A model generated the notes under the pieces. It worked only from the letters and a program-made list of their open reading frames with translations, made no database searches and had not been told where the DNA came from. DNA of 64,000 nucleotides from Brevundimonas sp. MF30-B. GTDB taxonomy: Bacteria; Pseudomonadota; Alphaproteobacteria; Caulobacterales; Caulobacteraceae. Made by a program: the position numbers and the translations under genes. The stretch lies in NCBI RefSeq assembly GCF_004683885.1, contig NZ_CP038440.1:1894001-1958000 (forward strand), read 5' to 3'. Position 1 is the stretch's first letter. Each line of letters opens with the position of its first letter. Positions 1 to 64,000 of this stretch are shown here, piece by piece.

Positions 1-14
1 CCTTGTCAGAGCGC

Positions 15-497
15 ATGGCCGAACCCACTGTCCTCTACGTCCTGAACGGCCCCAACCTCAACCGGCTTGGGACGCGCGAACCCGCGATCTACGGGTCGGA
101 CACCCTGGCCGACATACAGTCGCGCTGCGTGGCGGCGGCCGAGGGCGCCGAGGTCGTGTTTCGCCAGACCAATCATGAGGGCGAGCTGATCGACTGGGTT
201 CAGGAGGCGGGCGACCGCGCCGGGGCGCTGGTGATCAATCCGGCGGGCTACGGCCACACCTCGGTCGCCCTGCTGGACGCGTTGCGCCTCCTGTCGATCC
301 CGGTGGTCGAGTGCCATCTGTCCAATCCGGCCGCGCGCGAGCGTTTCCGGCATCGCTCCTTCGTCTCGCCGGTCGCCGCCGGCGTCGTTTCGGGCTTCGG
401 CCCGCTCAGCTATGAACTGGCCGTCAAGGCGGCGCTGGAGCTCGCGCGGGAACGCGCCCCGGCGTCGGCCCGTTCGCAACCCCATCAGGAGGCTTGA
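15..497 (+). CDS. aroQ: 3-dehydroquinate dehydratase, type II
   Basis: Converts 3-dehydroquinate to 3-dehydroshikimate in the shikimate pathway; small soluble dodecameric enzyme family. The N-terminus carries the family signature [14 protein letters not shown], and later come the NQTNHEG-like stretch ([11 protein letters not shown]), the [12 protein letters not shown] active-site segment and VECHLSNP, all in the usual order; 160 residues is normal for the family. I chose ATG 15 because it places the core strand directly after the start as in relatives; an in-frame TTG at 3 is the only other option inside the window, and the true start could lie upstream. The next gene, accB, begins 4 nt after the stop and its ribosome site (AGGAGG) lies inside the aroQ end, so the genes look co-transcribed. 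Confidence 0.95.
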
Positions 498-500
498 ACC

Positions 501-1010
501 ATGGCCGACGACAAGAAGACCCTCAAGAATGACGCCGTCGGCGAAATCGACGCCGCTCTGGTGCGCAGCTTGGCCGACATTCTGAACGACACCGATCTGA
601 CCGAAATCGAAGTCGAGCGCGGTGACCTGAAGATCAAGGTCAAGCGCGAGGTCACGGTGGCCGCCGCCCCGATCCACTATGCGCCGCAGCCCGCCGCTGC
701 TCCCGCCGCGCCGGCCGCTGCTCCCGCGCCGGCGTCCATGCCCAGCGATCCCGCCACCATCGTCGCCCGCGCCGGCGAAGAGGTGAAGTCGCCCATGGTC
801 GGCACCGCCTACCTCCAGGCCTCGCCCGAGGCGCCGGCCTTCGTGAAGCCGGGCGACAAGGTCAAAAAGGGCCAGACCCTGCTGATCGTCGAGGCCATGA
901 AGACCATGAACCCGATCCAGGCGCCGCGTGACGGCGTGGTGGCCGAAATCCTGGTCGGCGACGCCCAGCCCGTCGAGTTCGGCGAACCCCTCGTCCTGCT
1001 CGAGGCGTAA
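501..1010 (+). CDS. accB: Biotin carboxyl carrier protein of acetyl-CoA carboxylase
   Basis: Carries the biotin that AccC carboxylates and the carboxyltransferase uses to make malonyl-CoA for fatty-acid synthesis. The 169-residue protein has a short N-terminal domain, an Ala/Pro-rich linker (about residues 55-80) and a C-terminal biotinyl/lipoyl fold with the biotinylation motif EAMKTMN; the modified lysine is K134. The AGGAGG ribosome site sits 8 nt upstream within aroQ. accC follows after 8 nt, the standard accBC order. Nothing unusual in length or motif. Confidence 0.97.
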
Positions 1011-1018
1011 GGCCAGTC

Positions 1019-2371
1019 ATGTTCACCAAGGTCCTGATCGCCAACCGCGGCGAGATCGCGCTTCGCATCCACCGCGCCTGCAAGGAGATGGGCATCTCCA
1101 CCGTCGCCGTGCACTCGGAAGCCGACCGCGGCGCCATGTGGGTGCGCCTGGCCGACGAAAGCGTCTGCATCGGCCCCGCACCGGCGGCCAAGTCCTATCT
1201 GAACATTCCCTCGATCATCGCGGCGGCCGAGATCACCGGCGCCCAGGCGATCCACCCCGGCTACGGCTTCCTGTCCGAAAACGCCCGCTTCGCCGAGATC
1301 ATCGAGGCGCACGGCATGACCTTTATCGGTCCCAAGCCGGACCACATTCGGGTCATGGGCGACAAGATCACCGCCAAACAGACCGTCAAGGACGCCGGCA
1401 TTCCAGTGGTTCCGGGCTCTGACGGCGAAGTCGAAACGGTCGAGGCCGCCATCGAGGCGTCCAAGTCCATCGGCTTCCCCCTCATCGTCAAGGCGGCCGC
1501 CGGCGGCGGCGGTCGGGGCATGAAGGTCGCCCTGACGCCCGACGATCTGGTCGAAGCCGTCCAGACTGCTCAGACCGAGGCCAAGGCCGCCTTCGGCAAC
1601 GGCGCCGTCTACATGGAGCGCTATCTCCAGAAGCCGCGCCACATCGAAATCCAGGTCATCGCCGACAGCCACGGCAACGTCGTGCACCTGGGCGAGCGCG
1701 ACTGCTCGCTGCAGCGCCGCCACCAGAAGGTGCTGGAAGAGGCCCCCTCGCCCGCCCTGTCCGCCGAGGGCCGCAAGCAGATCGGCGAGACGGTCAACAA
1801 GGCCATCGCCGCCATCGGCTATCTGGGCGTGGGCACCATCGAGTTCCTGTGGGAGGACGGCGAGTTCTTCTTCATCGAGATGAACACCCGCCTGCAAGTC
1901 GAGCATCCGGTTACGGAAATGATCACCGGCGTCGACCTGGTGCGCGAACAGATCCGCATCGCGGCCGGTCTGCCGCTCAGCTTCACCCAGGACGACGTGC
2001 ATTTCGAAGGCCACGCCATCGAATGCCGCATCAACGCCGAGAACGCCGAGACCTTCACCCCCTCGCCCGGCACCATCACCGACTTCCACGCCCCGGGCGG
2101 CCTGGGCGTGCGGCTGGATAGCGCCATCTACGCCGGCTATTCGATCCCGCCCTACTACGACAGCCTGATCGGCAAGCTGATCGTCCACGGCCGCGACCGC
2201 GAGGAGTGCATCGCGCGCCTGCGCCGTTCGCTGGGCGAAATGGTCGTCGGCGGCGTCGACACAACTATCCCGCTGTTCCAGAAGCTGCTGGCCGAGCCCG
2301 ACATCCTGTCCGGCGATTACGACATCCACTGGCTCGAAAAGTGGGCGAAACGTCAAAAGGGCGAGGCCTGA
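1019..2371 (+). CDS. accC: Biotin carboxylase subunit of acetyl-CoA carboxylase
   Basis: ATP-dependent carboxylation of biotin on AccB, first half-reaction of acetyl-CoA carboxylase. The 450-residue protein starts with [15 protein letters not shown] (biotin carboxylase N-domain), has the ATP-grasp glycine loop [11 protein letters not shown] near residue 163, the [12 protein letters not shown] segment, and the metal/active-site stretch [14 protein letters not shown] near residue 293, then the C-terminal domain. Length equals the family norm. It is directly behind accB, and its last codons overlap the start of aat. Confidence 0.97.
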
Positions 2372-3063
2372 CCGAGCCGGATTTCAGCGCAGGCGGTCCG
2401 CCCGAAGGCTTCGGCCCGGACGAACTCCTGCGCTGCTACGCTCGCGGTGTTTTTCCCATGGCGGAGGCGCGCGACGACGACCGCGTGTTTCTGGTCGAGC
2501 CAGACCAGCGCGGCGTCATTCCGCTCGACGCCTTCCACATTCCCTCGCGTCTGCGCCGCACAGTTCGCGCTGAACCGTTCGATGTCCGGCTGAACACCGC
2601 CTTCGCCGCCGTGCTGGACGCCTGCGCCGCCCCCGGAAAGGATCGCGAGGAAACCTGGATCAATGCCCCGATCCGCGGCCTCTATCTCCACCTCCACGCG
2701 CGCGGCGACGCGCACAGTCTGGAATGCTGGCGGGACGAGGCTCTCGTCGGCGGCCTGTATGGCGTGACCCTGGGCGGGGCCTTCTTCGGCGAGAGCATGT
2801 TCAGCCGGGCCCGCGACGCCTCAAAGGTGGCCTTGGTGCATCTGGTCGCGCGCCTGCGCCAGGCCGGATTCGTCTTGCTGGACGCCCAGTTCCTGACGGA
2901 TCACTTGAGCCAGTTCGGCGCAATCGAAACGCCCCAGGCCGCCTATCTGCGCCGATTGAAGCCAGCCCTCGCGGTCAAGCCCGACATGGCCGTGCTGGGC
3001 GCCCCGATATCGGGAGCCGAAGCGGTCGCCTACGCCTTGCAGCCCACGACCCAGGCGTCATAG
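2341..3063 (+). CDS. aat: Leucyl/phenylalanyl-tRNA--protein transferase
   Basis: Adds Leu or Phe from charged tRNA to proteins with N-terminal Arg/Lys, marking them for ClpAP (N-end rule). Family motifs are clear: [16 protein letters not shown], then [42 protein letters not shown], and [15 protein letters not shown]. The start is uncertain: the only standard in-frame codon before the conserved domain is GTG 2341, which overlaps accC by 31 nt; a CTG at 2368 has a better purine-rich site in front but is a rare start. The 3' end overlaps the convergent DUF2155 gene by 34 nt. Confidence 0.93.
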
Positions 3064-3701
3064 AGCGGATGCTGAAGCCCGCTGACTGCCGGGGCCGAGG
3101 CGAACATCCAGCCCCGGAATATCTGACGCGCCTCCGAGCCCTGCGCGCGCGGCTGGACCGAGACGTCCAGATAGGCGACCGCGTCTTCCAGGGCCTCGTC
3201 AGGCCCAGACACCTCGCACGCGCGGGCGCTGAAGATCAGCGCGTTCTTGAAGCGCACCGGACGACCGCCAACCTCGACCTCGAACTTCATCGTCTCGGCC
3301 GTGACCTTGTCGATCGCCTGGACGATGGCCACGCGGCGACGTTGGCGCGGGCCCGGCGTCGCCGGTTGCTCGACGGGACGCGCCGCGGCGGGGGCCGCCT
3401 CTTCCTCGGGCCCCTCCTCGACCTCGGGCGCGGCCGCGATCTCGACGGGAGGCGCGGCGATAACGATGGGTGCGGCCGGAGCCGGCGCCGCCTCGGGCGC
3501 CGCCTCGACTGGCGCCCCGGCGGGCGGCGGCGGCGTTTGGTTCGGGTTCTGCAGGGGCGCGCGGCTGGTGTCGCGCAGCAGGTCGCCGACCGGGTCCTGG
3601 ACCGGGCGGGCGTCCTGGGGCTGATCCAACAGGGCGTTGGCCCCCGCAGCGCCCGCGGCCAGCAAGCCGGTCGCCGCGATCAGGGCGGCGGCGCGTCTCA
3701 T
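3030..3701 (-). CDS. DUF2155 domain-containing exported protein
   Basis: A 223-residue protein with an N-terminal signal-like segment ([20 protein letters not shown]), a long Pro/Ala/Glu-rich linker (about residues 40-115) and a C-terminal DUF2155 domain ([47 protein letters not shown]). The family's function is not known; the conserved part reads like a small secreted or periplasmic domain. Its ATG overlaps the stop of the upstream NDUFA12 gene by 4 nt (ATGA), so the two are translationally coupled, an arrangement I believe is common in alphaproteobacteria. The stop overlaps aat on the other strand. Confidence 0.88.
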
Positions 3702-4102
3702 TCGCCCGGCGTCCAGGCCTGATAGTCGCCCGTCGCGGCCGGGCGGCGCCCCTCCGCGGCGAGCGACCCGCTAGGCCGCCAGGCCATCGGCGTGCCGGTC
3801 AGGTTGGGCAGATAGTCCTTCTCCCATGCACGACGCGGCAGAGGCTCTTCGGTCGGCGGCAGGTCGAAGGTGTAATGCAGCCAGCCGTGCCAATCGGGCG
3901 ACACCTTCGACGCGTCGGCGTAGCCTTCGTAGATCACCCAGCGGCGCTTGCGGCCGTCATAGCTGACGGTGTCGCGCGACTCGTAATAGCGGTTGCCGAA
4001 CTCGTCGGTCCCCACCAGGGAGCCGCGCTTGGCGATCGTGAACAGAGTGCCGATCGTGGCGCCGTTCCACCAGGTGAAGATCTTGCTGAGCACGTCGTTC
4101 AA
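3698..4102 (-). CDS. NADH:ubiquinone oxidoreductase subunit, NDUFA12 type
   Basis: Accessory subunit of respiratory complex I, related to mitochondrial NDUFA12 (B17.2) and typical of alphaproteobacteria. Visible motifs are WWNGATIGTLFTIAKRG, LVGTDEFGNRYYE, RRWVIYEGYADASKVSPDWHGWLHY and the C-terminal WEKDYLPNLTGTP. Length 134 residues fits. It is first in a two-gene unit with the DUF2155 gene (4-nt overlap) and is encoded far from any other nuo gene in this window, as is usual. The 228 nt between it and the divergent gene at 4331 must hold promoters for both; I could not identify convincing -35/-10 boxes there, nor a B12 riboswitch. Confidence 0.95.
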   Translation of the reverse strand: MNDVLSKIFTWWNGATIGTLFTIAKRGSLVGTDEFGNRYYESRDTVSYDGRKRRWVIYEGYADASKVSPDWHGWLHYTFDLPPTEEPLPRRAWEKDYLPNLTGTPMAWRPSGSLAAEGRRPAATGDYQAWTPGE

Positions 4103-4330
4103 TCCACGCGAAATCCGCCGCGCGGCGGGGTCCGGCGACGCAGCCGATCATAGAAACCTCGGCGGCGTGCGTCCACCATCAAGGCGACGGCTGTCTCGCA
4201 AAAGCGGCGATCAGTCGACATCAACATCTTGGGGGTAACCCCGGTTCCCTCGTCTAAATGTATGGCGCGCGGTCGGCTCCGCTCCTAGGCTTGGCCGCGA
4301 TCTTCGCCCAGAGTTGCAGGGGAGCCGCAC

Positions 4331-6673
4331 ATGCCGCCGACCGCCCGCGCCGAGACGCCGCGCTCACGCTCGCCGTTGGAATCGCGCGAGATCGAACGCC
4401 CCAGCGGGGTCGCCCGCCTTCGCGTCCCGGCCGACTGGACCCAGGCGCGCATCGATGCCTGGCTGGACTGGGCCGAGGCGCACGAGCTGCCGACCGATCG
4501 GACCGACCGCCTGCTGGGCGGCGCTCCGGCTGCCTGGGCCGCGACACTGGCGAAGGGCGTCCAGGCCGACGCCCTGGTCGCCGCCGTCCGCGCCGGTTTG
4601 ATCGCGCCCGAGGCCCAGACTCAGCCAACGCCTGTCCTGCTGGACGTCTCACGTCCGGACGGAGCGGCGCGTTTCCGAATTCGCGCGGCCGAGATCGCCG
4701 CGGAAAGGCGCGCTCAGGGTGCGCTCGCCGCTCTACAGCGGGCGCTCGAAGCGGTGACGGATGCGGTCGACCGCTGCGAGGGCGCGCCCGGCGACTGCGC
4801 CGACCCGGCCCGCAATCCGGCCCTGATGCGCGCCGCACTCGCCGCTCGGCGTTGCGGCGCATCCGATCTGGACATCCGGCGCGCAGCCCTGGGCGAGCGC
4901 TCAGCTCTGATTTCGCCCGTGGCGCCTCGCGCGCCGATCGTCGTGCTCGCGGCCGATCTAGATGAGGCGACCTCGGCCGCCCTGCCCGCGCTCCTGCTCG
5001 ACAGCGGCGCGGTGCTGACGTCGGACACGGCGATCGCCCAGGCCCTGGCCAACCCCGCTCAAGGCGCGGTCGCCGTCGCCCTGCCCCTTCTGGCAAGCTT
5101 GTCGGCCCCGGACACGGCGGCGCGGCTGAGCGACCTTGCCCGCCACGCAGGCGGATCGACCCTGGCGCTTTACGGCCTTGCCGATTGGGCCCTGGCTCAG
5201 CCCGAGCCCGCCGCCGAGGCGGCCCAGGCTCTGGGCGAAGCGCTGAAGGCCGACGGCATAGCCGCCGCGCCGGGCCAGGATGCAGAGACCGCCCTGCGCC
5301 TCGGCTTGGCGGCCTTCAGCCTGCGCGACGCGTTTCAGACCGCCGACGACGAGATCGTGTGGCGCCTGCGGCCTTCCGTAGCCCGCGCCCTCAACCATAC
5401 CGGCGCCGATCTAGAGGCGGCGGAGCGTCATCTGTTCGGGCGGCGCACCCTGGCAGGCGCCCCCGGCGTAGATCACGATGCGCTGCGCACCTGCGGGTTC
5501 ACCGACCTGGAGCTGTCGGCCGTCGAGACGGCCCTGGCCGCTGTCGACCAGCTCGAGGACGCCTTCGCCCCGCCCGTGCTGGACCAGGGGTTCATCCGCG
5601 ATGTGCTGGGCCTTGATCCCGACCAGGGCCCCATCCTGCCGCGCCTGAATCTGACGCCTGACTCGTTGAACGAGGCCCGCGCCTATGTCTTCGGTCACGC
5701 CGACCTGTCCGCCTGGACAGACGCTCCCGAGGCGCTCGCCGGCCCGCTGACATCTCCGGCGGCCTGGACCAGGACGCTGGATCTCGCCTTGGCGCGCGGC
5801 CTCGGCGCGGTTCAACCGACCGAAATCGTTCTGAACTGGAACGACGGCCTTGATGCGGCCGCCGAGGCGCTAACCACCGCCCTTGAACAGGGTCAGGTGG
5901 TGCTCACCCTGTCTCGCGCCGCGCCTCCGTCGAACTGGCGTCTGGAGCTGGTCGAGCCCGCACCGACTCGCCCCGAAGCGGCCGCCCCGCCGCCCGAGCC
6001 CGAAGTCATCGAACGCGTGGTCGAGCGCGAACGCGCCCGCCGCAAACTGCCCGACCGCCGCAAGGGCTACATCCAGAAGGCGGCCGTCGGCGGCCACAAG
6101 GTCTATCTGCACACCGGGGAGTACGAGGAAGGCGAGCTCGGCGAGATCTTCATCGACATGCACAAGGAGGGCGCCGCCTTCCGCAGCCTGATGAACAACT
6201 TCGCCATCGCCATCTCCATCGGCCTGCAATACGGCGTGCCGCTGGACGAGTTTGTCGACGCGTTTGTCTTCACCCGGTTCGAGCCGGCGGGGCGCGTCAC
6301 CGGCAACGATTCGATCGGCTCGGCCACCTCGATCCTGGACTACATCTTCCGCGAGCTTGGCGTGTCCTATCTGGGCCGGTCCGAGTTGGCCAACGCCGAC
6401 GCGGATCCGCTGGACGCCGACGGCCTGGGGCAAGGCAAGGCCGAGGAACTGGTGCCGGCCGCCCGCTTCATCTCCAAGGGATTCGCCCGCGGCGCCGCAC
6501 CCGACAATCTGGTCGTCTTGCCCTTCGGACGGCGCGACGAAACGGCCGAGACGCCGGCCCCCGTCGTGGACGCCGTGGCCTGTCCGCAATGCGGCGACTT
6601 CGCCCTGCAGCAGCGCGGCGGCGGGTGGGAGTGCGACGCCTGCGGCGCGGCGCCCCGGCTTCAAGGGCTGTAG
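4331..6673 (+). CDS. NrdJ-derived TSCPD-domain protein, probable pseudoenzyme of class II ribonucleotide reductase
   Basis: A 780-residue protein. The C-terminal part (about residues 576-683) closely matches the TSCPD domain at the end of adenosylcobalamin-dependent ribonucleotide reductases ([70 protein letters not shown]), followed by a CxxC...CxxC tail (CPQC, CDAC, residues about 750-773). The rest is only faintly NrdJ-like but seems collinear: an N-terminal SREIERPSG-x-VPADW stretch, a [17 protein letters not shown] stretch near residue 150, and [21 protein letters not shown] near 370. The catalytic motifs of NrdJ (NPCSE loop, the finger loop, the PHACF region) are not visible, and it is far shorter than the roughly 1200 residues of alphaproteobacterial NrdJ. 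Good ribosome site (AGGGGAG). Function unknown; a regulatory or partner role for the true NrdJ is inference. Confidence 0.85.
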
Positions 6674-6723
6674 GCGCCGACCGGCCCGCTTCTTGCTAGT
6701 CCCGGGGTGAAACGGAGCTCACC

Positions 6724-7218
6724 ATGAAGACCCTCGCCGCCGCGCTGACCCTCGCCGCCACCGTAGTGTCGGCCGCCGCCCCCGCCCTGGCCCAGAGCGC
6801 GGGCCAGATCGCCCGCGTCCGAGGCGGCGCCGCTTGCGCCGGCTGCAACCTTTTCCAGGGAGACTTTTCAGGCCTGGAGGCGCGCGGGATCAATCTGGCT
6901 GGCGCCCGCCTGCGCCAGGCCGATATCTCCCTGTCTGTGCTCAGCAACGCGCGCCTGTCCAACACCGACATGCGCGACATCGAGGCCTATGGCGCGGTCC
7001 TGACCGGCGCATCCCTGTCGGGCGCGGACCTGACCAACGCCAGCCTGGTCGGCGCCTATCTGAATGGGGCCAATCTGGCGGGCGCTCGGCTGTCGGGCGC
7101 CAATCTGTCGGGCGCCCAACTGGGATCTGCGCGCGGTCTCACCCAAGGCCAGCTGAGCCAGGCCTGTGGCGACGAAGCGACCGTGTTGCCGCGGGGAATG
7201 CGCATTCCGGCCTGTTGA
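6724..7218 (+). CDS. Exported pentapeptide-repeat protein
   Basis: A 164-residue protein with a clear signal peptide (cleavage likely after APALAQS, about residue 23), then a paired-cysteine segment GGAACAGCNLFQGDF and about twelve pentapeptide repeats of the A(D/N)LxG type forming a right-handed quadrilateral helix. It ends with ARGLTQGQLSQACGD and a final cysteine (RIPAC). The first and last cysteines probably pair in the periplasm. GGAG ribosome site 8 nt upstream. A longer paralogue follows 66 nt downstream with the same start, cysteine and end motifs, so this is a tandem duplication. Function unknown. Confidence 0.85.
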   Translation: MKTLAAALTLAATVVSAAAPALAQSAGQIARVRGGAACAGCNLFQGDFSGLEARGINLAGARLRQADISLSVLSNARLSNTDMRDIEAYGAVLTGASLSGADLTNASLVGAYLNGANLAGARLSGANLSGAQLGSARGLTQGQLSQACGDEATVLPRGMRIPAC

Positions 7219-7283
7219 GCGCCGCTGACCTTACCGCGATTTAAGTAGGTTTTCCGGGGCGTTGGTCGCACACCAGTATCGTG

Positions 7284-8213
7284 ATGAAGACCCAACCGTC
7301 CCCCATCCGTCGCCTCTCCCCCGCCTCGGCGTTCGCCCTGGCGCTCGCGGGCGCCCTTTCGCTGACGGCAGCCGGGCCAGCCTTGGGCGGCGAAATGCGG
7401 ATCGTGATCCAGGATCAATCGGTGGCGCGGATGGTGTCGCTGGGCGGCTCCTGCACCGCCTGCGAGCTGTCGGGCCGCAATCTGTCGGGCGCCACCTTCA
7501 CCGGTGCCTCCTTCCTGAATGCGACCCTGGTTGGCGCCAATCTGCGCGGCGCGGAACTGATGGGCTCCAACTTCTCCAGCAGTGACTTCACGCGCGCCGA
7601 CCTGCGCGGCGTGTCGATGACCGGGGCCAACTTCTCGGACGCCGACTTCACCAACGCCAATCTGTCAGGCGTGGAAGCTCAGGGATCGCGCTTCGTGCGC
7701 GCCCGGATGGGCAATGCCAATCTGTCGGGATCCGAGTTGATGGGGGCGAACTTCAACGGGGCGGAGCTGAACAACGCCAATCTGCGAGGTTCTGAACTGA
7801 TGGGGGCGACGCTCGCCAATGTTCGGGCCGCGCGGGCCGACCTTTCCCAATCCGAGATCAACGCCGCCAATCTATCGAACGGCGACTTCACCAGCGTCAG
7901 CTTCCGGGGGTCGGAACTGAACAGCGCGCGCCTGACCGGCGGCACCTTCACCCGGGCGGACTTCACCGGCGCCCAGATGAACCGCACCGATATCCGGGGC
8001 ACGGATCTGACACGCGCCCGAGGACTGACCCAAGACCAGATCGGTCGGGCGTGCGGGGATCAGACCACTCGCCTGCCTGGCGGCCTGACCGTGCGCGCCT
8101 GCAGCGGCGCCAGTGTTCGAATCATCCGCGCAACGCCGCCCCCGCCTCCTGCGCCGCCGGCGCCGCCGGCGCCGCCTCGTGTACGACGCTTCGCGTTGGC
8201 GGATGGCCATTGA
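7284..8213 (+). CDS. Exported pentapeptide-repeat protein with Pro-rich tail
   Basis: A 309-residue paralogue of the preceding gene: signal peptide (about residues 1-35), the same early cysteine pair (GGSCTACELSG), then about 35 pentapeptide repeats, including the recurrent SELMGANFNGAELNNANLRG-like unit, and the same C-terminal block ARGLTQDQIGRACGD...TVRAC. Unlike its neighbour it continues with a short Pro/Ala tail (PPPPAPPAPPAPP). The track allows GTG 7281 or ATG 7284; neither has an obvious Shine-Dalgarno. The end overlaps the start of the Hsp15 gene by 11 nt. Likely periplasmic or surface protein; role unknown. Confidence 0.85.
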   Translation: MKTQPSPIRRLSPASAFALALAGALSLTAAGPALGGEMRIVIQDQSVARMVSLGGSCTACELSGRNLSGATFTGASFLNATLVGANLRGAELMGSNFSSSDFTRADLRGVSMTGANFSDADFTNANLSGVEAQGSRFVRARMGNANLSGSELMGANFNGAELNNANLRGSELMGATLANVRAARADLSQSEINAANLSNGDFTSVSFRGSELNSARLTGGTFTRADFTGAQMNRTDIRGTDLTRARGLTQDQIGRACGDQTTRLPGGLTVRACSGASVRIIRATPPPPPAPPAPPAPPRVRRFALADGH

Positions 8214-8541
8214 CGCCGGTTTGAAGCCTCCCCGCCCCGCGATCGCCTGCCGCGTCGACGTCTGGCTATGGCGCGCACGCTTCGCCAAGACCCGGACCTT
8301 AGCGGCCGCCATGGTTGAGCGGGGCGCCGTGCGGCTCACCCATAACGGCGTCCAGACCCGCCTCGACAAACCAAGCCGCTCTGTGCACGTCGACGACGAA
8401 CTCGTCTTCGTCCAGGGCGGCCGCCTGCTCGCCCTCCGGATTTCGGGTCTGGGAGAAAGGCGCGGCCCTCCGCAAGAGGCCCGCGCCCTTTACCAGCTTC
8501 TTGACGAACCTGAGGCCAGACCGCCTGCTGGACGCCCCTAG
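8203..8541 (+). CDS. hslR: S4-domain RNA-binding heat-shock protein 15 (HslR-like)
   Basis: A 112-residue protein with an N-terminal S4 RNA-binding domain: CRVDVWLWRARFAKTRTLAAAMVERGAVRL is the classic S4 pattern, as in Hsp15, which binds stalled 50S subunits that carry nascent chains. I place the start at ATG 8203, just ahead of the S4 core; longer readings run into the Pro-rich tail of the upstream gene in another frame and give only an arginine-rich shadow. The start overlaps the upstream stop by 11 nt. The end overlaps the convergent yceI stop by 4 nt. Confidence 0.88.
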   Translation: MAIDAGLKPPRPAIACRVDVWLWRARFAKTRTLAAAMVERGAVRLTHNGVQTRLDKPSRSVHVDDELVFVQGGRLLALRISGLGERRGPPQEARALYQLLDEPEARPPAGRP

Positions 8542-9164
8542 GTCTTGAGGACGAACTCGCCTTCAAGATGCAGCTTCACCTCGTCGCCGATGGCCGGAAG
8601 AGCGTAGTTGATGCCGAACTCGGAACGCTTGACCGTCGCCTCCCCGTCGAAGCCGATCTTGTAGCCGCCGCCCATGGCGGGGCCGGCCTGGTTGAACTGC
8701 ACTTCCATCTTCACCGGCCGCGTCACGCCGCGCAGGGTCAGTTCGCCATAGACGTCGGCTTCGGTTGGATCCTCGCTGTCGATCTCGATGCGGGTCGAAC
8801 GGAAGGTGGCGGTCGGACGGTTGGCCGTGTCGAAGAAGTCCGCCGTCTGCAGGTGGCGATCCAACCCGTCCGAGTTGGACGCCACATCGGTCAGCGGGAT
8901 CGTCGCCGTCAACGTGCCGGCCGAGGGGTTGGCCGGGTCGATGGTCAGCTCAGCCTGCACGTTCACGAACTGGCCAATGTAGGTCGAGAACCCCAGATGA
9001 TCGACCTTCCAGGTGATCTTGCCGTGCTCGGAGTCCAGCGCATAGGCGCCAGCGCGCACCTCGGCGGGGTTCTTGGTGTTGGCCGACTGCGCCACGACGC
9101 CGCCGGACGCCAGCAGACTGAGGGCGGCCGCGCCAGCCAGCAGGGGTTTGAACAGGGTCTTCAT
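8538..9164 (-). CDS. YceI family periplasmic lipid-binding protein
   Basis: A 208-residue protein with a signal peptide (MKTLFKPLLAGAAALSLLASGGVVAQS) and a lipocalin-like YceI beta-barrel: YALDSEHGKITWKVDHLGFSTYIGQF at the start, later LDRHLQTADFFDTANRPTATF, LTLRGVTRPVKMEVQF and GFDGEATVKRSEFGINYALP. Members bind isoprenoid or other amphipathic ligands in the periplasm and are often stress- or pH-induced. Start chosen at 9164 because the signal peptide begins there and a GGAG site precedes it; a longer reading adds 38 non-conserved residues. Divergent from the ferredoxin gene. Confidence 0.92.
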   Translation of the reverse strand: MKTLFKPLLAGAAALSLLASGGVVAQSANTKNPAEVRAGAYALDSEHGKITWKVDHLGFSTYIGQFVNVQAELTIDPANPSAGTLTATIPLTDVASNSDGLDRHLQTADFFDTANRPTATFRSTRIEIDSEDPTEADVYGELTLRGVTRPVKMEVQFNQAGPAMGGGYKIGFDGEATVKRSEFGINYALPAIGDEVKLHLEGEFVLKT

Positions 9165-9302
9165 CAGCGGTCTCCGAAAGGACGATCTGTAATCGCCATT
9201 GATGCGGATTAGTACGTCTGCCGTCAAGCCGGTGTTGACATGCCGGCGGGCGGCGGCCATGTCCCCGGCCTCTCCCAACCTGACGCCGCGCGCCCCTCGC
9301 CC

Positions 9303-9644
9303 ATGACCTACATCGTCACCGACGCCTGCGTGAAATGTAAGTTCATGGACTGCGTCGAGGTCTGTCCGGTGGACTGCTTCTACGAGGGCGAGAACTTCCT
9401 GGTCATCGCGCCTGACGAATGCATCGACTGCGGCGTGTGCGAACCGGAGTGCCCGGTCGACGCCATCGTGCCCGACACCGAGGACGAGCCGGACGGCAAG
9501 TGGTTGCAGATCAACGCCGAGTACGCCAAGGCCTGGCCCAACATCACGGTCAAGGGCACGCCGCCGGCCGACCGCGAGCAGTACGAGCGCGAAACCGGCA
9601 AGTTCGAGAAGTATTTCAGCCCCAAGCCCGGGAAGGGATCCTGA
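9303..9644 (+). CDS. fdxA: 7Fe ferredoxin (FdxA type)
   Basis: Small electron carrier with one [3Fe-4S] and one [4Fe-4S] cluster. Cysteines at 9, 17, 21 and 40, 43, 46, 50 of the 113-residue chain give the CxxxxxxxCxxxCP plus CxxCxxCxxxCP layout of Azotobacter FdI-like ferredoxins ([17 protein letters not shown] and [12 protein letters not shown]). The C-terminal extension ending [14 protein letters not shown] is also typical. ATG 9303 is where the conserved [13 protein letters not shown] begins; upstream in-frame codons are not conserved. It is transcribed toward carD, but a 295-nt gap separates them. Confidence 0.95.
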
Positions 9645-9939
9645 CCGCTTTCGGCACGGGGATTCGCCGCGGCGCGTGTCCCGCGCTGTGGATGTTTTGA
9701 AATTCGCGCATTTTGTGATAGGTTACTGTCATTGGGTCGGGCGGTAAGCGAATTCCTCGCGCCGCCCGCGTTTGCGAATGAATCCCGTCCATAGCAGGCG
9801 GGGTCGGCCAGAGGTTTGGTGATCCGTTTCCGCTTCGACAAGTGAGTTCATCCGCCCCGACGAGACCCTCGCCGGATCGGACGATCTGTTGTCCCTGCGC
9901 CTTCGCCTCGCCCTTCCCTGTTGCCGGGAAAGGACTGAC
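9645..9939 (+). other. Long non-coding gap / leader upstream of carD
   Basis: 295 nt without a supported gene. The left third contains the A+T-richest stretch nearby (TTTTGAAATTCGCGCATTTTGTGATAG, split by the promoter entry below); the remainder is a G+C-rich leader of about 210 nt in front of carD, with several short self-complementary blocks such as GCGGGT/CCCGC. I see no riboswitch family in it. Confidence 0.4.
9697..9724 (+). promoter_or_regulatory. Putative housekeeping promoter for carD
   Basis: TTGAAA (9697-9702), 16-nt spacer, TAGGTT (9719-9724). The -35 is close to the sigma-70 consensus, the -10 keeps the T, A and final T. Transcription would start near 9731, giving a leader of about 210 nt. 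Inferred only from sequence. Confidence 0.4.
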
Positions 9940-10473
9940 ATGACGAACAAAAGCGGTCTGGAGTTCAAGGTCGGCGACGCCGTCGTCTATCCCGCCCACG
10001 GCGTCGGCAAGGTCGCCGCCGTCGAGACGCAGGAAGTCGCGGGCATGAGCCTGGAAGTCTATGTGGTCACCTTTGACCACGAGAAGATGACCCTGCGCGT
10101 TCCGACCAAGAAGGCCGCGACGGCCGGCCTGCGTTCGCTGGCCGCCGACGACACCGTCACCCGCGCCCTGACCACGCTGAAGGGTCGCGCCCGCGTCAAG
10201 CGCACCATGTGGTCGCGCCGCGCCCAGGAGTACGAAGCCAAGATCAACTCGGGCGACCTGATCTCGATCGCCGAAGTGGTCCGCGACCTGCACCGCGCCG
10301 ACACCCAGCCGGAACAGTCCTACTCCGAGCGCCAGCTGTATGAATCGGCGCTGGACCGCATGGCGCGCGAAGTCGCCGCCGCCAATAAGATCGACAAGGA
10401 CGCGGCTGTCGAACTGCTGGCCAAGTCGCTCAGCGCCAAGAAACCGATCGTACCGGCCGCCGAAGCCGCCTGA
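9940..10473 (+). CDS. CarD family transcriptional regulator (CdnL-like)
   Basis: RNA-polymerase-binding factor that stabilises open promoter complexes; in Caulobacter the CdnL homologue supports rRNA and biosynthetic gene transcription. The 177-residue protein has the CarD/TRCF RNAP-interaction domain first (FKVGDAVVYPAHGVGKV..., VVTFDHEKMTLRVPTKKA) and the helical C-terminal domain (LKGRARVKRTMWSRRAQEYEAKINSGD, EVVRDLHR, SYSERQLYESALDRMAREV). The start at ATG 9940 has a strong GGAAAGGA ribosome site and matches the family N-terminus. A rho-independent terminator follows at 10498. Confidence 0.93.
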   Translation: MTNKSGLEFKVGDAVVYPAHGVGKVAAVETQEVAGMSLEVYVVTFDHEKMTLRVPTKKAATAGLRSLAADDTVTRALTTLKGRARVKRTMWSRRAQEYEAKINSGDLISIAEVVRDLHRADTQPEQSYSERQLYESALDRMAREVAAANKIDKDAAVELLAKSLSAKKPIVPAAEAA

Positions 10474-10497
10474 TCGGCTGAAGCCTCAGACTTCTGG

Positions 10498-10530
10498 AAA
10501 GGCCCGGGTCCGCCCGGGCCTTTCTTGTTT
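10498..10530 (+). terminator. Rho-independent terminator of carD
   Basis: Perfect 11-bp stem AAAGGCCCGGG (10498-10508) with CCCGGGCCTTT (10513-10523), 4-nt loop, then CTTGTTT. Because the stem starts with AAA, the reverse strand also reads stem plus TTT, so it may serve the convergent Hpt gene as well, whose stop codon begins at its edge. Confidence 0.9.
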
Positions 10531-10883
10531 CATGACCTGAGGCCGCGCAGCGCCAAGCCGTGGCGATAGGCGGCAATGTCGGCCAGCACCTCGTCCAGCG
10601 CCCCCTGTACGCGATCAAGCGCCGCCGGCGCCATGGTCGATGGGGCCGATTCCGCTTCGGCGCACAGCAGGGCCAGGCGGCGCGCTCCCACGCCCCCCGC
10701 CGTGCCCTTCAACGTATGTACGGCGTCCCGCCACCCCTCGATCTCCGGGCGCAGCAGCCGCGACCAAAGCGCCGCCTGTTCGACGAACAGGTCCAGCACC
10801 TCCTCCGACACGGCGTCGTCGCCGCCTGTCGTCGCTTCAAGGACGTTGAAATCCACTGCCCCAGTCAGGTCTCGCAGAGCCAT
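10530..10883 (-). CDS. Stand-alone Hpt (histidine phosphotransfer) protein
   Basis: A 117-residue four-helix Hpt domain with the phospho-acceptor motif HTLKGTAGG (H56), preceded by LDLFVEQAALWSRLL and followed by LALLCAEAESA. Such proteins shuttle phosphate between hybrid kinases and response regulators in multistep phosphorelays. No kinase is adjacent; the closest in the window is the hybrid kinase at 37.4 kb, which has its own Hpt. I use ATG 10883, which has a GGGGGAGGG site; 24 additional upstream residues are unconserved. The gene lies between the carD terminator and tRNA-Lys. Confidence 0.85.
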   Translation of the reverse strand: MALRDLTGAVDFNVLEATTGGDDAVSEEVLDLFVEQAALWSRLLRPEIEGWRDAVHTLKGTAGGVGARRLALLCAEAESAPSTMAPAALDRVQGALDEVLADIAAYRHGLALRGLRS

Positions 10884-11007
10884 GGCGCCCTCCCCCTCGG
10901 CGCCGCCCTGTCGGACGGCAGATCCTTCAGAAACGGCTTGCGCCCCGCAGCGCAAGCCTCTAAATGCAGCCCCCTTCGGCCAAGCGCCGAAGCCAGACGA
11001 TCGGTCC

Positions 11008-11083
<76 letters not shown>

Positions 11084-11238
11084 TCGTCGTATCGGCGCGC
11101 CTGCGCGTCGCTCGCTGGCAACCCGTGCAGATGTCGATCATCGGCCGATCCCCAATGCGTTGATGAGCCGTGGGCCACTAGCGTCGATTGCGACACACCC
11201 CATGTTCCCCGCCCCACGATCGCTAAAGGAGCAAGGCC

Positions 11239-12078
11239 ATGTCGGCGCAGGAGCCAGCACGCAACACCGCATCCGGGACCGAAATTCCGCTTCTGGGCTT
11301 CGGGACTTGGCAGCTCGAGCCTGAAGACGCCCGCAGGATGGTCGCGGAGGCCATCGCGATCGGCTATCGCCACATCGACACGGCCTTCATCTACCACAAC
11401 GAGGCCGCAGTGGGTCAGGGCATCGCCGACTCCGGCGTCGCGCGTGACGAGTTGTTCGTCACCACCAAGATCTGGGTGGACAATTTCCGCAACGGCGATC
11501 TGCAGAGGCAGGCGGAAGAGAGCGCCGGTCGGCTGGGCCTCACGCCCGACCTGTTGCTGCTGCACTGGCCCAAGGCCCGCCCGCCGCTGGCGGAGACCGT
11601 CGTGGCTCTCAACGATGCGCGACGCCGCGGCTTCACCCGCCATATCGGTCTGTCGAACTTTCCTTCGGCCGAGTTTCGACGGGCCGCGGCACTGTCGGAC
11701 GCGCCGCTGATGACCAACCAGGTGGAGTACCACCCCTTCCTGTCGCAGAAGACCTTGATCGCAACAGCTTCGGCTCTGGGATCATCCATCACCGCCTGGT
11801 CTCCGCTCGCCCAGGGCCGGGTGGCCGACGACCCGGCCCTCCGCGACATCGCCGAAGCCCACGGCAAGACACCTGGACAAGTCGCCCTGCGCTGGCTGAT
11901 TCAGCAGGATGTCATCGCCATCCCGCGGACGACCAAAGAGATTCGGGCACGCGAGAATTTCGACATCTTCGATTTCAATCTGACCGAGGACGAGATGGCC
12001 CGCATCCACGCCCTGGCGCGACCCGACGGCCGCATCGGCGATTGGCTGGACCCCGCATTTCGCTGGGACGCCGACTAG
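11239..12078 (+). CDS. Aldo/keto reductase (2,5-diketogluconate reductase-like)
   Basis: NADPH-dependent reduction of aldehydes or ketones. The 279-residue TIM-barrel protein has all four catalytic residues: D47 and Y52 in HIDTAFIYHNE, K77 in VTTKIW and H109 in LLLHWP. Further family blocks are GFGTWQLE, IGLSNFPSAE, NQVEYHPFL, AWSPLAQGR and the NADP-binding IPRTTKEIRARENFDIFDF. Sequence and length resemble DkgB. A canonical AAGGAG site precedes ATG 11239. Single gene; substrate cannot be told. It converges on the PPC-domain gene with a 6-nt gap. Confidence 0.93.
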   Translation: MSAQEPARNTASGTEIPLLGFGTWQLEPEDARRMVAEAIAIGYRHIDTAFIYHNEAAVGQGIADSGVARDELFVTTKIWVDNFRNGDLQRQAEESAGRLGLTPDLLLLHWPKARPPLAETVVALNDARRRGFTRHIGLSNFPSAEFRRAAALSDAPLMTNQVEYHPFLSQKTLIATASALGSSITAWSPLAQGRVADDPALRDIAEAHGKTPGQVALRWLIQQDVIAIPRTTKEIRARENFDIFDFNLTEDEMARIHALARPDGRIGDWLDPAFRWDAD

Positions 12079-12084
12079 GCCGGC

Positions 12085-13914
12085 TCAGGGCTGGCGTTCG
12101 ATCGTCAAAGCATACGGCCCGGTCTGGGCTGGGCCATAGCTTCGGGCGCGGACGACATAGACTCCGTCTTCTGGGGCCGTCCAATCCAGCCGGGCGTGGG
12201 TGTCCGACAGACCATCGTCATCGAACGCGAGGCGCCGAAACGGCTCGGCTTCGCGGCCGATCTCAACGAAGGCGTCGAACGCATTCGACACCATGGTCAG
12301 GCGCAGCTTGTCGCCCGCCTTCCCCTGAATTCTGTACATGTCGGCCAGCGCGCCGTCTTCAGTCAGCGTGTCGTCGTCATCCAACACGGCGCGAACGGTC
12401 GATCCGATCAACAGGCTCCCCGCCGCGGGCTGCGGCCCGCGGTCGATCAGTTCCAGTGAAAACAGCCCTGACGACCCCGCCCCCAGCGGCATGGCCCGGA
12501 TGATGTAGTCACCCGTCGCCGGCGCTGTATAGCTGAGCTGCGCGTCTGTGCCTTCGCCAAGACCGTCGTCATCGCTGGCCGAAGCGACGAAGGGTTCTAC
12601 CGCCTCTCCCAATTCCAGATAGGCGTCGAAATCCCCGGATCGCATGATCGCGCGTATGCGCTGGCCCTGCGCTGCCGAAAAGCGATAGGCCGCAAAGGGG
12701 CGCCCATTGTCATCAACCGAGCCATCCTCGCTCACCTCCCCCTGCACGGTCTGCCCGAAAGCTAGGGGCTCAGGTTTCGGAGGCGGCGGCAGTTCGTCGA
12801 GCGAAAGGCGGTAGGCCCCCTCGCCTCCTCCGCCGAAGGCGCGCGCCTCCACCACATAGCTCCCGTCGGCCGGCAGTTCGCGAATCAGCCGAGCGTCCGT
12901 GCCCTCGCCCAAGCCGTCGTCATCCGACCCAAGAGATTCACGCGAACCATCCGCCAGCTCGTGGAACAGCTCCAGATAGGCGTCGAAGTCCCCCGAGGTC
13001 AGGGTCATCCGTACCCGCTGGCCCTCACGTCCGTCGAAGCGAAATGCGTCGGCGCGCTGCCCGGCGTCGTTGACCGGACTGCTGTCTCCCAGCCGCCCTT
13101 CCGCAGGTTGGCCCACGGCGATCCCGCGCACGTCACCGCGCATGGGTCCGTCGCCGATGAGCAGGGTGAACGTCCCGTCACCATCCCCGGCGAACGAGGT
13201 GGCTCGGATCACGTAGTCGCCCCGCTCCGGAGCCGTGAAGACCAGGAAGGCGTTAAGCCCGTCGTCGCCATCGTCATTGGCGGCCAGTTCGTCGAACCCG
13301 CCCCGGCTCAGGCGGCCGATGCGCACCATCGGGTCGAAATCCGTGCTGTTCAGGCGAAGCGACACCCGCTGATCGCGGCTCAGCCGAAGCGAAAAATCTC
13401 GATACGCCCGACCCTCCTCGTCCTCGGGCGCAGTCGCGTCTAGACGCCCCTGGGTCTCTGAACCCACGCGTACGCCCTGCGGCCTTCCGGCCCTCGGCGG
13501 CGCTGCTCGTTCCGACACCGACAGGACGTATTCCCCCGTCTCATCCCCGCCCAGGCTCTGCGCGCGCAGGACGTAGACGCCGTCACGCGGCGCCGCGAAG
13601 CGCAAGCGGGCGTCTGTCCCCTGCCCCAGACCGTCGTCGTCGCTGGCCAAGGGCTCGTCGGCGGCGTCTTCATAGATCCCTAGCCAAGCGTCGAAGGCAT
13701 CTGACCGCAGAACGGCCTCGATCCGCTGACCGGCGCGCAGCCTCAGGCGATAGTCCGCGCGTATCCCGGCCCCGGCCGACGCGTCGGCCTCGCTCAGAGA
13801 GCCCTCGACCGCCCGTCCTAGCTCCAGGGGCTGCGTCGTTTGCGCAGTGACGGAGGGGGCCAGCAGGCTCAACACGGCGCAGACGGACGCGGCGGCCAGA
13901 TAGCGATTGCGCAT
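12085..13914 (-). CDS. Secreted protein made of five tandem PPC-type domains
   Basis: A 609-residue protein with signal peptide (about residues 1-24, ...SVTAQT) and no visible protease or other catalytic domain. The rest is five repeats of about 115 residues, each an all-beta PPC-like jelly roll (bacterial pre-peptidase C-terminal domain) with the pattern ...YRxxxxxGQRIxxxLxSxDFDAYLEL... and an acidic loop SDDDGLGEGTDARL, or close variants of it (ANDDGDDGLNAFL in repeat 2, AFDDDGLSDTHARL in repeat 5), then APxxGxYVxRAxSxG. The Asp-rich loops suggest calcium binding. In other bacteria PPC domains hang on secreted peptidases; here they stand alone, suggesting an adhesive or scaffold role (inference). 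Confidence 0.85.
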   Translation of the reverse strand: MRNRYLAAASVCAVLSLLAPSVTAQTTQPLELGRAVEGSLSEADASAGAGIRADYRLRLRAGQRIEAVLRSDAFDAWLGIYEDAADEPLASDDDGLGQGTDARLRFAAPRDGVYVLRAQSLGGDETGEYVLSVSERAAPPRAGRPQGVRVGSETQGRLDATAPEDEEGRAYRDFSLRLSRDQRVSLRLNSTDFDPMVRIGRLSRGGFDELAANDDGDDGLNAFLVFTAPERGDYVIRATSFAGDGDGTFTLLIGDGPMRGDVRGIAVGQPAEGRLGDSSPVNDAGQRADAFRFDGREGQRVRMTLTSGDFDAYLELFHELADGSRESLGSDDDGLGEGTDARLIRELPADGSYVVEARAFGGGGEGAYRLSLDELPPPPKPEPLAFGQTVQGEVSEDGSVDDNGRPFAAYRFSAAQGQRIRAIMRSGDFDAYLELGEAVEPFVASASDDDGLGEGTDAQLSYTAPATGDYIIRAMPLGAGSSGLFSLELIDRGPQPAAGSLLIGSTVRAVLDDDDTLTEDGALADMYRIQGKAGDKLRLTMVSNAFDAFVEIGREAEPFRRLAFDDDGLSDTHARLDWTAPEDGVYVVRARSYGPAQTGPYALTIERQP

Positions 13915-14012
13915 GGAGGGGTCCCTGAAATGAATGACCGATCATAGACGCGCGGCGAGCCGATCTGTAAATCGCTCGGCATCGAAGTTTCGTCAGAATC
14001 CGGAGGCCCGCC

Positions 14013-14942
14013 ATGGCGGACGAACCTGCGCGCGCCGACATCATCGACGGCAAGGCCTTCGCTGCGGTCCTGGTCGACCGCGTCGCCGTTGCGACGGCGC
14101 GGTTAAAGGCTGCGAACGGCGTCACGCCAGGCCTGGCGGTGGTCATCGTGGGCGAGGACGCCGCCAGCCAGCTCTACGTCCGCAACAAGGGCGAGACGAC
14201 CCTTCGCGCCGGCATGCGGTCCGACACCCATCGCCTCTCGGCAGGCGCGACACAGGCTGAACTGCTGGACCTGATCGCCGAGCTGAACGCCGACGCGGGC
14301 ATCCACGGCATCCTGGTCCAACTGCCTTTGCCCGACCACATCGACGCTGCGGCTGTGCTGGATGCGATCGACCCCGACAAGGATGTAGACGGCTTCCACG
14401 TCGTCAACGCCGGCCGGTTGGCCGTTGGACTGCCCGGTCTGGTGCCCTGCACGCCGTTGGGCTGCTTGATGCTGCTCAAGGATCGGCTCGGTTCTCTATC
14501 CGGCCTGAACGCTGTCGTCGTCGGCCGCTCCAACATCGTCGGCAAGCCCATGGCGCAGCTTCTTCTCGGCGAAAGCTGTACGGTCACCATCGCCCATTCC
14601 CGGACGCGCGACCTGGCCGCGCTGTGCCGCACCGCCGACATACTGATCGCGGCCGTCGGTAGAGCGGAAATGATCGGGGGCGACTGGATCAAGCCGGGCG
14701 CCACGGTGATCGACGTGGGTATCAATCGCGTGCCTTCCCGTGACCCGGCCAAGGCCGCCGAGGGGCGAACACGCGTCGTCGGCGACGTCGCCTTCGAGGA
14801 GGCGGCGCGTGTCGCGGGCGCCATCACCCCGGTGCCGGGCGGCGTAGGACCAATGACGATCGCCTGCCTGCTCGCCAACACCTACGCCGCCGCCTGTCGT
14901 GCAACCGGGTCTGACCCTGAGGATTTATCTCAATCCACTTGA
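14013..14942 (+). CDS. folD: Bifunctional methylenetetrahydrofolate dehydrogenase / cyclohydrolase
   Basis: Interconverts 5,10-methylene- and 10-formyl-tetrahydrofolate for purine, Met-tRNA and one-carbon metabolism. The 309-residue protein shows [14 protein letters not shown] (catalytic Lys of the YxxxK type), [34 protein letters not shown], the NADP-loop [16 protein letters not shown] and the C-terminal [23 protein letters not shown] ribosome site. Divergent from the PPC gene; the lemA operon follows 56 nt downstream through a hairpin. Confidence 0.96.
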
Positions 14943-14971
14943 AGGGGCGGTCCGGAACGTTGATATCTGCG

Positions 14972-14989
14972 CCCCTCGATCGCGAGGGG
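14972..14989 (+). promoter_or_regulatory. Hairpin that buries the lemA ribosome site
   Basis: CCCCTCG (14972-14978) pairs perfectly with CGAGGGG (14983-14989) across an ATCG loop. The right arm is part of the purine-rich Shine-Dalgarno stretch GAGGGGGAGG in front of lemA ATG 14999. There is no T-run, so it is a poor terminator; it could limit ribosome entry. Confidence 0.5.
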
Positions 14990-14998
14990 GAGGTTTCA

Positions 14999-15631
14999 AT
15001 GATCGGTTCTGGCGCTCGGGCTCTTGCAATCGCTGTGGTTGTGGCGACGCCCCTTTCGGCCTGCGGCTACAACGCCATTCCGACCAAGCAGGAGCGCGCC
15101 GAGGCGGCCTGGGCCGACGTCCAGAGCCAATATCAGCGTCGCGCTGACCTGATCCCGAATCTGGTCGCCACCGTCCAGGCCGCAGCGGTTCAGGAACGGA
15201 CCACCCTGACCCAGGTCACCGAAGCTCGGGCCCGCGCCACGGGGGTCACCGTAAGCCCCGAGACGCTCAACGATCCCGCCGCCTTCCAGCGCTACCAGGC
15301 CGCCCAGGGCGAACTGAGCCAGGCCCTCTCGCGCCTCCTGATGGTGGTGGAGAACTATCCGCAGCTCCAGGCCAACCAGAACTTCCTGACCCTTCAGGCC
15401 CAGTTGGAGGGCACCGAGAACCGGATCAACATCGCGCGGCGCGACTACAATGAAGCAGTGCGCGACTACAATACGTCGCTGCGCACTTTCCCGACCGTGC
15501 TGTGGGCCAAGACTGCGCACGCGGGCGCCCAGCCCATGCAGTTGTTTGCTGCATCGGCGGCGGCTCAGACTGCACCGACGGTGACCTTCGATTTGGGCGC
15601 TCCTGCCCAGCCTGCGGCGGCCGCCCAGTGA
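14999..15631 (+). CDS. lemA: LemA family lipoprotein
   Basis: A 210-residue protein with a lipoprotein signal peptide (lipobox LSAC, Cys22) followed by the LemA helical bundle: AWADVQSQYQRRADLIPNLVATVQ is the family hallmark, then LSQALSRLLMVVENYPQLQANQNFLTLQ and the ENRINIARRDYNEAVRDYN signature. LemA proteins sit in the envelope with a helix-bundle facing the periplasm; the role is poorly defined. The ATG after GGGGGAGG is preferred to upstream codons. The stop overlaps the next gene as GTGA. LemA-TPM pairing is a recurring gene order. Confidence 0.92.
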   Translation: MIGSGARALAIAVVVATPLSACGYNAIPTKQERAEAAWADVQSQYQRRADLIPNLVATVQAAAVQERTTLTQVTEARARATGVTVSPETLNDPAAFQRYQAAQGELSQALSRLLMVVENYPQLQANQNFLTLQAQLEGTENRINIARRDYNEAVRDYNTSLRTFPTVLWAKTAHAGAQPMQLFAASAAAQTAPTVTFDLGAPAQPAAAAQ

Positions 15632-16434
15632 GGCTGGTGTCGCTGGCGCTAGCCAGCCTGGCGTTGCTGATTGGTCTGGCGGCTGCAGGCGATCTTCGCT
15701 CGCAACCCCGCTTCCCGCCACTCGAAGGTCCAGTGGTCGACCAGGCGGGCTTGCTGGACGAAGGCGCGCGCCAATCGCTCTCTCGCGACCTGTCGGCGCT
15801 CGAGGCCGATTCGGGGGCCCAGGTCGTGGTGGTCACGGTCGACAGCCTCCAGGGCTTGGAAATCGAGGACTACGGCTATCAGCTTGGCCGCGCGTGGGGC
15901 ATCGGCCGGGAACGTCGCGACGACGGCGTGCTGCTGATCGTGGCGCCGGTCGAACGCAAGGTGCGGATCGAGGTCGGCTACGGCCTCGAGCCCGTGCTGA
16001 CTGACGCCCTTTCAGCCCGCATCATCCATGACGAGATACTCCCAGAGTTCAGGCGAGGCGCTTTTCAGTCAGGCATTCTGCGAGGCGCCGACGCGATCGA
16101 GCGTCAGCTGCGCATGGAGCGAGCGGACGCCGAGGCGCTCGCAGCCCGCGCCCAGGCGCCGCGCACGGGTCTTCCGGCGGGCCCGATCATCGTCATCGCG
16201 CTGGTGTTTCTATGCATGTTCGTCGCGGCCTGGGGCGCCGCCGCGTCCAGCAGCGGGCGCAGGCGCAGGCGACGCGGGGTCGCGCCGATTCTCATCTGGG
16301 CTGCGAGCGACCTGCTAAGTCGGTCGACTGGCCCGACGCGTTCTCGCGGCCGCTGGGGCGGCGGGTTCGGCGGCGGTGGTTTTTCGGGCGGAGGCGGAAG
16401 TTTTGGCGGCGGCGGGGCCTCGGGCGGATGGTGA
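15628..16434 (+). CDS. TPM-domain membrane protein (YgcG-like)
   Basis: A 268-residue protein starting at GTG 15628, overlapping the lemA stop by 4 nt. It has a signal/anchor segment (residues about 4-22), then the TPM domain: [75 protein letters not shown] and a helix [11 protein letters not shown] second transmembrane helix (about residues 188-210) is followed by an Arg-rich cytoplasmic stretch and a Gly-rich tail ([18 protein letters not shown]), the classical YgcG layout. Thought to work with LemA in the envelope; molecular function not established. Confidence 0.9.
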
Positions 16435-17120
16435 TGCAGTTCACGGATCATGACCATCGCCGCGTCGCCGATGCGATCCGTCGCGCCGAGGCGACGACTT
16501 CGGGCGAGATATTCTGCGTGATCGCGCGCCAGGTGTCGTCCTACCGCGACGTGCCTCTGGCCTGGGCGGCGGCTTGTGCATTGATCCTGCCGCTTCTTCT
16601 GATCCCGCTCGGCTTCGACCCCGCCTGGTTTCCGGGCATCGCCGACAGTTGGGAAGCGGGCCATCTTGCGGCCCGCGACATCACGATCGGCAAGGCGCTC
16701 GCCGCCTATGGAGTCCTGCAGGCCGCTGTGTTCCTCACGGTGTTCATGGTCGTCTCCATTCCCGCGGTCCGCTATCGTCTGACGCCGCGGCCCATGCGAC
16801 GCGCCCGCGTCCGCCGCGCAGCGATGCAACAGTTCCTTTCCCATGGGCTTCAGTACACCGAGGATCGCACTGGGGTGCTCATCTTCGCGGCCTTGGAGGA
16901 TCATCGTGTGGAGATCATCGTCGACGAAGGCATCCATGAGCGGGTGGATCGCGAGGTCTGGGGGGATGCCGTCGAAGCGATGACGCGACAGCTCAAAAAG
17001 GGTCGTCCGGTCGAGGGGTTCGAGATCGCGATCGCGCTCTGCGGCCAGGTGCTGGCTCAGGAGTTTCCGCCGGCGCCCAGGGACCGTAATGAACTGGCTG
17101 ATCGGCTGATCGTGCTGTAA
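16428..17120 (+). CDS. Second TPM-domain membrane protein
   Basis: A protein of about 230 residues. The conserved part begins [28 protein letters not shown], and the C-terminal half has [29 protein letters not shown], matching the TPM fold split by an inserted pair of membrane helices ([16 protein letters not shown] and [18 protein letters not shown]). It lacks the Gly-rich tail of the previous protein. Start may be ATG 16428, GTG 16431 or ATG 16434; all overlap the upstream stop at 16432-16434. Third member of the lemA-TPM-TPM operon. Confidence 0.85.
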
Positions 17121-17175
17121 CGCCCGATTAGGGTCGCAATCACCTCCGAAAGAGCTGCGGCCAAGCCGGGATCTC

Positions 17176-17904
17176 ATGCCTCGTCTTCTGACTTACAATG
17201 TGCACCGCTGTCTGGGTGTCGACAGACGTCTGGACGTCGATCGCATCGTCCATGTCATAGCCGAACACGAGCCGGACATCGTCTGCCTCCAGGAGCTGGA
17301 TGTCGGGCGCGCGCGGACGGGCGGGGTCGATCAGGCCGAAGAGATAGCCTCCCGCCTTTCGATGGTGTCGAGGTTCCATCCGGCGATGCGCGTGGAGAAG
17401 GAGCTTTATGGCGACGCCATCCTGACGCCTCACCCGGAGGTCCTGGTCAAGGCTCAGGCCCTTCCCACCATTCGCGGCATTCGGGGCCTCGAACCGCGAG
17501 GCGCGCTCTGGTCGAGGATCGAGCTTGGCGGCGCGCAGATCAACGTCATCAACACCCACCTCGGGCTGGTCCCGCGCGAGCAACGGCTCCAGGCTATCGC
17601 CCTGATCGGACCGGAGTGGGTCGGGGCCTGCGACGGCCCCACGATCCTGACGGGAGACTTCAACGCCACGTCATTGACCAGGCCCTACCGCACCCTGACC
17701 CGACGCCTGGACGACGCTCAGAGACGACTGGGCCTGAAGCCCTCGGTGAAGACCTTCCCATCCGGGTTTCCGGCCATTCGAATTGACCACTTCTTCGTCA
17801 GCGCGGAGGTTCGGGTCACGGGCATTCGAGCGCCCTATTCGCCGCTGGCCCGCGCCGCCTCGGACCATCTGCCGCTCGTCATGGATTTCGAGATCGGGGC
17901 CTAG
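17176..17904 (+). CDS. Endonuclease/exonuclease/phosphatase family protein (YbhP-like)
   Basis: Metal-dependent phosphodiesterase fold. The 242-residue protein has LTYNVHRC (Asn), VCLQELD (Glu), YGDAIL, the catalytic NTHLGL, GDFNA, IRIDHFF and SDHLPLVMDF in the order expected for the superfamily. No signal peptide is visible. Sequence and partner resemble E. coli YbhP, which is encoded beside the cardiolipin synthase ClsB; here a ClsB-like phospholipase D protein lies immediately downstream, but on the opposite strand with only 2 nt between the stops. Substrate unknown; a phosphoinositol- or lipid-headgroup-type phosphodiesterase is possible (inference). Confidence 0.88.
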   Translation: MPRLLTYNVHRCLGVDRRLDVDRIVHVIAEHEPDIVCLQELDVGRARTGGVDQAEEIASRLSMVSRFHPAMRVEKELYGDAILTPHPEVLVKAQALPTIRGIRGLEPRGALWSRIELGGAQINVINTHLGLVPREQRLQAIALIGPEWVGACDGPTILTGDFNATSLTRPYRTLTRRLDDAQRRLGLKPSVKTFPSGFPAIRIDHFFVSAEVRVTGIRAPYSPLARAASDHLPLVMDFEIGA

Positions 17905-17906
17905 CG

Positions 17907-19400
17907 TCAGCCCGGCGCCTGCCCCCCTTCGGACTTCGGGCGGGTACGCTGCGAGCGCAGTCGACGCAGCCAGGGTCTCCAGGCGTCGGCGCTGGACGAG
18001 GGATCACCCAGCTGCCACTCAGCGATCGCTCTTTCGATCCAGCGCGGCTCCTGTGCGCCCAGGGCGAACATGCGGCCGGTGTCGAACCGCCGCACGGCCT
18101 CTCCCACCGAGCCCATGACCGCCTCGGCGGCATCGAAGGTTTCGCCGGAAACGCCGATGAAGTGACCGATGCTCCTGTGCCGAAAGCGCCGGATCGCGGC
18201 TCGGCCGGCTTCGTCGCGCGGCTCGACGGCCACGTCGCACTCCGTGTCGAGCCCCATGGATCGGTTGTTCAGATTGGTCGACCCGATCCTCAACAGGCGG
18301 TCGTCGAACACGGCGACCTTCGAATGCACGATGATCCGTTCGCCGGCGACGGTGCGTGGGCTGAAGGCGGAGAAACGATGATGCTTGTCCGCCGCCTCGA
18401 GGCGGTACAGCACCTCAGCGCGCGCCGTGTCCATCGTGAAGCTGTCGAACCAGGACGGGCTGCGGCCCGTTGAGACCAGTACGATTTCAGGTCCATCCAG
18501 CTCCGCCAGCCGTTCCGCCAGAGCAGCCGCCAGGATCGGCGAAGTGAAGTACTGGTTCTCCAGATAGATCAGCCGCCGGGCGCGCTTGATCGCCTCCAGA
18601 TACAGAGTTTCGTTCTCGCGGACCTCGGCGCGTCCCGCCCAGGCCGGCTCGGTGCGCGCGATCGCGACCGGGGCTTCACGGATGTCCGGTTCGACGCCGT
18701 CCGGCCAGGGATCACCCGGCGCATTGTCCGGCAGCGTCCGCTCCCAGGTGGCGCGGAACCAGCGCTCTCTCGCCAGATCCCCAAGCGCGCGGGCTGCGGG
18801 GCCGTCGAAGACGCACATCGTTTCGTGGCGAGGGGCGCAGATGTCTCCCGACGGTCGACAGCGACGCGGGTCGCCGTCCAGATGTTCGACCGAATCCCAG
18901 CGGTCGGTTGAGATATCTCCTCCGCCGCAAAACGCCACGGCGTCGTCGATGATCACCGCCTTCTGATGGTGACACGCTCCCATGGGGCCCGGGGCGTCCA
19001 GCCGAAACTCGATCATGCGCTTGCGGAACCACCCCTGCGCTCGGTGCGGATAGAAACCTTGCGACGCCGCGATCACGAGCGGCGACTTCCAAATCAGCAG
19101 GCGGACTTCCAATTCTGGTCTTTGCTTGACCAGCATGCGGAGCTGATGACCGATCTCCGCCTGACGGTCGGTCGGCCGGGTCTCCGGATCCAGATGGGTG
19201 CGCGGGTCGAACTGCCAGCCCAGAACGACGATCGACCTCTGCGCCTTGTGCAGCGCCGACGACAGGGCGTCGAAATAGGCTTCATTTTCCATGAGCACGG
19301 CGAATCGATGCGCGACCTCGCTGCGCCAGACGCCTGGAGCGCCGGGACCTGCAAGGTCGCCCTCATAGGCGCCGGTGGCGATGTCGGCGTCTGCGGCCAT
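17907..19400 (-). CDS. Phospholipase D-like protein (cardiolipin synthase / ClsB-like)
   Basis: A 497-residue protein with two HKD motifs: HHQKAVIIDD (H145/K147) with GGGDISTDRW behind it, and HSKVAVFDD (H359/K361) with GSTNLNNRSMGLDTE behind it. This is the bacterial PLD superfamily that transfers phosphatidyl groups, e.g. to make cardiolipin. There is no N-terminal pair of membrane helices as in ClsA, so it is closer to the ClsB/PLD branch; cytosolic or peripheral membrane. The start at 19400 has an AGGAAG site. Convergent with the YbhP-like gene. Confidence 0.9.
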   Translation of the reverse strand: MAADADIATGAYEGDLAGPGAPGVWRSEVAHRFAVLMENEAYFDALSSALHKAQRSIVVLGWQFDPRTHLDPETRPTDRQAEIGHQLRMLVKQRPELEVRLLIWKSPLVIAASQGFYPHRAQGWFRKRMIEFRLDAPGPMGACHHQKAVIIDDAVAFCGGGDISTDRWDSVEHLDGDPRRCRPSGDICAPRHETMCVFDGPAARALGDLARERWFRATWERTLPDNAPGDPWPDGVEPDIREAPVAIARTEPAWAGRAEVRENETLYLEAIKRARRLIYLENQYFTSPILAAALAERLAELDGPEIVLVSTGRSPSWFDSFTMDTARAEVLYRLEAADKHHRFSAFSPRTVAGERIIVHSKVAVFDDRLLRIGSTNLNNRSMGLDTECDVAVEPRDEAGRAAIRRFRHRSIGHFIGVSGETFDAAEAVMGSVGEAVRRFDTGRMFALGAQEPRWIERAIAEWQLGDPSSSADAWRPWLRRLRSQRTRPKSEGGQAPG

Positions 19401-19555
19401 GCCGCTTCCTCTGCGCTGGATTCGTGACGCTACGGCGAACGTCGGCCCTGAGCTTCATCCGTTTCACGGGCGCCCGTTGCGGTCAACGCGGCCTGTTTGC
19501 GCTTGAGCGGAAAAACGAGCATAAAGCACACAGGTTTGGAGAAGGAACGACGCAG
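19401..19555. other. Non-coding gap between the PLD gene and a small putative gene
   Basis: 155 nt holding the upstream regions of the PLD gene (reading left) and of the small gene at 19556 (reading right). The right part is relatively A+T-rich (AAAAACGAGCATAAAGCACAC) and could contain a promoter. Together with 19742-19866, which I also read as non-coding, it frames the small ORF. Confidence 0.4.
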
Positions 19556-19741
19556 GTGCAGGCGTTGATCGAATTGATCGCCGGCTTCGTCGCGCTTCTG
19601 GCCTCGGTGGCCCTGTCGCAGTTCGGCGTCGACATGCAGACACCGCGCACCCCGCCTCAGGAAGTCCGGCGCGTCGAGGATTGCGCGGGCGCCGCAACGG
19701 CGCCCAATAGCGTGCCTGCTCCCATCGAACATCACTGCTAG
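19556..19741 (+). CDS. Small putative single-span membrane protein
   Basis: GTG 19556 is preceded by an AAGGA ribosome site, and would give 61 residues: a hydrophobic helix (LIELIAGFVALLASVALSQF) followed by a polar tail with two cysteines (EDCAGA and the C-terminal HHC). The frame stays open upstream to 19424 but those residues look random. Nothing recognisable by family. Support is the ribosome site, the clean membrane helix and the lack of any other gene here; it could still be chance in G+C-rich DNA. Confidence 0.4.
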   Translation: MQALIELIAGFVALLASVALSQFGVDMQTPRTPPQEVRRVEDCAGAATAPNSVPAPIEHHC

Positions 19742-19866
19742 GCCTCGCACTTCGGTTTCATCCCCGGTTCAGTCGTTCTGCGGGTTTCCGCCGTGCCCTG
19801 CAGCCGCTAGGTTCGCCGCCCGCGGCCGCGTCCGACAGGGCCGTCAGTTCGTGAGATTGCTCGCCG

Positions 19867-22317
19867 ATGAAATCCCGCCGACGGCCGCCGCTGAATCTGA
19901 CTGAAGCCGAACCCTCGCCGGATGCGGTCGGCGTCGACGCTGCGCCTGATCCGTCCCTGGCGCCGATCGAACCGAGCGCTGAGCCGGTCGTACCCGAGCC
20001 CGAAGCTGCCGACCGCCCCATGTCCGAACGCCAGCGTCGTCGGCTTGAGCAGGCGCGGCTGCAAGGCGACGCCACACCTGCCGGCGTCGAGATGACCCGC
20101 TCGGCCGACGCGCCGCCCGCCGTGTCCTCTCCCTCGCACACTCCCGTTCTGCCCGACCATGCACCGCGCGGAGAGCCGGCTCGTCACGCCTACGCCTTGG
20201 CCGCACTCGCGTCGGTCTTGTGGATCGGCGGCGTGGCGTCGTGGCTGGCGTACGAGGTCGGCGCCGGCGGCGCGGAGCTGAACGCCTTGCGCGTCGCGCT
20301 CTTCTCACTCGTCGCCCTCGCCCCGGTCGGTCTGGCGCTTATGCTGGCGCATGCGTCGCGACACGCAGCCGCCCTGGCGCTCGAAACCCGTCGCGCTCGC
20401 GACCTTTCCAATGCCCTGGTGGCTCCGACGGCCCTCGCCGCCCGCGAGGCTGGTCAGGTGCTTACAGGCTTGCGCGGAGACATCGACCACGCCGCTCTGG
20501 CGGCTGAGCGCGCGCGCAACGACATGGCTCTGCTGCGCGAGGCTCTGGCCGAGGAGACCCGACGTCTGAACGAGGCCGCAGAAACCGCCGGCCGAACCGC
20601 GCGCGAGCTGGCGGCACAGCTGGGCGCGGAACGCGAGGCCATGGGCGGACTGGGCGAACGCCTGGACCGCCAGGCCGCCGGCGTGGTCGAGGCGGTCGAG
20701 CGTCAGTCGCGCATGGTCGGCGACGCGTCCGACCTGGCTCAGGCCCAACTGCGCGAAGCGGAGGCCGCCCTCGCCGCCCGCGCCGCGGACCTGGCCGCCG
20801 CTGCGGGCGAGGCCCAGGACGCCGCCCGCGCCGCCTCCGACGACCTGGCTCGTCAGACGCTGCGACTGGAGACCGCCGGCTCTGGAGTCGCCGAGCAGAT
20901 CCACGCGGTCGAGGAGGGGCTTGGACAGCAGCGCGCATCCCTGGTCACCGCCGCCTACGCCCTGCGCACCGATCAGGAGGATTTCTCCGCCCAGGTGGAA
21001 AGCCAGCGGGCCCAGCTCGTGGAGCAGTTGTCCGCCACCCGCCAGGCGTCCAGCGAACTGAACCGCGTCTCGGCCCAGACCCGTCAGTCGATGCGCGAAC
21101 TGGTCGAAGCCGCCGGCGATCAGTTCAAGGCCCTCGTGGAGATGTCGCAGCGCGAGGCCGACGGTTTTGACAACGCCACCAAGCTTGCGCTCGACCGCTT
21201 CGAGGCCCTCGCCGCCGAATCTCGTGATCTTCTCATCGAGGAGACCCGGCGGGCGTTGGAGGCGATGAAGGCGACAGCCGACGAATCGCGAGCCGCAGCC
21301 GCAGACGCCGCCCATCAGGCGCAGATTCGGGCGGATCGCCTCGGCGAGGCCCTGTTCGAGGCCGCACAGAAGGCCGACCAGGCTGCAGACGCCCGCATCG
21401 AAGGGGCCCGCCGCATCGTCGGCGAAACGGCCGACATGGTGGATCAGACCGGCGAGCAAGTGTTGAACCGCCTCGAAGCCATGCTGGAGCGAATGGCCAG
21501 GGCGTTGTCAGACGTCGACGCCGCCGTGGCCCAGGTCGACGCACGCACCGCGCGCCTGCCCCAGGAGGCGCGCGACCGCGTCGAGGCTGTACGGACAAGC
21601 GTCGAACAGGGACTGGCCGCTCTGTCGGACGCCTCTCGCAAGGCGGCCGAAGACACCGCTGCGGTCGAAGCAGGCTTCCAGGACCGGGTGCGCCGCAACT
21701 ACGACATGCTGACTGAGGCGGTGAAGCTGATGGGCGTGGTGTCCGGCGACGCCGCGCCGCGCCGCCGAGATCTGGGCCTCGACGCAGAGCCGGCGCGCCC
21801 CGAGGAACGCGACGGCCTGCGCGGTCGACTGAAGCTGGAGGCCGCCCCCAAAGGCGCCGACTCGCAGAGTTCTGTCCGCGGCGACGCCGGGCTGGACTGG
21901 GCGGACCTCGGGCGGCCGGAGCCGGATCAGAAGCCCGCGCCCCCCCCGGTCGAGCGGGATCTCGACAATCTGACCGATCGCATTACCGCCGCCATCCGCC
22001 GCATGGGCGTTGATCCGAACGCCCTGTTGCCGCGCGCTCGGGTCGAAGAGGCCGCGCGGGCCCTCGCGTCCGGCGATGCGGAGGCGGCTCGGCATATCGT
22101 GCGTCGCGTCGCCCCTGCGGCCGTTCGCAGCGTCTCGCGCCGCGTTTTGGCCGACTCTGGCCTGCAGGCCGAGGCCGAAGCCTATGTGCGGGCCATGAGC
22201 CGTGCCATGGCGCCCGCCGCCTCCCGACGCGACGACGCGGAAGTGCTGGCGCGCCTATCCACGGACGGCGGGCGGGCCTTCATGCTGCTGGACGCGGCCA
22301 TCGGCGACCTGGCCTGA
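19867..22317 (+). CDS. tipN: TipN-like polar coiled-coil membrane protein
   Basis: An 816-residue protein. Residues 1-107 are Pro/acidic and low-complexity; two transmembrane helices lie at about 108-129 and 143-163; from about 170 to 630 there is an almost unbroken Ala/Glu/Arg-rich coiled coil; a conserved-looking C-terminal domain starts near 700 (DLDNLTDRITAAIRRMGVD, ARALASGDAEAARHIVRRV, LLDAAIGDLA). This layout (two N-terminal membrane helices plus huge coiled coil, 800-900 residues) and the C-terminal block fit TipN, the Caulobacter new-pole landmark that orients the division plane, flagellum placement and ParA-driven segregation. Identification is by architecture and remembered sequence, so it could be another coiled-coil protein. 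A small Pcp-like gene follows. Confidence 0.7.
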   Translation: MKSRRRPPLNLTEAEPSPDAVGVDAAPDPSLAPIEPSAEPVVPEPEAADRPMSERQRRRLEQARLQGDATPAGVEMTRSADAPPAVSSPSHTPVLPDHAPRGEPARHAYALAALASVLWIGGVASWLAYEVGAGGAELNALRVALFSLVALAPVGLALMLAHASRHAAALALETRRARDLSNALVAPTALAAREAGQVLTGLRGDIDHAALAAERARNDMALLREALAEETRRLNEAAETAGRTARELAAQLGAEREAMGGLGERLDRQAAGVVEAVERQSRMVGDASDLAQAQLREAEAALAARAADLAAAAGEAQDAARAASDDLARQTLRLETAGSGVAEQIHAVEEGLGQQRASLVTAAYALRTDQEDFSAQVESQRAQLVEQLSATRQASSELNRVSAQTRQSMRELVEAAGDQFKALVEMSQREADGFDNATKLALDRFEALAAESRDLLIEETRRALEAMKATADESRAAAADAAHQAQIRADRLGEALFEAAQKADQAADARIEGARRIVGETADMVDQTGEQVLNRLEAMLERMARALSDVDAAVAQVDARTARLPQEARDRVEAVRTSVEQGLAALSDASRKAAEDTAAVEAGFQDRVRRNYDMLTEAVKLMGVVSGDAAPRRRDLGLDAEPARPEERDGLRGRLKLEAAPKGADSQSSVRGDAGLDWADLGRPEPDQKPAPPPVERDLDNLTDRITAAIRRMGVDPNALLPRARVEEAARALASGDAEAARHIVRRVAPAAVRSVSRRVLADSGLQAEAEAYVRAMSRAMAPAASRRDDAEVLARLSTDGGRAFMLLDAAIGDLA

Positions 22318-22391
22318 GCCAAGATGCTTGACGCCGGGGCTGCGATGAGGCGAGTTCTCTTCCCGCTGTTGCAGAGCGCAGCGGAGGGGCC

Positions 22392-22976
22392 ATGACGAAC
22401 ATTGACGTCGAACCGACGCCGCGCGATCGCCGCCCCTCCATCGTCATCTGCGCGTGGGAGCGCCACGACGCAGGGTGGGACCTCTTCGAAGACCTGTCCG
22501 GGGAGCCCTGGAGCCCCGAAGGGGCGCGCACGGTGACACCCGAGCGCGCCGATCTTCAGGCTCTGACCGATCTGCTGGACAATCAGAACTGTCGCGCTCT
22601 CCTGCTGGTCGGACGTAGTCGATCGAACGACGGGTTCCGCGTTCAAATGAGAGCGGAGAACCGGGGCGCCGACAATGGCGAGCGCTTGGCCCCGACCGGA
22701 CCGGGCGTCGTGCGCGCCACGGCCCCTGTGGCCGAAATGGTCCGCGCACTCAACGCCGCCGGCTTGGCTGCAAGCTCGACCTCTGAGGCAGAACAGGACG
22801 CCGGCAGCCAACTGCTCTATCGAGTTCTCAATGGCTTGCGCGATGGGCAGGCCACGCCCTCGATCGGCCTTCTGCGCGCGCCCTCCCGCGCGCCTGCCGA
22901 TGAGGTGCGGCGCGCCGTCAAGGCTGCGGCCGAGGCGATGATGGGGCGCGATCCGGCTTCCCTGGCCCGCGCGTGA
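22392..22976 (+). CDS. Pyroglutamyl-peptidase-like protein, probably inactive
   Basis: A 194-residue protein with no certain family. Its middle and end follow the order of pyrrolidone-carboxylate peptidase (Pcp, peptidase C15): LLLVGRSRSNDGFRVQMRAEN parallels the Pcp stretch with its catalytic Glu, and VAEMVRALNAAGLAASSTSEAEQDAGSQLLYRVLNGL parallels the Pcp segment that carries the catalytic Cys (...AGTFVCN-x-LMY...). At the cysteine position the protein has no Cys; the whole chain contains only two, in ICAWERH and QNCRALL. The N-terminus VICAWERHDAG may correspond to the first Pcp strand and loop. A GGAGGGG ribosome site precedes ATG 22392. It lies 74 nt behind the tipN-like gene and may share its transcript. 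The Pcp link is inference by eye. Confidence 0.6.
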   Translation: MTNIDVEPTPRDRRPSIVICAWERHDAGWDLFEDLSGEPWSPEGARTVTPERADLQALTDLLDNQNCRALLLVGRSRSNDGFRVQMRAENRGADNGERLAPTGPGVVRATAPVAEMVRALNAAGLAASSTSEAEQDAGSQLLYRVLNGLRDGQATPSIGLLRAPSRAPADEVRRAVKAAAEAMMGRDPASLARA

Positions 22977-23009
22977 TTGACGTCGGAACGGGCGGCTTCA
23001 GACTCGACC

Positions 23010-23375
23010 ATGACCCCATCCCGCAATCTGCTGGTCTTCGCCGCGTTGAACGGCGCTCTGGGCGTAACCTTGGGCGCCTTCGCCGCGCACGGAGCGTCGC
23101 CGCAGGTCAAGACCTTGCTCACCACGGGGGCTCAGTACCAGCTGCTGCATGCCGTTCTCGCGGTCGCCTGCGCGCTGTCGAGCGCCCGCACGATCCACCT
23201 GGCGGGATGGCTGGGGGCCTCGGGCGGGCTGGTGTTCAGCCTGGCGCTCTGCGCGCTCGGCCTGCTCAGTCTGTCGGCCATGGGCGCGGTCGCCCCGCTT
23301 GGCGGCCTGCTGATGCTGGCGGCCTGGGTCTTGCTCGCTTTCGCCGGTCTGCGCCGACATCGCAACGCCGGCTGA
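23010..23375 (+). CDS. DUF423 family membrane protein
   Basis: A 121-residue protein with four membrane helices. The hallmark is at the start: LLVFAALNGALGVTLGAFAAHG, followed by the QYQLLHAVLA segment and the C-terminal MGAVAPLGGLLMLAAWVLLAFAG. Function of the family is unknown; it is widespread and small. I use ATG 23010, as the conserved domain starts there; a TTG at 22977 is possible but adds an unconserved tail. Lies between the Pcp-like gene and pip on the same strand with short gaps. Confidence 0.9.
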   Translation: MTPSRNLLVFAALNGALGVTLGAFAAHGASPQVKTLLTTGAQYQLLHAVLAVACALSSARTIHLAGWLGASGGLVFSLALCALGLLSLSAMGAVAPLGGLLMLAAWVLLAFAGLRRHRNAG

Positions 23376-23402
23376 TCCCCTTCTCGTCTCTTCTGGAGTT
23401 CC

Positions 23403-24377
23403 ATGGCCTTTCCTGCACCGACCGCCCCCCGCCGCGACCTGCACCCCGAAATCGAGCCCTACGCTTCCGGCTTCATGGCGACCGAGGGGGTACACGAAAT
23501 CTACTATGAAGAGAGCGGCAATCCGCAGGGCCGCCCCGTCATCGTGTTGCATGGGGGGCCAGGCGGTGCGGTCAATCCGACCATGCGGCGCTACTTTGAC
23601 CCGGCGCGGTATCGGATCATCATGTTCGATCAGCGCGGCTGTGGGCGCTCTCGACCTCACGCCTCTCTGGAAGAGAACACGACCTGGCGTCTGATTGAGG
23701 ACATCGAACGACTGCGCGAGCGCCTTGGCGTCGATCGGTGGGTGGTGTTCGGCGGTTCCTGGGGATCGACCCTGTCGCTGGCCTACGCCATCACCCATCC
23801 TGATCGAGCGATCGCCCTGGTGTTGCGAGGCATCTTTCTGATGAGCCGCAAGGAGTTAGAGTGGTTCTATCAGGATGGCGCATCCATGATCTTGCCCGAC
23901 GCCTGGGAGCGGTTCGTCGCCCCTATCCCTGAGGCGGAGCGCGGGGACCTCATGGCGGCCTACAACCGGCGGCTGCTGGGCGACGACGTGGCCGAGCGGG
24001 AACGCTGCGCCATCGCCTGGTCCAGCTGGGAAGGCGAGACCGTGTCGGTCCAGGGTCCGTCGGGTCTGCCGGACAAGTTCGCCGAGCCGCACTTCGCCGT
24101 AGCCTTCGCGCGGATCGAGAACTGGTACTTTACGAACGGCGGATTCTTCGAGAGCGAGGACTGGATTCTTCGAAACGTCGACCGAATCCGAGACATTCCC
24201 GCTTGGATCGCTCAGGGCCGTTTCGATGTGGTGACCCCCATGGACGCAGCCTGGCGCCTGCACCGGGCTTGGCCCGAAGCCAGGCTGGAGGTGATCGGGG
24301 ACGCCGGCCATGCCTCATCCGAACCCGGCATCATCGACAGCTTGGTGCGCGCAACCGACTGGGCCGCCGACCTGTAG
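23403..24377 (+). CDS. pip: Proline iminopeptidase (peptidase S33)
   Basis: Removes N-terminal proline from peptides; cytosolic alpha/beta hydrolase. The 324-residue protein starts like the family (LHPEIEPYASGFM), has the oxyanion block HGGPGGAVNP, DQRGCGRSRPH, the nucleophile elbow GGSWGS (S119), the helical cap with SWEGETVSV and IENWYFTNGGFF, then QGRFDVVTP (acid) and GDAGHASSEPG (His). A GGAG site precedes ATG 23403. Length and motifs are complete. Confidence 0.95.
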   Translation: MAFPAPTAPRRDLHPEIEPYASGFMATEGVHEIYYEESGNPQGRPVIVLHGGPGGAVNPTMRRYFDPARYRIIMFDQRGCGRSRPHASLEENTTWRLIEDIERLRERLGVDRWVVFGGSWGSTLSLAYAITHPDRAIALVLRGIFLMSRKELEWFYQDGASMILPDAWERFVAPIPEAERGDLMAAYNRRLLGDDVAERERCAIAWSSWEGETVSVQGPSGLPDKFAEPHFAVAFARIENWYFTNGGFFESEDWILRNVDRIRDIPAWIAQGRFDVVTPMDAAWRLHRAWPEARLEVIGDAGHASSEPGIIDSLVRATDWAADL

Positions 24378-24398
24378 CGGCCGACGACCCGGGCATGG

Positions 24399-24635
24399 TC
24401 AGTGTTTCTCGGTCCAGCGGTCTTTGGCTTCGTCCTTGGTGAGGCTGAGGAAGACCTTGTCTTCTTCGATGCGCGAGACCCAGCTGACCGGAATGTAGTG
24501 GTGCTTGAAGCCGCCGGCGAGATCGAGCTTGGCCAGCTCGATCTGGTCGCCCTTGACGTGGTCGACGCGGCCGACGTGACCGCCGTCGGAGCCAACGACT
24601 TCTTGATGTTCCTTGATGAGCGAAGCGTCTAGCAT
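24399..24635 (-). CDS. DUF2171 domain-containing protein
   Basis: A 78-residue soluble protein with a PRC-barrel-like beta fold: IKEHQEVVGSDGGHVGRVDHVKGDQIELAK, then HYIPVSWVSRIEEDKVFLSLTKDEAKDRW. Function unknown; such proteins are often multi-copy in alphaproteobacteria and stress-linked. ATG 24635 has an AAGGAGA site. Convergent with pip (21-nt gap) and divergent from the small gene at 24712. Confidence 0.88.
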   Translation of the reverse strand: MLDASLIKEHQEVVGSDGGHVGRVDHVKGDQIELAKLDLAGGFKHHYIPVSWVSRIEEDKVFLSLTKDEAKDRWTEKH

Positions 24636-24711
24636 GGCCGTCTCCTTCTGTTTCAGACCTGGGCGTTAAACACGCGCTGGCGGGTCCGGTTCACATCGGC
24701 GGAGCGTTATC

Positions 24712-24891
24712 GTGGGCGAGATCGTCAATCTGAACCGGGCGCGCAAGGCGCGCGAAAAGGTGCAAGCCAAGCGCACGGCCGAGATCAACCGCACGACCTT
24801 CGGCCGCAACCGAGCCGAGCGCGAGGCGGCGGATCGTGAGCGCGAAAAGGCCAAGACCGCCTTGGACGGCCATCGCCGCGACGACGACTAG
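24712..24891 (+). CDS. Small DUF4169-type protein
   Basis: A 59-residue Arg/Lys/Glu-rich protein read from GTG 24712: VGEIVNLNRARKAREK at the start, RTTFGRNRAEREA in the middle, and AKTALDGHRRDDD at the end. That order (MG-I-VNLN-RARK, then -FGR-KAE-, then -LDGH-) is the DUF4169 pattern in alphaproteobacteria. It is predicted to be one long charged helix. Ribosome site GGCGGAG lies about 10 nt upstream. Its TAG overlaps the convergent EamA stop by 4 nt. It is too short for usual ORF cut-offs and easily missed. Confidence 0.8.
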   Translation: MGEIVNLNRARKAREKVQAKRTAEINRTTFGRNRAEREAADREREKAKTALDGHRRDDD

Positions 24892-25811
24892 GCCGAGGCG
24901 GATTTCCTGGGCGCCCAGCTAAGGGCCAACTGCCCAGCCAGCACCAGAAGCAGTCCCACGAGCGCCGAAGGCCCGAACCTCGCGCCCTCGAACAGCACCG
25001 ACACGCCCATGGCGATCGGCGGGGTCAGAGCGGAGATGTAGCTGGCCAGCGCATAGCCGCGCGCCCGGGCGATAGTGAAATACAGTCCGAACGCGATGAC
25101 CGAGCCGAACAGCGACAGATACAGCAGCGAGATGACATAGGCCGGCGTCCACTCCACAGCCCAGGACACGCCGGTCACAAACCCGAACAGGCCGAGCAAG
25201 ACCGTCCCGTACGCCATGGCCCAGGCGGTGCCCGCCAGAACGCCCGCCCCGGCCTGCTGGCCGCGCCAAGCGAACCAGTTGCCGAAGGCCGAGGCGATGA
25301 CCGCGATTAAGGACAAGCCGACCCCCAGCGCGGCGCGCTCGCTGAGGCCCGCCGCCAAAATTTCTCCGCCCGACAGCACCGCAACCCCGATGACGCCCAG
25401 GGCGGCGCCGAGCCAAGCCGTCTTCGCCGCCTTCTGACCCGAGGCCAGGCGGAACAGGATCAGGTTCACGAAGGCCAGGGCCGCGAAGATCACCGCCACG
25501 ATGGCCGACGCGATATTCTCCTCCGCGCGATAGACGCACAGGTAGCTGACCGAAAAGGCGAAGCCGCCCTGCCCCAGCACGGCCAGATGCTGACGCGCCG
25601 TCAGGCCGATGCGCCCGCCGGTCGCCTTGACCACGGCGAACAGCACTACGGAAGCCAGGCCGAACCGCATCACAACGGACACGACAGGGTCGACCGCGCC
25701 CAACTGATGGGTGATCGCGTACCAGGTCGTGCCCCAGATCAGGGCGCAGACGGCCACACCTCCGAGGGCGAAGACGGAAGCCGGCATGGCGGTGCGATTC
25801 GAAGTGCTCAC
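24888..25811 (-). CDS. EamA/DMT-family membrane transporter
   Basis: A 307-residue protein of ten predicted transmembrane helices in two EamA halves. The first begins GVAVCALIWGTTWYAITHQLGAVDPVVSVVMRF, the typical EamA start; the second half contains WRGQQAGAGVLAGTAWAMAYG and ISALTPPIAMGVSVLFEGARFGPSALVGLLLVLAGQL, a typical EamA ending. Substrate cannot be inferred (amino acids or other metabolites in relatives). GTG 25811 has an AGAGG site; ATG 25787 is an alternative. Overlaps the convergent small gene by 4 nt. Confidence 0.92.
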   Translation of the reverse strand: MSTSNRTAMPASVFALGGVAVCALIWGTTWYAITHQLGAVDPVVSVVMRFGLASVVLFAVVKATGGRIGLTARQHLAVLGQGGFAFSVSYLCVYRAEENIASAIVAVIFAALAFVNLILFRLASGQKAAKTAWLGAALGVIGVAVLSGGEILAAGLSERAALGVGLSLIAVIASAFGNWFAWRGQQAGAGVLAGTAWAMAYGTVLLGLFGFVTGVSWAVEWTPAYVISLLYLSLFGSVIAFGLYFTIARARGYALASYISALTPPIAMGVSVLFEGARFGPSALVGLLLVLAGQLALSWAPRKSASA

Positions 25812-25914
25812 GAACGGCCTCTAGCACCCGGTTTTGCTGCGCGCGCTACACGTCTCGCATCGCTCTGTGACGGCGGCCGTTATGGGCTAGACTGTTACGG
25901 CCAGGAGAGAAGCC

Positions 25915-26328
25915 ATGCGTCTTGCCCTCACCGCCCCGCTCGCCGCCGTCATCGCCGGATGCGCGGCCACGCCCCCCATCATGTCGGAGCAGCGCGGGGT
26001 GGATGTCACCGTGACCTACCGCGAGCGCATCCTTCTGCCGCCCGGCCATACGCTGCGCGTCACTCTGGCCGACGTCAGCCTGGCCGATGCGCCGTCAAGG
26101 ACTCTGGCGGAAACAGCGCTGGAACTGGAGGGGCGAGCACCGCCTTACTCAGTACGGTTGTCCACAGACGCCGCCCAGTTGGACCCGCGCCATGAGTACG
26201 CCGTGCGCGCGGAAATCCGCGACCCGGCTGGCGTGCTCCGGTTCACGACAGACACCCGCCATTCCGTGCTGACGCGCGGCGCGCCGGATCGGGCGGACAT
26301 CGTGCTCGTGGGCGTGCGCGCCCCTTGA
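25915..26328 (+). CDS. YbaY-family lipoprotein
   Basis: A 137-residue protein with lipoprotein signal (AAVIAGCAA, Cys16) and one YbaY/YscW-type beta domain: VDVTVTYRERILLPPGHTLRVTLADVSLADAP, PPYSVRLSTDAAQLDPRHEYAVRAEIRD and the final DIVLVGV strand. This fold assists outer-membrane secretin or envelope assembly in some systems (YscW) but most members are of unknown function. AGGAGAG ribosome site. The stop overlaps the TTG start of the next gene. Confidence 0.88.
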   Translation: MRLALTAPLAAVIAGCAATPPIMSEQRGVDVTVTYRERILLPPGHTLRVTLADVSLADAPSRTLAETALELEGRAPPYSVRLSTDAAQLDPRHEYAVRAEIRDPAGVLRFTTDTRHSVLTRGAPDRADIVLVGVRAP

Positions 26329-26555
26329 GCGGACTGGTCAAGCGATCAGTCCTGCTGTCCGGCCACGCCACTTCGGTCGCGCTGGAACCGGAATTCTGGG
26401 CCGTGCTCGATGCAATCGGAGCCGAAATGAGCCTGGGTCGTGCGGCTCTTCTGATCCGCCTGGACGAACGTCGCGGCAGACGCCCCCTGGCCTCCGCATG
26501 CCGCCTGCTCGCGCTGGAATGGACTGCCGGGGATCGCAGCTTCGCCGCCGATTGA
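26325..26555 (+). CDS. Ribbon-helix-helix domain protein
   Basis: A 76-residue protein: LVKRSVLLSGHATSVALEPEFWAVLDAIGAEMSLGRAALLIRLDE followed by LASACRLLALEW is the pattern of the short RHH proteins common in alphaproteobacteria. The first strand would bind DNA as a dimer; members are assumed to be regulators. I take TTG 26325, which overlaps the upstream TGA (TTGA); the conserved part begins only four residues later and no ATG or GTG is available. Translationally coupled to the YbaY lipoprotein. Confidence 0.82.
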   Translation: MSGLVKRSVLLSGHATSVALEPEFWAVLDAIGAEMSLGRAALLIRLDERRGRRPLASACRLLALEWTAGDRSFAAD

Positions 26556-26587
26556 CAGCGCGTCGCGACGCGCGCCTGCTGCGCGCG

Positions 26588-27247
26588 ATGACGATCAACC
26601 GCCCCGGCTTCGCGCGCGCCTGGCGCACCCTGTTCGCCCTGATCGGCGCGGGCGCCCTGGCGCTGCAGTATGGCCTCATGATCGGCGGCCAGCCAGCCGG
26701 CGCTGTAGGCGACGCCACCCTTCGGTTCTTCAGCTTCTTCACCATCCTGACCAACGTGCTGGTGGTCGTGGCCCTGGCCGCGCCCGTGCTGTGGGAGCGG
26801 ACCGGCCTGGGGCGCTGGGCCGGGAGCGAGGGCGTGCGCGCCGCCGTGGCGCTCTATATCGGCGTTGTCGGGCTGATCTACCACCTGCTGCTGGCGCGCG
26901 TCTGGGATCCTCAAGGGTGGCAGCTGGTCGCGGATGTGGCGCTGCACACGATCATGCCGCTGGCCTTCTGGGCCGACTGGCTGCTGTTCACGCCCAAGGG
27001 CCGGCTGCGCTGGATCGACCCGCTGAAATGGCTGGCTTACCCACTGGCCTATACAGGCTGGACGCTGGTTCACGGCCTGACGAGCAGTTGGTGGCCCTAT
27101 TGGTTTTTGAACGTCGACCAGCAGGGTTGGTGGCGGACGGCGGGCTGGGCCGGCCTGGTCCTGGCGGTGTTCCTGGTCATCGGCCTGTTCCTCGTCATGC
27201 TGGATCGCGTCTTTGGACGAGGTGACACGGACCGCCGGGCCGCTTAA
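26588..27247 (+). CDS. Pr6Pr family membrane protein
   Basis: A 219-residue protein with six predicted membrane helices. Features include [20 protein letters not shown] (the first conserved Pr6Pr block), [38 protein letters not shown] with conserved H and PxxFW, and [15 protein letters not shown] and YPYWFLNV-like YWFLNVD. The family (Pr6Pr, FAR-17a/AIG1-like relatives) has unknown function in bacteria; eukaryotic relatives include serine hydrolases with Thr/His catalytic pairs. No clear ribosome site at ATG 26588. ubiD follows after 10 nt. Confidence 0.85.
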
Positions 27248-27257
27248 GCGTCAGCCC

Positions 27258-28787
27258 ATGGCCTACAAGTCCCTTCGCGATTTCATCGACATTCTAGAGG
27301 CGGAGGGCGAGCTGGTGCGCGTCGCCGAGCCGGTCTCGACGCATCTGGAAATGACCGAGATCCAAACCCGGCTGCTGCGCAACGGCGGCCCGGCGGTCAT
27401 ATTTGAAAAGCCGGTGATGCCGGACGGCTCGATCAGCCCCATTCCCTGTCTGGCCAATCTGTTCGGCACTGTGAAGCGCGTCGCCATGGGCGTGACGCTG
27501 GAGAAGAAGAACCGCACCACCGCCGCCGAGCTGCGTGAGGTCGGCGAGCTGCTGGCCTTTCTGCGCAATCCGACACCCCCGCGCGGTCTGGGCGACGCCA
27601 TGGAGATGCTGCCCCTGATGCAGACTGTCATGGCAATGCGCCCCAAGACGGTGAAAAAGGCGCCGGTGCAGGAGGTCGTGCTGACCGGCGATCAGATCGA
27701 CCTGACCCGCCTGCCGATCCAGGGCTGCTGGCCCGGCGAGCCGGCGCCGCTGATCACCTGGGGCCTGGTCGTCACCAAGGGGCCGTCCGACGACCGCGAG
27801 GACGACTTCAACCTGGGCATCTATCGGATGCAGGTGCTGGGCAAGGACAAGGCCATCATGCGCTGGCTGGCGCATCGCGGCGGGGCGCAGCATTACGCCC
27901 GGCACAAGAAGGCCCGGCCGACCGAGCCCCTGCCCTGCGCGGTCGTGCTGGGCGCTGATCCTGGAACCATCCTGGCGGCGGTCACGCCTGTGCCGGACAC
28001 GCTGTCCGAGTATCAATTCGCCGGCCTGATGCGCGGCGCCAAGGCCGAGTTGGTCCCGTGCAAGACGGTGCCGCTGATGGTGCCGGCCAACGCTGAGATC
28101 GTGCTGGAGGGCCATGTGCTGCTGAACGAGCACGCGGCGGAAGGCCCCTATGGCGACCACACGGGCTACTACAACTCGGTCGAGACCTTCCCTGTGTTCC
28201 AGGTGACGGCGATCACCATGCGCCGCGACCCGATCTATCTGACCACCTTCACCGGCCGGCCGCCGGACGAGCCCTCGGTGCTGGGAGAGGCGCTGAACGA
28301 GGTCTTCATCCCCCTGCTGCGTCAGCAGTTTCCGGAGATCGTAGACTTCTGGCTGCCGCCCGAGGGCTGCAGCTACCGCATCGCCGTGGTGTCAATGAAG
28401 AAGGCCTATCCGGGCCACGCCAAGCGGGTGATGCTGGGCGTGTGGAGCTATCTGCGCCAGTTCATGTACACGAAGTGGGTCATCGTGGTGGACCACGACA
28501 TCGACGCCCGTGACTGGAAGGACGTCATGTGGGCCATCTCGACCAAGATGGATCCGGCCCGCGACATCACCGTCATCGAGAACACCCCGATCGACTATCT
28601 GGACTTCGCCAGCCCCGAGAGCGGCCTGGGCTCCAAGATCGGTCTGGACGCCACCGACAAATGGGAGCCTGAGACCAAGCGCGAATGGGGCCAGGAAATC
28701 CGCATGGACGAGGCGGTGGTCGAGCGCGTGTCCGATATGTGGGATCGGCTGGGATTGCCTGGCGACAAGACGCCGATCTGGAAATAG
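27258..28787 (+). CDS. ubiD: UbiD family decarboxylase
   Basis: Probably 4-hydroxy-3-polyprenylbenzoate decarboxylase in ubiquinone synthesis, using prenylated FMN made by UbiX. The 509-residue protein begins [20 protein letters not shown], has [70 protein letters not shown], and the metal/active-site block [24 protein letters not shown] with [26 protein letters not shown]. Length and motifs match UbiD. No ubiX is present in this window. It follows the Pr6Pr gene by 10 nt. Confidence 0.95.
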
Positions 28788-28816
28788 GCTGCTGATCGAT
28801 CAGCCGGGGGGCGGTC

Positions 28817-29443
28817 TTGAGCGCATTCGAGTTCTTCTTCAGCTTTTACGGCCTGCTTCTGGGCCTGTCCGTTGCCGAACTGGTCGGCGGGTTCGCGCGT
28901 GTCCTGCATGAGCGCCAGCGGATCCGATTCGGCTGGCTGACGCCGATGCTGGCGATTTTCGTCGCCATCGACATCACCACCTTCTGGAACCAAGCCTGGG
29001 CGATCTTTCGCGGAGCGCCTTACAACATGGCGCTGCTGGTTATGAGCCTGGTGATCGCCGCGACCTTCTACATTGCCGCCAGCGTCACTTTTCCGCGCAC
29101 CTCGGCCGAGGGCGCGCACGGACGCATTGATCTGGATGAGCATTTCTGGTCGCACCGGCGGCTGGTCTTCACCTGCATCCTGATAGCCAATCTGATCGTG
29201 GCCCTGCTGGTCATTATCTTGGCCATGGCCAATCCAGGCTTCGCCCAGATGGCGAGCTCGCCCCGCCTCTGGATCGGCCTGGCGGTCTTCGTCCTTGGCA
29301 CGGCGACGGCGGCGATCGCGCCGTGGCGTCCCGTAGTGGTGGCGGCGATGGTCGTGGTGCTGGGCTACACCCTGTGGAATGTCGCGCGCGCAGCCGGCGT
29401 GCTGATCGCCAGCGGCGGGTGGTCGCCGCCCGGCGCCGCATGA
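28817..29443 (+). CDS. Membrane protein of unknown function
   Basis: A 208-residue protein with about six hydrophobic helices: FFFSFYGLLLGLSVAELVGG, MLAIFVAIDITTFW, MALLVMSLVIAATFYIAAS, LVFTCILIANLIVALLVIILA, LWIGLAVFVLGTATAA and VVVAAMVVVLGYTLW. I do not recognise a named family, although the opening (FFxFYxLLLGLSVAELVxGF) recurs in uncharacterised alphaproteobacterial proteins. Start TTG 28817 follows a GGGGGG stretch. Sits between ubiD and the M14 peptidase on the same strand. Confidence 0.78.
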   Translation: MSAFEFFFSFYGLLLGLSVAELVGGFARVLHERQRIRFGWLTPMLAIFVAIDITTFWNQAWAIFRGAPYNMALLVMSLVIAATFYIAASVTFPRTSAEGAHGRIDLDEHFWSHRRLVFTCILIANLIVALLVIILAMANPGFAQMASSPRLWIGLAVFVLGTATAAIAPWRPVVVAAMVVVLGYTLWNVARAAGVLIASGGWSPPGAA

Positions 29444-29478
29444 CTTGCCGATCCCATCAGATTGGCCGAGGAAACCGA

Positions 29479-31308
29479 ATGCGCAATGTCCTGCTGATTT
29501 CGGCCCTGGCCGCCCTGACCGCGAGTCCCGTCATGTCCCAAGACCGTTCCGTGCCCAACGCTGCGCCGTGGGATCAGGCCTTCCTGCCGCCGGCGCCGGA
29601 ATGGAACGGCGCCAGCCGCGCCCTGCTGCGCGAGCCCGGCGATCGCTGGGCGACGGACTTCGAGCGTGACCCCGCCCTCGACTTCAGCCCGAACTATGCT
29701 GACACGCGCGCCTGGTTCGACCGGCTGGATCAGGCCTCGGACCTGATCCGCATCGAAGAGTTCGGGGTTTCACCCGAAGGCCGTCCGATCTACGCCGTCA
29801 TCGCCTCCAAGGACGGCGCCCAGTTCGATCCGTCCAAGCCAGTGCTGCTGGCCCAGGCCGGCATCCACCCCGGCGAAATCGACGGCAAGGACGCCGGGAT
29901 GATGCTGCTGCGCGACATGGCCTTCTACGGCAAGTCGGACCTGCTGGACCGCGTCAACTTGATCCTTATCCCGATCCTGAGCGTCGACGGTCACGAGCGG
30001 GCCAGCGTCTACTCCCGTCCCAATCAGCGCGGGCCGCGCATCCAGGGCTGGCGCCACACGGCGACCAACCAGAACCTGAACCGTGACTACATGAAGCTGG
30101 ATCAGGCCGAGATGCAGGCTGTGCGCAGCCTGATCCTGAAGTACCGCCCGGACCTCTACGTCGACATCCACGTCACGGACGGCATGGATTATCAGTACGA
30201 CGTCACCTACGGCTACAATGGCGAGAACGGGGTGTGGAGCCGCAGTCCGGCGACCGCCTCGTGGCTGGACGAGGCGTTCAAGCCGGCAATGAACGCGACG
30301 CTTGAGGCCCAGGGGCACATCCCGGGCGAACTCGTGTTCGGCATCGACTATGAAAACCCACGCGCCGGGCTCAACGACGGCGGATTGGGCGAACGGTTCT
30401 CGAACGGCTGGGGGTCGGCCGCCCACGTCCCCACCATTCTGATCGAGAACCACAGCCTGAAGCCCTACGCGCAGCGCGTGCTCGGCACATACGTGTTCCT
30501 TGAGGCGGCGATGAACATTCTAGCCGAACAGGGCGCCGGCCTCAGAGAGGCGATCGTCGGCGACAGCGCCCTCCGCCCGGCCCAGGTCCCCGCCAACTTC
30601 GAAAGCAATCCAGAGCCGGCCTACACCCGCACCTTCAAAGGCATCCGCTATGAGACCTATCGCAGCGAGGCCTCCGGGCGCGACGAAATCCGCTGGCTGG
30701 GCGAGCCCGACCCGGAGTTGTGGCAGCTGCCCTTCTATGGATCACGGCCGACCTTGATGCTGGACCGGCCGCGCGCCTATTGGGTGCCGGGCCATCGGCC
30801 TGACCTGATCGAGCGGCTGCGGCTGCACGGGATCCAAATGGAGACCTTGGAGGCTCCGCGCAGGGTCGCGGTTGACATGCTGCGCCTGATCGATCCGGTG
30901 CTGTCGGGACGGACCAACGAAGGCCATGTGCCGATCAGCGTGAAGACCGTCGAGGTCGAGCGGCATGATTGGACCTTCCCGACCGGCTCGGTGCGCGTGC
31001 CGACTGATCAGCCGCTGGGCGATGTAGCCATCCTGCTTCTGGAGCCCCAGTCTTCCGAGGGCTTCTTCGCTTGGGGCATGATCCCCGAGGTGCTCAACCG
31101 CGTCGAATACATCGAGGCCTACGCCATCGCCCCGCTGGCCGACCGGATGCTGGCCGCTGATCCCGCGCTGAAGGCCGAATTCGAAGCCAAGCTGGCCGAA
31201 GAGCCGGATTTCGGGGCCAATGCGGCGGCGCGCCTGGCCTGGTTCTATGAGCGCACGCCCTTCTACGATCAGCGATTCCGCCTCTATCCGATTGGACGCG
31301 AGCAATGA
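29479..31308 (+). CDS. Secreted M14-family zinc carboxypeptidase-like protein
   Basis: A 609-residue protein with signal peptide (about residues 1-20). The M14 metal site is HPGE (H130, E133) in QAGIHPGEIDGKDAG with the third ligand H231 in LYVDIHVTDG; NRDYMK (substrate-carboxylate Arg region) precedes it. A large C-terminal domain of about 300 residues follows. This architecture is the long M14 subfamily found in proteobacteria, likely digesting peptides in the periplasm or outside. ATG 29479 begins the signal peptide; longer readings go into non-conserved sequence. Overlaps the MAPEG gene by 4 nt (ATGA). Confidence 0.9.
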   Translation: MRNVLLISALAALTASPVMSQDRSVPNAAPWDQAFLPPAPEWNGASRALLREPGDRWATDFERDPALDFSPNYADTRAWFDRLDQASDLIRIEEFGVSPEGRPIYAVIASKDGAQFDPSKPVLLAQAGIHPGEIDGKDAGMMLLRDMAFYGKSDLLDRVNLILIPILSVDGHERASVYSRPNQRGPRIQGWRHTATNQNLNRDYMKLDQAEMQAVRSLILKYRPDLYVDIHVTDGMDYQYDVTYGYNGENGVWSRSPATASWLDEAFKPAMNATLEAQGHIPGELVFGIDYENPRAGLNDGGLGERFSNGWGSAAHVPTILIENHSLKPYAQRVLGTYVFLEAAMNILAEQGAGLREAIVGDSALRPAQVPANFESNPEPAYTRTFKGIRYETYRSEASGRDEIRWLGEPDPELWQLPFYGSRPTLMLDRPRAYWVPGHRPDLIERLRLHGIQMETLEAPRRVAVDMLRLIDPVLSGRTNEGHVPISVKTVEVERHDWTFPTGSVRVPTDQPLGDVAILLLEPQSSEGFFAWGMIPEVLNRVEYIEAYAIAPLADRMLAADPALKAEFEAKLAEEPDFGANAAARLAWFYERTPFYDQRFRLYPIGREQ

Positions 31309-31733
31309 GCGTCGATGTTCTTGAAGCCATCCACGGCGTCGATCTGGCGCTGCACGCGGCGGCGTTGTGGGCGGGTCTCCTGATCCTTTTCCTGCTGGGC
31401 CTGTCCGGTCTGGTGGTCAGGCGCAGGCGGCGGCATCTGGTGGCGTTCGGCGATGGCGGTCACCCCGAGATGACGGCGGCCGCGCGCGCCTTCGGCAACG
31501 CGACGGAATATGTGCCGGCCGGCCTGGTCGCGCTGATCCTTCTGGCCCTGGTCGGTTCCCCCGTCTGGATGATCCATGCTCTGGGCGCGACCCTGCTGGT
31601 CGGGCGGGCCGTCCATGCGGCGGGCCTGCTGTTTCAGAAGGGCCCGTCTCTTGGCCGGGTGCTCGGCATGCTGCTGACGTGGCTGGCCCTGCTGACGGCG
31701 GCCGTGGCGCTGATCGCCTTCGCCGTCATCTGA
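31305..31733 (+). CDS. MAPEG family membrane protein
   Basis: A 142-residue membrane protein with four helices. Conserved MAPEG features: RRRRRHLVAFGDGGHPEMTAAARAFGNATEYVPAGLVALILLALVG, with the N-x-x-E-x-x-P motif (NATEYVP) that contacts glutathione in eukaryotic relatives, and GRAVHAAGLL further on. Bacterial members are assumed to handle glutathione or lipophilic substrates. Start ATG 31305 overlaps the peptidase stop, so the two are coupled. Confidence 0.92.
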   Translation: MSVDVLEAIHGVDLALHAAALWAGLLILFLLGLSGLVVRRRRRHLVAFGDGGHPEMTAAARAFGNATEYVPAGLVALILLALVGSPVWMIHALGATLLVGRAVHAAGLLFQKGPSLGRVLGMLLTWLALLTAAVALIAFAVI

Positions 31734-31776
31734 GCCGCGCGGTTGCGAGGCCCCGCCCCGTCCGCCATATCGGGGC

Positions 31777-33117
31777 ATGACTGAAGCCCTCCCCGACCTG
31801 CTGTCCGATCTGATCCAGTCCGCACTGAAGGCTGGCGCCGACGCCGCCGAGGCGGTCACCTCCGAGCGCCAGGCCCTGTCGGTCGGCGTGCGCAACGGCC
31901 AGCTCGAGGATGTCGAGCGTGAAGAGGCGCGCGACCTGGGCCTGCGCGTCTTCATCGGCCGCCGTCAGGCCTCCGTGTCCGCCTCGGATCTCTCGGACGC
32001 GACCCGCACGCGGCTGGTCGAACGCGCGGTCGCCATGGCCAGGCTCGCGCCGGAAGATCCCTATGCCGCCCTGGCCCCCGAGGACCGGCTGGCGCACGGC
32101 CCCTACCCCGACCTCGACCTCTACGATCCCGCCGAACGCTCGGCCGCCGAGCTCGAGGCCGCCGCCGCCGAGACCGAAGCCGCCGCCCTGGCGGTCGAAG
32201 GCGTCGCCAAGTCAGAGGGCGGTCACGCCTCGTGGTCGACCAGCGCCTGGCGGCACCTGACCTCGCACGGCTTCGAGGGCGTCTATCGCGGCAGCGGCTT
32301 CTCGCTGGGGGCCGGCGTCATCGCCGAAAAGGACGGCGCCATGGAGCGCGGCGGAGAATACCGCTCGTCCCGGCACCTGTCGGACCTGCCCGGCGCCGAC
32401 GAGATCGGCGGCGAGGCCGGACGGCGCGCCGTGGCCCGCGTGGGACCGCGCAAGATCGCCTCGACGACCGCTCCCGTGATCTTCGAGAATCGCGTGGCGA
32501 CCCAGGTGCTGTCGCCTCTGGTCGGCGCCATCTCCGGCCCATCGATCGCGCGCGGCGTGTCATTCCTGAAGGACCGGATGGGCCAGGCGGTATTGCCCGA
32601 AGGCGTCGATCTGATCGACGACCCGTTCCGGCCGCGCGGCATGGGCTCGACCCCGTTCGACGACGAAGGCGTGGCGGTCGAACGGCGCGCTCTGGTCCAG
32701 GATGGACGGCTGACCACCTGGCTGCTGAATTCGGCCGCCGCCGCCCAGCTGGGCCTGGCCTCGACCGGCCACGCCTCGCGCGGCCTCGCCGGTCCGCCCG
32801 GCGTTTCGACGCACAATCTGCATCTGGAGGCCGGCGAGCGCGATCTGGCGGCCCTAATGGGTGACGCCGGGACCGGTCTTCTGGTCACCTCCATGTTCGG
32901 GCCGTCGCTGAACCCCAACACCGGGGACTGGTCGGCCGGGGTGTCGGGCTTCTGGTTCGAGAACGGCGCAATCGCCTATCCTGTCAGCGAAGTCACGGTC
33001 GCCGGCAAACTGATCGACCTCTATGCCCGGCTGCAGCGCGGCTCCGATCTGGAGTTCCGCGGATCGTTCAACAGCCCGTCGCTTCTGTTCGACGCGGTGG
33101 CCATCGCGGGCAAATGA
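31777..33117 (+). CDS. pmbA: PmbA/TldE-type metallopeptidase subunit
   Basis: A 446-residue protein of the TldD/PmbA family, whose TldD-TldE heterodimer degrades small linear peptides and completes maturation of some microcins. Motifs: AGADAAEAVTSERQALSVGVRNGQLEDVEREEARDLGLRVFIGRRQASVS at the N-terminus, VIFENRVATQVLSPL, GMGSTPFDDEGVA, and the C-terminal MFGPSLNPNTGDWSAGVSGFWFENG and TVAGKLIDLYARL. It lacks the HExxxH zinc motif of TldD, so it is the PmbA/TldE partner; a tldD gene is not in this window. The stop overlaps the next gene by 4 nt. Confidence 0.94.
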   Translation: MTEALPDLLSDLIQSALKAGADAAEAVTSERQALSVGVRNGQLEDVEREEARDLGLRVFIGRRQASVSASDLSDATRTRLVERAVAMARLAPEDPYAALAPEDRLAHGPYPDLDLYDPAERSAAELEAAAAETEAAALAVEGVAKSEGGHASWSTSAWRHLTSHGFEGVYRGSGFSLGAGVIAEKDGAMERGGEYRSSRHLSDLPGADEIGGEAGRRAVARVGPRKIASTTAPVIFENRVATQVLSPLVGAISGPSIARGVSFLKDRMGQAVLPEGVDLIDDPFRPRGMGSTPFDDEGVAVERRALVQDGRLTTWLLNSAAAAQLGLASTGHASRGLAGPPGVSTHNLHLEAGERDLAALMGDAGTGLLVTSMFGPSLNPNTGDWSAGVSGFWFENGAIAYPVSEVTVAGKLIDLYARLQRGSDLEFRGSFNSPSLLFDAVAIAGK

Positions 33118-33956
33118 CCGAGGCCGCCGCCGCGCAGGACTTGCTGGATCGCCGCGCCGACCTGGAGCTGATCCGCACCGCCGTGCTGACGGCCGGCGAA
33201 AGCGCCCTGACCGAGCGGGACGCGGGCCTGAAAGTCTGGTCCAAGAGCGGCGGCTCGCCCGTCACCAGCGCCGATCTGGCGGTCGATCAACTGCTGCGCG
33301 AGGCCCTGCTGAGCGCCCGCCCCGACTACGGCTGGCTGTCCGAAGAGACGGCCGACAGCGCCGATCGCCTTCAGGCCCGGCGCATCTTCGTCGTCGATCC
33401 GATCGACGGCACCGTGGCCTATATGAAGAACAAGCCGTGGTGGTGCATTCCGATCGCGGTCGTGGAGGACGGAAGGCCTGTCGCGGCGGTCATCCATGCG
33501 CCGGCTCTCAACGAGACCTTCGAAGCCGTGCTGGGCGACGGCGCGCGGCTGAACGGCCGGGCGATCACCGCCTCGGACACCGAGACGCTGGATGACGCCT
33601 CGGTCCTGGCTGACGCCCGGTTGATGGAGGGGCCGCACTGGCCCGAACCCTGGCCGGTCATGCGGCTTGAGAAGCGCAATGCCCTGGCCTACCGCATGGC
33701 CCTGGTCGCCGCCGGCGCGTTCGACGCCGCCATCGCGCTGTCGCCCAAATGGGACTGGGACGTCTGCGCCGGCGCCCTGATCGCCGAGGAGGCGGGAGCG
33801 CGCGTCAGCGACCACCACGGCCGACCCTGGCGCTTCAATCGCGCCGATCCGCGGCAGTCGAGCCTGGTCTGTTCGGCCCCCGCCCTGCACCCCCTGATCC
33901 TTAAACGCTGCGCCTCCATCCCGCTCGCTTCCCTCGATCCTGTGGCGCAACCGTAG
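33114..33956 (+). CDS. cysQ: 3'(2'),5'-bisphosphate nucleotidase / inositol monophosphatase family protein (CysQ-like)
   Basis: Mg-dependent phosphatase. The 280-residue protein has SEETADS (metal ligand E), DPIDGTVAYM (metal ligands D, I, D), SKSGGSPVTSADLAVD at the N-terminus and the C-terminal metal site WDVCAGALIAEEAG. Sequence fits the alphaproteobacterial CysQ branch, which clears pAp from sulphate assimilation, but inositol-1-phosphate or histidinol-phosphate cannot be excluded. Coupled to pmbA by ATGA. Confidence 0.88.
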   Translation: MTEAAAAQDLLDRRADLELIRTAVLTAGESALTERDAGLKVWSKSGGSPVTSADLAVDQLLREALLSARPDYGWLSEETADSADRLQARRIFVVDPIDGTVAYMKNKPWWCIPIAVVEDGRPVAAVIHAPALNETFEAVLGDGARLNGRAITASDTETLDDASVLADARLMEGPHWPEPWPVMRLEKRNALAYRMALVAAGAFDAAIALSPKWDWDVCAGALIAEEAGARVSDHHGRPWRFNRADPRQSSLVCSAPALHPLILKRCASIPLASLDPVAQP

Positions 33957-34063
33957 CGCTTGGTTTAGGTTGTCGAGGCGTCGCGAAACAGGACGCATCG
34001 CCTTCCCTGCATCTGGAGACCATCTTGGAAACCTTGATCAAGACCGCAACCTCTCGGGGTCGC

Positions 34064-34414
34064 ATGGCCGACGGCATTGACCCCGTCGATGTGGCCGTGG
34101 GCCAGAACGTGCGGGCGGCGCGAACTGGGGCTGGGCTTACCCAGAGCGAGCTGGGATCGGCGATCGGCGTGACCTTCCAGCAGATTCAGAAGTACGAACG
34201 CGGGGTGAACCGGATCTCGGCCTCGATGCTCGTGCGAATCGCCGCCGCTCTGGGCGTTCCGGTGATTTCACTCTTCCCGGGGGACGAAGACGTCGATCTG
34301 GAGATGACGCCGGGCGTTCGCGACCTCGCGGCGACCTATGCAAAACTTTCGCCCGCGAACCGCGCGGTGGTGGTGTCCGTTGCGAAAGCGCTTGCAGGCG
34401 CCAGGACGATTTAA
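34064..34414 (+). CDS. XRE-family helix-turn-helix regulator
   Basis: A 116-residue protein with a Cro/C1-type HTH: VGQNVRAARTGAGLTQSELGSAIGVTFQQIQKYERGVNRISASMLVRIAAALGVPVISLF (residues about 13-72). The C-terminal 45 residues are unremarkable (LSPANRAVVVSVAKAL). This type of small single-HTH protein is common in alphaproteobacteria. Start: ATG 34064 matches the common MADxxDPVDVAVG N-terminus; TTG 34025 has the better ribosome site (GGAG) and would add 13 residues. First gene of a run of small genes that looks more variable than its flanks. Confidence 0.87.
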   Translation: MADGIDPVDVAVGQNVRAARTGAGLTQSELGSAIGVTFQQIQKYERGVNRISASMLVRIAAALGVPVISLFPGDEDVDLEMTPGVRDLAATYAKLSPANRAVVVSVAKALAGARTI

Positions 34415-34559
34415 GTTCGGGCTGTCGTCTAAGGCTGGGCTCCCCTCTTGCCTGTGCACCAACGCCCCATTGAAGACGAAGCCGCCAGAGGCGAAGCTTA
34501 TGCTGCGGGATCCCGCCCCGCCCAGGCGGCGGTTTCCAGACGTGCCTGAAGGAGCCCAC

Positions 34560-35003
34560 ATGCTGCCGCTTTCGCCTCGCCAACGCGACTGCATCGAAAT
34601 GGCGGCCCGAGGTCTGACGGACAAGGAAATCGCCGCGCAGCTCGACATGTCGCCGCGCACGGTGGGCGCGCACCTCAGCGAGGCCTACGCCCGCCTCGGG
34701 GTTTCGAACCGCCGGGACGCCATGCGCGCCCTCGGTATCGATTACGTAGGGCAAACGCTCCCGATGGCGGAGCCGCCCGCATCCGTCCCTCCTGACCTGG
34801 CGTCGGCGGACACGGTCGACGGCGGGCCCAGGGTCTGGAAAGCGGTCTTCGCCGCGCTTCCGGAGCCGCCTGGCCGGCGGATGCGGCTGATGCTGATCCT
34901 GCTGGTCGCGATCGGGGTCGCCGTCCTCCTCGCCGGGATTGTGCTGATCATGGCCACCGCGATGGAGCGGGCCGGTCTGTTGGCGCCCGGCAACGCCCTC
35001 TGA
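34560..35003 (+). CDS. Membrane-anchored LuxR-type regulator
   Basis: A 147-residue protein: a LuxR/FixJ C-terminal HTH at its very start (LSPRQRDCIEMAARGLTDKEIAAQLDMSPRTVGAHLSEAYARLGVSNRRDAMRALG, residues about 3-58), a Pro-rich linker, and one transmembrane helix (LMLILLVAIGVAVLLAGIVLIMATAM, about 110-135) near the C-terminus. There is no receiver or autoinducer domain. It thus looks like a DNA-binding head tied to the inner membrane, with only a few residues outside. ATG 34560 has a perfect AAGGAG site. It lies 145 nt behind the XRE gene. Confidence 0.85.
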   Translation: MLPLSPRQRDCIEMAARGLTDKEIAAQLDMSPRTVGAHLSEAYARLGVSNRRDAMRALGIDYVGQTLPMAEPPASVPPDLASADTVDGGPRVWKAVFAALPEPPGRRMRLMLILLVAIGVAVLLAGIVLIMATAMERAGLLAPGNAL

Positions 35004-35035
35004 CGCCTGTGTCAACTTCAGGGGCGACCTTCGCA

Positions 35036-35377
35036 ATGAAGAACTATCATACCGGCGTGCGGGTGGCGCGCTGTCTGCATCAGGCCGAACATTCGCTCGA
35101 CCAGGCGATCCTTGACGCCAACGCCCTGGTCCAGGCGATGATTGAGGCGAGGCGCGCCGAGAAACTGGCGGCCGAAGTCGGGCAACAGGCTCTGGCCGAT
35201 GCCGTCTCGGGTTTGGCCGCCTTGGCCGCGGCGCGGGGCGACATGGTGTCCAGTCACTCGGCCCTGGCCCGCGTGGCTGCCCACGAACAGATCGGCTGGC
35301 GCATGGACGGGCCGCTCGAGAAGAAGCTGGAGCCAACCGGATTTCTCAATCAGGTCGAATTCCGAAGGGCCGGCTGA
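35036..35377 (+). CDS. Small helical protein of unknown function
   Basis: A 113-residue protein, mostly helical and polar: GVRVARCLHQAEHSLDQAILDANALVQAMIEARRAEKLAAEVGQQALADAVSGLAALAAARGDMVSSHSALARVAAHEQIGW. No signal peptide or membrane helix. I do not recognise a family. ATG 35036 has AGGGGC about 12 nt ahead; GTG 35009 would add nine residues. Its reading frame is well kept across 340 nt with alanine-rich codon use like the neighbours, and the next gene begins 4 nt after it, supporting it as real. Confidence 0.68.
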   Translation: MKNYHTGVRVARCLHQAEHSLDQAILDANALVQAMIEARRAEKLAAEVGQQALADAVSGLAALAAARGDMVSSHSALARVAAHEQIGWRMDGPLEKKLEPTGFLNQVEFRRAG

Positions 35378-35381
35378 CCAC

Positions 35382-35786
35382 GTGCTGAGTTCGGTCCAGC
35401 ATCTTCTCTTTCTCGTGACGGCGCTCACCTGGGTCGCCCTGGCTTGGAAGGGGCGTGAGCCCGAACGCCTGGCCGTGCTGGTCCTTGCAGCCCTTACGTT
35501 CGGGGCGCCCTTGGTCGGCGATTACGGCTGGGCGGCCCGGACCGGACTTTCCGCCGCCGGCTTCTTCGCCCTGACGGCGCTGGCGCTCTGGAAATCTCGA
35601 TGGTGGCTGATCCTGGCCGCCGGCGTCCAGCTGGTCACCATGCTGACGCACGTGGCCTGGGCCGCGTTCGAGTTCGAGCGGCTCTGGCCCGCCGTCACTT
35701 TGCGCCTGCTCCTGTGGGCAATCATCATCGTCCTGGCCATGGCTGGCGTCGCCGAAGCGCGATGGGCCAGATACGCCAGGCGCTAA
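35382..35786 (+). CDS. Small four-helix membrane protein of unknown function
   Basis: A 134-residue protein from GTG 35382: helices VQHLLFLVTALTWVALAW, LAVLVLAALTFGAPLVG, TGLSAAGFFALTALALW, WLILAAGVQLVTMLTHVAWAAF and LRLLLWAIIIVLAMAGVA. No family recognised. It begins 4 nt after the preceding stop, indicating an operon. Composition and hydrophobic periodicity make a chance ORF unlikely. Confidence 0.7.
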   Translation: MLSSVQHLLFLVTALTWVALAWKGREPERLAVLVLAALTFGAPLVGDYGWAARTGLSAAGFFALTALALWKSRWWLILAAGVQLVTMLTHVAWAAFEFERLWPAVTLRLLLWAIIIVLAMAGVAEARWARYARR

Positions 35787-35811
35787 GGCGCGCGAGCGCC
35801 GCGAGGCAGAC

Positions 35812-36093
35812 ATGAACCCTTACGCCGCCGCGATCGTCTGGAGATCGCTTATCCAGGCTGAACACCTTACCGCTCAACAGGAAGACGACCTCGACGAAGC
35901 CGAATGCGTCATCCTCTCACGCCAACCCGAGACCCTCGACGACATGGTCGATCAGCTCGCCGTTCTGGCCGCACAGGGCGGCGACCGGCGCAGCGACGGG
36001 CTGGATGTCGAGGCCCTGGAAAGGCTGCTGGCCTTCGCTGAGATGCTGCGCCGCTCGAGCAGCGTCTCGGCCGAGGCGGCCCGCGGCGCCTGA
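35812..36093 (+). CDS. Small acidic protein of unknown function
   Basis: A 93-residue acidic helical protein (AEHLTAQQEDDLDEAECVILSRQPETLDDMVDQLAVLAAQGGDRRSDGLDVEALERLLAFAEMLRR). GAGGCAG ribosome site precedes ATG 35812. Resembles in size and helicity the gene at 35036 (both start with a phrase like A--V---LI/L-QAEHL/S), which may be a distant relative or chance. Function unknown. Confidence 0.68.
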   Translation: MNPYAAAIVWRSLIQAEHLTAQQEDDLDEAECVILSRQPETLDDMVDQLAVLAAQGGDRRSDGLDVEALERLLAFAEMLRRSSSVSAEAARGA

Positions 36094-36174
36094 AGGCCGG
36101 CCGACGCCCCTCCCTCTCCCGCCTTCGATCTGCTAGCCGCTAGGCGAAGCCCGTCGACTTAAGGAGTAGCCGTC

Positions 36175-36813
36175 ATGGCCCGTCGCACGCTTGTCGTCAC
36201 CGGAGGCCTGGGCGTTCTCGGCGCCTGCGTCGCTCGGCGCGCCGCCGCCGAGGACTGGCGTGTGTTCAGCCTGGATCAGCAGGACGTCGATCTCACCGAC
36301 GCGGAGGCGACGCACCGGGTCATGGGCGAACTCGCCGCCCAAGCCGGCGGCGTCGACGCACTGGTCAATGCGGCGGGCGGCTTTGTCTGGTCGCCTGTCG
36401 CTGACGCCGATCCGAGCGTCTGGGCGCGCATGACGGCCGTGAATCTGACGACTGCGGTCAACGCCTGTCGCGCCGCCCTGCCCTATCTGGCTAATTCGTC
36501 GGCGGGGCGCATCGTCAACGTCGGGGCGGCCGGGGCGCTGGACGCACAGACCGGCATGGCACCCTACGCCGCTTCCAAGGCCGGTGTCCATCGTCTGACA
36601 GAATCGCTGGCTCGGGAGTGGAAGGGCCGGGTGACGGTGAACGCCGTCCTGCCGTCGATCATCGACACGCCGCAGAATCGCGCAGACATGCCCGACGCCG
36701 ACTTTTCAGCCTGGGTAAGCCCCGACGAACTTGCGACGGTCATTCTGTTCCTCGCGTCCGAATCGGCTGGAGGCGTCACCGGCGCGCTTCTCCCGGTCAT
36801 GGGGCGGGTTTGA
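36175..36813 (+). CDS. Short-chain dehydrogenase/reductase
   Basis: A 212-residue Rossmann protein: TGGLGVLGACVARRAAAEDWRVF (TGxxxGxG nucleotide loop), DVDLTDAEATHRV, ALVNAAGGF (NAAG), and the catalytic S-x-Y-x-K region GALDAQTGMAPYAASKAGVHRLTESLAREW with Tyr and Lys. Then VNAVLPSIIDTPQNRADMPD. It is short for an SDR. The standard TAAGGAG ribosome site is at 36161. NAD(P)-dependent; substrate unknown. It converges on the response regulator with a 4-nt gap. Confidence 0.9.
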   Translation: MARRTLVVTGGLGVLGACVARRAAAEDWRVFSLDQQDVDLTDAEATHRVMGELAAQAGGVDALVNAAGGFVWSPVADADPSVWARMTAVNLTTAVNACRAALPYLANSSAGRIVNVGAAGALDAQTGMAPYAASKAGVHRLTESLAREWKGRVTVNAVLPSIIDTPQNRADMPDADFSAWVSPDELATVILFLASESAGGVTGALLPVMGRV

Positions 36814-36817
36814 TCCC

Positions 36818-37282
36818 TCAGGCCGCGTCCCGGCGGGCCATGGCCACCAGCCGGCTCGCCGCCGCCCTCAATTCCGCTTCAGCTCGCGCCGCCCGCAGGG
36901 TGAAGCGCAGCTGATAACTGAGCAGCCGCCAGTTCAGAGGTTTGGTCACAAAGGCCGTCGCACCGGCGCGAAAGGCGCGATCGATCGCCTCGACATCCTC
37001 GCGGCCGGTCTCCACCACCACCGGTAGGTTGCGAAGCTGGGGATCAGCGCGGATGGCGGCCAGCAGTTCGAACCCGTCCATGCGCGGCATTTCGAGATCG
37101 GTCAGGACAAGGTCGTAGCGCTGGGCCGCCAGCATCTCCAGGGCGTCGACCCCATCGGCGGCGACATCCACACTGGCGACAGCGGAGGCCAGATTCACCC
37201 GTGCGAATTCGCGCAGGATCGGGTCGTCATCGACGAACAGGAGCCGAGCCTCCTCGTCCAGGACGTAGAAAAAGTCACTCAT
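36818..37282 (-). CDS. Single-domain response regulator
   Basis: A 154-residue receiver protein: acidic pocket FVDDDP, phospho-acceptor D62 in LVLTDLEMPRMDG, signalling residue in VVVETGRED and conserved Lys in FVTKPLN. After the receiver there is a helical tail (LSYQLRFTLRAARAEAELRAAASRLVAMARR), no output domain. It is divergent from the hybrid kinase at 37399 with a 116-nt intergenic region, so the two probably form a signalling pair. Confidence 0.92.
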   Translation of the reverse strand: MSDFFYVLDEEARLLFVDDDPILREFARVNLASAVASVDVAADGVDALEMLAAQRYDLVLTDLEMPRMDGFELLAAIRADPQLRNLPVVVETGREDVEAIDRAFRAGATAFVTKPLNWRLLSYQLRFTLRAARAEAELRAAASRLVAMARRDAA

Positions 37283-37398
37283 GTCACTCGTCCCGGAGGC
37301 GAACCGCCCCCACGCTGATCCCCCGACCAGGCCGGCAGCTTAAGCCTCGGGTCATTAACGTGCCGTATCGTCGGCGACGTAACAGACCTGGATGTCTC

Positions 37399-40300
37399 GT
37401 GTCGCGATTTCGCCCGCCTCCGCCCGGTTCAATTGGCCGTCGGCTGATCCTGCTGGTTCTGGCCGCGCTGACGGCGTCGTTCGTGGTGACGATGCTGATA
37501 TCCACCTGGATGGACCTGAACCGCCAAGCCGCGCTCGAGACGGGCCGGCTGACGCAGACCGCAAGAGTCATCGCATCCCTGTCCGTGGAAGCCGTTGTCG
37601 AGAATGATCGCGGGCGAGCGTTCCAGGCCGTCCGCTCGATCGCGCAGATGCCCGGCGTAAGTTACGCCCGGGTCGACGATGCAGGCGGGGCGATGGTGGC
37701 CGAAACGGGCTCAGGAGCGCGACTGGTGACGGACGCGAGCGCGTCGGGCGGCGGGGATCCCTCGCTCTGGTCGCTGCTGAACACCGGATCGCTTGAGGCC
37801 CGAGCCCCCATTTTGGCCCAGGATCAGACCGTCGGCTCGGTCACCGTCTTCGGTCAGACGCCCGAACTGAGGCATCGCCTTCTTTCAACGCTCTGGGCCA
37901 CCCTGGCCGGGGCCCTGGCCGCCCTGCTCGCCGGCCTGTTCGTTGCGACCCGCATGGGCAGACGGATCGCCCGTCCGATAACGGCGCTGGCCGAACTGAT
38001 ACGAGGTGTGGACAAGAGCGGCGACTACTCCACGGCGGTCGACATTGAGGCCGAAGGAGAGGTTGCAGAGTTGGTGTCGGGCTTTGACACGCTCCTGCAA
38101 GGCATTCGAGAGCGGGATGCGCGGATCGCCGCGCACGTGGAGACCCTGGAGGCCCAGGTCGCGGATCGAACTGCGGAGCTCGTCGTCGCCCGCGACGCCG
38201 CCGAACAGGCCAACGCCGCCAAGTCCGACTTCCTGGCCGTGATGAGCCACGAAATACGAACCCCGCTCAACGGCATTCTTGCGCTAAGCGATCTTCTTGC
38301 CGCCTCCGACCTGCCGCGACGCCAGCAGCGCCACGCCGACGTCATCGCCAAGTCCGGCCGATCTCTGCTGCACGTCATCAACGACATCCTGGACTTCTCA
38401 AAGGTCGAAGCGGGCAAGATGGATCTGGAGTCCATCCCCATGGACCTCGCGGAGATCGCCGAAGATGTCGCCAGCCTCTTCTCCGAAAAGGCGCAGGCCA
38501 AGGGCCTAGACCTGGCCGTGTTCGTCGATCCGAGGCTGCCGGCCGTGCTGGGCGATCCGACGCGGCTTCGGCAGGTCCTGAGCAACCTCGCCAACAACGC
38601 CATCAAATTCACCGACACCGGCGGCGTGCTCATCGCCGCCTACCGCGACCCCCGCGCGGCCGGGCGCATCATGCTGGCGGTGCGCGACACCGGTCCGGGG
38701 ATTCCCCAGGACAGGCTCGACACCCTCTTCGAAGCCTTCACCCAAGTCGATCAGACGACCACGCGAAAGCACGGCGGCACCGGCCTCGGCCTGGCCATCT
38801 GCGATCGTCTGGTGAAGGCGATGGGCGGCGAGTGGCGACTGAACAGCGCAATAGGGCGAGGCTCGAACTTCGGCTTCTCCATACCTTTGAGCGCCGCTCA
38901 GGATGCGCCGGCCATGCCGCGTTTCCGACCCGACTGGCGGGTCGCCGTTCGTATTGGCGGCCAGACCGGCAAGGCGCTGAACCTATACCTCCAGGCGCTC
39001 GGCGTGACCGCTGTGGATGACGAGGCCGACGCTCGCTTCGTGGAGACCGCGGCCGGTGCGGACTTGCGCGCCACGGTCGTCGTCAGGGACACTGAGGCGG
39101 CGGCGGAAGCGACCCGGCTGGATCACCCGGGCGCGTGCGTTCTCTCTCGCCCGCTGAGAGGCCAGGACGTCGTCCTGCTCCTCAACCAGATGCATGACGG
39201 TCAGTCGCCGGCGCTGGACGAGGCCCCATCGCGCCAATCAGACGATCCCGTGTTCCCCGGTCTGCGGGTTCTGGTGGTCGACGACTCCGAGGTGAACCGC
39301 GAGGTGGCCTGCGAAGCCCTGGCTCAGCTTCAGGTCGAGACCTTCACCGCCGCTGATGGGGCCGACGCGGTCGAGCGGCTGGGCCTGGAGACTTTCGATC
39401 TGGTGCTTATGGACGGGTCCATGCCGATCTTGGACGGGTTCGAGGCCACGCGCCGGATCCGCATCGACGAAGCCGCGTCCGGCCGCGCGCGCGCCATCAT
39501 CGTCGCTCTGACGGCGCATGTGGTGGGCGCGGGCGCCCAGGCGTGGCGCGACTGCGGCATGGACGACGTGGTCCACAAGCCGTTCACGCTTGATGACCTG
39601 CGCCGCGTGCTCGCGCGGTTTCACCCCGAACGCGCAACGGCGCCTCAGGACCGCGCAGCTCCCGCAGGGTCCCCTGCGACTTCGGGCGCAACCGTGCCGG
39701 CATCGGGAGTCGATCCGGCCCTTTTCGATCCGGTCGTTCGCCGCGATCTGCTCGCCATGGCCGAGGGCGGCAGAGCCGACTTCGTCGATCGCGTCCACGC
39801 CCTGTATCTCGAGAACGCCCCGCTGCGTCTGGCCGAAGCCGTGGCCGCCGCTGCAAGGGGCGACGGCGCTGAAGTGGCGCGCGCGGCTCACGCGCTGAAG
39901 TCCATGAGCCTGAGCCTTGGCGCCCGCGCAGTCGCCGCCGAAGCCATGGAGGTCGAGTCCAAGGCGCGCGACGCATCGGCGCCGTCGCTCTCGGCGCTGG
40001 AGGCTGCGGTCGGGGCGACGATAGCCGCATTGGCTGCGGATCGCACGTCCTCCATCAGCATGGCCGATCAACTGGACGCCGCCCTGCGCCAGGGCGCCTT
40101 GCATGTGGTCTACCAGCCGATTTTCGAGCGGACCGGCGTGTTCTCTGGCAAGGTCGAAGCTCTCGTCCGCTGGACCGAGGCGGACGGGACACGTCGGTTC
40201 CCCGACGAGTTCATTCCGAAGCTGGAGGCCGAAGGCGCCGTTGCGCGCTTGACCGATTTCGTCCTGGAGCGGGCCATGACCGAGACCAGGGACCGTCCCG

Positions 40301-40797
40301 ACCTGCGGGTTTCCGTGAACGCCTCGGCCTCCGAGTTCCAAGAGGCCGGTTTCGCGCGACGCGTCTCGGACCTGGCCCGCAGGCTGGCCTTCCCCGCCTC
40401 GCGTCTCGAGGTCGAAGTGACCGAAACGGCGATGCTCGACATCAGCCGCGCGCGGACTTCTGTGGAGGCCCTGCGCTCAGCCGGTTTCGGCGTGGCCCTG
40501 GACGATTTCGGGGCCGGCTACACGAGCCTGCACGCCCTCCGAGAGCTCAAGTTCACGACCCTCAAGATCGATCGGAGTTTCGTAGAGCGCTGCTGCATGG
40601 ACACTGCGTCCGCCGCCATCATTCACGCCGTCGTCGGCGTCGGACGAGCCTTGGGCATGAAGGTGGTTTGCGAAGGCGTGGAGACCGGCGAACAGGCGGA
40701 CTTCCTTCGCGTGGCGGGGGCCCACTATCTGCAGGGCTACCACTTCCAGAAGCCGGTTTCGCTGCGCGAACTGCCTGCACCGGCCCAGGCGGCCTAA
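37399..40797 (+). CDS. Hybrid sensor kinase fused to receiver, Hpt and EAL domains
   Basis: An 1132-residue inner-membrane protein. Order: TM1 (about 13-37), periplasmic sensor (about 40-160), TM2 (162-184), HAMP (185-240), coiled linker, HisKA with H284 in MSHEIRTPLNG, HATPase_c with N-box NLANNAIKF, DTGPGIP and GGTGLGLAI (to about 497), a degenerate receiver-like part (about 512-600), a full receiver (622-742, D672 in LVLMDGSMPILDG), an Hpt domain (about 775-880, H831 in AHALKS), and an EAL domain (about 890-1130). EAL residues look intact: E920-A-L, N974, E1009, DDFGAG at 1035, K1056, E1092 and Q1112. So one chain could relay phosphate H-D-H and hydrolyse c-di-GMP. GTG 37399 is the start that puts the first membrane helix right after it. 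A divergent single-domain receiver could be its target. Confidence 0.92.
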   Translation: MSRFRPPPPGSIGRRLILLVLAALTASFVVTMLISTWMDLNRQAALETGRLTQTARVIASLSVEAVVENDRGRAFQAVRSIAQMPGVSYARVDDAGGAMVAETGSGARLVTDASASGGGDPSLWSLLNTGSLEARAPILAQDQTVGSVTVFGQTPELRHRLLSTLWATLAGALAALLAGLFVATRMGRRIARPITALAELIRGVDKSGDYSTAVDIEAEGEVAELVSGFDTLLQGIRERDARIAAHVETLEAQVADRTAELVVARDAAEQANAAKSDFLAVMSHEIRTPLNGILALSDLLAASDLPRRQQRHADVIAKSGRSLLHVINDILDFSKVEAGKMDLESIPMDLAEIAEDVASLFSEKAQAKGLDLAVFVDPRLPAVLGDPTRLRQVLSNLANNAIKFTDTGGVLIAAYRDPRAAGRIMLAVRDTGPGIPQDRLDTLFEAFTQVDQTTTRKHGGTGLGLAICDRLVKAMGGEWRLNSAIGRGSNFGFSIPLSAAQDAPAMPRFRPDWRVAVRIGGQTGKALNLYLQALGVTAVDDEADARFVETAAGADLRATVVVRDTEAAAEATRLDHPGACVLSRPLRGQDVVLLLNQMHDGQSPALDEAPSRQSDDPVFPGLRVLVVDDSEVNREVACEALAQLQVETFTAADGADAVERLGLETFDLVLMDGSMPILDGFEATRRIRIDEAASGRARAIIVALTAHVVGAGAQAWRDCGMDDVVHKPFTLDDLRRVLARFHPERATAPQDRAAPAGSPATSGATVPASGVDPALFDPVVRRDLLAMAEGGRADFVDRVHALYLENAPLRLAEAVAAAARGDGAEVARAAHALKSMSLSLGARAVAAEAMEVESKARDASAPSLSALEAAVGATIAALAADRTSSISMADQLDAALRQGALHVVYQPIFERTGVFSGKVEALVRWTEADGTRRFPDEFIPKLEAEGAVARLTDFVLERAMTETRDRPDLRVSVNASASEFQEAGFARRVSDLARRLAFPASRLEVEVTETAMLDISRARTSVEALRSAGFGVALDDFGAGYTSLHALRELKFTTLKIDRSFVERCCMDTASAAIIHAVVGVGRALGMKVVCEGVETGEQADFLRVAGAHYLQGYHFQKPVSLRELPAPAQAA

Positions 40798-40824
40798 AAA
40801 AAAGCCCGGCGCAGCAGCGCCGGG
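40796..40824 (-). terminator. Rho-independent terminator reading left, overlapping the kinase stop codon
   Basis: Perfect 8-bp stem CCCGGCGC (40805-40812)/GCGCCGGG (40817-40824) with AGCA loop; on the minus strand it is followed by eight T (A-run 40796-40803). The A-run includes the last bases of the kinase TAA stop. It serves transcription coming from the lipoprotein gene at 40908-41624, about 84 nt upstream on that strand. Confidence 0.85.
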
Positions 40825-40896
40825 TGGCAGTGGTTCGGTGATGGTGGGTGTCCTCGGCCAAGGCTCGAAGACAGTCCTGTCTTTCAGCCAGTTTGG

Positions 40897-40911
40897 TTAA
40901 CCGCGCCTTAA
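40897..40911 (+). promoter_or_regulatory. CtrA-like TTAA-N7-TTAA element
   Basis: TTAA-CCGCGCC-TTAA matches the full CtrA-box spacing known in Caulobacterales. It overlaps the stop codon of the lipoprotein gene (complement) and sits between the terminator and that gene's end, with no promoter-less gene beside it. A related motif lies at 53721. Could be chance. Confidence 0.3.
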
Positions 40912-41624
40912 GATCGATCCGGCAGCCAGACCGCCTGTCGTCCCCCTCCTGGCGGCGACCACCGGACAATCCAACCATCTCCCGACCGTTCAACGCCAGG
41001 AGCGTCGCCGGCCATGAGGGGAACTCGGTACGCCCGCTTGTCCACCCGCACCTCGCGAGCGGTCGTTGCGCCCAATGACCAGCGGCCTTCTGCGTCGGAC
41101 GGCAGCATGGTCGGCGCAGCGCCGTCCAGCGACACAGCCGCCTGCCCTCCTGGTTGGACTCGACCAGACAGAACCATCAGCCGACCATCCCAATCAACCG
41201 CGTCCAGTTCTCCCCTGACCTCGTCCAGCCGACGGGTGGCGTCACCCACCCTCAGCAGAGCCGTCGTCCCGGAAGACAGAATGACGAGCCTGTCCGGCGA
41301 AATCGCCCGCGCCTGCCCATGCTGCACCTCCGGCGTGAGAATCAGGTCGCCTTCGCCGGCATTCAGGCGAATGTCGAACCGCCCGGATGGGGCGGCGGTC
41401 GCCGCGAACGCCTGTCCTTCGCCGCCGCGCAGCACGACGCGGGCGCCCGGTCCTGTCACGCCGCTGACTGAGAGTCCCGAGGGGGTGCGAGCGACCTGCT
41501 CGACGGCCGGCGGCTGTAGCCAGGCGTCGCCCTGCCCGGTCTCGACGAGCCTCTCTTGGCTGGGCTCGGGGGAACACCCGCACAGCACGGCCGCCGCCAA
41601 CACCGGACATAGACGTTTGATCAT
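40908..41624 (-). CDS. Lipoprotein of unknown function
   Basis: A 238-residue protein with a lipoprotein signal peptide (VLAAAVLCGCSPEPS; lipobox Cys17). The mature part is beta-rich, with small repeats of the form VSGVTGPGARVVLRGGEGQAFAA and VLSGRVQPGGQAAVSLDG that look like two Ig-like or carboxypeptidase-regulatory-like modules around residues 50-90 and 145-185. Ends with WSPPGGGRQAVWLP. No named family recognised. Its terminator lies at 40796. Confidence 0.8.
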   Translation of the reverse strand: MIKRLCPVLAAAVLCGCSPEPSQERLVETGQGDAWLQPPAVEQVARTPSGLSVSGVTGPGARVVLRGGEGQAFAATAAPSGRFDIRLNAGEGDLILTPEVQHGQARAISPDRLVILSSGTTALLRVGDATRRLDEVRGELDAVDWDGRLMVLSGRVQPGGQAAVSLDGAAPTMLPSDAEGRWSLGATTAREVRVDKRAYRVPLMAGDAPGVERSGDGWIVRWSPPGGGRQAVWLPDRS

Positions 41625-41701
41625 CGCGTGCGACCCTCTATGCCGTCCGACACGCTCAGATAACGCGCGCGCAGGCCTTTGTCTGCCGCCCTGGAGATCC
41701 C

Positions 41702-42298
41702 ATGCCGCTGTCCCCTGTCCCGATCCAACCGTTCGATGGTCCGTCCGTCTGCCTGTTCTGCGGCGCCTCAGAAGCGGTGCGCTCCGACTATCACCAGGCC
41801 GCGGCCGATTTCGGCGCAGGCGTGGCGCAAGCGGGCTGGCGACTGGTCTATGGCGGTGGCGGCGTGGGCCTGATGGGGTCGGCCGCGCGGGGTGCTCACC
41901 ACGCGGGCGGCCGGGTCGTGGGCATCATGCCGGCCTTCCTGCGCAGCCGCGAGCGGCTGTTCGACGAGGTCGAGACCGTGGTCGTGACCTCCATGCACGA
42001 GCGCAAACAGCTGATGTACGATCAGTCCGACGTCTTCGTGGTCGCGCCCGGCGGCGTCGGCACGCTGGAAGAAGTGGTCGAGCTGCTGTCGTGGAAGCGG
42101 CTGGACCTGCACGCCAAGCCGGTGATCTTCCTCAACATCGACGGCTTCTGGGACGGCTTCTTCGCCCTCATGCGTCACAGCGTCGCGGAAGGCATGACGC
42201 CGGCCGCCTTCCTGGACGCCTGGATCGTTCGCGACGATGTCGATGGCGTGCTGGAGGCTTTGTCAGAGATGCGCGATACGGCCGCACTTGCGACATGA
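41702..42298 (+). CDS. LOG family protein (nucleoside-monophosphate phosphoribohydrolase)
   Basis: Hydrolyses nucleoside 5'-monophosphates or cytokinin ribotides to base plus ribose 5-phosphate in the better known members. The 198-residue protein has GGGGVGLMGSAARGAHHAGGRVVGIMP, MHERKQLMYDQSDVFVVAPGGVGTLEEVVELLSW with the PGGxGTxxE signature, and DGFWDGFFALMRH. LOG family (TIGR00730) length is about 190-200. ATG 41702; GGAGA ribosome site. Confidence 0.92.
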   Translation: MPLSPVPIQPFDGPSVCLFCGASEAVRSDYHQAAADFGAGVAQAGWRLVYGGGGVGLMGSAARGAHHAGGRVVGIMPAFLRSRERLFDEVETVVVTSMHERKQLMYDQSDVFVVAPGGVGTLEEVVELLSWKRLDLHAKPVIFLNIDGFWDGFFALMRHSVAEGMTPAAFLDAWIVRDDVDGVLEALSEMRDTAALAT

Positions 42299-42431
42299 TC
42301 AGCGATAAGTAACCATTGGTCAGTCTCGTCCGTGCGTTTTCATTCGAAACGCGCCTTGACAGTTTTCTTGGAAAACGGACATTGACGCGGTGGGGCCCTG
42401 TCGCGCCCCGGTTCTTTGTCGGAGACGCCTT

Positions 42432-42722
42432 ATGCGCGCCCTTCTCGTCGCCGCCGCCCTGTTCGCGGCCGCTCCCGCCTTTGCTCAAGCCCCGGCCAGC
42501 AGCGCCACCCTGGCGGACGCCGCCAAGGCTCCGGCTGGCCGCACCATCATCGACGGCGCCACCTGGCGCTGCGAAGGCTCGGCCTGCACCGCGACCGGCG
42601 GTTCCAACCAGCCCGCGCCGCGCGCCTGCCGCCGCGTCGCCCAGCGTCTGGGCGCGGTCACCGCCTTCACCTACAAGGGCGTGGCCCTGACGGAAGCCGA
42701 ACTGGCCGCCTGCAACGCCTAA
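42432..42722 (+). CDS. Small secreted two-cysteine-pair protein (CC_3452-like)
   Basis: A 96-residue protein with signal peptide (MRALLVAAALFAAAPAFAQ) and a compact domain: DGATWRCEGSACTATGGSNQPAPRACRRVAQRLGAVTAFTYKGVALTEAELAACN. Four cysteines (CEGSAC, ACRRV, AACN) suggest two disulfides. The pattern WxCEGxxCxAxGGSNQPAxRACRRVAxxLG matches a Caulobacterales/Sphingomonadales family that I believe is labelled CC_3452 family; function unknown. GGAGACGC ribosome site precedes ATG 42432. Confidence 0.78.
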   Translation: MRALLVAAALFAAAPAFAQAPASSATLADAAKAPAGRTIIDGATWRCEGSACTATGGSNQPAPRACRRVAQRLGAVTAFTYKGVALTEAELAACNA

Positions 42723-42758
42723 AGGGCCGGGCCGCCTAGCGCGCCCGGACATTCGCCA

Positions 42759-42850
42759 GTCTCCCCGGCGAAAGCCGGGGTCCAGAGCATCAGGCGTCGA
42801 CTTCGGACGTTTCGATTGCAGTTCTGGGCCCCGGCCTTCGCCGGGGAGAC
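42759..42850. repeat. Pair of inverted 28-nt palindromic repeats (REP/BIME-like)
   Basis: Left copy 42759-42786 begins GTCTCCCCGGCGAAAGCCGG; right copy 42823-42850 is its reverse complement at 26 of 28 positions (ends CCGGCCTTCGCCGGGGAGAC). Each copy is itself a hairpin (CCCCGGC...GCCGGGG), and the two face each other across 36 nt. The unit sits between the convergent ends of the small secreted protein and gltX, as typical REP-type elements do. Confidence 0.85.
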
Positions 42851-42863
42851 GGCAATTTGGGCC

Positions 42864-44213
42864 TCAGCCCGCCTCGCCGCGCAGCCGCTTCTGAATCGCC
42901 TCGCGGCCGATCAGGGGCGTGATCGCCGCCATGTCGGGGCCATGCGCCTGTCCCGTCAGCGCCAGCCGCAGCGGCATGAACAGGGCCTTGCCCTTTGCGC
43001 CCGTCTCGGCCTTGACCGCCTGGGTCCAGACGCTCCACGCCTGATCGTCCAGCGTCTCGGGCAGCAGACGCAGCGCCGTCTCGGCGAAGGCGACGTCTTC
43101 GATGACCGGCGCGACCGGGCCGCGCACGATGGCGGCCATCTGCTCGACCTCGCCGAACCTGCCCAGGTTCGGCTTGACCGCATTCCAGAACGCCTCGCCC
43201 AGATCGCAGCCCAACGCCTGCAACCGCGGTTGAGCCTCGGCATAGCTGAGGGCGTGCAGCGCCTGGGCGTTCAGACGGTCCAAGTCGGCCGTGTCATAGC
43301 GCGCCGGCGACCGGCCCATCTTGGAGAAGGCGAAGCCCTGGCCCAGCGCCTCGATCGAGGTCGCGACCTCCAGCGGGTCCGAGGTGCCGATCCGCCCCAG
43401 GTGGCTGGTGATGGCGATGGCCTCATAGCCCTGGTCGCGCATGTCGGCGATCGACAGCGAGCCCAGGCGCTTGGACAGCGCCTGGCCGTCGGCGCCGACC
43501 AGCAGCGGCATATGCGCAAAGCCCGGCAGAACGCCCGCCCAGCCCGCGGCGATCAGGGCCTCGAATATCTCGATCTGCGCGCCGGTGTTGGTGACGTGGT
43601 CCTCGCCCCGGATCACGTGGGTGATCGCCATGTCCAGATCGTCGACGACCGACGGCAGGGTGTAGAGGAACAGCCCGTCCTCGCGGATCAGGACGGGGTC
43701 GGACATCGAGGCCGTATCGACCTCGGCGTGGCCGCGCGACAGGTCTTCCCAGGCGACCCGCCGGCCGTCCAGCTTGAAGCGCCAGTGCGGCTTGCGGCCC
43801 TCGGCCTCGAACGCGGCCTTCTGCTCATCCGTCAGGCTGAGGCCCGCGCGGTCGTAGATCGGCGGCAGGCCGCGCGACAGCTGCACCTTGCGGCGGCGAT
43901 CCAGCTCTTCGGAGGTGTCGTAGCAGGCATACAGACGCCCGGCCGCCTTCAGCGCCTCGGCCGCGGCCTCGTAGCGATCGAAACGCTTGGACTGGTTGTG
44001 GCGCTCGTCCCAGACCAGACCCAGCCAGGTCAGATCATCCTCGATCCCCTGCTCGAACTCGGGCGTGGAGCGGGCCAGGTCGGTGTCGTCGATGCGCAGC
44101 ACGAACTGACCGCCCTGCCCCTTGGCGAACATCCAGTTCACGAGGGCGGTGCGCACATTGCCGACGTGCAGCCGGCCCGTGGGCGACGGGGCGAAACGAA
44201 CCTTGACGGTCAT
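42864..44213 (-). CDS. gltX: Glutamyl-tRNA synthetase
   Basis: Charges tRNA-Glu (and in alphaproteobacteria one of two GluRS copies may also charge tRNA-Gln for GatCAB). The 449-residue class I synthetase has FAPSPTGRLHVGN (HIGH box, residues 7-19), DDTDLARS, THVIRGEDHVTNTGAQ, and the KMSKS-like loop QALSKRLGSLS, which departs from the usual K-L-S-K-R. The C-terminal anticodon domain is short and diverged. Start ATG 44213 at MTVKVRFAPSPTG; the 18 additional upstream codons are non-conserved. Ends at the REP-like repeat pair. Confidence 0.94.
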   Translation of the reverse strand: MTVKVRFAPSPTGRLHVGNVRTALVNWMFAKGQGGQFVLRIDDTDLARSTPEFEQGIEDDLTWLGLVWDERHNQSKRFDRYEAAAEALKAAGRLYACYDTSEELDRRRKVQLSRGLPPIYDRAGLSLTDEQKAAFEAEGRKPHWRFKLDGRRVAWEDLSRGHAEVDTASMSDPVLIREDGLFLYTLPSVVDDLDMAITHVIRGEDHVTNTGAQIEIFEALIAAGWAGVLPGFAHMPLLVGADGQALSKRLGSLSIADMRDQGYEAIAITSHLGRIGTSDPLEVATSIEALGQGFAFSKMGRSPARYDTADLDRLNAQALHALSYAEAQPRLQALGCDLGEAFWNAVKPNLGRFGEVEQMAAIVRGPVAPVIEDVAFAETALRLLPETLDDQAWSVWTQAVKAETGAKGKALFMPLRLALTGQAHGPDMAAITPLIGREAIQKRLRGEAG

Positions 44214-44355
44214 GGGATCGGAAACCTTGGAATACGAGGCGGCTAGGTCGCGCCCCCGTCCCGCCAAGTCAAGCGATGCGGGTCTGCGTCAGCATCGGAC
44301 GCACCGCTTCAGACGGCGGCTGACGCCCTGCCCGGCCATGCTGTAAGCACCACCC

Positions 44356-45723
44356 ATGGCGAGAGACGGTGCGATCTATGTCTGCCAGTCCTGCGGGGCT
44401 GTGCACGGGAAATGGTCCGGGCAATGCGGGGCCTGCGGACAGTGGAACTCCATTGTCGAGGAGAGCCGCTCGGCCCCGCCCGGCGCGCTGAAACCGGCGG
44501 CGGTCAGCCGAACGCGCGGCGTGCAGTTCGAGACACTGCAGTCGGACACGCCCGAGCCGCCGCGCATCCTGACCGGCGTGACCGAGTTCGACCGGGTCTG
44601 CGGCGGGGGCGTGGTCCCCGGTTCGGCCCTGCTGCTGGGCGGCGATCCCGGCGTGGGCAAGTCCACTCTGTTGCTCGAGGTCACCGCCAAGGCGGCCCTG
44701 CGCGGGGCCAAGGTGGCCTACATCTCGGGCGAGGAGGCCATCGAGCAGATCCGCGCCCGCGCCAAACGCATGGGTCTGGAGGCCGCGCCGGTGAACCTGG
44801 CCTCGGCCACGGCGCTTCGCGAGATCATCGCTACGCTGAGGCGTGAGACGTTCGACATCGTCATCATCGACTCCATCCAGACCCTGTGGTCCGACGCCCA
44901 TGAGGCCGGTCCCGGCTCGGTGACCCAGGTGCGCGCCTGCGCCGGCGAGCTGGTGCGGCTGGCCAAGTCGCAGGGCGTCGCCGTCGTCCTGGTCGGCCAT
45001 GTCACCAAGGACGGACAGATCGCCGGCCCGCGGGTGGTCGAACACATGGTCGACGCCGTGCTCAGCTTCGAAGGCGAGCGCGGCTATCCCTTCCGCATCC
45101 TGCGCGCCGGCAAGAACCGCTTTGGCGCGACCGACGAGATCGGCGTGTTCGAAATGGGCGACGCGGGCCTGCGCGAGGTCGCCAATCCTTCGGCCCTGTT
45201 CCTGGGCGAAGGCAAGGACCGCGCGCCGGGGGCCGCCGTCTTCGCCGGCATCGAGGGCTCGCGTCCGGTGCTGGTCGAAATCCAGGCCCTGGTCTCCAAG
45301 TCCGCCTACGGCACGCCGCGCCGGGCCGTCATTGGCTGGGACACGGGGCGGCTGAACATGGTGCTGGCCGTGCTGGAGGCGCGTTGCGGCTTCGGCTTTG
45401 GCGACCAGGACGTCTATCTGAACGTGGCGGGCGGCCTGCGGATCAGCGAACCGGCGGCCGATCTGGCGGCTGCGGCGGCCCTGATCAGTTCGGCGGTGGA
45501 TCTGCCCCTGCCCCAGGGCTGCGTCGCCTTCGGCGAGATCAGCCTGTCGGGAGAGGTCCGCGCCGTCGGCCGCGCCGAGGCCCGTCTGCGCGAGGCGCAG
45601 AAGCTGGGCTTCGACCAGGCCCTGACGCCGCCCCTGACCGTCAAGGCGCCGGGCGTCAGCCTGACCTCGATGACGCGGCTGACGGAAGTCGTCGAACGAA
45701 TCTCGCAGAACCGCTACGACTGA
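44356..45723 (+). CDS. radA: DNA repair protein RadA (Sms)
   Basis: DnaB-like, RecA-related motor that extends strand exchange in recombinational repair. 455 residues: N-terminal C4 zinc finger (C10, C13, C24, C27 in YVCQSCGAVHGKWSGQCGAC), Walker A GGDPGVGKSTLLLE, the RadA motif KNRFGATDEIGVFEM, and the C-terminal Lon-protease-like domain (VYLNVAGGLRISEPAADLAAAAALISS, FGEISLSGEVRAVGRAEARLREA). Complete. Followed after 4 nt by cvpA and then purF. Confidence 0.96.
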   Translation: MARDGAIYVCQSCGAVHGKWSGQCGACGQWNSIVEESRSAPPGALKPAAVSRTRGVQFETLQSDTPEPPRILTGVTEFDRVCGGGVVPGSALLLGGDPGVGKSTLLLEVTAKAALRGAKVAYISGEEAIEQIRARAKRMGLEAAPVNLASATALREIIATLRRETFDIVIIDSIQTLWSDAHEAGPGSVTQVRACAGELVRLAKSQGVAVVLVGHVTKDGQIAGPRVVEHMVDAVLSFEGERGYPFRILRAGKNRFGATDEIGVFEMGDAGLREVANPSALFLGEGKDRAPGAAVFAGIEGSRPVLVEIQALVSKSAYGTPRRAVIGWDTGRLNMVLAVLEARCGFGFGDQDVYLNVAGGLRISEPAADLAAAAALISSAVDLPLPQGCVAFGEISLSGEVRAVGRAEARLREAQKLGFDQALTPPLTVKAPGVSLTSMTRLTEVVERISQNRYD

Positions 45724-45727
45724 CGCC

Positions 45728-46288
45728 GTGACCGGATACGACCTCTTCGTCGCCATCGTGCTGATCGCCTCGGTCGCGGCCGGAGCGGTGCGCGGCGGCG
45801 TGCGCGAACTGGTCAGCCTGCTGAGCGCCATCGTGGCCGCCTTCGTCGCCCTGATCGCCCTGCCCGTCACGGCCCCGGTCATGCGCGGCCTGATCGATCC
45901 CGACTGGATCGGCTCGGTCGTGGCGGTGATCGTCGGCTTCTTTCTCGTCTATTTCCTGCTGCGTCTGGTCGGCTCGGCCCTGTCCAAGGGCGCCAAGGCG
46001 CACGGCGCGCTGGGCGCGATCGACCGGCTGTTCGGCGTCGTCATCGGCGCGACGCGGGGCCTGCTGCTGATCGGCGCGGTGCACCTGACGGTGGCGGCCG
46101 GCCTGCCCGGCGACCGGTCTCCGCGCTGGCTGGACGAGGCGTTCTCCTATGGTCTCAGCGTCCGCGCCGCCCACGCCATCCAGTGGATCCTGCCGGGCCT
46201 CGGCCGGGGCGTCGACGCCGTCACCCCCCTGGTCGACGGATCGATCCGACGCGGCTTTTCCGACGATCCGGACTTGCCCCGGCCCTAA
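45728..46288 (+). CDS. cvpA: CvpA family membrane protein
   Basis: A 186-residue protein with four membrane helices: YDLFVAIVLIASVAAGAVRGGVRELVSLLSAIVAAFVALI is the CvpA N-terminal signature, then IGSVVAVIVGFFLVYFLLRLVGSAL, AIDRLFGVVIGATRGLLLIGAVHLTV. Needed for colicin V production in E. coli, broader role likely envelope-related. As in many bacteria it lies right in front of purF. Start is GTG 45728. Confidence 0.9.
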   Translation: MTGYDLFVAIVLIASVAAGAVRGGVRELVSLLSAIVAAFVALIALPVTAPVMRGLIDPDWIGSVVAVIVGFFLVYFLLRLVGSALSKGAKAHGALGAIDRLFGVVIGATRGLLLIGAVHLTVAAGLPGDRSPRWLDEAFSYGLSVRAAHAIQWILPGLGRGVDAVTPLVDGSIRRGFSDDPDLPRP

Positions 46289-46341
46289 TCCAGGAATACC
46301 TCGCCCTCGCGCCCCCAAAACCGGTCAATCGGAGCCCGACG

Positions 46342-47847
46342 ATGGACCACATGATCGCCGAACCCGTTGTTCATCGCGCCCACGCGCGCGATCCCGAAGA
46401 TGACGCCCTGCGTCTGGAATGCGGCGTGTGCGGCGTCTGGGGCGCCGACGGCGACGAGGGTTCCTCCATCGTGGCGCTGGGCCTGCACGCCTTGCAGCAT
46501 CGCGGTCAGGAAGCCTGCGGCATCGCCAGCGTCCGCGAAGCGCGCTTCCACACCGAACGACACATGGGCCTGGTCGGCGAGGCCTTCGGCGGTGCGGACC
46601 TGTCGCAGCGCATGCCCGGCCCGGCGGCCGTGGGCCACACCCGATACTCCACCGCCGGCGGCAGCTTCCTGCGCAACATCCAGCCCATGTTCGCCGACCT
46701 GGACCAGGGCGGCATCGCCATCGCTCACAACGGCAACCTGACCAACTTCCACTTTCTGCGGCGTCAGCTGGTCGGCGAAGGCGCGATCTTCCAGTCGACC
46801 TCGGACTCCGAGGTCATCCTTCACCTGATCGCCCGCAGCCGTAAGGCCAAGATCGTCGACCGCTTCATCGACGCCCTGGGCCGGATCGAGGGCGGTTACG
46901 CCCTGGTCGCCCAGACCCGCAGCAAGATGATCGGCGCGCGCGACCCGCTGGGCATCCGCCCGCTGGTGCTGGGCAAGGTCGGCGAGGCCTGGGTGCTGGC
47001 GTCCGAGACCTGCGCTCTGGACATGATCGGCGCCGACTTCGTGCGCGACGTCGAGCATGGCGAAGTCGTCGTGATCGACGACCAGGGCCTGCGCTCGCTC
47101 AAGCCCTTCACCACCGGCCCCGCCCGCCCCTGCCTGTTCGAATACGTCTACTTCTCGCGCCCCGATTCCATCGTGAACGGCCGGTCCGTCTATGAGGTGC
47201 GCAAGGAGATGGGCCGGATGCTGGCCCGCGAGCACGCGGTCGAGGCCGATATCGTGGTGCCCGTGCCGGATTCCGGCGTCCCCGCCGCCCTCGGATACGC
47301 CCAGGAAAGCGGCATCCCGTTCGAGATGGGCATCATCCGCAGCCACTATCTGGGCCGCACCTTCATCCAGCCCAGCCAGGGCGCGCGTCAGAAGGGCGTT
47401 CGCATGAAGCACAGCCCCAACAAGGCCGCGCTGGCCGGCAAGCGGGTCGTGCTGATCGACGATTCCATCGTGCGCGGCACCACATCGCTGAAGCTGGTTC
47501 GCGCCGTGCGCGCCGCCGGCGCGGCCGAGGTCCACCTGCGTTCCGCCAGCCCTCAGATCCTCTATCCCGACTTCTACGGCATCGACATGCCCGAGCGCAG
47601 CCAACTGATGGCCGCCAACATGACGCTGGAGGAGATGACCCGCGAGCTCGAGGTGGATTCGCTAGGCTTTATCTCCATCGACGGCCTGTACCGCGCCGTG
47701 GGCCAGGAGGCGCGCAACCCGACGCAGCCGCAGTTCACCGACCACTATTTCACGGGCGACTATCCCACCCGCCTGCTGGACCGTGAGATCGAGGAAGGCG
47801 GCCGCGACATGGACGCCCGGCAGCTGTCGCTGCTGGTGACCGCCTAA
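46342..47847 (+). CDS. purF: Amidophosphoribosyltransferase
   Basis: First step of de novo purine synthesis: PRPP plus glutamine to phosphoribosylamine. The 501-residue protein has a short propeptide ahead of the N-terminal-nucleophile Cys27 (LECGVCGVWG), the class II glutamine amidotransferase domain (HRGQEACGIAS, GHTRYSTAG, NGNLTNF), and the phosphoribosyltransferase domain with PVPDSGVPAALGYA and the PRPP loop VVLIDDSIVRGTT. ATG 46342 has a GGAG site. A 9-bp inverted repeat at 47885 lies behind it. Confidence 0.96.
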   Translation: MDHMIAEPVVHRAHARDPEDDALRLECGVCGVWGADGDEGSSIVALGLHALQHRGQEACGIASVREARFHTERHMGLVGEAFGGADLSQRMPGPAAVGHTRYSTAGGSFLRNIQPMFADLDQGGIAIAHNGNLTNFHFLRRQLVGEGAIFQSTSDSEVILHLIARSRKAKIVDRFIDALGRIEGGYALVAQTRSKMIGARDPLGIRPLVLGKVGEAWVLASETCALDMIGADFVRDVEHGEVVVIDDQGLRSLKPFTTGPARPCLFEYVYFSRPDSIVNGRSVYEVRKEMGRMLAREHAVEADIVVPVPDSGVPAALGYAQESGIPFEMGIIRSHYLGRTFIQPSQGARQKGVRMKHSPNKAALAGKRVVLIDDSIVRGTTSLKLVRAVRAAGAAEVHLRSASPQILYPDFYGIDMPERSQLMAANMTLEEMTRELEVDSLGFISIDGLYRAVGQEARNPTQPQFTDHYFTGDYPTRLLDREIEEGGRDMDARQLSLLVTA

Positions 47848-47884
47848 ACCCAACCCGTCGTCACGGTCGGTCTCCGACATTCTT

Positions 47885-47917
47885 CGACCTTGGCGCCCCA
47901 ACGAAGCTCCAAGGTCG
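47885..47917 (+). terminator. Inverted repeat behind purF, possible terminator
   Basis: CGACCTTGG (47885-47893) and CCAAGGTCG (47909-47917) form a perfect 9-bp stem around a 15-nt loop, followed by CATTTG. The weak T-run makes it an imperfect intrinsic terminator; it could separate purF from the SOS genes or bind a regulator. Confidence 0.45.
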
Positions 47918-47959
47918 CATTTGCCGGCTTGACTCACCGGGGGCGTCGAGCGCCATATA

Positions 47960-47974
47960 GAACAAATGGAGAAC
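47960..47974. promoter_or_regulatory. LexA operator (SOS box) of the imuA-imuB-dnaE2 operon
   Basis: GAAC-AAATGGA-GAAC, the reverse of GTTC-N7-GTTC, the established alphaproteobacterial LexA site. The candidate imuA start codon (ATG 47966-47968) lies in its 7-nt spacer. A -10-like CATATAG is just upstream at 47954. LexA bound here would block both transcription start and the start codon region. Confidence 0.85.
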
Positions 47975-48724
47975 ACACGATCCAATGTCCTGCAGTCTGT
48001 AGGACTGGGCCGCCCCGGCGCGCCCCGGGCCATTGCCCCAGATGCCCGGCGGCAGGCCTTCTGGTCTCTCCTCGACCACCCCGGGGTCCATGAATTCTAC
48101 GCTGAGGGCAGCGCCGACGCTGTCAGCGTCAACGGCTTCGGCCTTGGGGTCATTCTGTCGATTTCAAACGGCCAGGAAATGGTCTGGGCCATTCATGACC
48201 GCAGCGAATGCGAGATCGGCCGCCTTCATGGCCTAGGGGTGCGCCATATGGGCGTCGCGCCCCAGGATTTGCTGCTGGTCCGCACGCGCGATGTCCGCGC
48301 CCTGCTCGGCGTCGCAGAAGACGCGCTCAGGACAAGGGGCGTCCACACGGTCTTGCTCAGCACATGGGGAGAGGATCGGGCCTTCAGTCTGACCGCCAGT
48401 CGGCGGTTGTCACTGGCTGCCCGCAACGGGGGCAAGCGGCTGTTTCTGGTGCGGGCGGGGGCCGCACCGCAGCCCAGCGCAGCGGAAAGCCGGTGGTCGG
48501 TGCGATCCGCGGCCTCGACCCCGATGGAGGGCGGCGCTCCGGGTCGTCCCGCCTTTTGCGCGACCCTGCTGCGGAATCGAGCCGGCGCGCGCCTTGAAAC
48601 CTGGATGATGGAGTGGGACCGTGAAGGACGGTCGTTCGTCGAGCCGCCGACGTTACTTGGCCGTGTGGCTCCCTTGGCTGCCCACCGACCGGCTGAAACG
48701 CCCTGGGTCCGCCGCCGCGCCTGA
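47966..48724 (+). CDS. imuA: ImuA, RecA-like member of the SOS mutasome
   Basis: A 252-residue protein; ImuA proteins resemble RecA/SulA but are not canonical recombinases and work with ImuB and DnaE2 in damage-induced mutagenesis. Evident features are ARRQAFWSLLDHPGVHEFYAEGSADAVSVNGFGLGVIL near the start and MGVAPQDLLLVRTRDVRALLGVAEDALRTRGVHTVLL, WGEDRAFSLTASRRLSLAARNGGKRLFLVRAG in the RecA-like core. No Walker A is seen. The only candidate start before the conserved region is ATG 47966; there is no ribosome site, and the predicted transcription start coincides with it, so the mRNA may be leaderless. imuB overlaps the end by 104 nt. Confidence 0.87.
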   Translation: MENTRSNVLQSVGLGRPGAPRAIAPDARRQAFWSLLDHPGVHEFYAEGSADAVSVNGFGLGVILSISNGQEMVWAIHDRSECEIGRLHGLGVRHMGVAPQDLLLVRTRDVRALLGVAEDALRTRGVHTVLLSTWGEDRAFSLTASRRLSLAARNGGKRLFLVRAGAAPQPSAAESRWSVRSAASTPMEGGAPGRPAFCATLLRNRAGARLETWMMEWDREGRSFVEPPTLLGRVAPLAAHRPAETPWVRRRA

Positions 48725-50183
48725 CGACGCAGCGGGCGGGCCAGTCGTCCTAGCGGAAAAGGTCAAGGGGGCTCTGCGCCTCAGCGCCGTCGACCCCGAA
48801 GCCGCTCGGCAGGGCCTGAGCCCCGGCCTGACCTTGGCTGATGCACGGGCGCGGCTGCCTGTGCTGAACGTGGTCACGGCGCGGCCCGAGGCGGACGAGG
48901 CTCTGATGGCCTGGGTGCTGGAGGATTTCGATCGCTTTTCTCCCGTGATCGCGCTGGATCCGCGATATGGCCTGATGCTCGACGTGACCGGCTGCGCCCA
49001 TCTGTTCGGCGGCGAGGCTGGATTGATCCAAGCTGTCGGGACGCGCTTGAAACGCCTGGGGCTGCACAGCCGGCTCGCCCTCGCCTCGACGCCCCAGGCG
49101 GCGCGAGCTCTCAGCCGTTTCGGCCCCGGCGGCGTTTTCGGGCCAGAGGCAGGGCGTGCGGCCGTCCGCCGTCTCTCCGTCTCGGCTCTTGAACTTGAAG
49201 AACGCGAGGAGCAGGCCCTGCGCCGTGCAGGGCTGAAACGGCTGGGCGATCTGGACGACCGTCCCCGCGCGCCCCTGGCGGCCCGGTTCGGCTCGGATTT
49301 TCCATCTCGGCTGGCGCGCGTCTTGGGCGACGAGGACATCCGCATTACCCCGCATCGGCCCGCTCCGCCCATTGTGGTCGACCGCATCTTCTTCGAACCC
49401 ATCTCGACGGACGAAGATATCCAGCGAGTCCTTTGTGACCTGCTGGAAGAGATCATGGCGCGGCTGGAATCGGCGACCCTTGGCGCGCGGGCCTTCGAGG
49501 CGGCCTTCTATCGCGTGGACGGCGGGGTGCGGCGGATCGGGCTCAGGGTCGGACGCGCGACCCGAGACGCCGCCTCTGTGTTGCGCCTGTTCCGCGAGCG
49601 GATGGCGGCGCTGGACACGCCGCTGGATTCCGGATTCGGCTTCGACCAGATGCGGATGGCCGCGCTGGCCGTCGAGCGTCTGACTCCGGTTCAGGCGGAT
49701 CTGGAGGGAGACGCCGATGCGACCGGCGATCTGAGCGTCCTGATCGACCGCCTGGCCGCCCGGCTGGGGCCGGAGGCCGTGGTGCGGTTCCAGCCCCAGG
49801 GCTCCCATATCCCCGAACGCGGCGCACGCTGGATCACGGCTGGAGCCGTCCCTTGCCCGTCCGACGATTGGCCCGATCAGCATCCCGACGATCCGCCACT
49901 TCGTCCGCTGCATCTGTTCAATCCGCCCCAGCCGGTCGAGACCCTGGCCGAGGCGCCGGACGGCCACCCTTTTCGTTTCCGCTGGCGGCGCGTGGTGCAC
50001 AATGTCGCCCTTGCGGAGGGGCCCGAGCGGATCGCCGGGGAATGGTGGCGGGCGCCCGGCCAGCGCACCCGTGACTATTACCGCGTCGAGGACACGGACG
50101 GCCGGCGCTTCTGGCTGTTCCGTCAGGGGCTGTACGGCGCCGACGAACCGCCGCGGTGGTTCATCCACGGCCTGTTCGCATGA
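48621..50183 (+). CDS. imuB: ImuB, inactive Y-family polymerase-like mutasome protein
   Basis: A 520-residue protein of the Y-family polymerase fold (LAVWLPWLPTDRLKR at the start, LDPRYGLMLDVTGCAHLFGGEAGL, ALASTPQAARALSRFGPGGVF, and a long C-terminal region). ImuB homologues lack the catalytic acidic residues and act as a hub that binds the beta clamp and DnaE2; the region LTPVQADLEGD (about residue 353) sits where clamp-binding Q-motifs occur. GTG 48621 with a TGGAGTGGG ribosome site lies well inside imuA, a 104-nt out-of-frame overlap. The stop overlaps dnaE2 by 4 nt (ATGA). Confidence 0.9.
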   Translation: MKDGRSSSRRRYLAVWLPWLPTDRLKRPGSAAAPDDAAGGPVVLAEKVKGALRLSAVDPEAARQGLSPGLTLADARARLPVLNVVTARPEADEALMAWVLEDFDRFSPVIALDPRYGLMLDVTGCAHLFGGEAGLIQAVGTRLKRLGLHSRLALASTPQAARALSRFGPGGVFGPEAGRAAVRRLSVSALELEEREEQALRRAGLKRLGDLDDRPRAPLAARFGSDFPSRLARVLGDEDIRITPHRPAPPIVVDRIFFEPISTDEDIQRVLCDLLEEIMARLESATLGARAFEAAFYRVDGGVRRIGLRVGRATRDAASVLRLFRERMAALDTPLDSGFGFDQMRMAALAVERLTPVQADLEGDADATGDLSVLIDRLAARLGPEAVVRFQPQGSHIPERGARWITAGAVPCPSDDWPDQHPDDPPLRPLHLFNPPQPVETLAEAPDGHPFRFRWRRVVHNVALAEGPERIAGEWWRAPGQRTRDYYRVEDTDGRRFWLFRQGLYGADEPPRWFIHGLFA

Positions 50184-53100
50184 TCGAACCCGATCCCTTG
50201 GGCGACTACGCCGAACTGGCGGTCAGCAGCCACTTCTCCTTCCTGCGCGGCGCGTCTTCGCCCAAGCATCTCGTGGCCAGCGCGATCCTGCGGGGGCACG
50301 CGGGCATGGGCTTGGCGGACCGCAACACCGTGGCCGGCGTGGTCAGGGCGTGGAGCGCGCTGAAGGTTCTCCGCAGGGACGGCCTGTTGCCGCCAGACCT
50401 GCGGCGAGAGGGTTCTGGCCCTGGCGAGGTGGTGGTTGAAGAAGATCACACCATCGATCCCGCCCTGTCCGAGGAGGTCAAGCGCCGCGCCCAGACCTTC
50501 AAACTGATCCTGGGCGCGCGTCTGGTCTTCAATGACGGGACGCCGGACATTCTGGCCTATCCCGAGACCCGAACCGGCTGGGGCCGGCTGACGCGCCTGC
50601 TGACGCTGGGCAATCGCCGCGCCCGGAAGGGCGAATGCGAGATCGGCCTGGGCGACCTTCTGGCGGCGCCGGAGGATCTGCTGCTGATCGTGATGCCGCC
50701 GGATCACCTGGCCGGGTTCGAAACCCTGCTGTCTCGTGTGGCCCAAGGCGCGCCCGGCGCGGTCTGGCTGGGCGCCGCCATGCTGAGACGCGGCGACGAT
50801 CGCCGCCGGCTTGCGCGGCTGAAGACCATGGCTCAGCGCGCGGGCGTCCCGCTGCTGGCCGTCAACGACGTGCTGTACCACGACCCGGCCCAGCGCGATC
50901 TTCAGGACGTTCTGACCTGCATTCGCGAGGGGGTGACCATTGAGGCCGCAGGTCGGCGTCTGCTGGCCAACGCCGAGCGCCACCCAAAACCAGTGGCCGA
51001 GATGAAGCGCTTGTTCCAGTCGGCGCCCGAAGCCGTGACCGAAACCCTGGACGTTCTGGCGCGCGTGGCCTTCGATCTCACACATCTGGCCTATCAGTAT
51101 CCCGAGGAGCCTATTCCTCCGGGATGGAAGCCGCAGGCCTGGCTGGAGCATCTGACCTGGCGTCACGCAGAGGAGAAGTATTCCGGCGACATCCCAACTC
51201 GGTTGGCGGATTTGTTGAGAAAGGAGTTGGCCTTCATCGCCCGCAAGGCGATCGCCCCCTATTTCCTGACCATCTACGACATCGTTCGGGTCGCGCGTGA
51301 CAAGCGCATCCTGTGCCAGGGGCGCGGTTCGGCCGCCAATTCGGCCGTGTGCTACATTCTGGGCATCACCTCGGTGGATCCGGCCGAGAGCGAGCTGTTG
51401 TTCGAGCGTTTCCTGTCGGAGGACCGCGATGAGCCGCCCGACATCGACGTCGACTTCGAGCATGAGCGGCGCGAGGAGATCATCCAGCACATCTACGAGC
51501 GCTATGGCCGCCACCGCGCCGGCATCGCCTCGACCGTCATTCACTTCCGCCCGCGCAGCGCCATCCGCGAGGTCGGCAAGGCGCTGGGCCTGACCGAGGA
51601 TGTGACGGCTCGCCTGGCCGGCAGTCACTGGGGCCACTGGGGATCCGAAATCGCCGAACGCCACGTCGAGCAGGCGGGGCTGGACGCGACCAATCCCATG
51701 ATTGCCCGGGCCGTGGCCATGGGGTCGCGTTTGTTGAACTTCCCCCGTCACCTGTCCCAGCATGTCGGCGGTTTCGTCCTGACCCAGGACCGGCTTGACG
51801 AGATGGTGCCCATCCACAACGCGGCCATGCCCGACCGCACCTTCATCGAATGGGACAAGGACGACATCGACGAACTGCGCCTGATGAAGGTCGATATCCT
51901 GGCGCTGGGCATGCTGACCTGCATCCGGAAGGCTTTCGATCTGATGCAGGCGCATCAGGGCGTAGAGCAGGACCTGCCGGGCATCCCGCAGGACGATCCC
52001 GAGGTCTACGACATGCTGTGCCGGGGCCAGTCGATCGGCGTCTTCCAGGTCGAGAGCCGGGCCCAGATCAACATGCTGCCTCGTCTGAAGCCGCGCCGGT
52101 TGTACGACCTGGTGATCCAGGTGGCCATCGTGCGTCCGGGTCCGATCCAGGGGGACATGGTCCACCCCTATCTTCGCCGCCGCAACGGCCAGGAAAAGGT
52201 CGACCTGTCCGGTCCCTCGCCCGAACGCGGCCCGCCCGATGAGCTGAAGCGCGTGCTGCACAAGACCCTGGGCGTGCCCCTGTTCCAGGAGCAGGCCATG
52301 CGCGTCGCCATGGTGGCGGCCGAGTTCACCGACGCCGAGGCCAATGGTCTGCGCAAGGCCATGGGCACCTTCAGGGGCGACGGGACGCTGCACACCTATG
52401 AGAACCGGATGGTCGGGCGGATGATCGCCCGCGGCTACGATCCCGCCTTCGCGCAGCGCTGCTTCGACCAGATCAAGGGCTTCGGCTCCTACGGCTTTCC
52501 CGAGAGCCACGCGGCGTCATTCGCGCAGCTGGTCTATGTGTCGTCCTGGATCAAGCGGCATCACCCCGCCGCCTTCGCCTGCGCCCTGTTGAACAGCCAG
52601 CCCATGGGCTTCTACGCGCCAGCTCAGATCGTGCGTGAGGCGCATGAGATCGGAGGGGTTCAGATCCGACCCATCGACGTGGCGTACAGCGGCTGGGACA
52701 ACGGATTGGAGCCGACGGGGGGCGAGCCGGCGCTTCGTCTGGGTCTGCGTCAGATCGACGGCTTCAGAGAGGCCTGGGCGACGGCGCTTGTCGCGGCGCG
52801 GGCCGAGGCGCCGTTCGCTGATCTCGAAAGTCTGGCCTGGCGTGCGTGCCTGCCGGCGGCGGCGATGCGCAAGCTGGCGGACGCTGACGCCTTCCGTTCT
52901 GTGGGCCTGGACCGGCGCGAGGCGCTGTGGGCGGTGCGTCGCCTGCCCGAGGACGACCCCCTGCCGCTGTTCGCCGCCGCCGAGGCCCGCGAGCGAGGCG
53001 CCCGCGAACTGGGCGCAGAGCCCGACGCCCGCCTGCCGGTCATGCCGCTGGGCGAACATGTCGCGGCCGATTATCAGACCACGCGCCTGTCGCTGAAGGC

Positions 53101-53569
53101 CCACCCCATGCACATCCTGCGGCCGATCTTCGACGCGGAGGGGGTTTCCACCTGTCAGGCCGCCGAGGCGCGCCGTGGAGGAACCGTCGTGCGCGTGGCC
53201 GGGGTGGTGCTGATCCGCCAGCGGCCAGGCAAGGGCAACGCCATCTTCGTCACCCTGGAAGACGAGACGGGCGTCACCAATGTCGTCCTGTGGGCGCGGG
53301 TCTTCGAGTCGTTCCGCCGCGAGGTGATGGGCGCGCGGTTGATGTTGGTCGAAGGCGTGGTCGAAAAGAGCGTGGAGGGCGTGGTTCACATCATGGTTCG
53401 CCGGGTCTTCGATCGTTCCGCCGAACTGTCGCGGCTGTCGCAAGATCACATCGCCGAAATCCAGCTGTCGCGCGCCGACGAATCCTACGGTCCCCACGGC
53501 TCCTTCCGGCCCGGCGGGCGTCATCCCCGCGACGTCCGCATCCTGCCCGGCTCACGGGATTTTCACTGA
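50180..53569 (+). CDS. dnaE2: Error-prone DNA polymerase DnaE2 (ImuC)
   Basis: Translesion C-family polymerase induced by SOS. 1129 residues: N-terminal PHP domain (YAELAVSSHFSFLRGASSPKHLVASAILRGH), polymerase palm with DERDEPPDIDVDFEHERREEII (catalytic Asps), GSAANSAVCYILGITSVDP, the block FLSEDRD and RYGRHRAGIASTVIHFRPRSA, VDILALGMLTCIRKAFDL, and a C-terminal OB fold (VVRVAGVVLIRQRPGKGNAIFVTLEDETGVTNVVLW). ATG 50180 overlaps the imuB stop; the longer reading from 50156 is not needed. Length is near the family norm. Ends 5 nt before tRNA-Arg on the other strand. Confidence 0.95.
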   Translation: MIEPDPLGDYAELAVSSHFSFLRGASSPKHLVASAILRGHAGMGLADRNTVAGVVRAWSALKVLRRDGLLPPDLRREGSGPGEVVVEEDHTIDPALSEEVKRRAQTFKLILGARLVFNDGTPDILAYPETRTGWGRLTRLLTLGNRRARKGECEIGLGDLLAAPEDLLLIVMPPDHLAGFETLLSRVAQGAPGAVWLGAAMLRRGDDRRRLARLKTMAQRAGVPLLAVNDVLYHDPAQRDLQDVLTCIREGVTIEAAGRRLLANAERHPKPVAEMKRLFQSAPEAVTETLDVLARVAFDLTHLAYQYPEEPIPPGWKPQAWLEHLTWRHAEEKYSGDIPTRLADLLRKELAFIARKAIAPYFLTIYDIVRVARDKRILCQGRGSAANSAVCYILGITSVDPAESELLFERFLSEDRDEPPDIDVDFEHERREEIIQHIYERYGRHRAGIASTVIHFRPRSAIREVGKALGLTEDVTARLAGSHWGHWGSEIAERHVEQAGLDATNPMIARAVAMGSRLLNFPRHLSQHVGGFVLTQDRLDEMVPIHNAAMPDRTFIEWDKDDIDELRLMKVDILALGMLTCIRKAFDLMQAHQGVEQDLPGIPQDDPEVYDMLCRGQSIGVFQVESRAQINMLPRLKPRRLYDLVIQVAIVRPGPIQGDMVHPYLRRRNGQEKVDLSGPSPERGPPDELKRVLHKTLGVPLFQEQAMRVAMVAAEFTDAEANGLRKAMGTFRGDGTLHTYENRMVGRMIARGYDPAFAQRCFDQIKGFGSYGFPESHAASFAQLVYVSSWIKRHHPAAFACALLNSQPMGFYAPAQIVREAHEIGGVQIRPIDVAYSGWDNGLEPTGGEPALRLGLRQIDGFREAWATALVAARAEAPFADLESLAWRACLPAAAMRKLADADAFRSVGLDRREALWAVRRLPEDDPLPLFAAAEARERGARELGAEPDARLPVMPLGEHVAADYQTTRLSLKAHPMHILRPIFDAEGVSTCQAAEARRGGTVVRVAGVVLIRQRPGKGNAIFVTLEDETGVTNVVLWARVFESFRREVMGARLMLVEGVVEKSVEGVVHIMVRRVFDRSAELSRLSQDHIAEIQLSRADESYGPHGSFRPGGRHPRDVRILPGSRDFH

Positions 53570-53574
53570 ACCGA

Positions 53575-53651
53575 TGGCGACCCCGGCAGGACTCCAACCT
53601 GCGACCTCGGCTTTAGGAAAGCCTTGCTCTATGCAGCTGAGCTACGGGGCC
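53575..53651 (-). tRNA. tRNA-Arg (anticodon CCU)
   Basis: On the minus strand the cloverleaf is complete: acceptor GGCCCCG/CGGGGTC (one G-U), D-arm GCTC...GAGC, anticodon loop TTCCTAA (anticodon CCT) on stem AGGCT/AGCC(G), T-arm GCAGG-TTGGAGT-CCTGC, then G-CCA (CCA encoded at 53575-53577). The top anticodon-stem pair is an A-G mismatch. 77 nt. The dnaE2 stop ends only 5 nt from its 3' end. Confidence 0.93.
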
Positions 53652-53720
53652 GTCGGGGCTGACTAGCGGTTTGGGCAGCGCGCGGAAAGCCCCTTAGCCG
53701 GCTGCGTTTGCGCCTTGTGG

Positions 53721-53797
53721 TTAAGGCGCGTTAAGCTACCCTATCTTGTAGGGAACAAATCCCGAATCGGACCGTGTCAGTGATTCGGTCCTGATTC
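53721..53797. promoter_or_regulatory. TTAA-pair and cluster of three GANTC sites upstream of the helicase gene
   Basis: TTAAGGCGCGTTAA at 53721-53734 (TTAA-N6-TTAA, one nt short of the CtrA spacing), then CcrM methylation sites GAATC (53764-53768), GATTC (53782-53786) and GATTC (53793-53797), within 34 nt. The last part is also a near-palindrome (GAATCGGACC ... GGTCCTGATTC). This lies in the 239-nt gap between tRNA-Arg and the helicase, where its promoter must be. Confidence 0.45.
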
Positions 53798-53890
53798 GTT
53801 TCGCGCCTGTTCCGCTCCTTCCAGCGTCAGCGTTAATGATCGAAGGCGGCGCTTGAGGAACTCGACGTTCGTCGCCACCTTGAAGACGTC

Positions 53891-56353
53891 ATGAGTGATC
53901 GCCCGACAGGCCAGGCTCCCTCGCGCGTCACCGCGATGTTGGGGCCCACCAACACCGGCAAGACGCATCTGGCGGTCGAGCGGATGCTGGGTCACGCCTC
54001 GGGCATGATCGGCCTGCCGCTGCGGCTGTTGGCGCGCGAGATCTATGACCGCATCGTCGCGCGGCGCGGGGCGGCGGCCGTGGCGCTGATCACGGGCGAA
54101 GAGAAGATCGTGCCGGACCGGCCGCATTATTTCGTCTGCACCGTAGAGGCCATGCCGCTGGAGCGGTCGGTCGAGTTCGTGGCGGTGGACGAGATCCAAC
54201 TGGCGGCCGATCCGGAACGCGGCCACGTCTTCACCCAGCGGCTGCTGCACGCCCGCGGTCGGTTCGAGACCATGTTCCTGGGGGCGGCGACCATGGCGCC
54301 GCTGATCCGGCGGCTGGTCCCGGACGCCGAGATCGTGTCGCGCGATCGACTGTCGACGCTCAGTTACGCCGGCTCCAAGAAGCTGACCCGTCTGCCGCCG
54401 CGCAGCGCGGTGGTCGCCTTCTCAACCGACCAGGTCTACGCCATCGCCGAATTGATCCGGCGGCAACGCGGTGGCGCGGCGGTAGTCATGGGTTCGCTCA
54501 GCCCCCGCACGCGCAACGCCCAGGTCGAACTGTTCCAGTCCGGCGAGGTCGACTTCCTGGTCGCCACCGACGCCATCGGCATGGGGCTGAACATGGACGT
54601 CGACCATGTGGCCTTTGCCGGGATGCGCAAGTTCGATGGTCGGCGCACGCGCTGGCTGCACGCGCACGAGATCGGCCAGATCGCCGGTCGCGCCGGCCGC
54701 CATCTGCGCGACGGAACCTGGGGCGTGACCGGCGAGGCGCAGGAGCCGGACGAGGACATTCTGGAACAGGTCGCGGAGCACCGGTTCGAGCCGATCGAGG
54801 CGGCGGAATGGAGAAACGCCCGGCTGGACTTCGACAGCCTGCCCGATCTGCTGCGCTCTCTGACCGTCTCCCCAGGCGTGGGCGGTCTCAGCCTGACGTC
54901 GGAGGCGCTGGACGAGACCCTTCTGCGGCGGGCGATGAAGGACGAGGAGGTGCGCCGCATCGGCCGTTCGCGGGGCGCGATCATGCGGCTGTGGGAGACC
55001 TGCCAGCTGCCGGACTTCCAGAAGACCACGCTGGACGCCCACGCGCGGCTGGCCAAGGACATCTTCCAGGCGCTGACGCGCGGTCGCGGGCGGCTGGACC
55101 AGGATTGGTTCGCACCCCGCTTCGCCGACGTGGATCGTGACGACGGCCAGATCGACCAGCTGTCCGCACGGCTCGCGGGTGTCCGGACGCTCAGCTACAT
55201 CGCCAATCGGCCCGACTGGCTGGACGGCGCCATGCACTGGCGCCAGCGGACGAAGGAGCTGGAGGTGCGTCTGTCCGACGTCCTGCACGAACGGCTGACC
55301 GCCCGCTTCGTGGACCGGCGCACCACCGCCCTGATGCGCGCGCTGAACGTGCACGACGAGACCATGGCCGGTGTGGCCGAGGACGGCGAGGTGACGGTCG
55401 AGGGTCAGCTGGTCGGGCGACTGGACGGCGTGCGCTTCACCAGCGAAGCCGGCGGCTCGACCCTGTCGGACCGCACCCTGCGCCAGGCCGCGCATCGCGT
55501 CGTCGGGCCGGAGATCGCGCGTCGGCTGGGCCGCCTGGCCGCCGACGAGGACGCCGCCTTTTCCGTCACCCCCGCCGGCGAGGTGCTGTGGCGCGGGGCT
55601 CTGGCGGCGCGGGTCGTCACCACGCCGGAGGGCGCCGATCCCTTCGCGCCTCAGGTGCGCCTGATCGGCGACCTGGGGCCTCAGCCGGCGCGGGAGCGGG
55701 CGGCGCGGCGGCTGGAGGCCTGGCTGGCGGCCGAGGCGGGCCGGGCGCTACGCGAACTGCGCAGGCTGCGTCATGCCGTGGAGAGCGGCGCGCTGAAGGG
55801 CCTGCCGCGCGGCATCGCCTTCCGCCTCATCGAGGCCGGCGGCCTGATCGACCGTCGCGACGTCGAGCGCGACCTGCACGCGCTCAGCCAGGTCGAGCGA
55901 CGGACCTTACGCAGCTTCGCCGTGCGGGTCGGCGTGCACTCCGTCTGGCTGCCTGGACTGCAGAAGCCCAGAGCGCGTGCCTTCGCCCAAGCCTTCGTCT
56001 CCACCGGTCCGCAGGCGGCGGCGCCCTCCCCGCCCTTGTCGGCGCGCGCGCTTTCGGCTCTGGGACTGAGGAGCGTCGGATCGTGGATGGTTACGGTCGA
56101 GGCTCTGGAACGCATGGCGGAGCTGCGCGCCCTCAACAGCGGCCGCCTGCCAGATTCGGCGCTGGCGGAGCTTGAGTGGACCGAAGATCAGGCGCGCGGC
56201 CTGATTTCAGCGCTCAAGACGCCCCGCGCCCAGCGCGTCGACGTCAAGCCGCGTACGCCTCGCCCCGCCAAGGATTCGCCCTTCGCAGCGCTCGCCGCTC
56301 TGACAACCGCACCCCCCGAACGTCAATCTCGAAGACGACGGCGAAAGGCCTGA
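53891..56353 (+). CDS. SUV3-like superfamily 2 RNA/DNA helicase
   Basis: An 820-residue helicase: Walker A GPTNTGKT (residues 18-25), DEIQ box (100-103), motif III-like GAATMAPL, motif IV region, FDGRRTRWLHAHEIGQIAGRAGRHLRDGTWGVTGEA (motifs V/VI with GRAGRH), and a long C-terminal extension. The pattern is that of the mitochondrial degradosome helicase SUV3 and its alphaproteobacterial relatives; the C-terminal portion is rich in Ala/Arg. It may unwind structured RNA. Function in Caulobacterales not established. ATG 53891 is the first codon of the conserved N-terminus. Confidence 0.9.
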   Translation: MSDRPTGQAPSRVTAMLGPTNTGKTHLAVERMLGHASGMIGLPLRLLAREIYDRIVARRGAAAVALITGEEKIVPDRPHYFVCTVEAMPLERSVEFVAVDEIQLAADPERGHVFTQRLLHARGRFETMFLGAATMAPLIRRLVPDAEIVSRDRLSTLSYAGSKKLTRLPPRSAVVAFSTDQVYAIAELIRRQRGGAAVVMGSLSPRTRNAQVELFQSGEVDFLVATDAIGMGLNMDVDHVAFAGMRKFDGRRTRWLHAHEIGQIAGRAGRHLRDGTWGVTGEAQEPDEDILEQVAEHRFEPIEAAEWRNARLDFDSLPDLLRSLTVSPGVGGLSLTSEALDETLLRRAMKDEEVRRIGRSRGAIMRLWETCQLPDFQKTTLDAHARLAKDIFQALTRGRGRLDQDWFAPRFADVDRDDGQIDQLSARLAGVRTLSYIANRPDWLDGAMHWRQRTKELEVRLSDVLHERLTARFVDRRTTALMRALNVHDETMAGVAEDGEVTVEGQLVGRLDGVRFTSEAGGSTLSDRTLRQAAHRVVGPEIARRLGRLAADEDAAFSVTPAGEVLWRGALAARVVTTPEGADPFAPQVRLIGDLGPQPARERAARRLEAWLAAEAGRALRELRRLRHAVESGALKGLPRGIAFRLIEAGGLIDRRDVERDLHALSQVERRTLRSFAVRVGVHSVWLPGLQKPRARAFAQAFVSTGPQAAAPSPPLSARALSALGLRSVGSWMVTVEALERMAELRALNSGRLPDSALAELEWTEDQARGLISALKTPRAQRVDVKPRTPRPAKDSPFAALAALTTAPPERQSRRRRRKA

Positions 56354-56359
56354 GGGTTC

Positions 56360-56396
56360 TTGCCAGGGATCATATTTCGATTATCCTGGAAATATG
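56360..56396 (+). promoter_or_regulatory. Promoter and operator palindrome of the ars operon
   Basis: -35 TTGCCA (56360-56365), 16-nt spacer, -10 TATCCT (56382-56387); predicted transcription start near 56394, the A of the arsR ATG. An inverted repeat CATATTTC (56371-56378) / GAAATATG (56389-56396) covers the -10 and ends on the start codon, fitting a dimeric ArsR operator that blocks RNA polymerase. Confidence 0.7.
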
Positions 56397-56729
56397 GAAT
56401 CTATCGAGGCGATCGAAGGGTTGGCCGCCCTGGCCCAGTCCACCCGGCTTGACGTCTTTCGCGTGCTCGTGCGACATGAACCGGACGGTCTGTCGGCGGG
56501 CAGTCTGGCGCGAATGCTTGACGTGCCCCCCAACACCTTGTCGTCCCATCTTGCGGTGATGGCGCGCGCGGGTCTCGTGCGGTCGCGCCGGGACAGCCGA
56601 TCAATCATCTACCGGGCCGAACTCGAACGCCTTCAGGGTCTTGTCCTCTTCCTTCTGGCCGACTGCTGCCAAGGTCGGTCCGAGGTCTGTGATCCTCTGC
56701 TGGCCCGTTTTTCTCCCTGCCCTGCTTGA
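56394..56729 (+). CDS. arsR: ArsR-family arsenic-responsive repressor
   Basis: A 111-residue winged-helix repressor: IEGLAALAQSTRLDVFRVLVRHEPDGLSAGSLARMLDVPPNTLSSHLAVMARAGLVRSRRDSRSIIYRA. Near its C-terminal helix it has C91, C92 and C98 (LADCCQGRSEVC), the same CC-x5-C spacing as the arsenite site of Acidithiobacillus ArsR (C95, C96, C102), so the metalloid sensor is likely of that type and not the CxCxxC helix-4 type. The start codon is at the predicted transcription start and there is no ribosome site: likely leaderless. Heads an operon with arsC and acr3. Confidence 0.92.
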   Translation: MESIEAIEGLAALAQSTRLDVFRVLVRHEPDGLSAGSLARMLDVPPNTLSSHLAVMARAGLVRSRRDSRSIIYRAELERLQGLVLFLLADCCQGRSEVCDPLLARFSPCPA

Positions 56730-56739
56730 GGATACGGCG

Positions 56740-57162
56740 ATGGACGTCGTCATTTATCACAACCCCGATTGTGGGACCTCCCGCAATGCGCTCGCCCTCA
56801 TCCGGCATGCAGGGATCGAGCCGCACGTTATTGAATATCTGAAGACTCCCCCCGCTCGAGCCTTGGTGATCGACCTTGTTCGGCGCATGGGCGTGCCGCT
56901 ACGCGACGTTCTGCGCCGCAAGGGAACCCCGTTCGAGGCCCTTGGCCTGGAGGACGCCGCCTTGAGCGACGAAGCCCTGCTGGATGCGATCCAGGCGCAT
57001 CCGATCCTGCTTAATCGACCCATTGTCGTCACACCCGATGCCGTGCGGCTGTGTCGTCCGTCGGAGACGGTCTTGGATCTGATCCCATCAGAGGGTCTGG
57101 CGGCCTTCGCAAAGGAGGACGGGGAAGTCGTGATCGACGTCAACGGCCATCGAGTGCGTTGA
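56740..57162 (+). CDS. arsC: Arsenate reductase (glutaredoxin-dependent type)
   Basis: Reduces arsenate to arsenite. The 140-residue ArsC/Spx-fold protein has the catalytic Cys11 in [13 protein letters not shown], conserved Arg residues in [24 protein letters not shown] and LCRPSET. This is the R773-type ArsC that uses glutathione and glutaredoxin. Start ATG 56740 matches the family N-terminus. Its stop shares one nt with the acr3 start (TGATG). Confidence 0.95.
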
Positions 57163-58244
57163 TGCTGGAAGCCTCAGCCGCCGCCTCGCTCCGCCCCGCG
57201 CGAGCCCGCCTGTCCTTTCTCGACCGCTGGCTGACCCTGTGGATTTTCGCAGCCATGGCGCTGGGCGTCGCGCTCGGCCTCTTCGTGCCGGGGCTTCCCG
57301 CAGGTCTGGACGCCTTGTCGATCGGCTCGACCAACATACCGATCGCCATCGGTCTCGTCCTGATGATGTATCCGCCTCTGGCGCGGGTGAAGTACGAGGC
57401 CCTGCCGCAGGTTTTCGCCGACCGGCGGGTGCTGATCCTGTCGCTGTTACAGAACTGGGTTTTGGGACCGGTGCTGATGTTCGCGCTGGCTGTCCTGTTT
57501 CTGAGGGATCAGCCCGAATACATGACCGGCGTCATCCTCATCGGCTTGGCGCGATGCATCGCCATGGTTCTGGTCTGGAACCAGCTGGCGCGGGGAGACA
57601 ACCAATATGTGGCGGGCCTGGTGGCCTTCAACTCGGTCTTCCAAATCCTGTTCTTCAGCGCCTATGCCTGGTTCTTCCTCGACATCCTGCCTCGGCTTCT
57701 TGGACTACAGGCCAGTGTCGTGGACGTCAGCTTCTGGACCATCGCCGGCGCTGTGCTGGTCTATCTCGGGGCCCCTTTTCTCGCGGGCTGGCTGACACGG
57801 CGCGCGGCCATCGCACGCAAGGGCGTCGAATGGTATGAGGCCCGCTTCCTGCCTCGCATCGCGCCGATCACCCTGATCGCGCTGCTGTTCACCATCATAG
57901 CCATGTTCAGTCTCAAGGGCGGCGACATAGTCGCTCTGCCGGGCGACGCGCTGCGTATCGCCATGCCCCTGACCATCTATTTTCTCGTGATGTTCGTGGT
58001 CAGCTTTCTGATGGGCAGGCTGATACAGACCGACTATCCGCGCACGACCGCCCTTGCCTTCACGGCGGCCTCGAACAACTTCGAGCTGGCGATCGCCGTC
58101 GCCATCGCCGCCTTCGGCCTCGCAAGCCCTGTGGCCTTCGCCGCCGTCATCGGCCCGTTGGTCGAGGTGCCGGTGCTGATCCTGCTGGTTTCGGTGGCGT
58201 TATGGCTGCGCCGTCGTCTTTTCCCCGAAACGGGGCCGCGCTGA
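57162..58244 (+). CDS. acr3: ACR3 family arsenite efflux transporter
   Basis: Inner-membrane arsenite extruder. The 360-residue protein has ten predicted helices: [91 protein letters not shown] with the conserved Cys in helix 4, and [16 protein letters not shown] late on. Belongs to the ACR3(1)-type in length. ATG 57162 overlaps the arsC stop. Convergent with aspS (6 nt between stops). Confidence 0.95.
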
Positions 58245-58250
58245 AACCGC

Positions 58251-60083
58251 TCAGGTCTTGAGCGGCAGGGCCTTGCGGATCGACAGTTCCTTCAGCTGCG
58301 CCTCGCGCACATCGGCCGGCGCATTCATCAGCAGGTCCTGGCCCTGTTGATTCAGCGGGAAGGCGATGACCTCGCGGATGGCCGTCTGGCCCGCCAGCAG
58401 CATGACGATGCGGTCGATGCCCGGCGCCAGGCCGCCGTGCGGGGGCGCGCCATAGCGGAAGGCGTTCAGCATGCCGCCGAACTGGTCCTCGACCACCGAG
58501 GCGTCGTAGCCCGCAATCTCGAAGGCCTTGAGCATGATCTCGGCCTTGTGGTTCCGGATCGCGCCCGAGCACAGCTCATAGCCGTTGCAGACGATGTCGT
58601 ACTGATAGGCGCGGATGGTCAGAGGATCCTGGGTCTCCAGCGCCTCCAGCCCGCCCTGAGGCATGGAGAACGGGTTGTGCGAGAAGTCGACCTTCTTCTC
58701 GTCCTCGGACCATTCGAACATCGGGAAGTCGACGATCCAGCAGAACTTGAACTGGTCCTCGTCGATCAGCTTCAGCTCGGTGCCGACTCGGGTGCGCGCC
58801 AGGCCGGCGAACTTGGCGAAGACAGCGGGGTCGCCGGCCGTGAAGAAGGCGGCGTCACCCTTGCCCAGACCCAGCGAGGCCATCAGCGCCTCGGTCGGCT
58901 CCTGGCCCAGGTTCTTGGCGATCGGCCCGCCCCAGGCGCCCTGATCGTCCGACCAGAAGATGTAGCCCAGGCCCGGCTGGCCCTCGCCCTGCGCCCAAGA
59001 GTTCATGCGGTCGCAGAAGGCTCTGGAGCCGCCTGTCGGGGCGGGAATGGCCCAGACGGCGTTCTTCGCGTCCGCGCCCAGGATCTTGGCGAACAGGCCG
59101 AACCCGCCGTCGCGGAAGTGATCGGACACGACCTGCATCTTGATCGGGTTGCGGGTGTCCGGCTTGTCGGTGCCGTACCAGGCCATCGACTGCGCATAGG
59201 TCAGGCGCTCGAAGCCGGCGTGCTCCAGCGTCTCGCCGACGTCGTTGGTGAAGGTGTGCGAGCCGTCGATGGGCGACACCGGCTTGCCCTCGGCGAACTC
59301 TTCGAACACGCCGTGCATGACAGGCTCGATCGCCGCGAAAACATCCTCTTGCGTCACGAAGCTCATCTCGACGTCGAGCTGATAGAACTCCAGCGACCGG
59401 TCGGCGCGCAGGTCTTCATCGCGGAAGCAGGGCGCTATCTGGAAATAGCGGTCGAAGCCGGAAACCATCAGCAGTTGCTTGAACTGCTGGGGCGCCTGCG
59501 GCAGCGCATAGAACTGGCCCGGGTGCATCCGGCTGGGCACCAGAAAGTCGCGCGCGCCTTCGGGGCTGGAGGCCGTCAGGATCGGCGTCTGGTATTCCAG
59601 GAAGCCCTGCTGGACCATGCGGTTGCGGATCGAGGAGATGACCTTCGACCGCAGCACGATGTTCTTGTGCAGCGTCTCCCGGCGCAGATCCAGGAAGCGG
59701 TTCTTCAGCCGGATTTCCTCGGGGTATTCGGGCTCGCCGAAGACCGGCAGGGGCAGTTCCGCAGCTTCCGACAGCACTTCGACCGCCTGGACACGCACCT
59801 CGATCTCGCCGGTCGGCAGATTGGCGTTGGTGGTCTCGGCCGAGCGGCGGATCACCTCGCCATCGACCTTGATGACGCTTTCGGCGCGCAGACGCTCGAC
59901 CGCCGCAAAGCCCGGCGTCTCTGGGTGCAGCACCAGCTGCGTCAAACCGTAGTGGTCGCGCAGGTCGATGAACAGCAGGCCGCCGTGGTCGCGCTTGCGG
60001 TGCACCCAGCCGGACAGGCGAACGCTCGAGCCGGCGTCGGAGGCGCGCAGGGCGCCGCAGGTATGGGAGCGATAGGCGTGCAT
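58251..60083 (-). CDS. aspS: Aspartyl-tRNA synthetase (bacterial type)
   Basis: Class II synthetase of 610 residues. N-terminal OB anticodon domain ([27 protein letters not shown]), class II motif 1 ([25 protein letters not shown]), motif 2 [23 protein letters not shown], the GAD insertion (about residues 290-420) and motif 3 [17 protein letters not shown]. The GAD domain shows that it is the bacterial form. ATG 60083. The upstream region to hdaA holds a perfect TCCACC/GGTGGA palindrome near 60187. Confidence 0.96.
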
Positions 60084-60246
60084 GGCGAAAATCGTCTGGT
60101 GTCGGCTGCGAAACAGCGGGAAATCGGAAGCGCGCTAGGGCGCATCATCCCCCTCGAAAGTCAACCACCCACAGGCCCGCGCGCTTGTCCACCACGGTGG
60201 ATGGAACCGGCGTGAGCGCGGCCGTGCGGACTGCTATCAAGGCCTC

Positions 60247-60909
60247 ATGACCACGGCCCCCGTCCCGCCCCAGTTGCGTCTGCCGCTCACCCGGGACGTT
60301 CCGGCCTGGGCGGACGATCTGGTCGTCTCCGACAGCAACCGCGCGGCGGCGTCGCGGCTGGACGACTGGCCGCGCGCGCCCGGCGACATCCTGGCCCTGC
60401 ATGGACCCGCAGGCTGCGGCAAGAGCCGTCTGGCCGAGCGCTGGGCCGAGAGGGTGGGCGCCTTTCCGCTGCACGGCGCCGAGGCCGCCGTGGCCGATCC
60501 GCTGGAGCTGGAGGGCCGCGCCATCCTGCTGGACCGCGCCCAGGACGCCGACGACGAGACCCTGTTTCACCTGTTCAACCTGACGCAATCGGGCGGCGGG
60601 GCGCTGCTTCTGGTGTCGCGCGCGGCGCCGGCGCAGTGGACGGTGGACCTGCCCGATCTGCGCTCACGCCTGGACGCCACGCCCACGGTCAGCGTCGAGG
60701 CCCCCGACGACGCGGTCCTGTCGGCCATGCTGATGGCCCGCTTCGCCGAGCGCAGCATCCAGCCCGGCGCGGGCGTGGTCGACTATCTGGTGCGCCGCAT
60801 CGACCGTTCCGCCGCCGCCGCCGAGGCGGTGGTCGAGCGCCTGGACGCCCTGCACCGCCCGGTCACCCGCGCCCTGGCCCGCGCCGTGATCGAGCCGGAT
60901 CAGAGCTGA
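60247..60909 (+). CDS. hdaA: HdaA, DnaA-related replication regulator
   Basis: Promotes hydrolysis of DnaA-ATP with the clamp after initiation (RIDA). The 220-residue protein has a clamp-binding motif QLRLPL at residues 9-14, Walker A GPAGCGKS (53-60), a weak Walker B ([11 protein letters not shown]) and a DnaA-like AAA+ lid ([31 protein letters not shown]). Like other Hda proteins it lacks a DNA-binding domain. In Caulobacter hdaA is likewise followed by the polyphosphate kinase gene. ppk1 starts 62 nt downstream. Confidence 0.92.
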
Positions 60910-60970
60910 AGGCGGGGGTGAGACCACGCGGGCGATTGCGCCTGTCATTTCCGCGGGTCACTGTCTGCGC

Positions 60971-63202
60971 ATGACCGAGATCGCGCCTATCGCCGACGCC
61001 ACCCGCGGCGAGGAAGTCCCCTCCTCCCGCGCCCCGCAGCTGGAGCTGTCGGAAGATCTGATGGCCTCGCCGTCGCGGTTCATCAATCGCGAACTGTCCT
61101 GGCTGGCCTTCAATGGGCGCGTGCTGGAAGAGGCGGCCAACCCCAATCATCCGCTGCTGGAGCGGGTGCGTTTCCTGTCCATCTCGGCCAACAATCTGGA
61201 CGAGTTCTTCATGACCCGCGTCGCCGGGCTGAAGGGCCAGGTGCGCGAGCGCGTCCGCGTGGTGTCGCCCGACGGCCTGACGCCCCTGGAGCAGCTGGAG
61301 CAGGTCAATATCGCCGCCGGCGGCCTGATGGCCGAGCAACAGGCCCAGTGGCGTCAGCTGCGCAAGGAGATGGCTCACGCCGGCATCGAGCTGGTCGACG
61401 GCGACCGCATAACCAAGACCGAGCGCGAGCGGCTTGAGCCCGAGTTTCTGAACCAGCTGTTCGCCGTTCTGACGCCCATGGCGATCGATCCGGCGCACCC
61501 CTTCCCCTTCCTGCCCAACCTCGGCTTTTCGCTGGGACTGAAGCTGCGTCGCCGCCGCGACAACCGCGTGCTCTACGCCCTCGTGCCGGTGCCGACCCAG
61601 GTGCGGCGCTTCTGGGCCCTGGCGACCGACGGCCGCTCGGCCCCCGGCCGCCAGCGTTTCATCAGCCTGGAATCGCTGCTGCTGCTGTTCATCGACCACC
61701 TGTTTCCGGGCTGCGACATCCTGGAAAAGGGCGTGTTCCGCCTGATCCGCGATTCCGACATCGAGATCGAGGAAGAGGCCGAGGATCTGGTCATGGAGTT
61801 CGAGGAGGCGCTGAAGCAGCGCCGCCTGGGCTCGGTCGTGCGCATCAAGATCGAGGCCTCCATGCCCGAGGATCTGCGCGCCTTCATCGTCGGCGAACTG
61901 GACGCCGCGCCGCAAGACGTGGTGCTGGTCGACGGCATGCTGGGCCTGGCCCAGCTGTCAGAGCTCATCCCCGCCGGCCACCCCGATCTGAAGTTCAAGG
62001 GCTATGAGCCCCGCTATCCAGAGCGGGTGCGCGACAACGGCGGCGACATCTTCGCGGCCGTGCGTGAAAAGGACATGCTGATCCACCACCCGTTCGAGAG
62101 CTTCGACGTGGTGGTCCAGTTCCTGCGCCAGGCCGCGCGCGATCCCAACGTCATCGCCATCAAGCAGACCCTGTACCGCACCTCCAAGGACAGCCCGATC
62201 GTCGCCGCCCTGATCGAGGCGGCCGAGAACGGCAAGAACGTCACCGCCCTGATCGAACTCAAGGCGCGGTTCGACGAAGAGGCTAACCTGCGCTGGGCGC
62301 GTCAGATGGAGCGGGCCGGCGTCCATGTCGTCTTCGGCTTCGTGGAGTACAAGACCCACGCCAAGCTCAGCGTCGTGGTGCGGCGCGAGGCAGAGGCCCT
62401 GCGCACCTACTGCCACTTCGGGACCGGCAACTATCACCCGGTGACAGCGCGCATCTACACCGACCTCAGCCTGTTCACCTGCGACCCGGTGCTGGCGCGC
62501 GATGCAACGCGGGTGTTCAACTACATCACCGGCTACGCCACGCCCGACGAGCTGGAGGCCCTGGTCGTGTCTCCGCTGAACATGAAGGCGACGCTGATCG
62601 AATCGATCGGCAAGGAGATGTCGGCCGCCGCCAAGGGCAAGCCCGCCGCCATCTGGGCCAAGATGAACTCGCTGGTCGATCCCGAGATCATCGACGCCCT
62701 GTATCGCGCCAGTCAGTGGGGCGTGCGCATCGAACTGGTGGTGCGCGGCATCTGCTGCCTGCGGCCGGGCGTGCCGGGCCTGTCCGAGAACATCCGGGTC
62801 AAGTCGATCGTGGGCCGGTTCCTTGAGCACAGCCGCATCATCGCCTTCGCCAACGGCCACGACCTGCCGCACGACAAGGCGCGCCTGTACATCGCCTCGG
62901 CCGACTGGATGCCGCGCAATCTGGACCGCCGGGTCGAGTTGATGACCCCGGTTCGCAACGCCACCGTCCACGATCAGGTGCTGGATCAGATCATGGTCGC
63001 CAACTTCAAGGACGATGCGCAAAGCTGGACGCTGGACGGCGACGGGCGCTATCGCCGCGTGATGCCGGTCGATCCTGACCGGCCCTTCTCGGCCCACAAG
63101 TACTTCATGACCAATCCCAGCCTGTCCGGCCGCGGGCGCAAGGTGAAGACCCTGCCCGAAACGCTCAGCTATCCCCGTCCCAAGACGCGGAAGCGCCGGT
63201 GA
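60971..63202 (+). CDS. ppk1: Polyphosphate kinase 1
   Basis: Makes polyphosphate from ATP, important for starvation and cell-cycle arrest. The 743-residue PLD-like enzyme begins with [20 protein letters not shown], has the middle domain [15 protein letters not shown], the autophosphorylated His block [36 protein letters not shown] and the second active-site block [19 protein letters not shown]. Complete. ATG 60971. The stop overlaps ppx by 4 nt (GTGA). Confidence 0.96.
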
Positions 63203-64000
63203 CCGATCCCAACGCGGCGCGCGACATCGCCGCCATCGATATCGGCTCCAACTCGGTGCGCCTGGTCCTGTACCGGCTTGAGGGTCGGGCGCTGTGGACC
63301 GTCTTCAACGAAAAGGTCCTGGCCGGCCTGGGCCGCGACCTGCCGGCCACCGGCCGTCTGTCGGCCGAGGGTGCGCAGACGGCGCTGACCGCGCTGCGCC
63401 GCTTCGCCGCCGTCCTGGAGGGTGTGCAACCCGACCGCACCCTGGTGGTCGCCACCGCCGCCGTGCGCGAGGCCTCCGACGGCCCGGACTTCTGCGCACG
63501 CGTGCTGGCCGACACAGGGCTGTCGATCCGCGTTCTGACCGGCGAGGAGGAAGCCCGCTACGCCGCGCTCGGCGTCCTGGCCGGCGCGCCCCACGCCTCT
63601 GGCGTCGCGGCCGATATGGGCGGGTCCAGCCTGGAGCTGATCCGGCTCGACAGTCAGGGGATGAAGCAGGGCGTGACCCTGCCGCTCGGCCCCTTCGCCC
63701 TGGCCCAGGGCGAAGGCTTCGACGCCGACCGGGTGCGCAAGACCATCGACGCCAAGCTCAAGCCCGTGGCGGCGGGGTTTCAGTCCTCGACCCTGTATGC
63801 GGTCGGCGGCGCCTGGCGCACCCTGGCGCAGGTGAACATGAACCTTCGCGACTACCCCTTGCGCGTCGTGCACCAGTACGCCCTCAGCGCCGAGGAGGCC
63901 CTCGAAACCGCCGCCCTGATCGTGCGCCAGTCGCGGGCGGGGCTGGAGAAACTGCCGGGCGTCTCGCGCCGTCGCGCCGAAACCCTGCCCTACGCCTGCC
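63199..64000 (+). CDS. ppx: Exopolyphosphatase / pppGpp phosphohydrolase (partial, runs off window)
   Basis: Starts at GTG 63199, overlapping the ppk1 stop, and stays open to the window end (267 codons read). Ppx/GppA actin-like ATPase fold: [15 protein letters not shown] (phosphate 1 loop), [46 protein letters not shown] (phosphate 2 loop) and [13 protein letters not shown]. It degrades polyphosphate or converts pppGpp to ppGpp. The C-terminus lies outside. Coupled to ppk1, so synthesis and breakdown enzymes are made together. Confidence 0.93.

What the first reader, a model, noticed from the sequence alone, without database searches (positions are those of the whole stretch)
4331..6673. A full-length worn-down class II ribonucleotide reductase that kept only its C-terminal domain
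The TSCPD domain and the CxxC...CxxC tail of NrdJ are well preserved, while the stretch where the catalytic barrel should be is short and diverged, yet scattered NrdJ-like phrases occur in the correct order along the entire protein (N-terminal [49 protein letters not shown]). That suggests a duplicated nrdJ decaying into a new protein under selection for its C-terminus. It could be a partner, decoy or regulator of the real NrdJ, or deliver electrons through the CxxC pairs. In the window there is no functional nrdJ.
Basis: partly seen in the sequence, partly recalled or inferred. Interest (0 to 1): 0.78.

Follow-up and report, generated by a model that had tools for sequence, protein, structure and literature searches.

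The report
Dead ribonucleotide reductase keeping its tail
A bacterial enzyme that makes DNA building blocks has lost its catalytic core in place, at least four separate times by the count made here, yet each time its tail domain was kept under strong selection, so the tail probably does a second job that nobody has described.

Summary
In detail: window 4331-6673 (+) encodes a 780-aa protein colinear with the ~1,230-aa alphaproteobacterial B12-dependent reductase NrdJ. The genome is a Brevundimonas. The catalytic barrel is unrecognisable in sequence and lacks the NPCSE active-site motif. The C-terminal TSCPD domain is 82% identical to intact NrdJ.

Three parts of the interpretation change. (1) It is not a duplicate. 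It is the nrdJ ortholog at the ancestral locus, one copy per genome, with no class II RNR elsewhere in this genome; NrdA and NrdB are present. (2) It cannot pass electrons as NrdJ does. All 49 readable NPCSE-positive genes carry six tail cysteines. Of 97 NPCSE-negative reading frames, 96 lack the redox pair; the exception is a frameshifted intact gene. (3) It is not local junk. No intact copy was seen among 107 matching Caulobacteraceae genomes, the literature's Caulobacter 'NrdJ' CCNA_01966 sits at this locus, and the same loss recurs in SAR11-type and at least two other lineages, down to ~280 aa.

Every segment is under purifying selection, TSCPD extremely so. Best reading: the TSCPD module of alphaproteobacterial NrdJ has a catalysis-independent role. 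Its molecular nature (dNTP-responsive oligomerisation, RNA or protein adaptor) is unproven.

The parts
4331..6673 (+). Barrel-less NrdJ ortholog, 780 aa, ATG start (stop codon included)
   Evidence: TSCPD-bearing gene present in 237 of 249 Caulobacterales genomes, one per genome apart from split matches
4318..4324 (+). Shine-Dalgarno-like AGGGGAG ahead of the ATG
   Evidence: sequence printed
4367..4660 (+). Residues 13-110, remnant of the class II N-terminal domain (dN/dS about 0.1-0.4)
   Evidence: alignment
4676..4894 (+). Residues 116-188, insert resembling the N-terminal domain of YebC; present in intact alphaproteobacterial NrdJ too
   Evidence: 4f3q Z 8.0, rmsd 1.7 over 67 residues; HMM of the intact-NrdJ insert finds this genome's YebC at E 6e-5 and 74 of 98 decayed proteins; Pfam PF20772 in intact NrdJ E 0.0016, below cut-off
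4901..5380 (+). Residues 191-350, remnant of the catalytic barrel; no NPCSE motif
   Evidence: dN/dS about 0.2-0.4
5381..5710 (+). Residues 351-460, second (mid) insert, retained (coverage about 0.93, identity about 0.3 to intact NrdJ)
   Evidence: dN/dS 0.08-0.25
5711..5935 (+). Residues 461-535, remnant of the last barrel segment (FDCAN...RDGSK of intact NrdJ lost)
6026..6400 (+). Residues 566-690, TSCPD domain; near-invariant, and fourfold-degenerate sites also slowed
6467..6514 (+). Residues 713-728, [16 protein letters not shown] motif, conserved in intact and decayed forms
6581..6643 (+). Residues 751-771, zinc ribbon C751xxC754...C768xxC771; redox pair of intact NrdJ absent
   Evidence: cysteine roles from PMC5704485
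3701..4102 (-). NDUFA12 gene, conserved upstream neighbour
6724..7218 (+). Pentapeptide-repeat protein, conserved downstream neighbour
7281..8213 (+). Second pentapeptide-repeat protein; in Caulobacter the pentapeptide protein YjbI/PerA is CCNA_01968, two locus tags from CCNA_01966

Best explanation
This is the vertically inherited nrdJ gene of the Caulobacterales. Its B12-dependent reductase activity was lost in place in a cell where class I NrdAB supplies dNTPs (active-site loss shown by sequence; order of events inferred). The protein survives because its C-terminal module, TSCPD with or without a zinc ribbon (the 'cysteine-rich domain' or NrdJb of class II RNRs), has a second function that needs neither catalysis nor electron transfer and that already existed in the full-length enzyme (inferred from repeated independent barrel loss with TSCPD kept). 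Most likely mechanism (inferred, weak): the module is a small binding and oligomerising unit. In a full-length NrdJ this region drives dATP/dGTP-stimulated oligomerisation; freed from the reductase it would bind another housekeeping partner, possibly in dNTP control. The eroded RNR-like N-terminal part serves as a scaffold that is dispensable, since the SAR11-type forms have dropped it.
For: Active site lost: no NPCSE in any Caulobacteraceae, Hyphomonas, Henriciella or Maricaulis copy read. Single copy at one locus shared with intact nrdJ. Independent losses keeping TSCPD: SAR11-type family f102 (27 of 28 genomes, 273-294 aa) beside sister family f137 with ~1,200-aa ORFs (two read: both NPCSE and six cysteines); f13 (27 of 32 genomes, mostly 270-301 aa); f31 (57 of 60, mostly 500-700 aa); f104 (parsimony on the domain tree gives 4 changes). 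G361 and G450 copies lie at the same locus, after accB-accC, DUF2155 and NDUFA12. NrdA and/or NrdB present in the barrel-less genomes tested. Constraint: TSCPD dN/dS mostly 0.01-0.07, inserts mostly 0.04-0.26, other parts mostly 0.1-0.45; fourfold-site differences 0.29-0.38 inside TSCPD against about 0.46-0.60 elsewhere. Redox cysteines lost with the barrel: 49 of 49 NPCSE-positive have six cysteines, 96 of 97 NPCSE-negative do not. Known roles of this domain in an active NrdJ: oligomerisation, effector affinity, electron transfer (PMC5704485).
Against: No experiment shows any function and no partner was identified. The gene is missing in 12 of 249 Caulobacterales genomes, including near-complete Brevundimonas genomes, so the function is not universally required. 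The TSCPD model is of moderate confidence and its fold match (IscU/SufU/SufE/CsdE, Z 3-4.5) is weak. dATP/dGTP-stimulated oligomerisation was measured in an actinobacterial full-length NrdJ, not here.
Confidence: 0.62

Rival explanations
1. Regulator of class I RNR: the retained module senses dATP/dGTP and binds or modulates NrdAB, or dNTP metabolism.
For: All barrel-less genomes tested have NrdA or NrdB. In S. nassauensis NrdJ the domain drives dATP/dGTP-dependent oligomerisation, and a further nucleotide site is suspected (PMC5704485).
Against: NrdAB is also present in relatives with intact NrdJ and in relatives without any TSCPD protein (G004, G051), so there is no specific co-occurrence. 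No nucleotide-binding motif was shown.
Confidence: 0.25
2. RNA- or ribosome-associated factor: YebC-like insert, basic TSCPD start ([14 protein letters not shown]) and zinc ribbon act on RNA or translation.
For: YebC-like insert supported by structure and profile. YebC binds 23S rRNA and helps translation of proline-rich stretches (PMC12234827). The zinc ribbon superposes weakly on ribosomal zinc-ribbon proteins (Z 3.1-3.7).
Against: The SAR11-type and f13 forms lack the YebC-like insert, and the SAR11-type and g58 forms lack the ribbon. Only the first YebC domain is matched, and zinc ribbons are common.
Confidence: 0.2
3. Electron donor or partner of an active NrdJ.
For: Class II RNRs can be split into NrdJa and NrdJb, where NrdJb carries this module (PMC5704485).
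Against: No NrdJ in this genome. The redox cysteine pair is absent in every intact-frame barrel-less copy read.
Confidence: 0.03
4. A pseudogene or expendable remnant on its way out.
For: Barrel sequence has decayed to 10-25% identity; the gene is absent from about 5% of the order.
Against: Open frame in nearly all of hundreds of genomes; dN/dS well below 1 in every segment; kept in 1.0-1.5 Mb streamlined genomes.
Confidence: 0.03
5. A still active, highly divergent B12-dependent RNR.
For: Annotated so in the literature for Caulobacter CCNA_01966; the overall fold is still RNR-like.
Against: No NPCSE thiyl-radical motif, barrel segments shortened or missing, redox cysteines lost.
Confidence: 0.02

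Closest known systems
Alphaproteobacterial NrdJ (NF005736 / PRK07562; partial structure 7b9p)
   Same: Same locus, same order of segments, TSCPD 82% identical, same YebC-like and mid inserts
   Different: Catalytic barrel eroded, NPCSE absent, redox cysteine pair absent, about 450 aa shorter
Cysteine-rich domain (CRD) of class II RNRs and NrdJb of the split NrdJa+b enzyme (PMC5704485)
   Same: The retained tail corresponds to this module: TSCPD plus zinc ribbon
   Different: Those serve a catalytic NrdJ; here there is no catalytic NrdJ in the genome and the electron-shuttle pair is lost
YebC / TACO1 family, N-terminal domain (PF20772)
   Same: Residues 116-188 resemble the first domain
   Different: The other YebC domains were not detected; below Pfam's cut-off; absent from SAR11-type and f13 forms
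IscU / SufU / SufE / CsdE fold
   Same: The TSCPD model superposes weakly (Z 3-4.5)
   Different: No conserved cysteines in TSCPD here; homology not shown

Membership tests
Functional class II RNR (NrdJ) | Active-site NPC(S/G)E thiyl-radical motif in a complete barrel | tested here: not met
   Motif absent; PF02867 does not match the protein
Functional class II RNR (NrdJ) | C-terminal redox cysteine pair (C933/C945 of S. nassauensis NrdJ) | tested here: not met
   Only the four zinc-ligand positions remain (PMC5704485)
Functional class II RNR (NrdJ) | Adenosylcobalamin-dependent reduction of ribonucleotides | not testable with these tools
   Needs biochemistry
Orthologs of alphaproteobacterial NrdJ by descent | Same genomic locus and colinear homology over the length | tested here: met
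CRD / TSCPD domain (PF12637) | Pfam TSCPD above the gathering score | tested here: met
   38.4 bits against 22.8
NrdJb subunit of a split NrdJa+b | A catalytic NrdJa encoded in the same genome | tested here: not met
   PF02867 finds only the NrdA-type gene in this genome
YebC family | Score above the curated YebC cut-off and three-domain architecture | tested here: not met
   Intact NrdJ scores 19.3 bits against 36; one domain only
IscU/SufE-like fold | Clear structural match | tested here: inconclusive
   Z 3-4.5 with a model of mean pLDDT 70

The most novel reading that the evidence does not exclude
The TSCPD module of alphaproteobacterial class II RNR is a moonlighting housekeeping domain with an unknown, catalysis-independent role in basic cell biology. 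It has been separated from the reductase several times, including in Caulobacter and SAR11-type bacteria, and has been mistaken for an active B12-dependent reductase.
Probability: 0.6. Interest if true: 0.85.

Novelty: new variant of a known kind. Interest (0 to 1): 0.76.

Why it matters
It shows a textbook enzyme losing its catalytic core in situ, repeatedly, while one domain stays almost frozen. That implies the intact enzyme has had a second job in Alphaproteobacteria all along. The question is directly testable in Caulobacter crescentus, a model organism where the gene (CCNA_01966) has been listed as a B12-dependent reductase (PMC6538847, PMC5869019); accounts of B12 use there would need correcting. 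The same orphan domain persists in streamlined SAR11-type genomes, so the unknown role is probably basic. Only two papers in the open library contain the word TSCPD, and neither has it in its title or abstract.

Tried and rejected
Duplicate of another nrdJ: rejected (one match in the genome; NrdA only). Electron delivery through CxxC: rejected. Pseudogene: rejected by dN/dS. B12 riboswitch in the window or in six 14-15 kb loci of order members: none found by Rfam at gathering thresholds. Single or multiple losses within Caulobacterales: without the long-branch rows one loss suffices, but the branch has no support, so the number is open there. Foldseek of the TSCPD model alone gave nothing below E 0.28; the IscU/SufE resemblance from VIA-align is too weak to use. 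A separately coded intact NrdJ in SAR11-type G450 and in f13 G361: none, only NrdA. L142 (six cysteines, no NPCSE in frame) turned out to be a frameshifted intact gene with NPCSE in another frame. Families f13, f31 and f104 were not named. No essentiality data for CCNA_01966 were found in the open papers searched. Sigma-70-type promoter scan: no plus-strand site.

Full report
WHAT IS THERE. Window 4331-6673 (+) is a 780-aa open reading frame with an ATG and an AGGGGAG ribosome-binding-like site. The genome is a complete 2.8 Mb Brevundimonas: contigs of same-genus handles such as G019 and G021 have the lengths of contigs in records titled Brevundimonas. Pfam sees only TSCPD. NCBIfam's NrdJ model NF005736 matches in three stretches at E 1.9e-91, far below its cut-off.

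COMPARISON WITH INTACT ENZYMES. Measured against one intact NrdJ of the same order (L076), with five other intact copies and 22 decayed relatives alongside, the segments are kept unequally. For this protein: N-terminal domain 69% covered at 19% identity; barrel segment 1 21% covered at 25%; barrel segment 2 44% covered at 12%; barrel segment 3 84% covered at 10%; first insert 100% covered at 30%; mid insert 94% covered at 33%; TSCPD 100% covered at 82%. The active-site motif NPCSE is absent. The fold predicted for residues 13-535 is nevertheless confident and RNR-like (7b9p E 1.8e-8; T. maritima NrdJ Z 11.0, rmsd 5.8 over 325 residues). So the barrel has shrunk and lost its chemistry rather than been replaced.

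THE FIRST INSERT RESEMBLES YebC. Residues 116-188 superpose on the Coxiella YebC-family protein 4f3q (Z 8.0, rmsd 1.7, 67 residues). A profile of the same insert from 37 intact NrdJs finds this genome's YebC at E 6e-5 among about 6,500 other ORFs, and it finds 74 of 98 decayed proteins. Pfam and NCBIfam give the same hint in intact NrdJ, below their cut-offs.

TAIL CYSTEINES. Loderer et al. (PMC5704485) described a 150-220-aa cysteine-rich domain in most class II RNRs. Four cysteines are proposed to bind zinc and two to shuttle electrons. The domain also promotes dATP/dGTP-stimulated higher oligomers, and effector affinity falls without it. Intact alphaproteobacterial NrdJs show the same six cysteines. 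Over all loci read here, 49 of 49 NPCSE-positive genes have six; of 97 NPCSE-negative reading frames, 81 keep four, 15 have lost the ribbon and one has six. That one is a frameshifted gene whose NPCSE lies in another frame. The electron-shuttle pair was therefore lost with the barrel, while the zinc ligands were usually kept.

ORTHOLOG, NOT DUPLICATE. Each genome has one copy, apart from matches split by contig ends or gaps. The locus is aroQ-accB-accC-aat-DUF2155-NDUFA12-[gene]-pentapeptide repeats in the decayed lineages, and intact nrdJ in sister lineages shares flanking genes with it. In Caulobacter NA1000 the pentapeptide protein YjbI/PerA is CCNA_01968 and 'NrdJ' is CCNA_01966, the same arrangement. 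This genome's only PF02867 gene is NrdA-type, and it has an NrdB.

DISTRIBUTION. In Caulobacteraceae 107 of 119 genomes have a match; the one frame over 1,100 aa (G292) also lacks NPCSE. Named barrel-less members include Brevundimonas, Caulobacter, Phenylobacterium, Maricaulis, Marinicauda, Hyphomonas and Henriciella; Parvularcula, Hellea and Robiginitomaculum are intact. Across the class nearly all other copies are about 1,200-1,300 aa. The exceptions are instructive. In the order of G450, family f102 has 273-294-aa TSCPD proteins in 27 of 28 genomes, while sister family f137 has ORFs of about 1,200 aa; both f137 copies read carry NPCSE and six cysteines. An f137 NrdJ is 97.9% identical to one in a record titled Pelagibacteraceae, so this order is inferred to be SAR11. 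Family f13 has 270-301-aa proteins in most of 27 matching genomes, with four cysteines in those read. Family f31 has mostly 500-700-aa forms in 57 of 60 genomes, and G452 (f104) has a 667-aa form. G450 and G361 copies sit at the same ancestral locus, and G361, G450 and G379 have no barrel gene other than NrdA. On a tree of the TSCPD region the fewest changes between intact and decayed is four; within Caulobacterales one loss suffices but is not supported.

SELECTION. In Brevundimonas pairs, dN/dS is mostly 0.01-0.07 in TSCPD, 0.04-0.26 in the inserts and about 0.1-0.45 elsewhere. Fourfold-degenerate differences fall to 0.29-0.38 within residues 571-690 against about 0.46-0.60 elsewhere. The protein as a whole is maintained.

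INTERPRETATION. Shown: catalytic loss in place, TSCPD retention, recurrence, purifying selection, loss of the electron-shuttle cysteines. Inferred: TSCPD has a catalysis-independent function that predates barrel loss. Speculative: what that function is. Candidate readings are a dNTP-responsive oligomerising module acting on another partner (possibly NrdAB), or an RNA-associated adaptor. The minimal common core is TSCPD itself, because SAR11-type forms lack the N-terminal region and the ribbon, and g58 Caulobacteraceae lack the ribbon.

NOVELTY. I found no description of barrel-less NrdJ in the open library. The cysteine-rich domain and its split form NrdJb are known only as parts of active RNRs. 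I file it as a new variant of a known kind: an orphaned accessory domain and pseudoenzyme of class II RNR.

Noticed in passing
window 6041-6400 (residues 571-690): Fourfold-degenerate sites inside the TSCPD domain vary much less than elsewhere in the gene (0.29-0.38 against about 0.46-0.60), with more C-ending codons; may be selection for translation accuracy or an overlapping element.
   Followed up: partly
L031-L042 (e.g. G018, G021, G032, G010): Several Brevundimonas and other order members carry an additional, different PF02867 gene (open frames about 580-1,000 aa, mostly 740-850) besides NrdA, with or without the barrel-less protein; patchy, probably acquired.
   Followed up: no
L184, L185, L194, L195: Some Caulobacteraceae genera (e.g. 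g58) have also lost the zinc ribbon, leaving TSCPD and the ISKGFARG motif at the C-terminus.
   Followed up: partly
L189 (G292), 1341-aa frame: A long upstream open frame makes a decayed copy look full-length by ORF size; it lacks NPCSE, a warning for length-based calls.
   Followed up: yes
L206, L225 (SAR11-type family f137): The f137 genome tested for NrdB (G532, 79% complete) had none, while the f102 genomes tested have NrdB and a TSCPD-only protein: a possible NrdJ/NrdAB swap between SAR11 families.
   Followed up: partly
window 6724-8213: Two pentapeptide-repeat genes follow the nrdJ remnant, as at the Caulobacter YjbI/PerA locus; a pentapeptide gene also follows intact nrdJ in several relatives.
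   Followed up: partly
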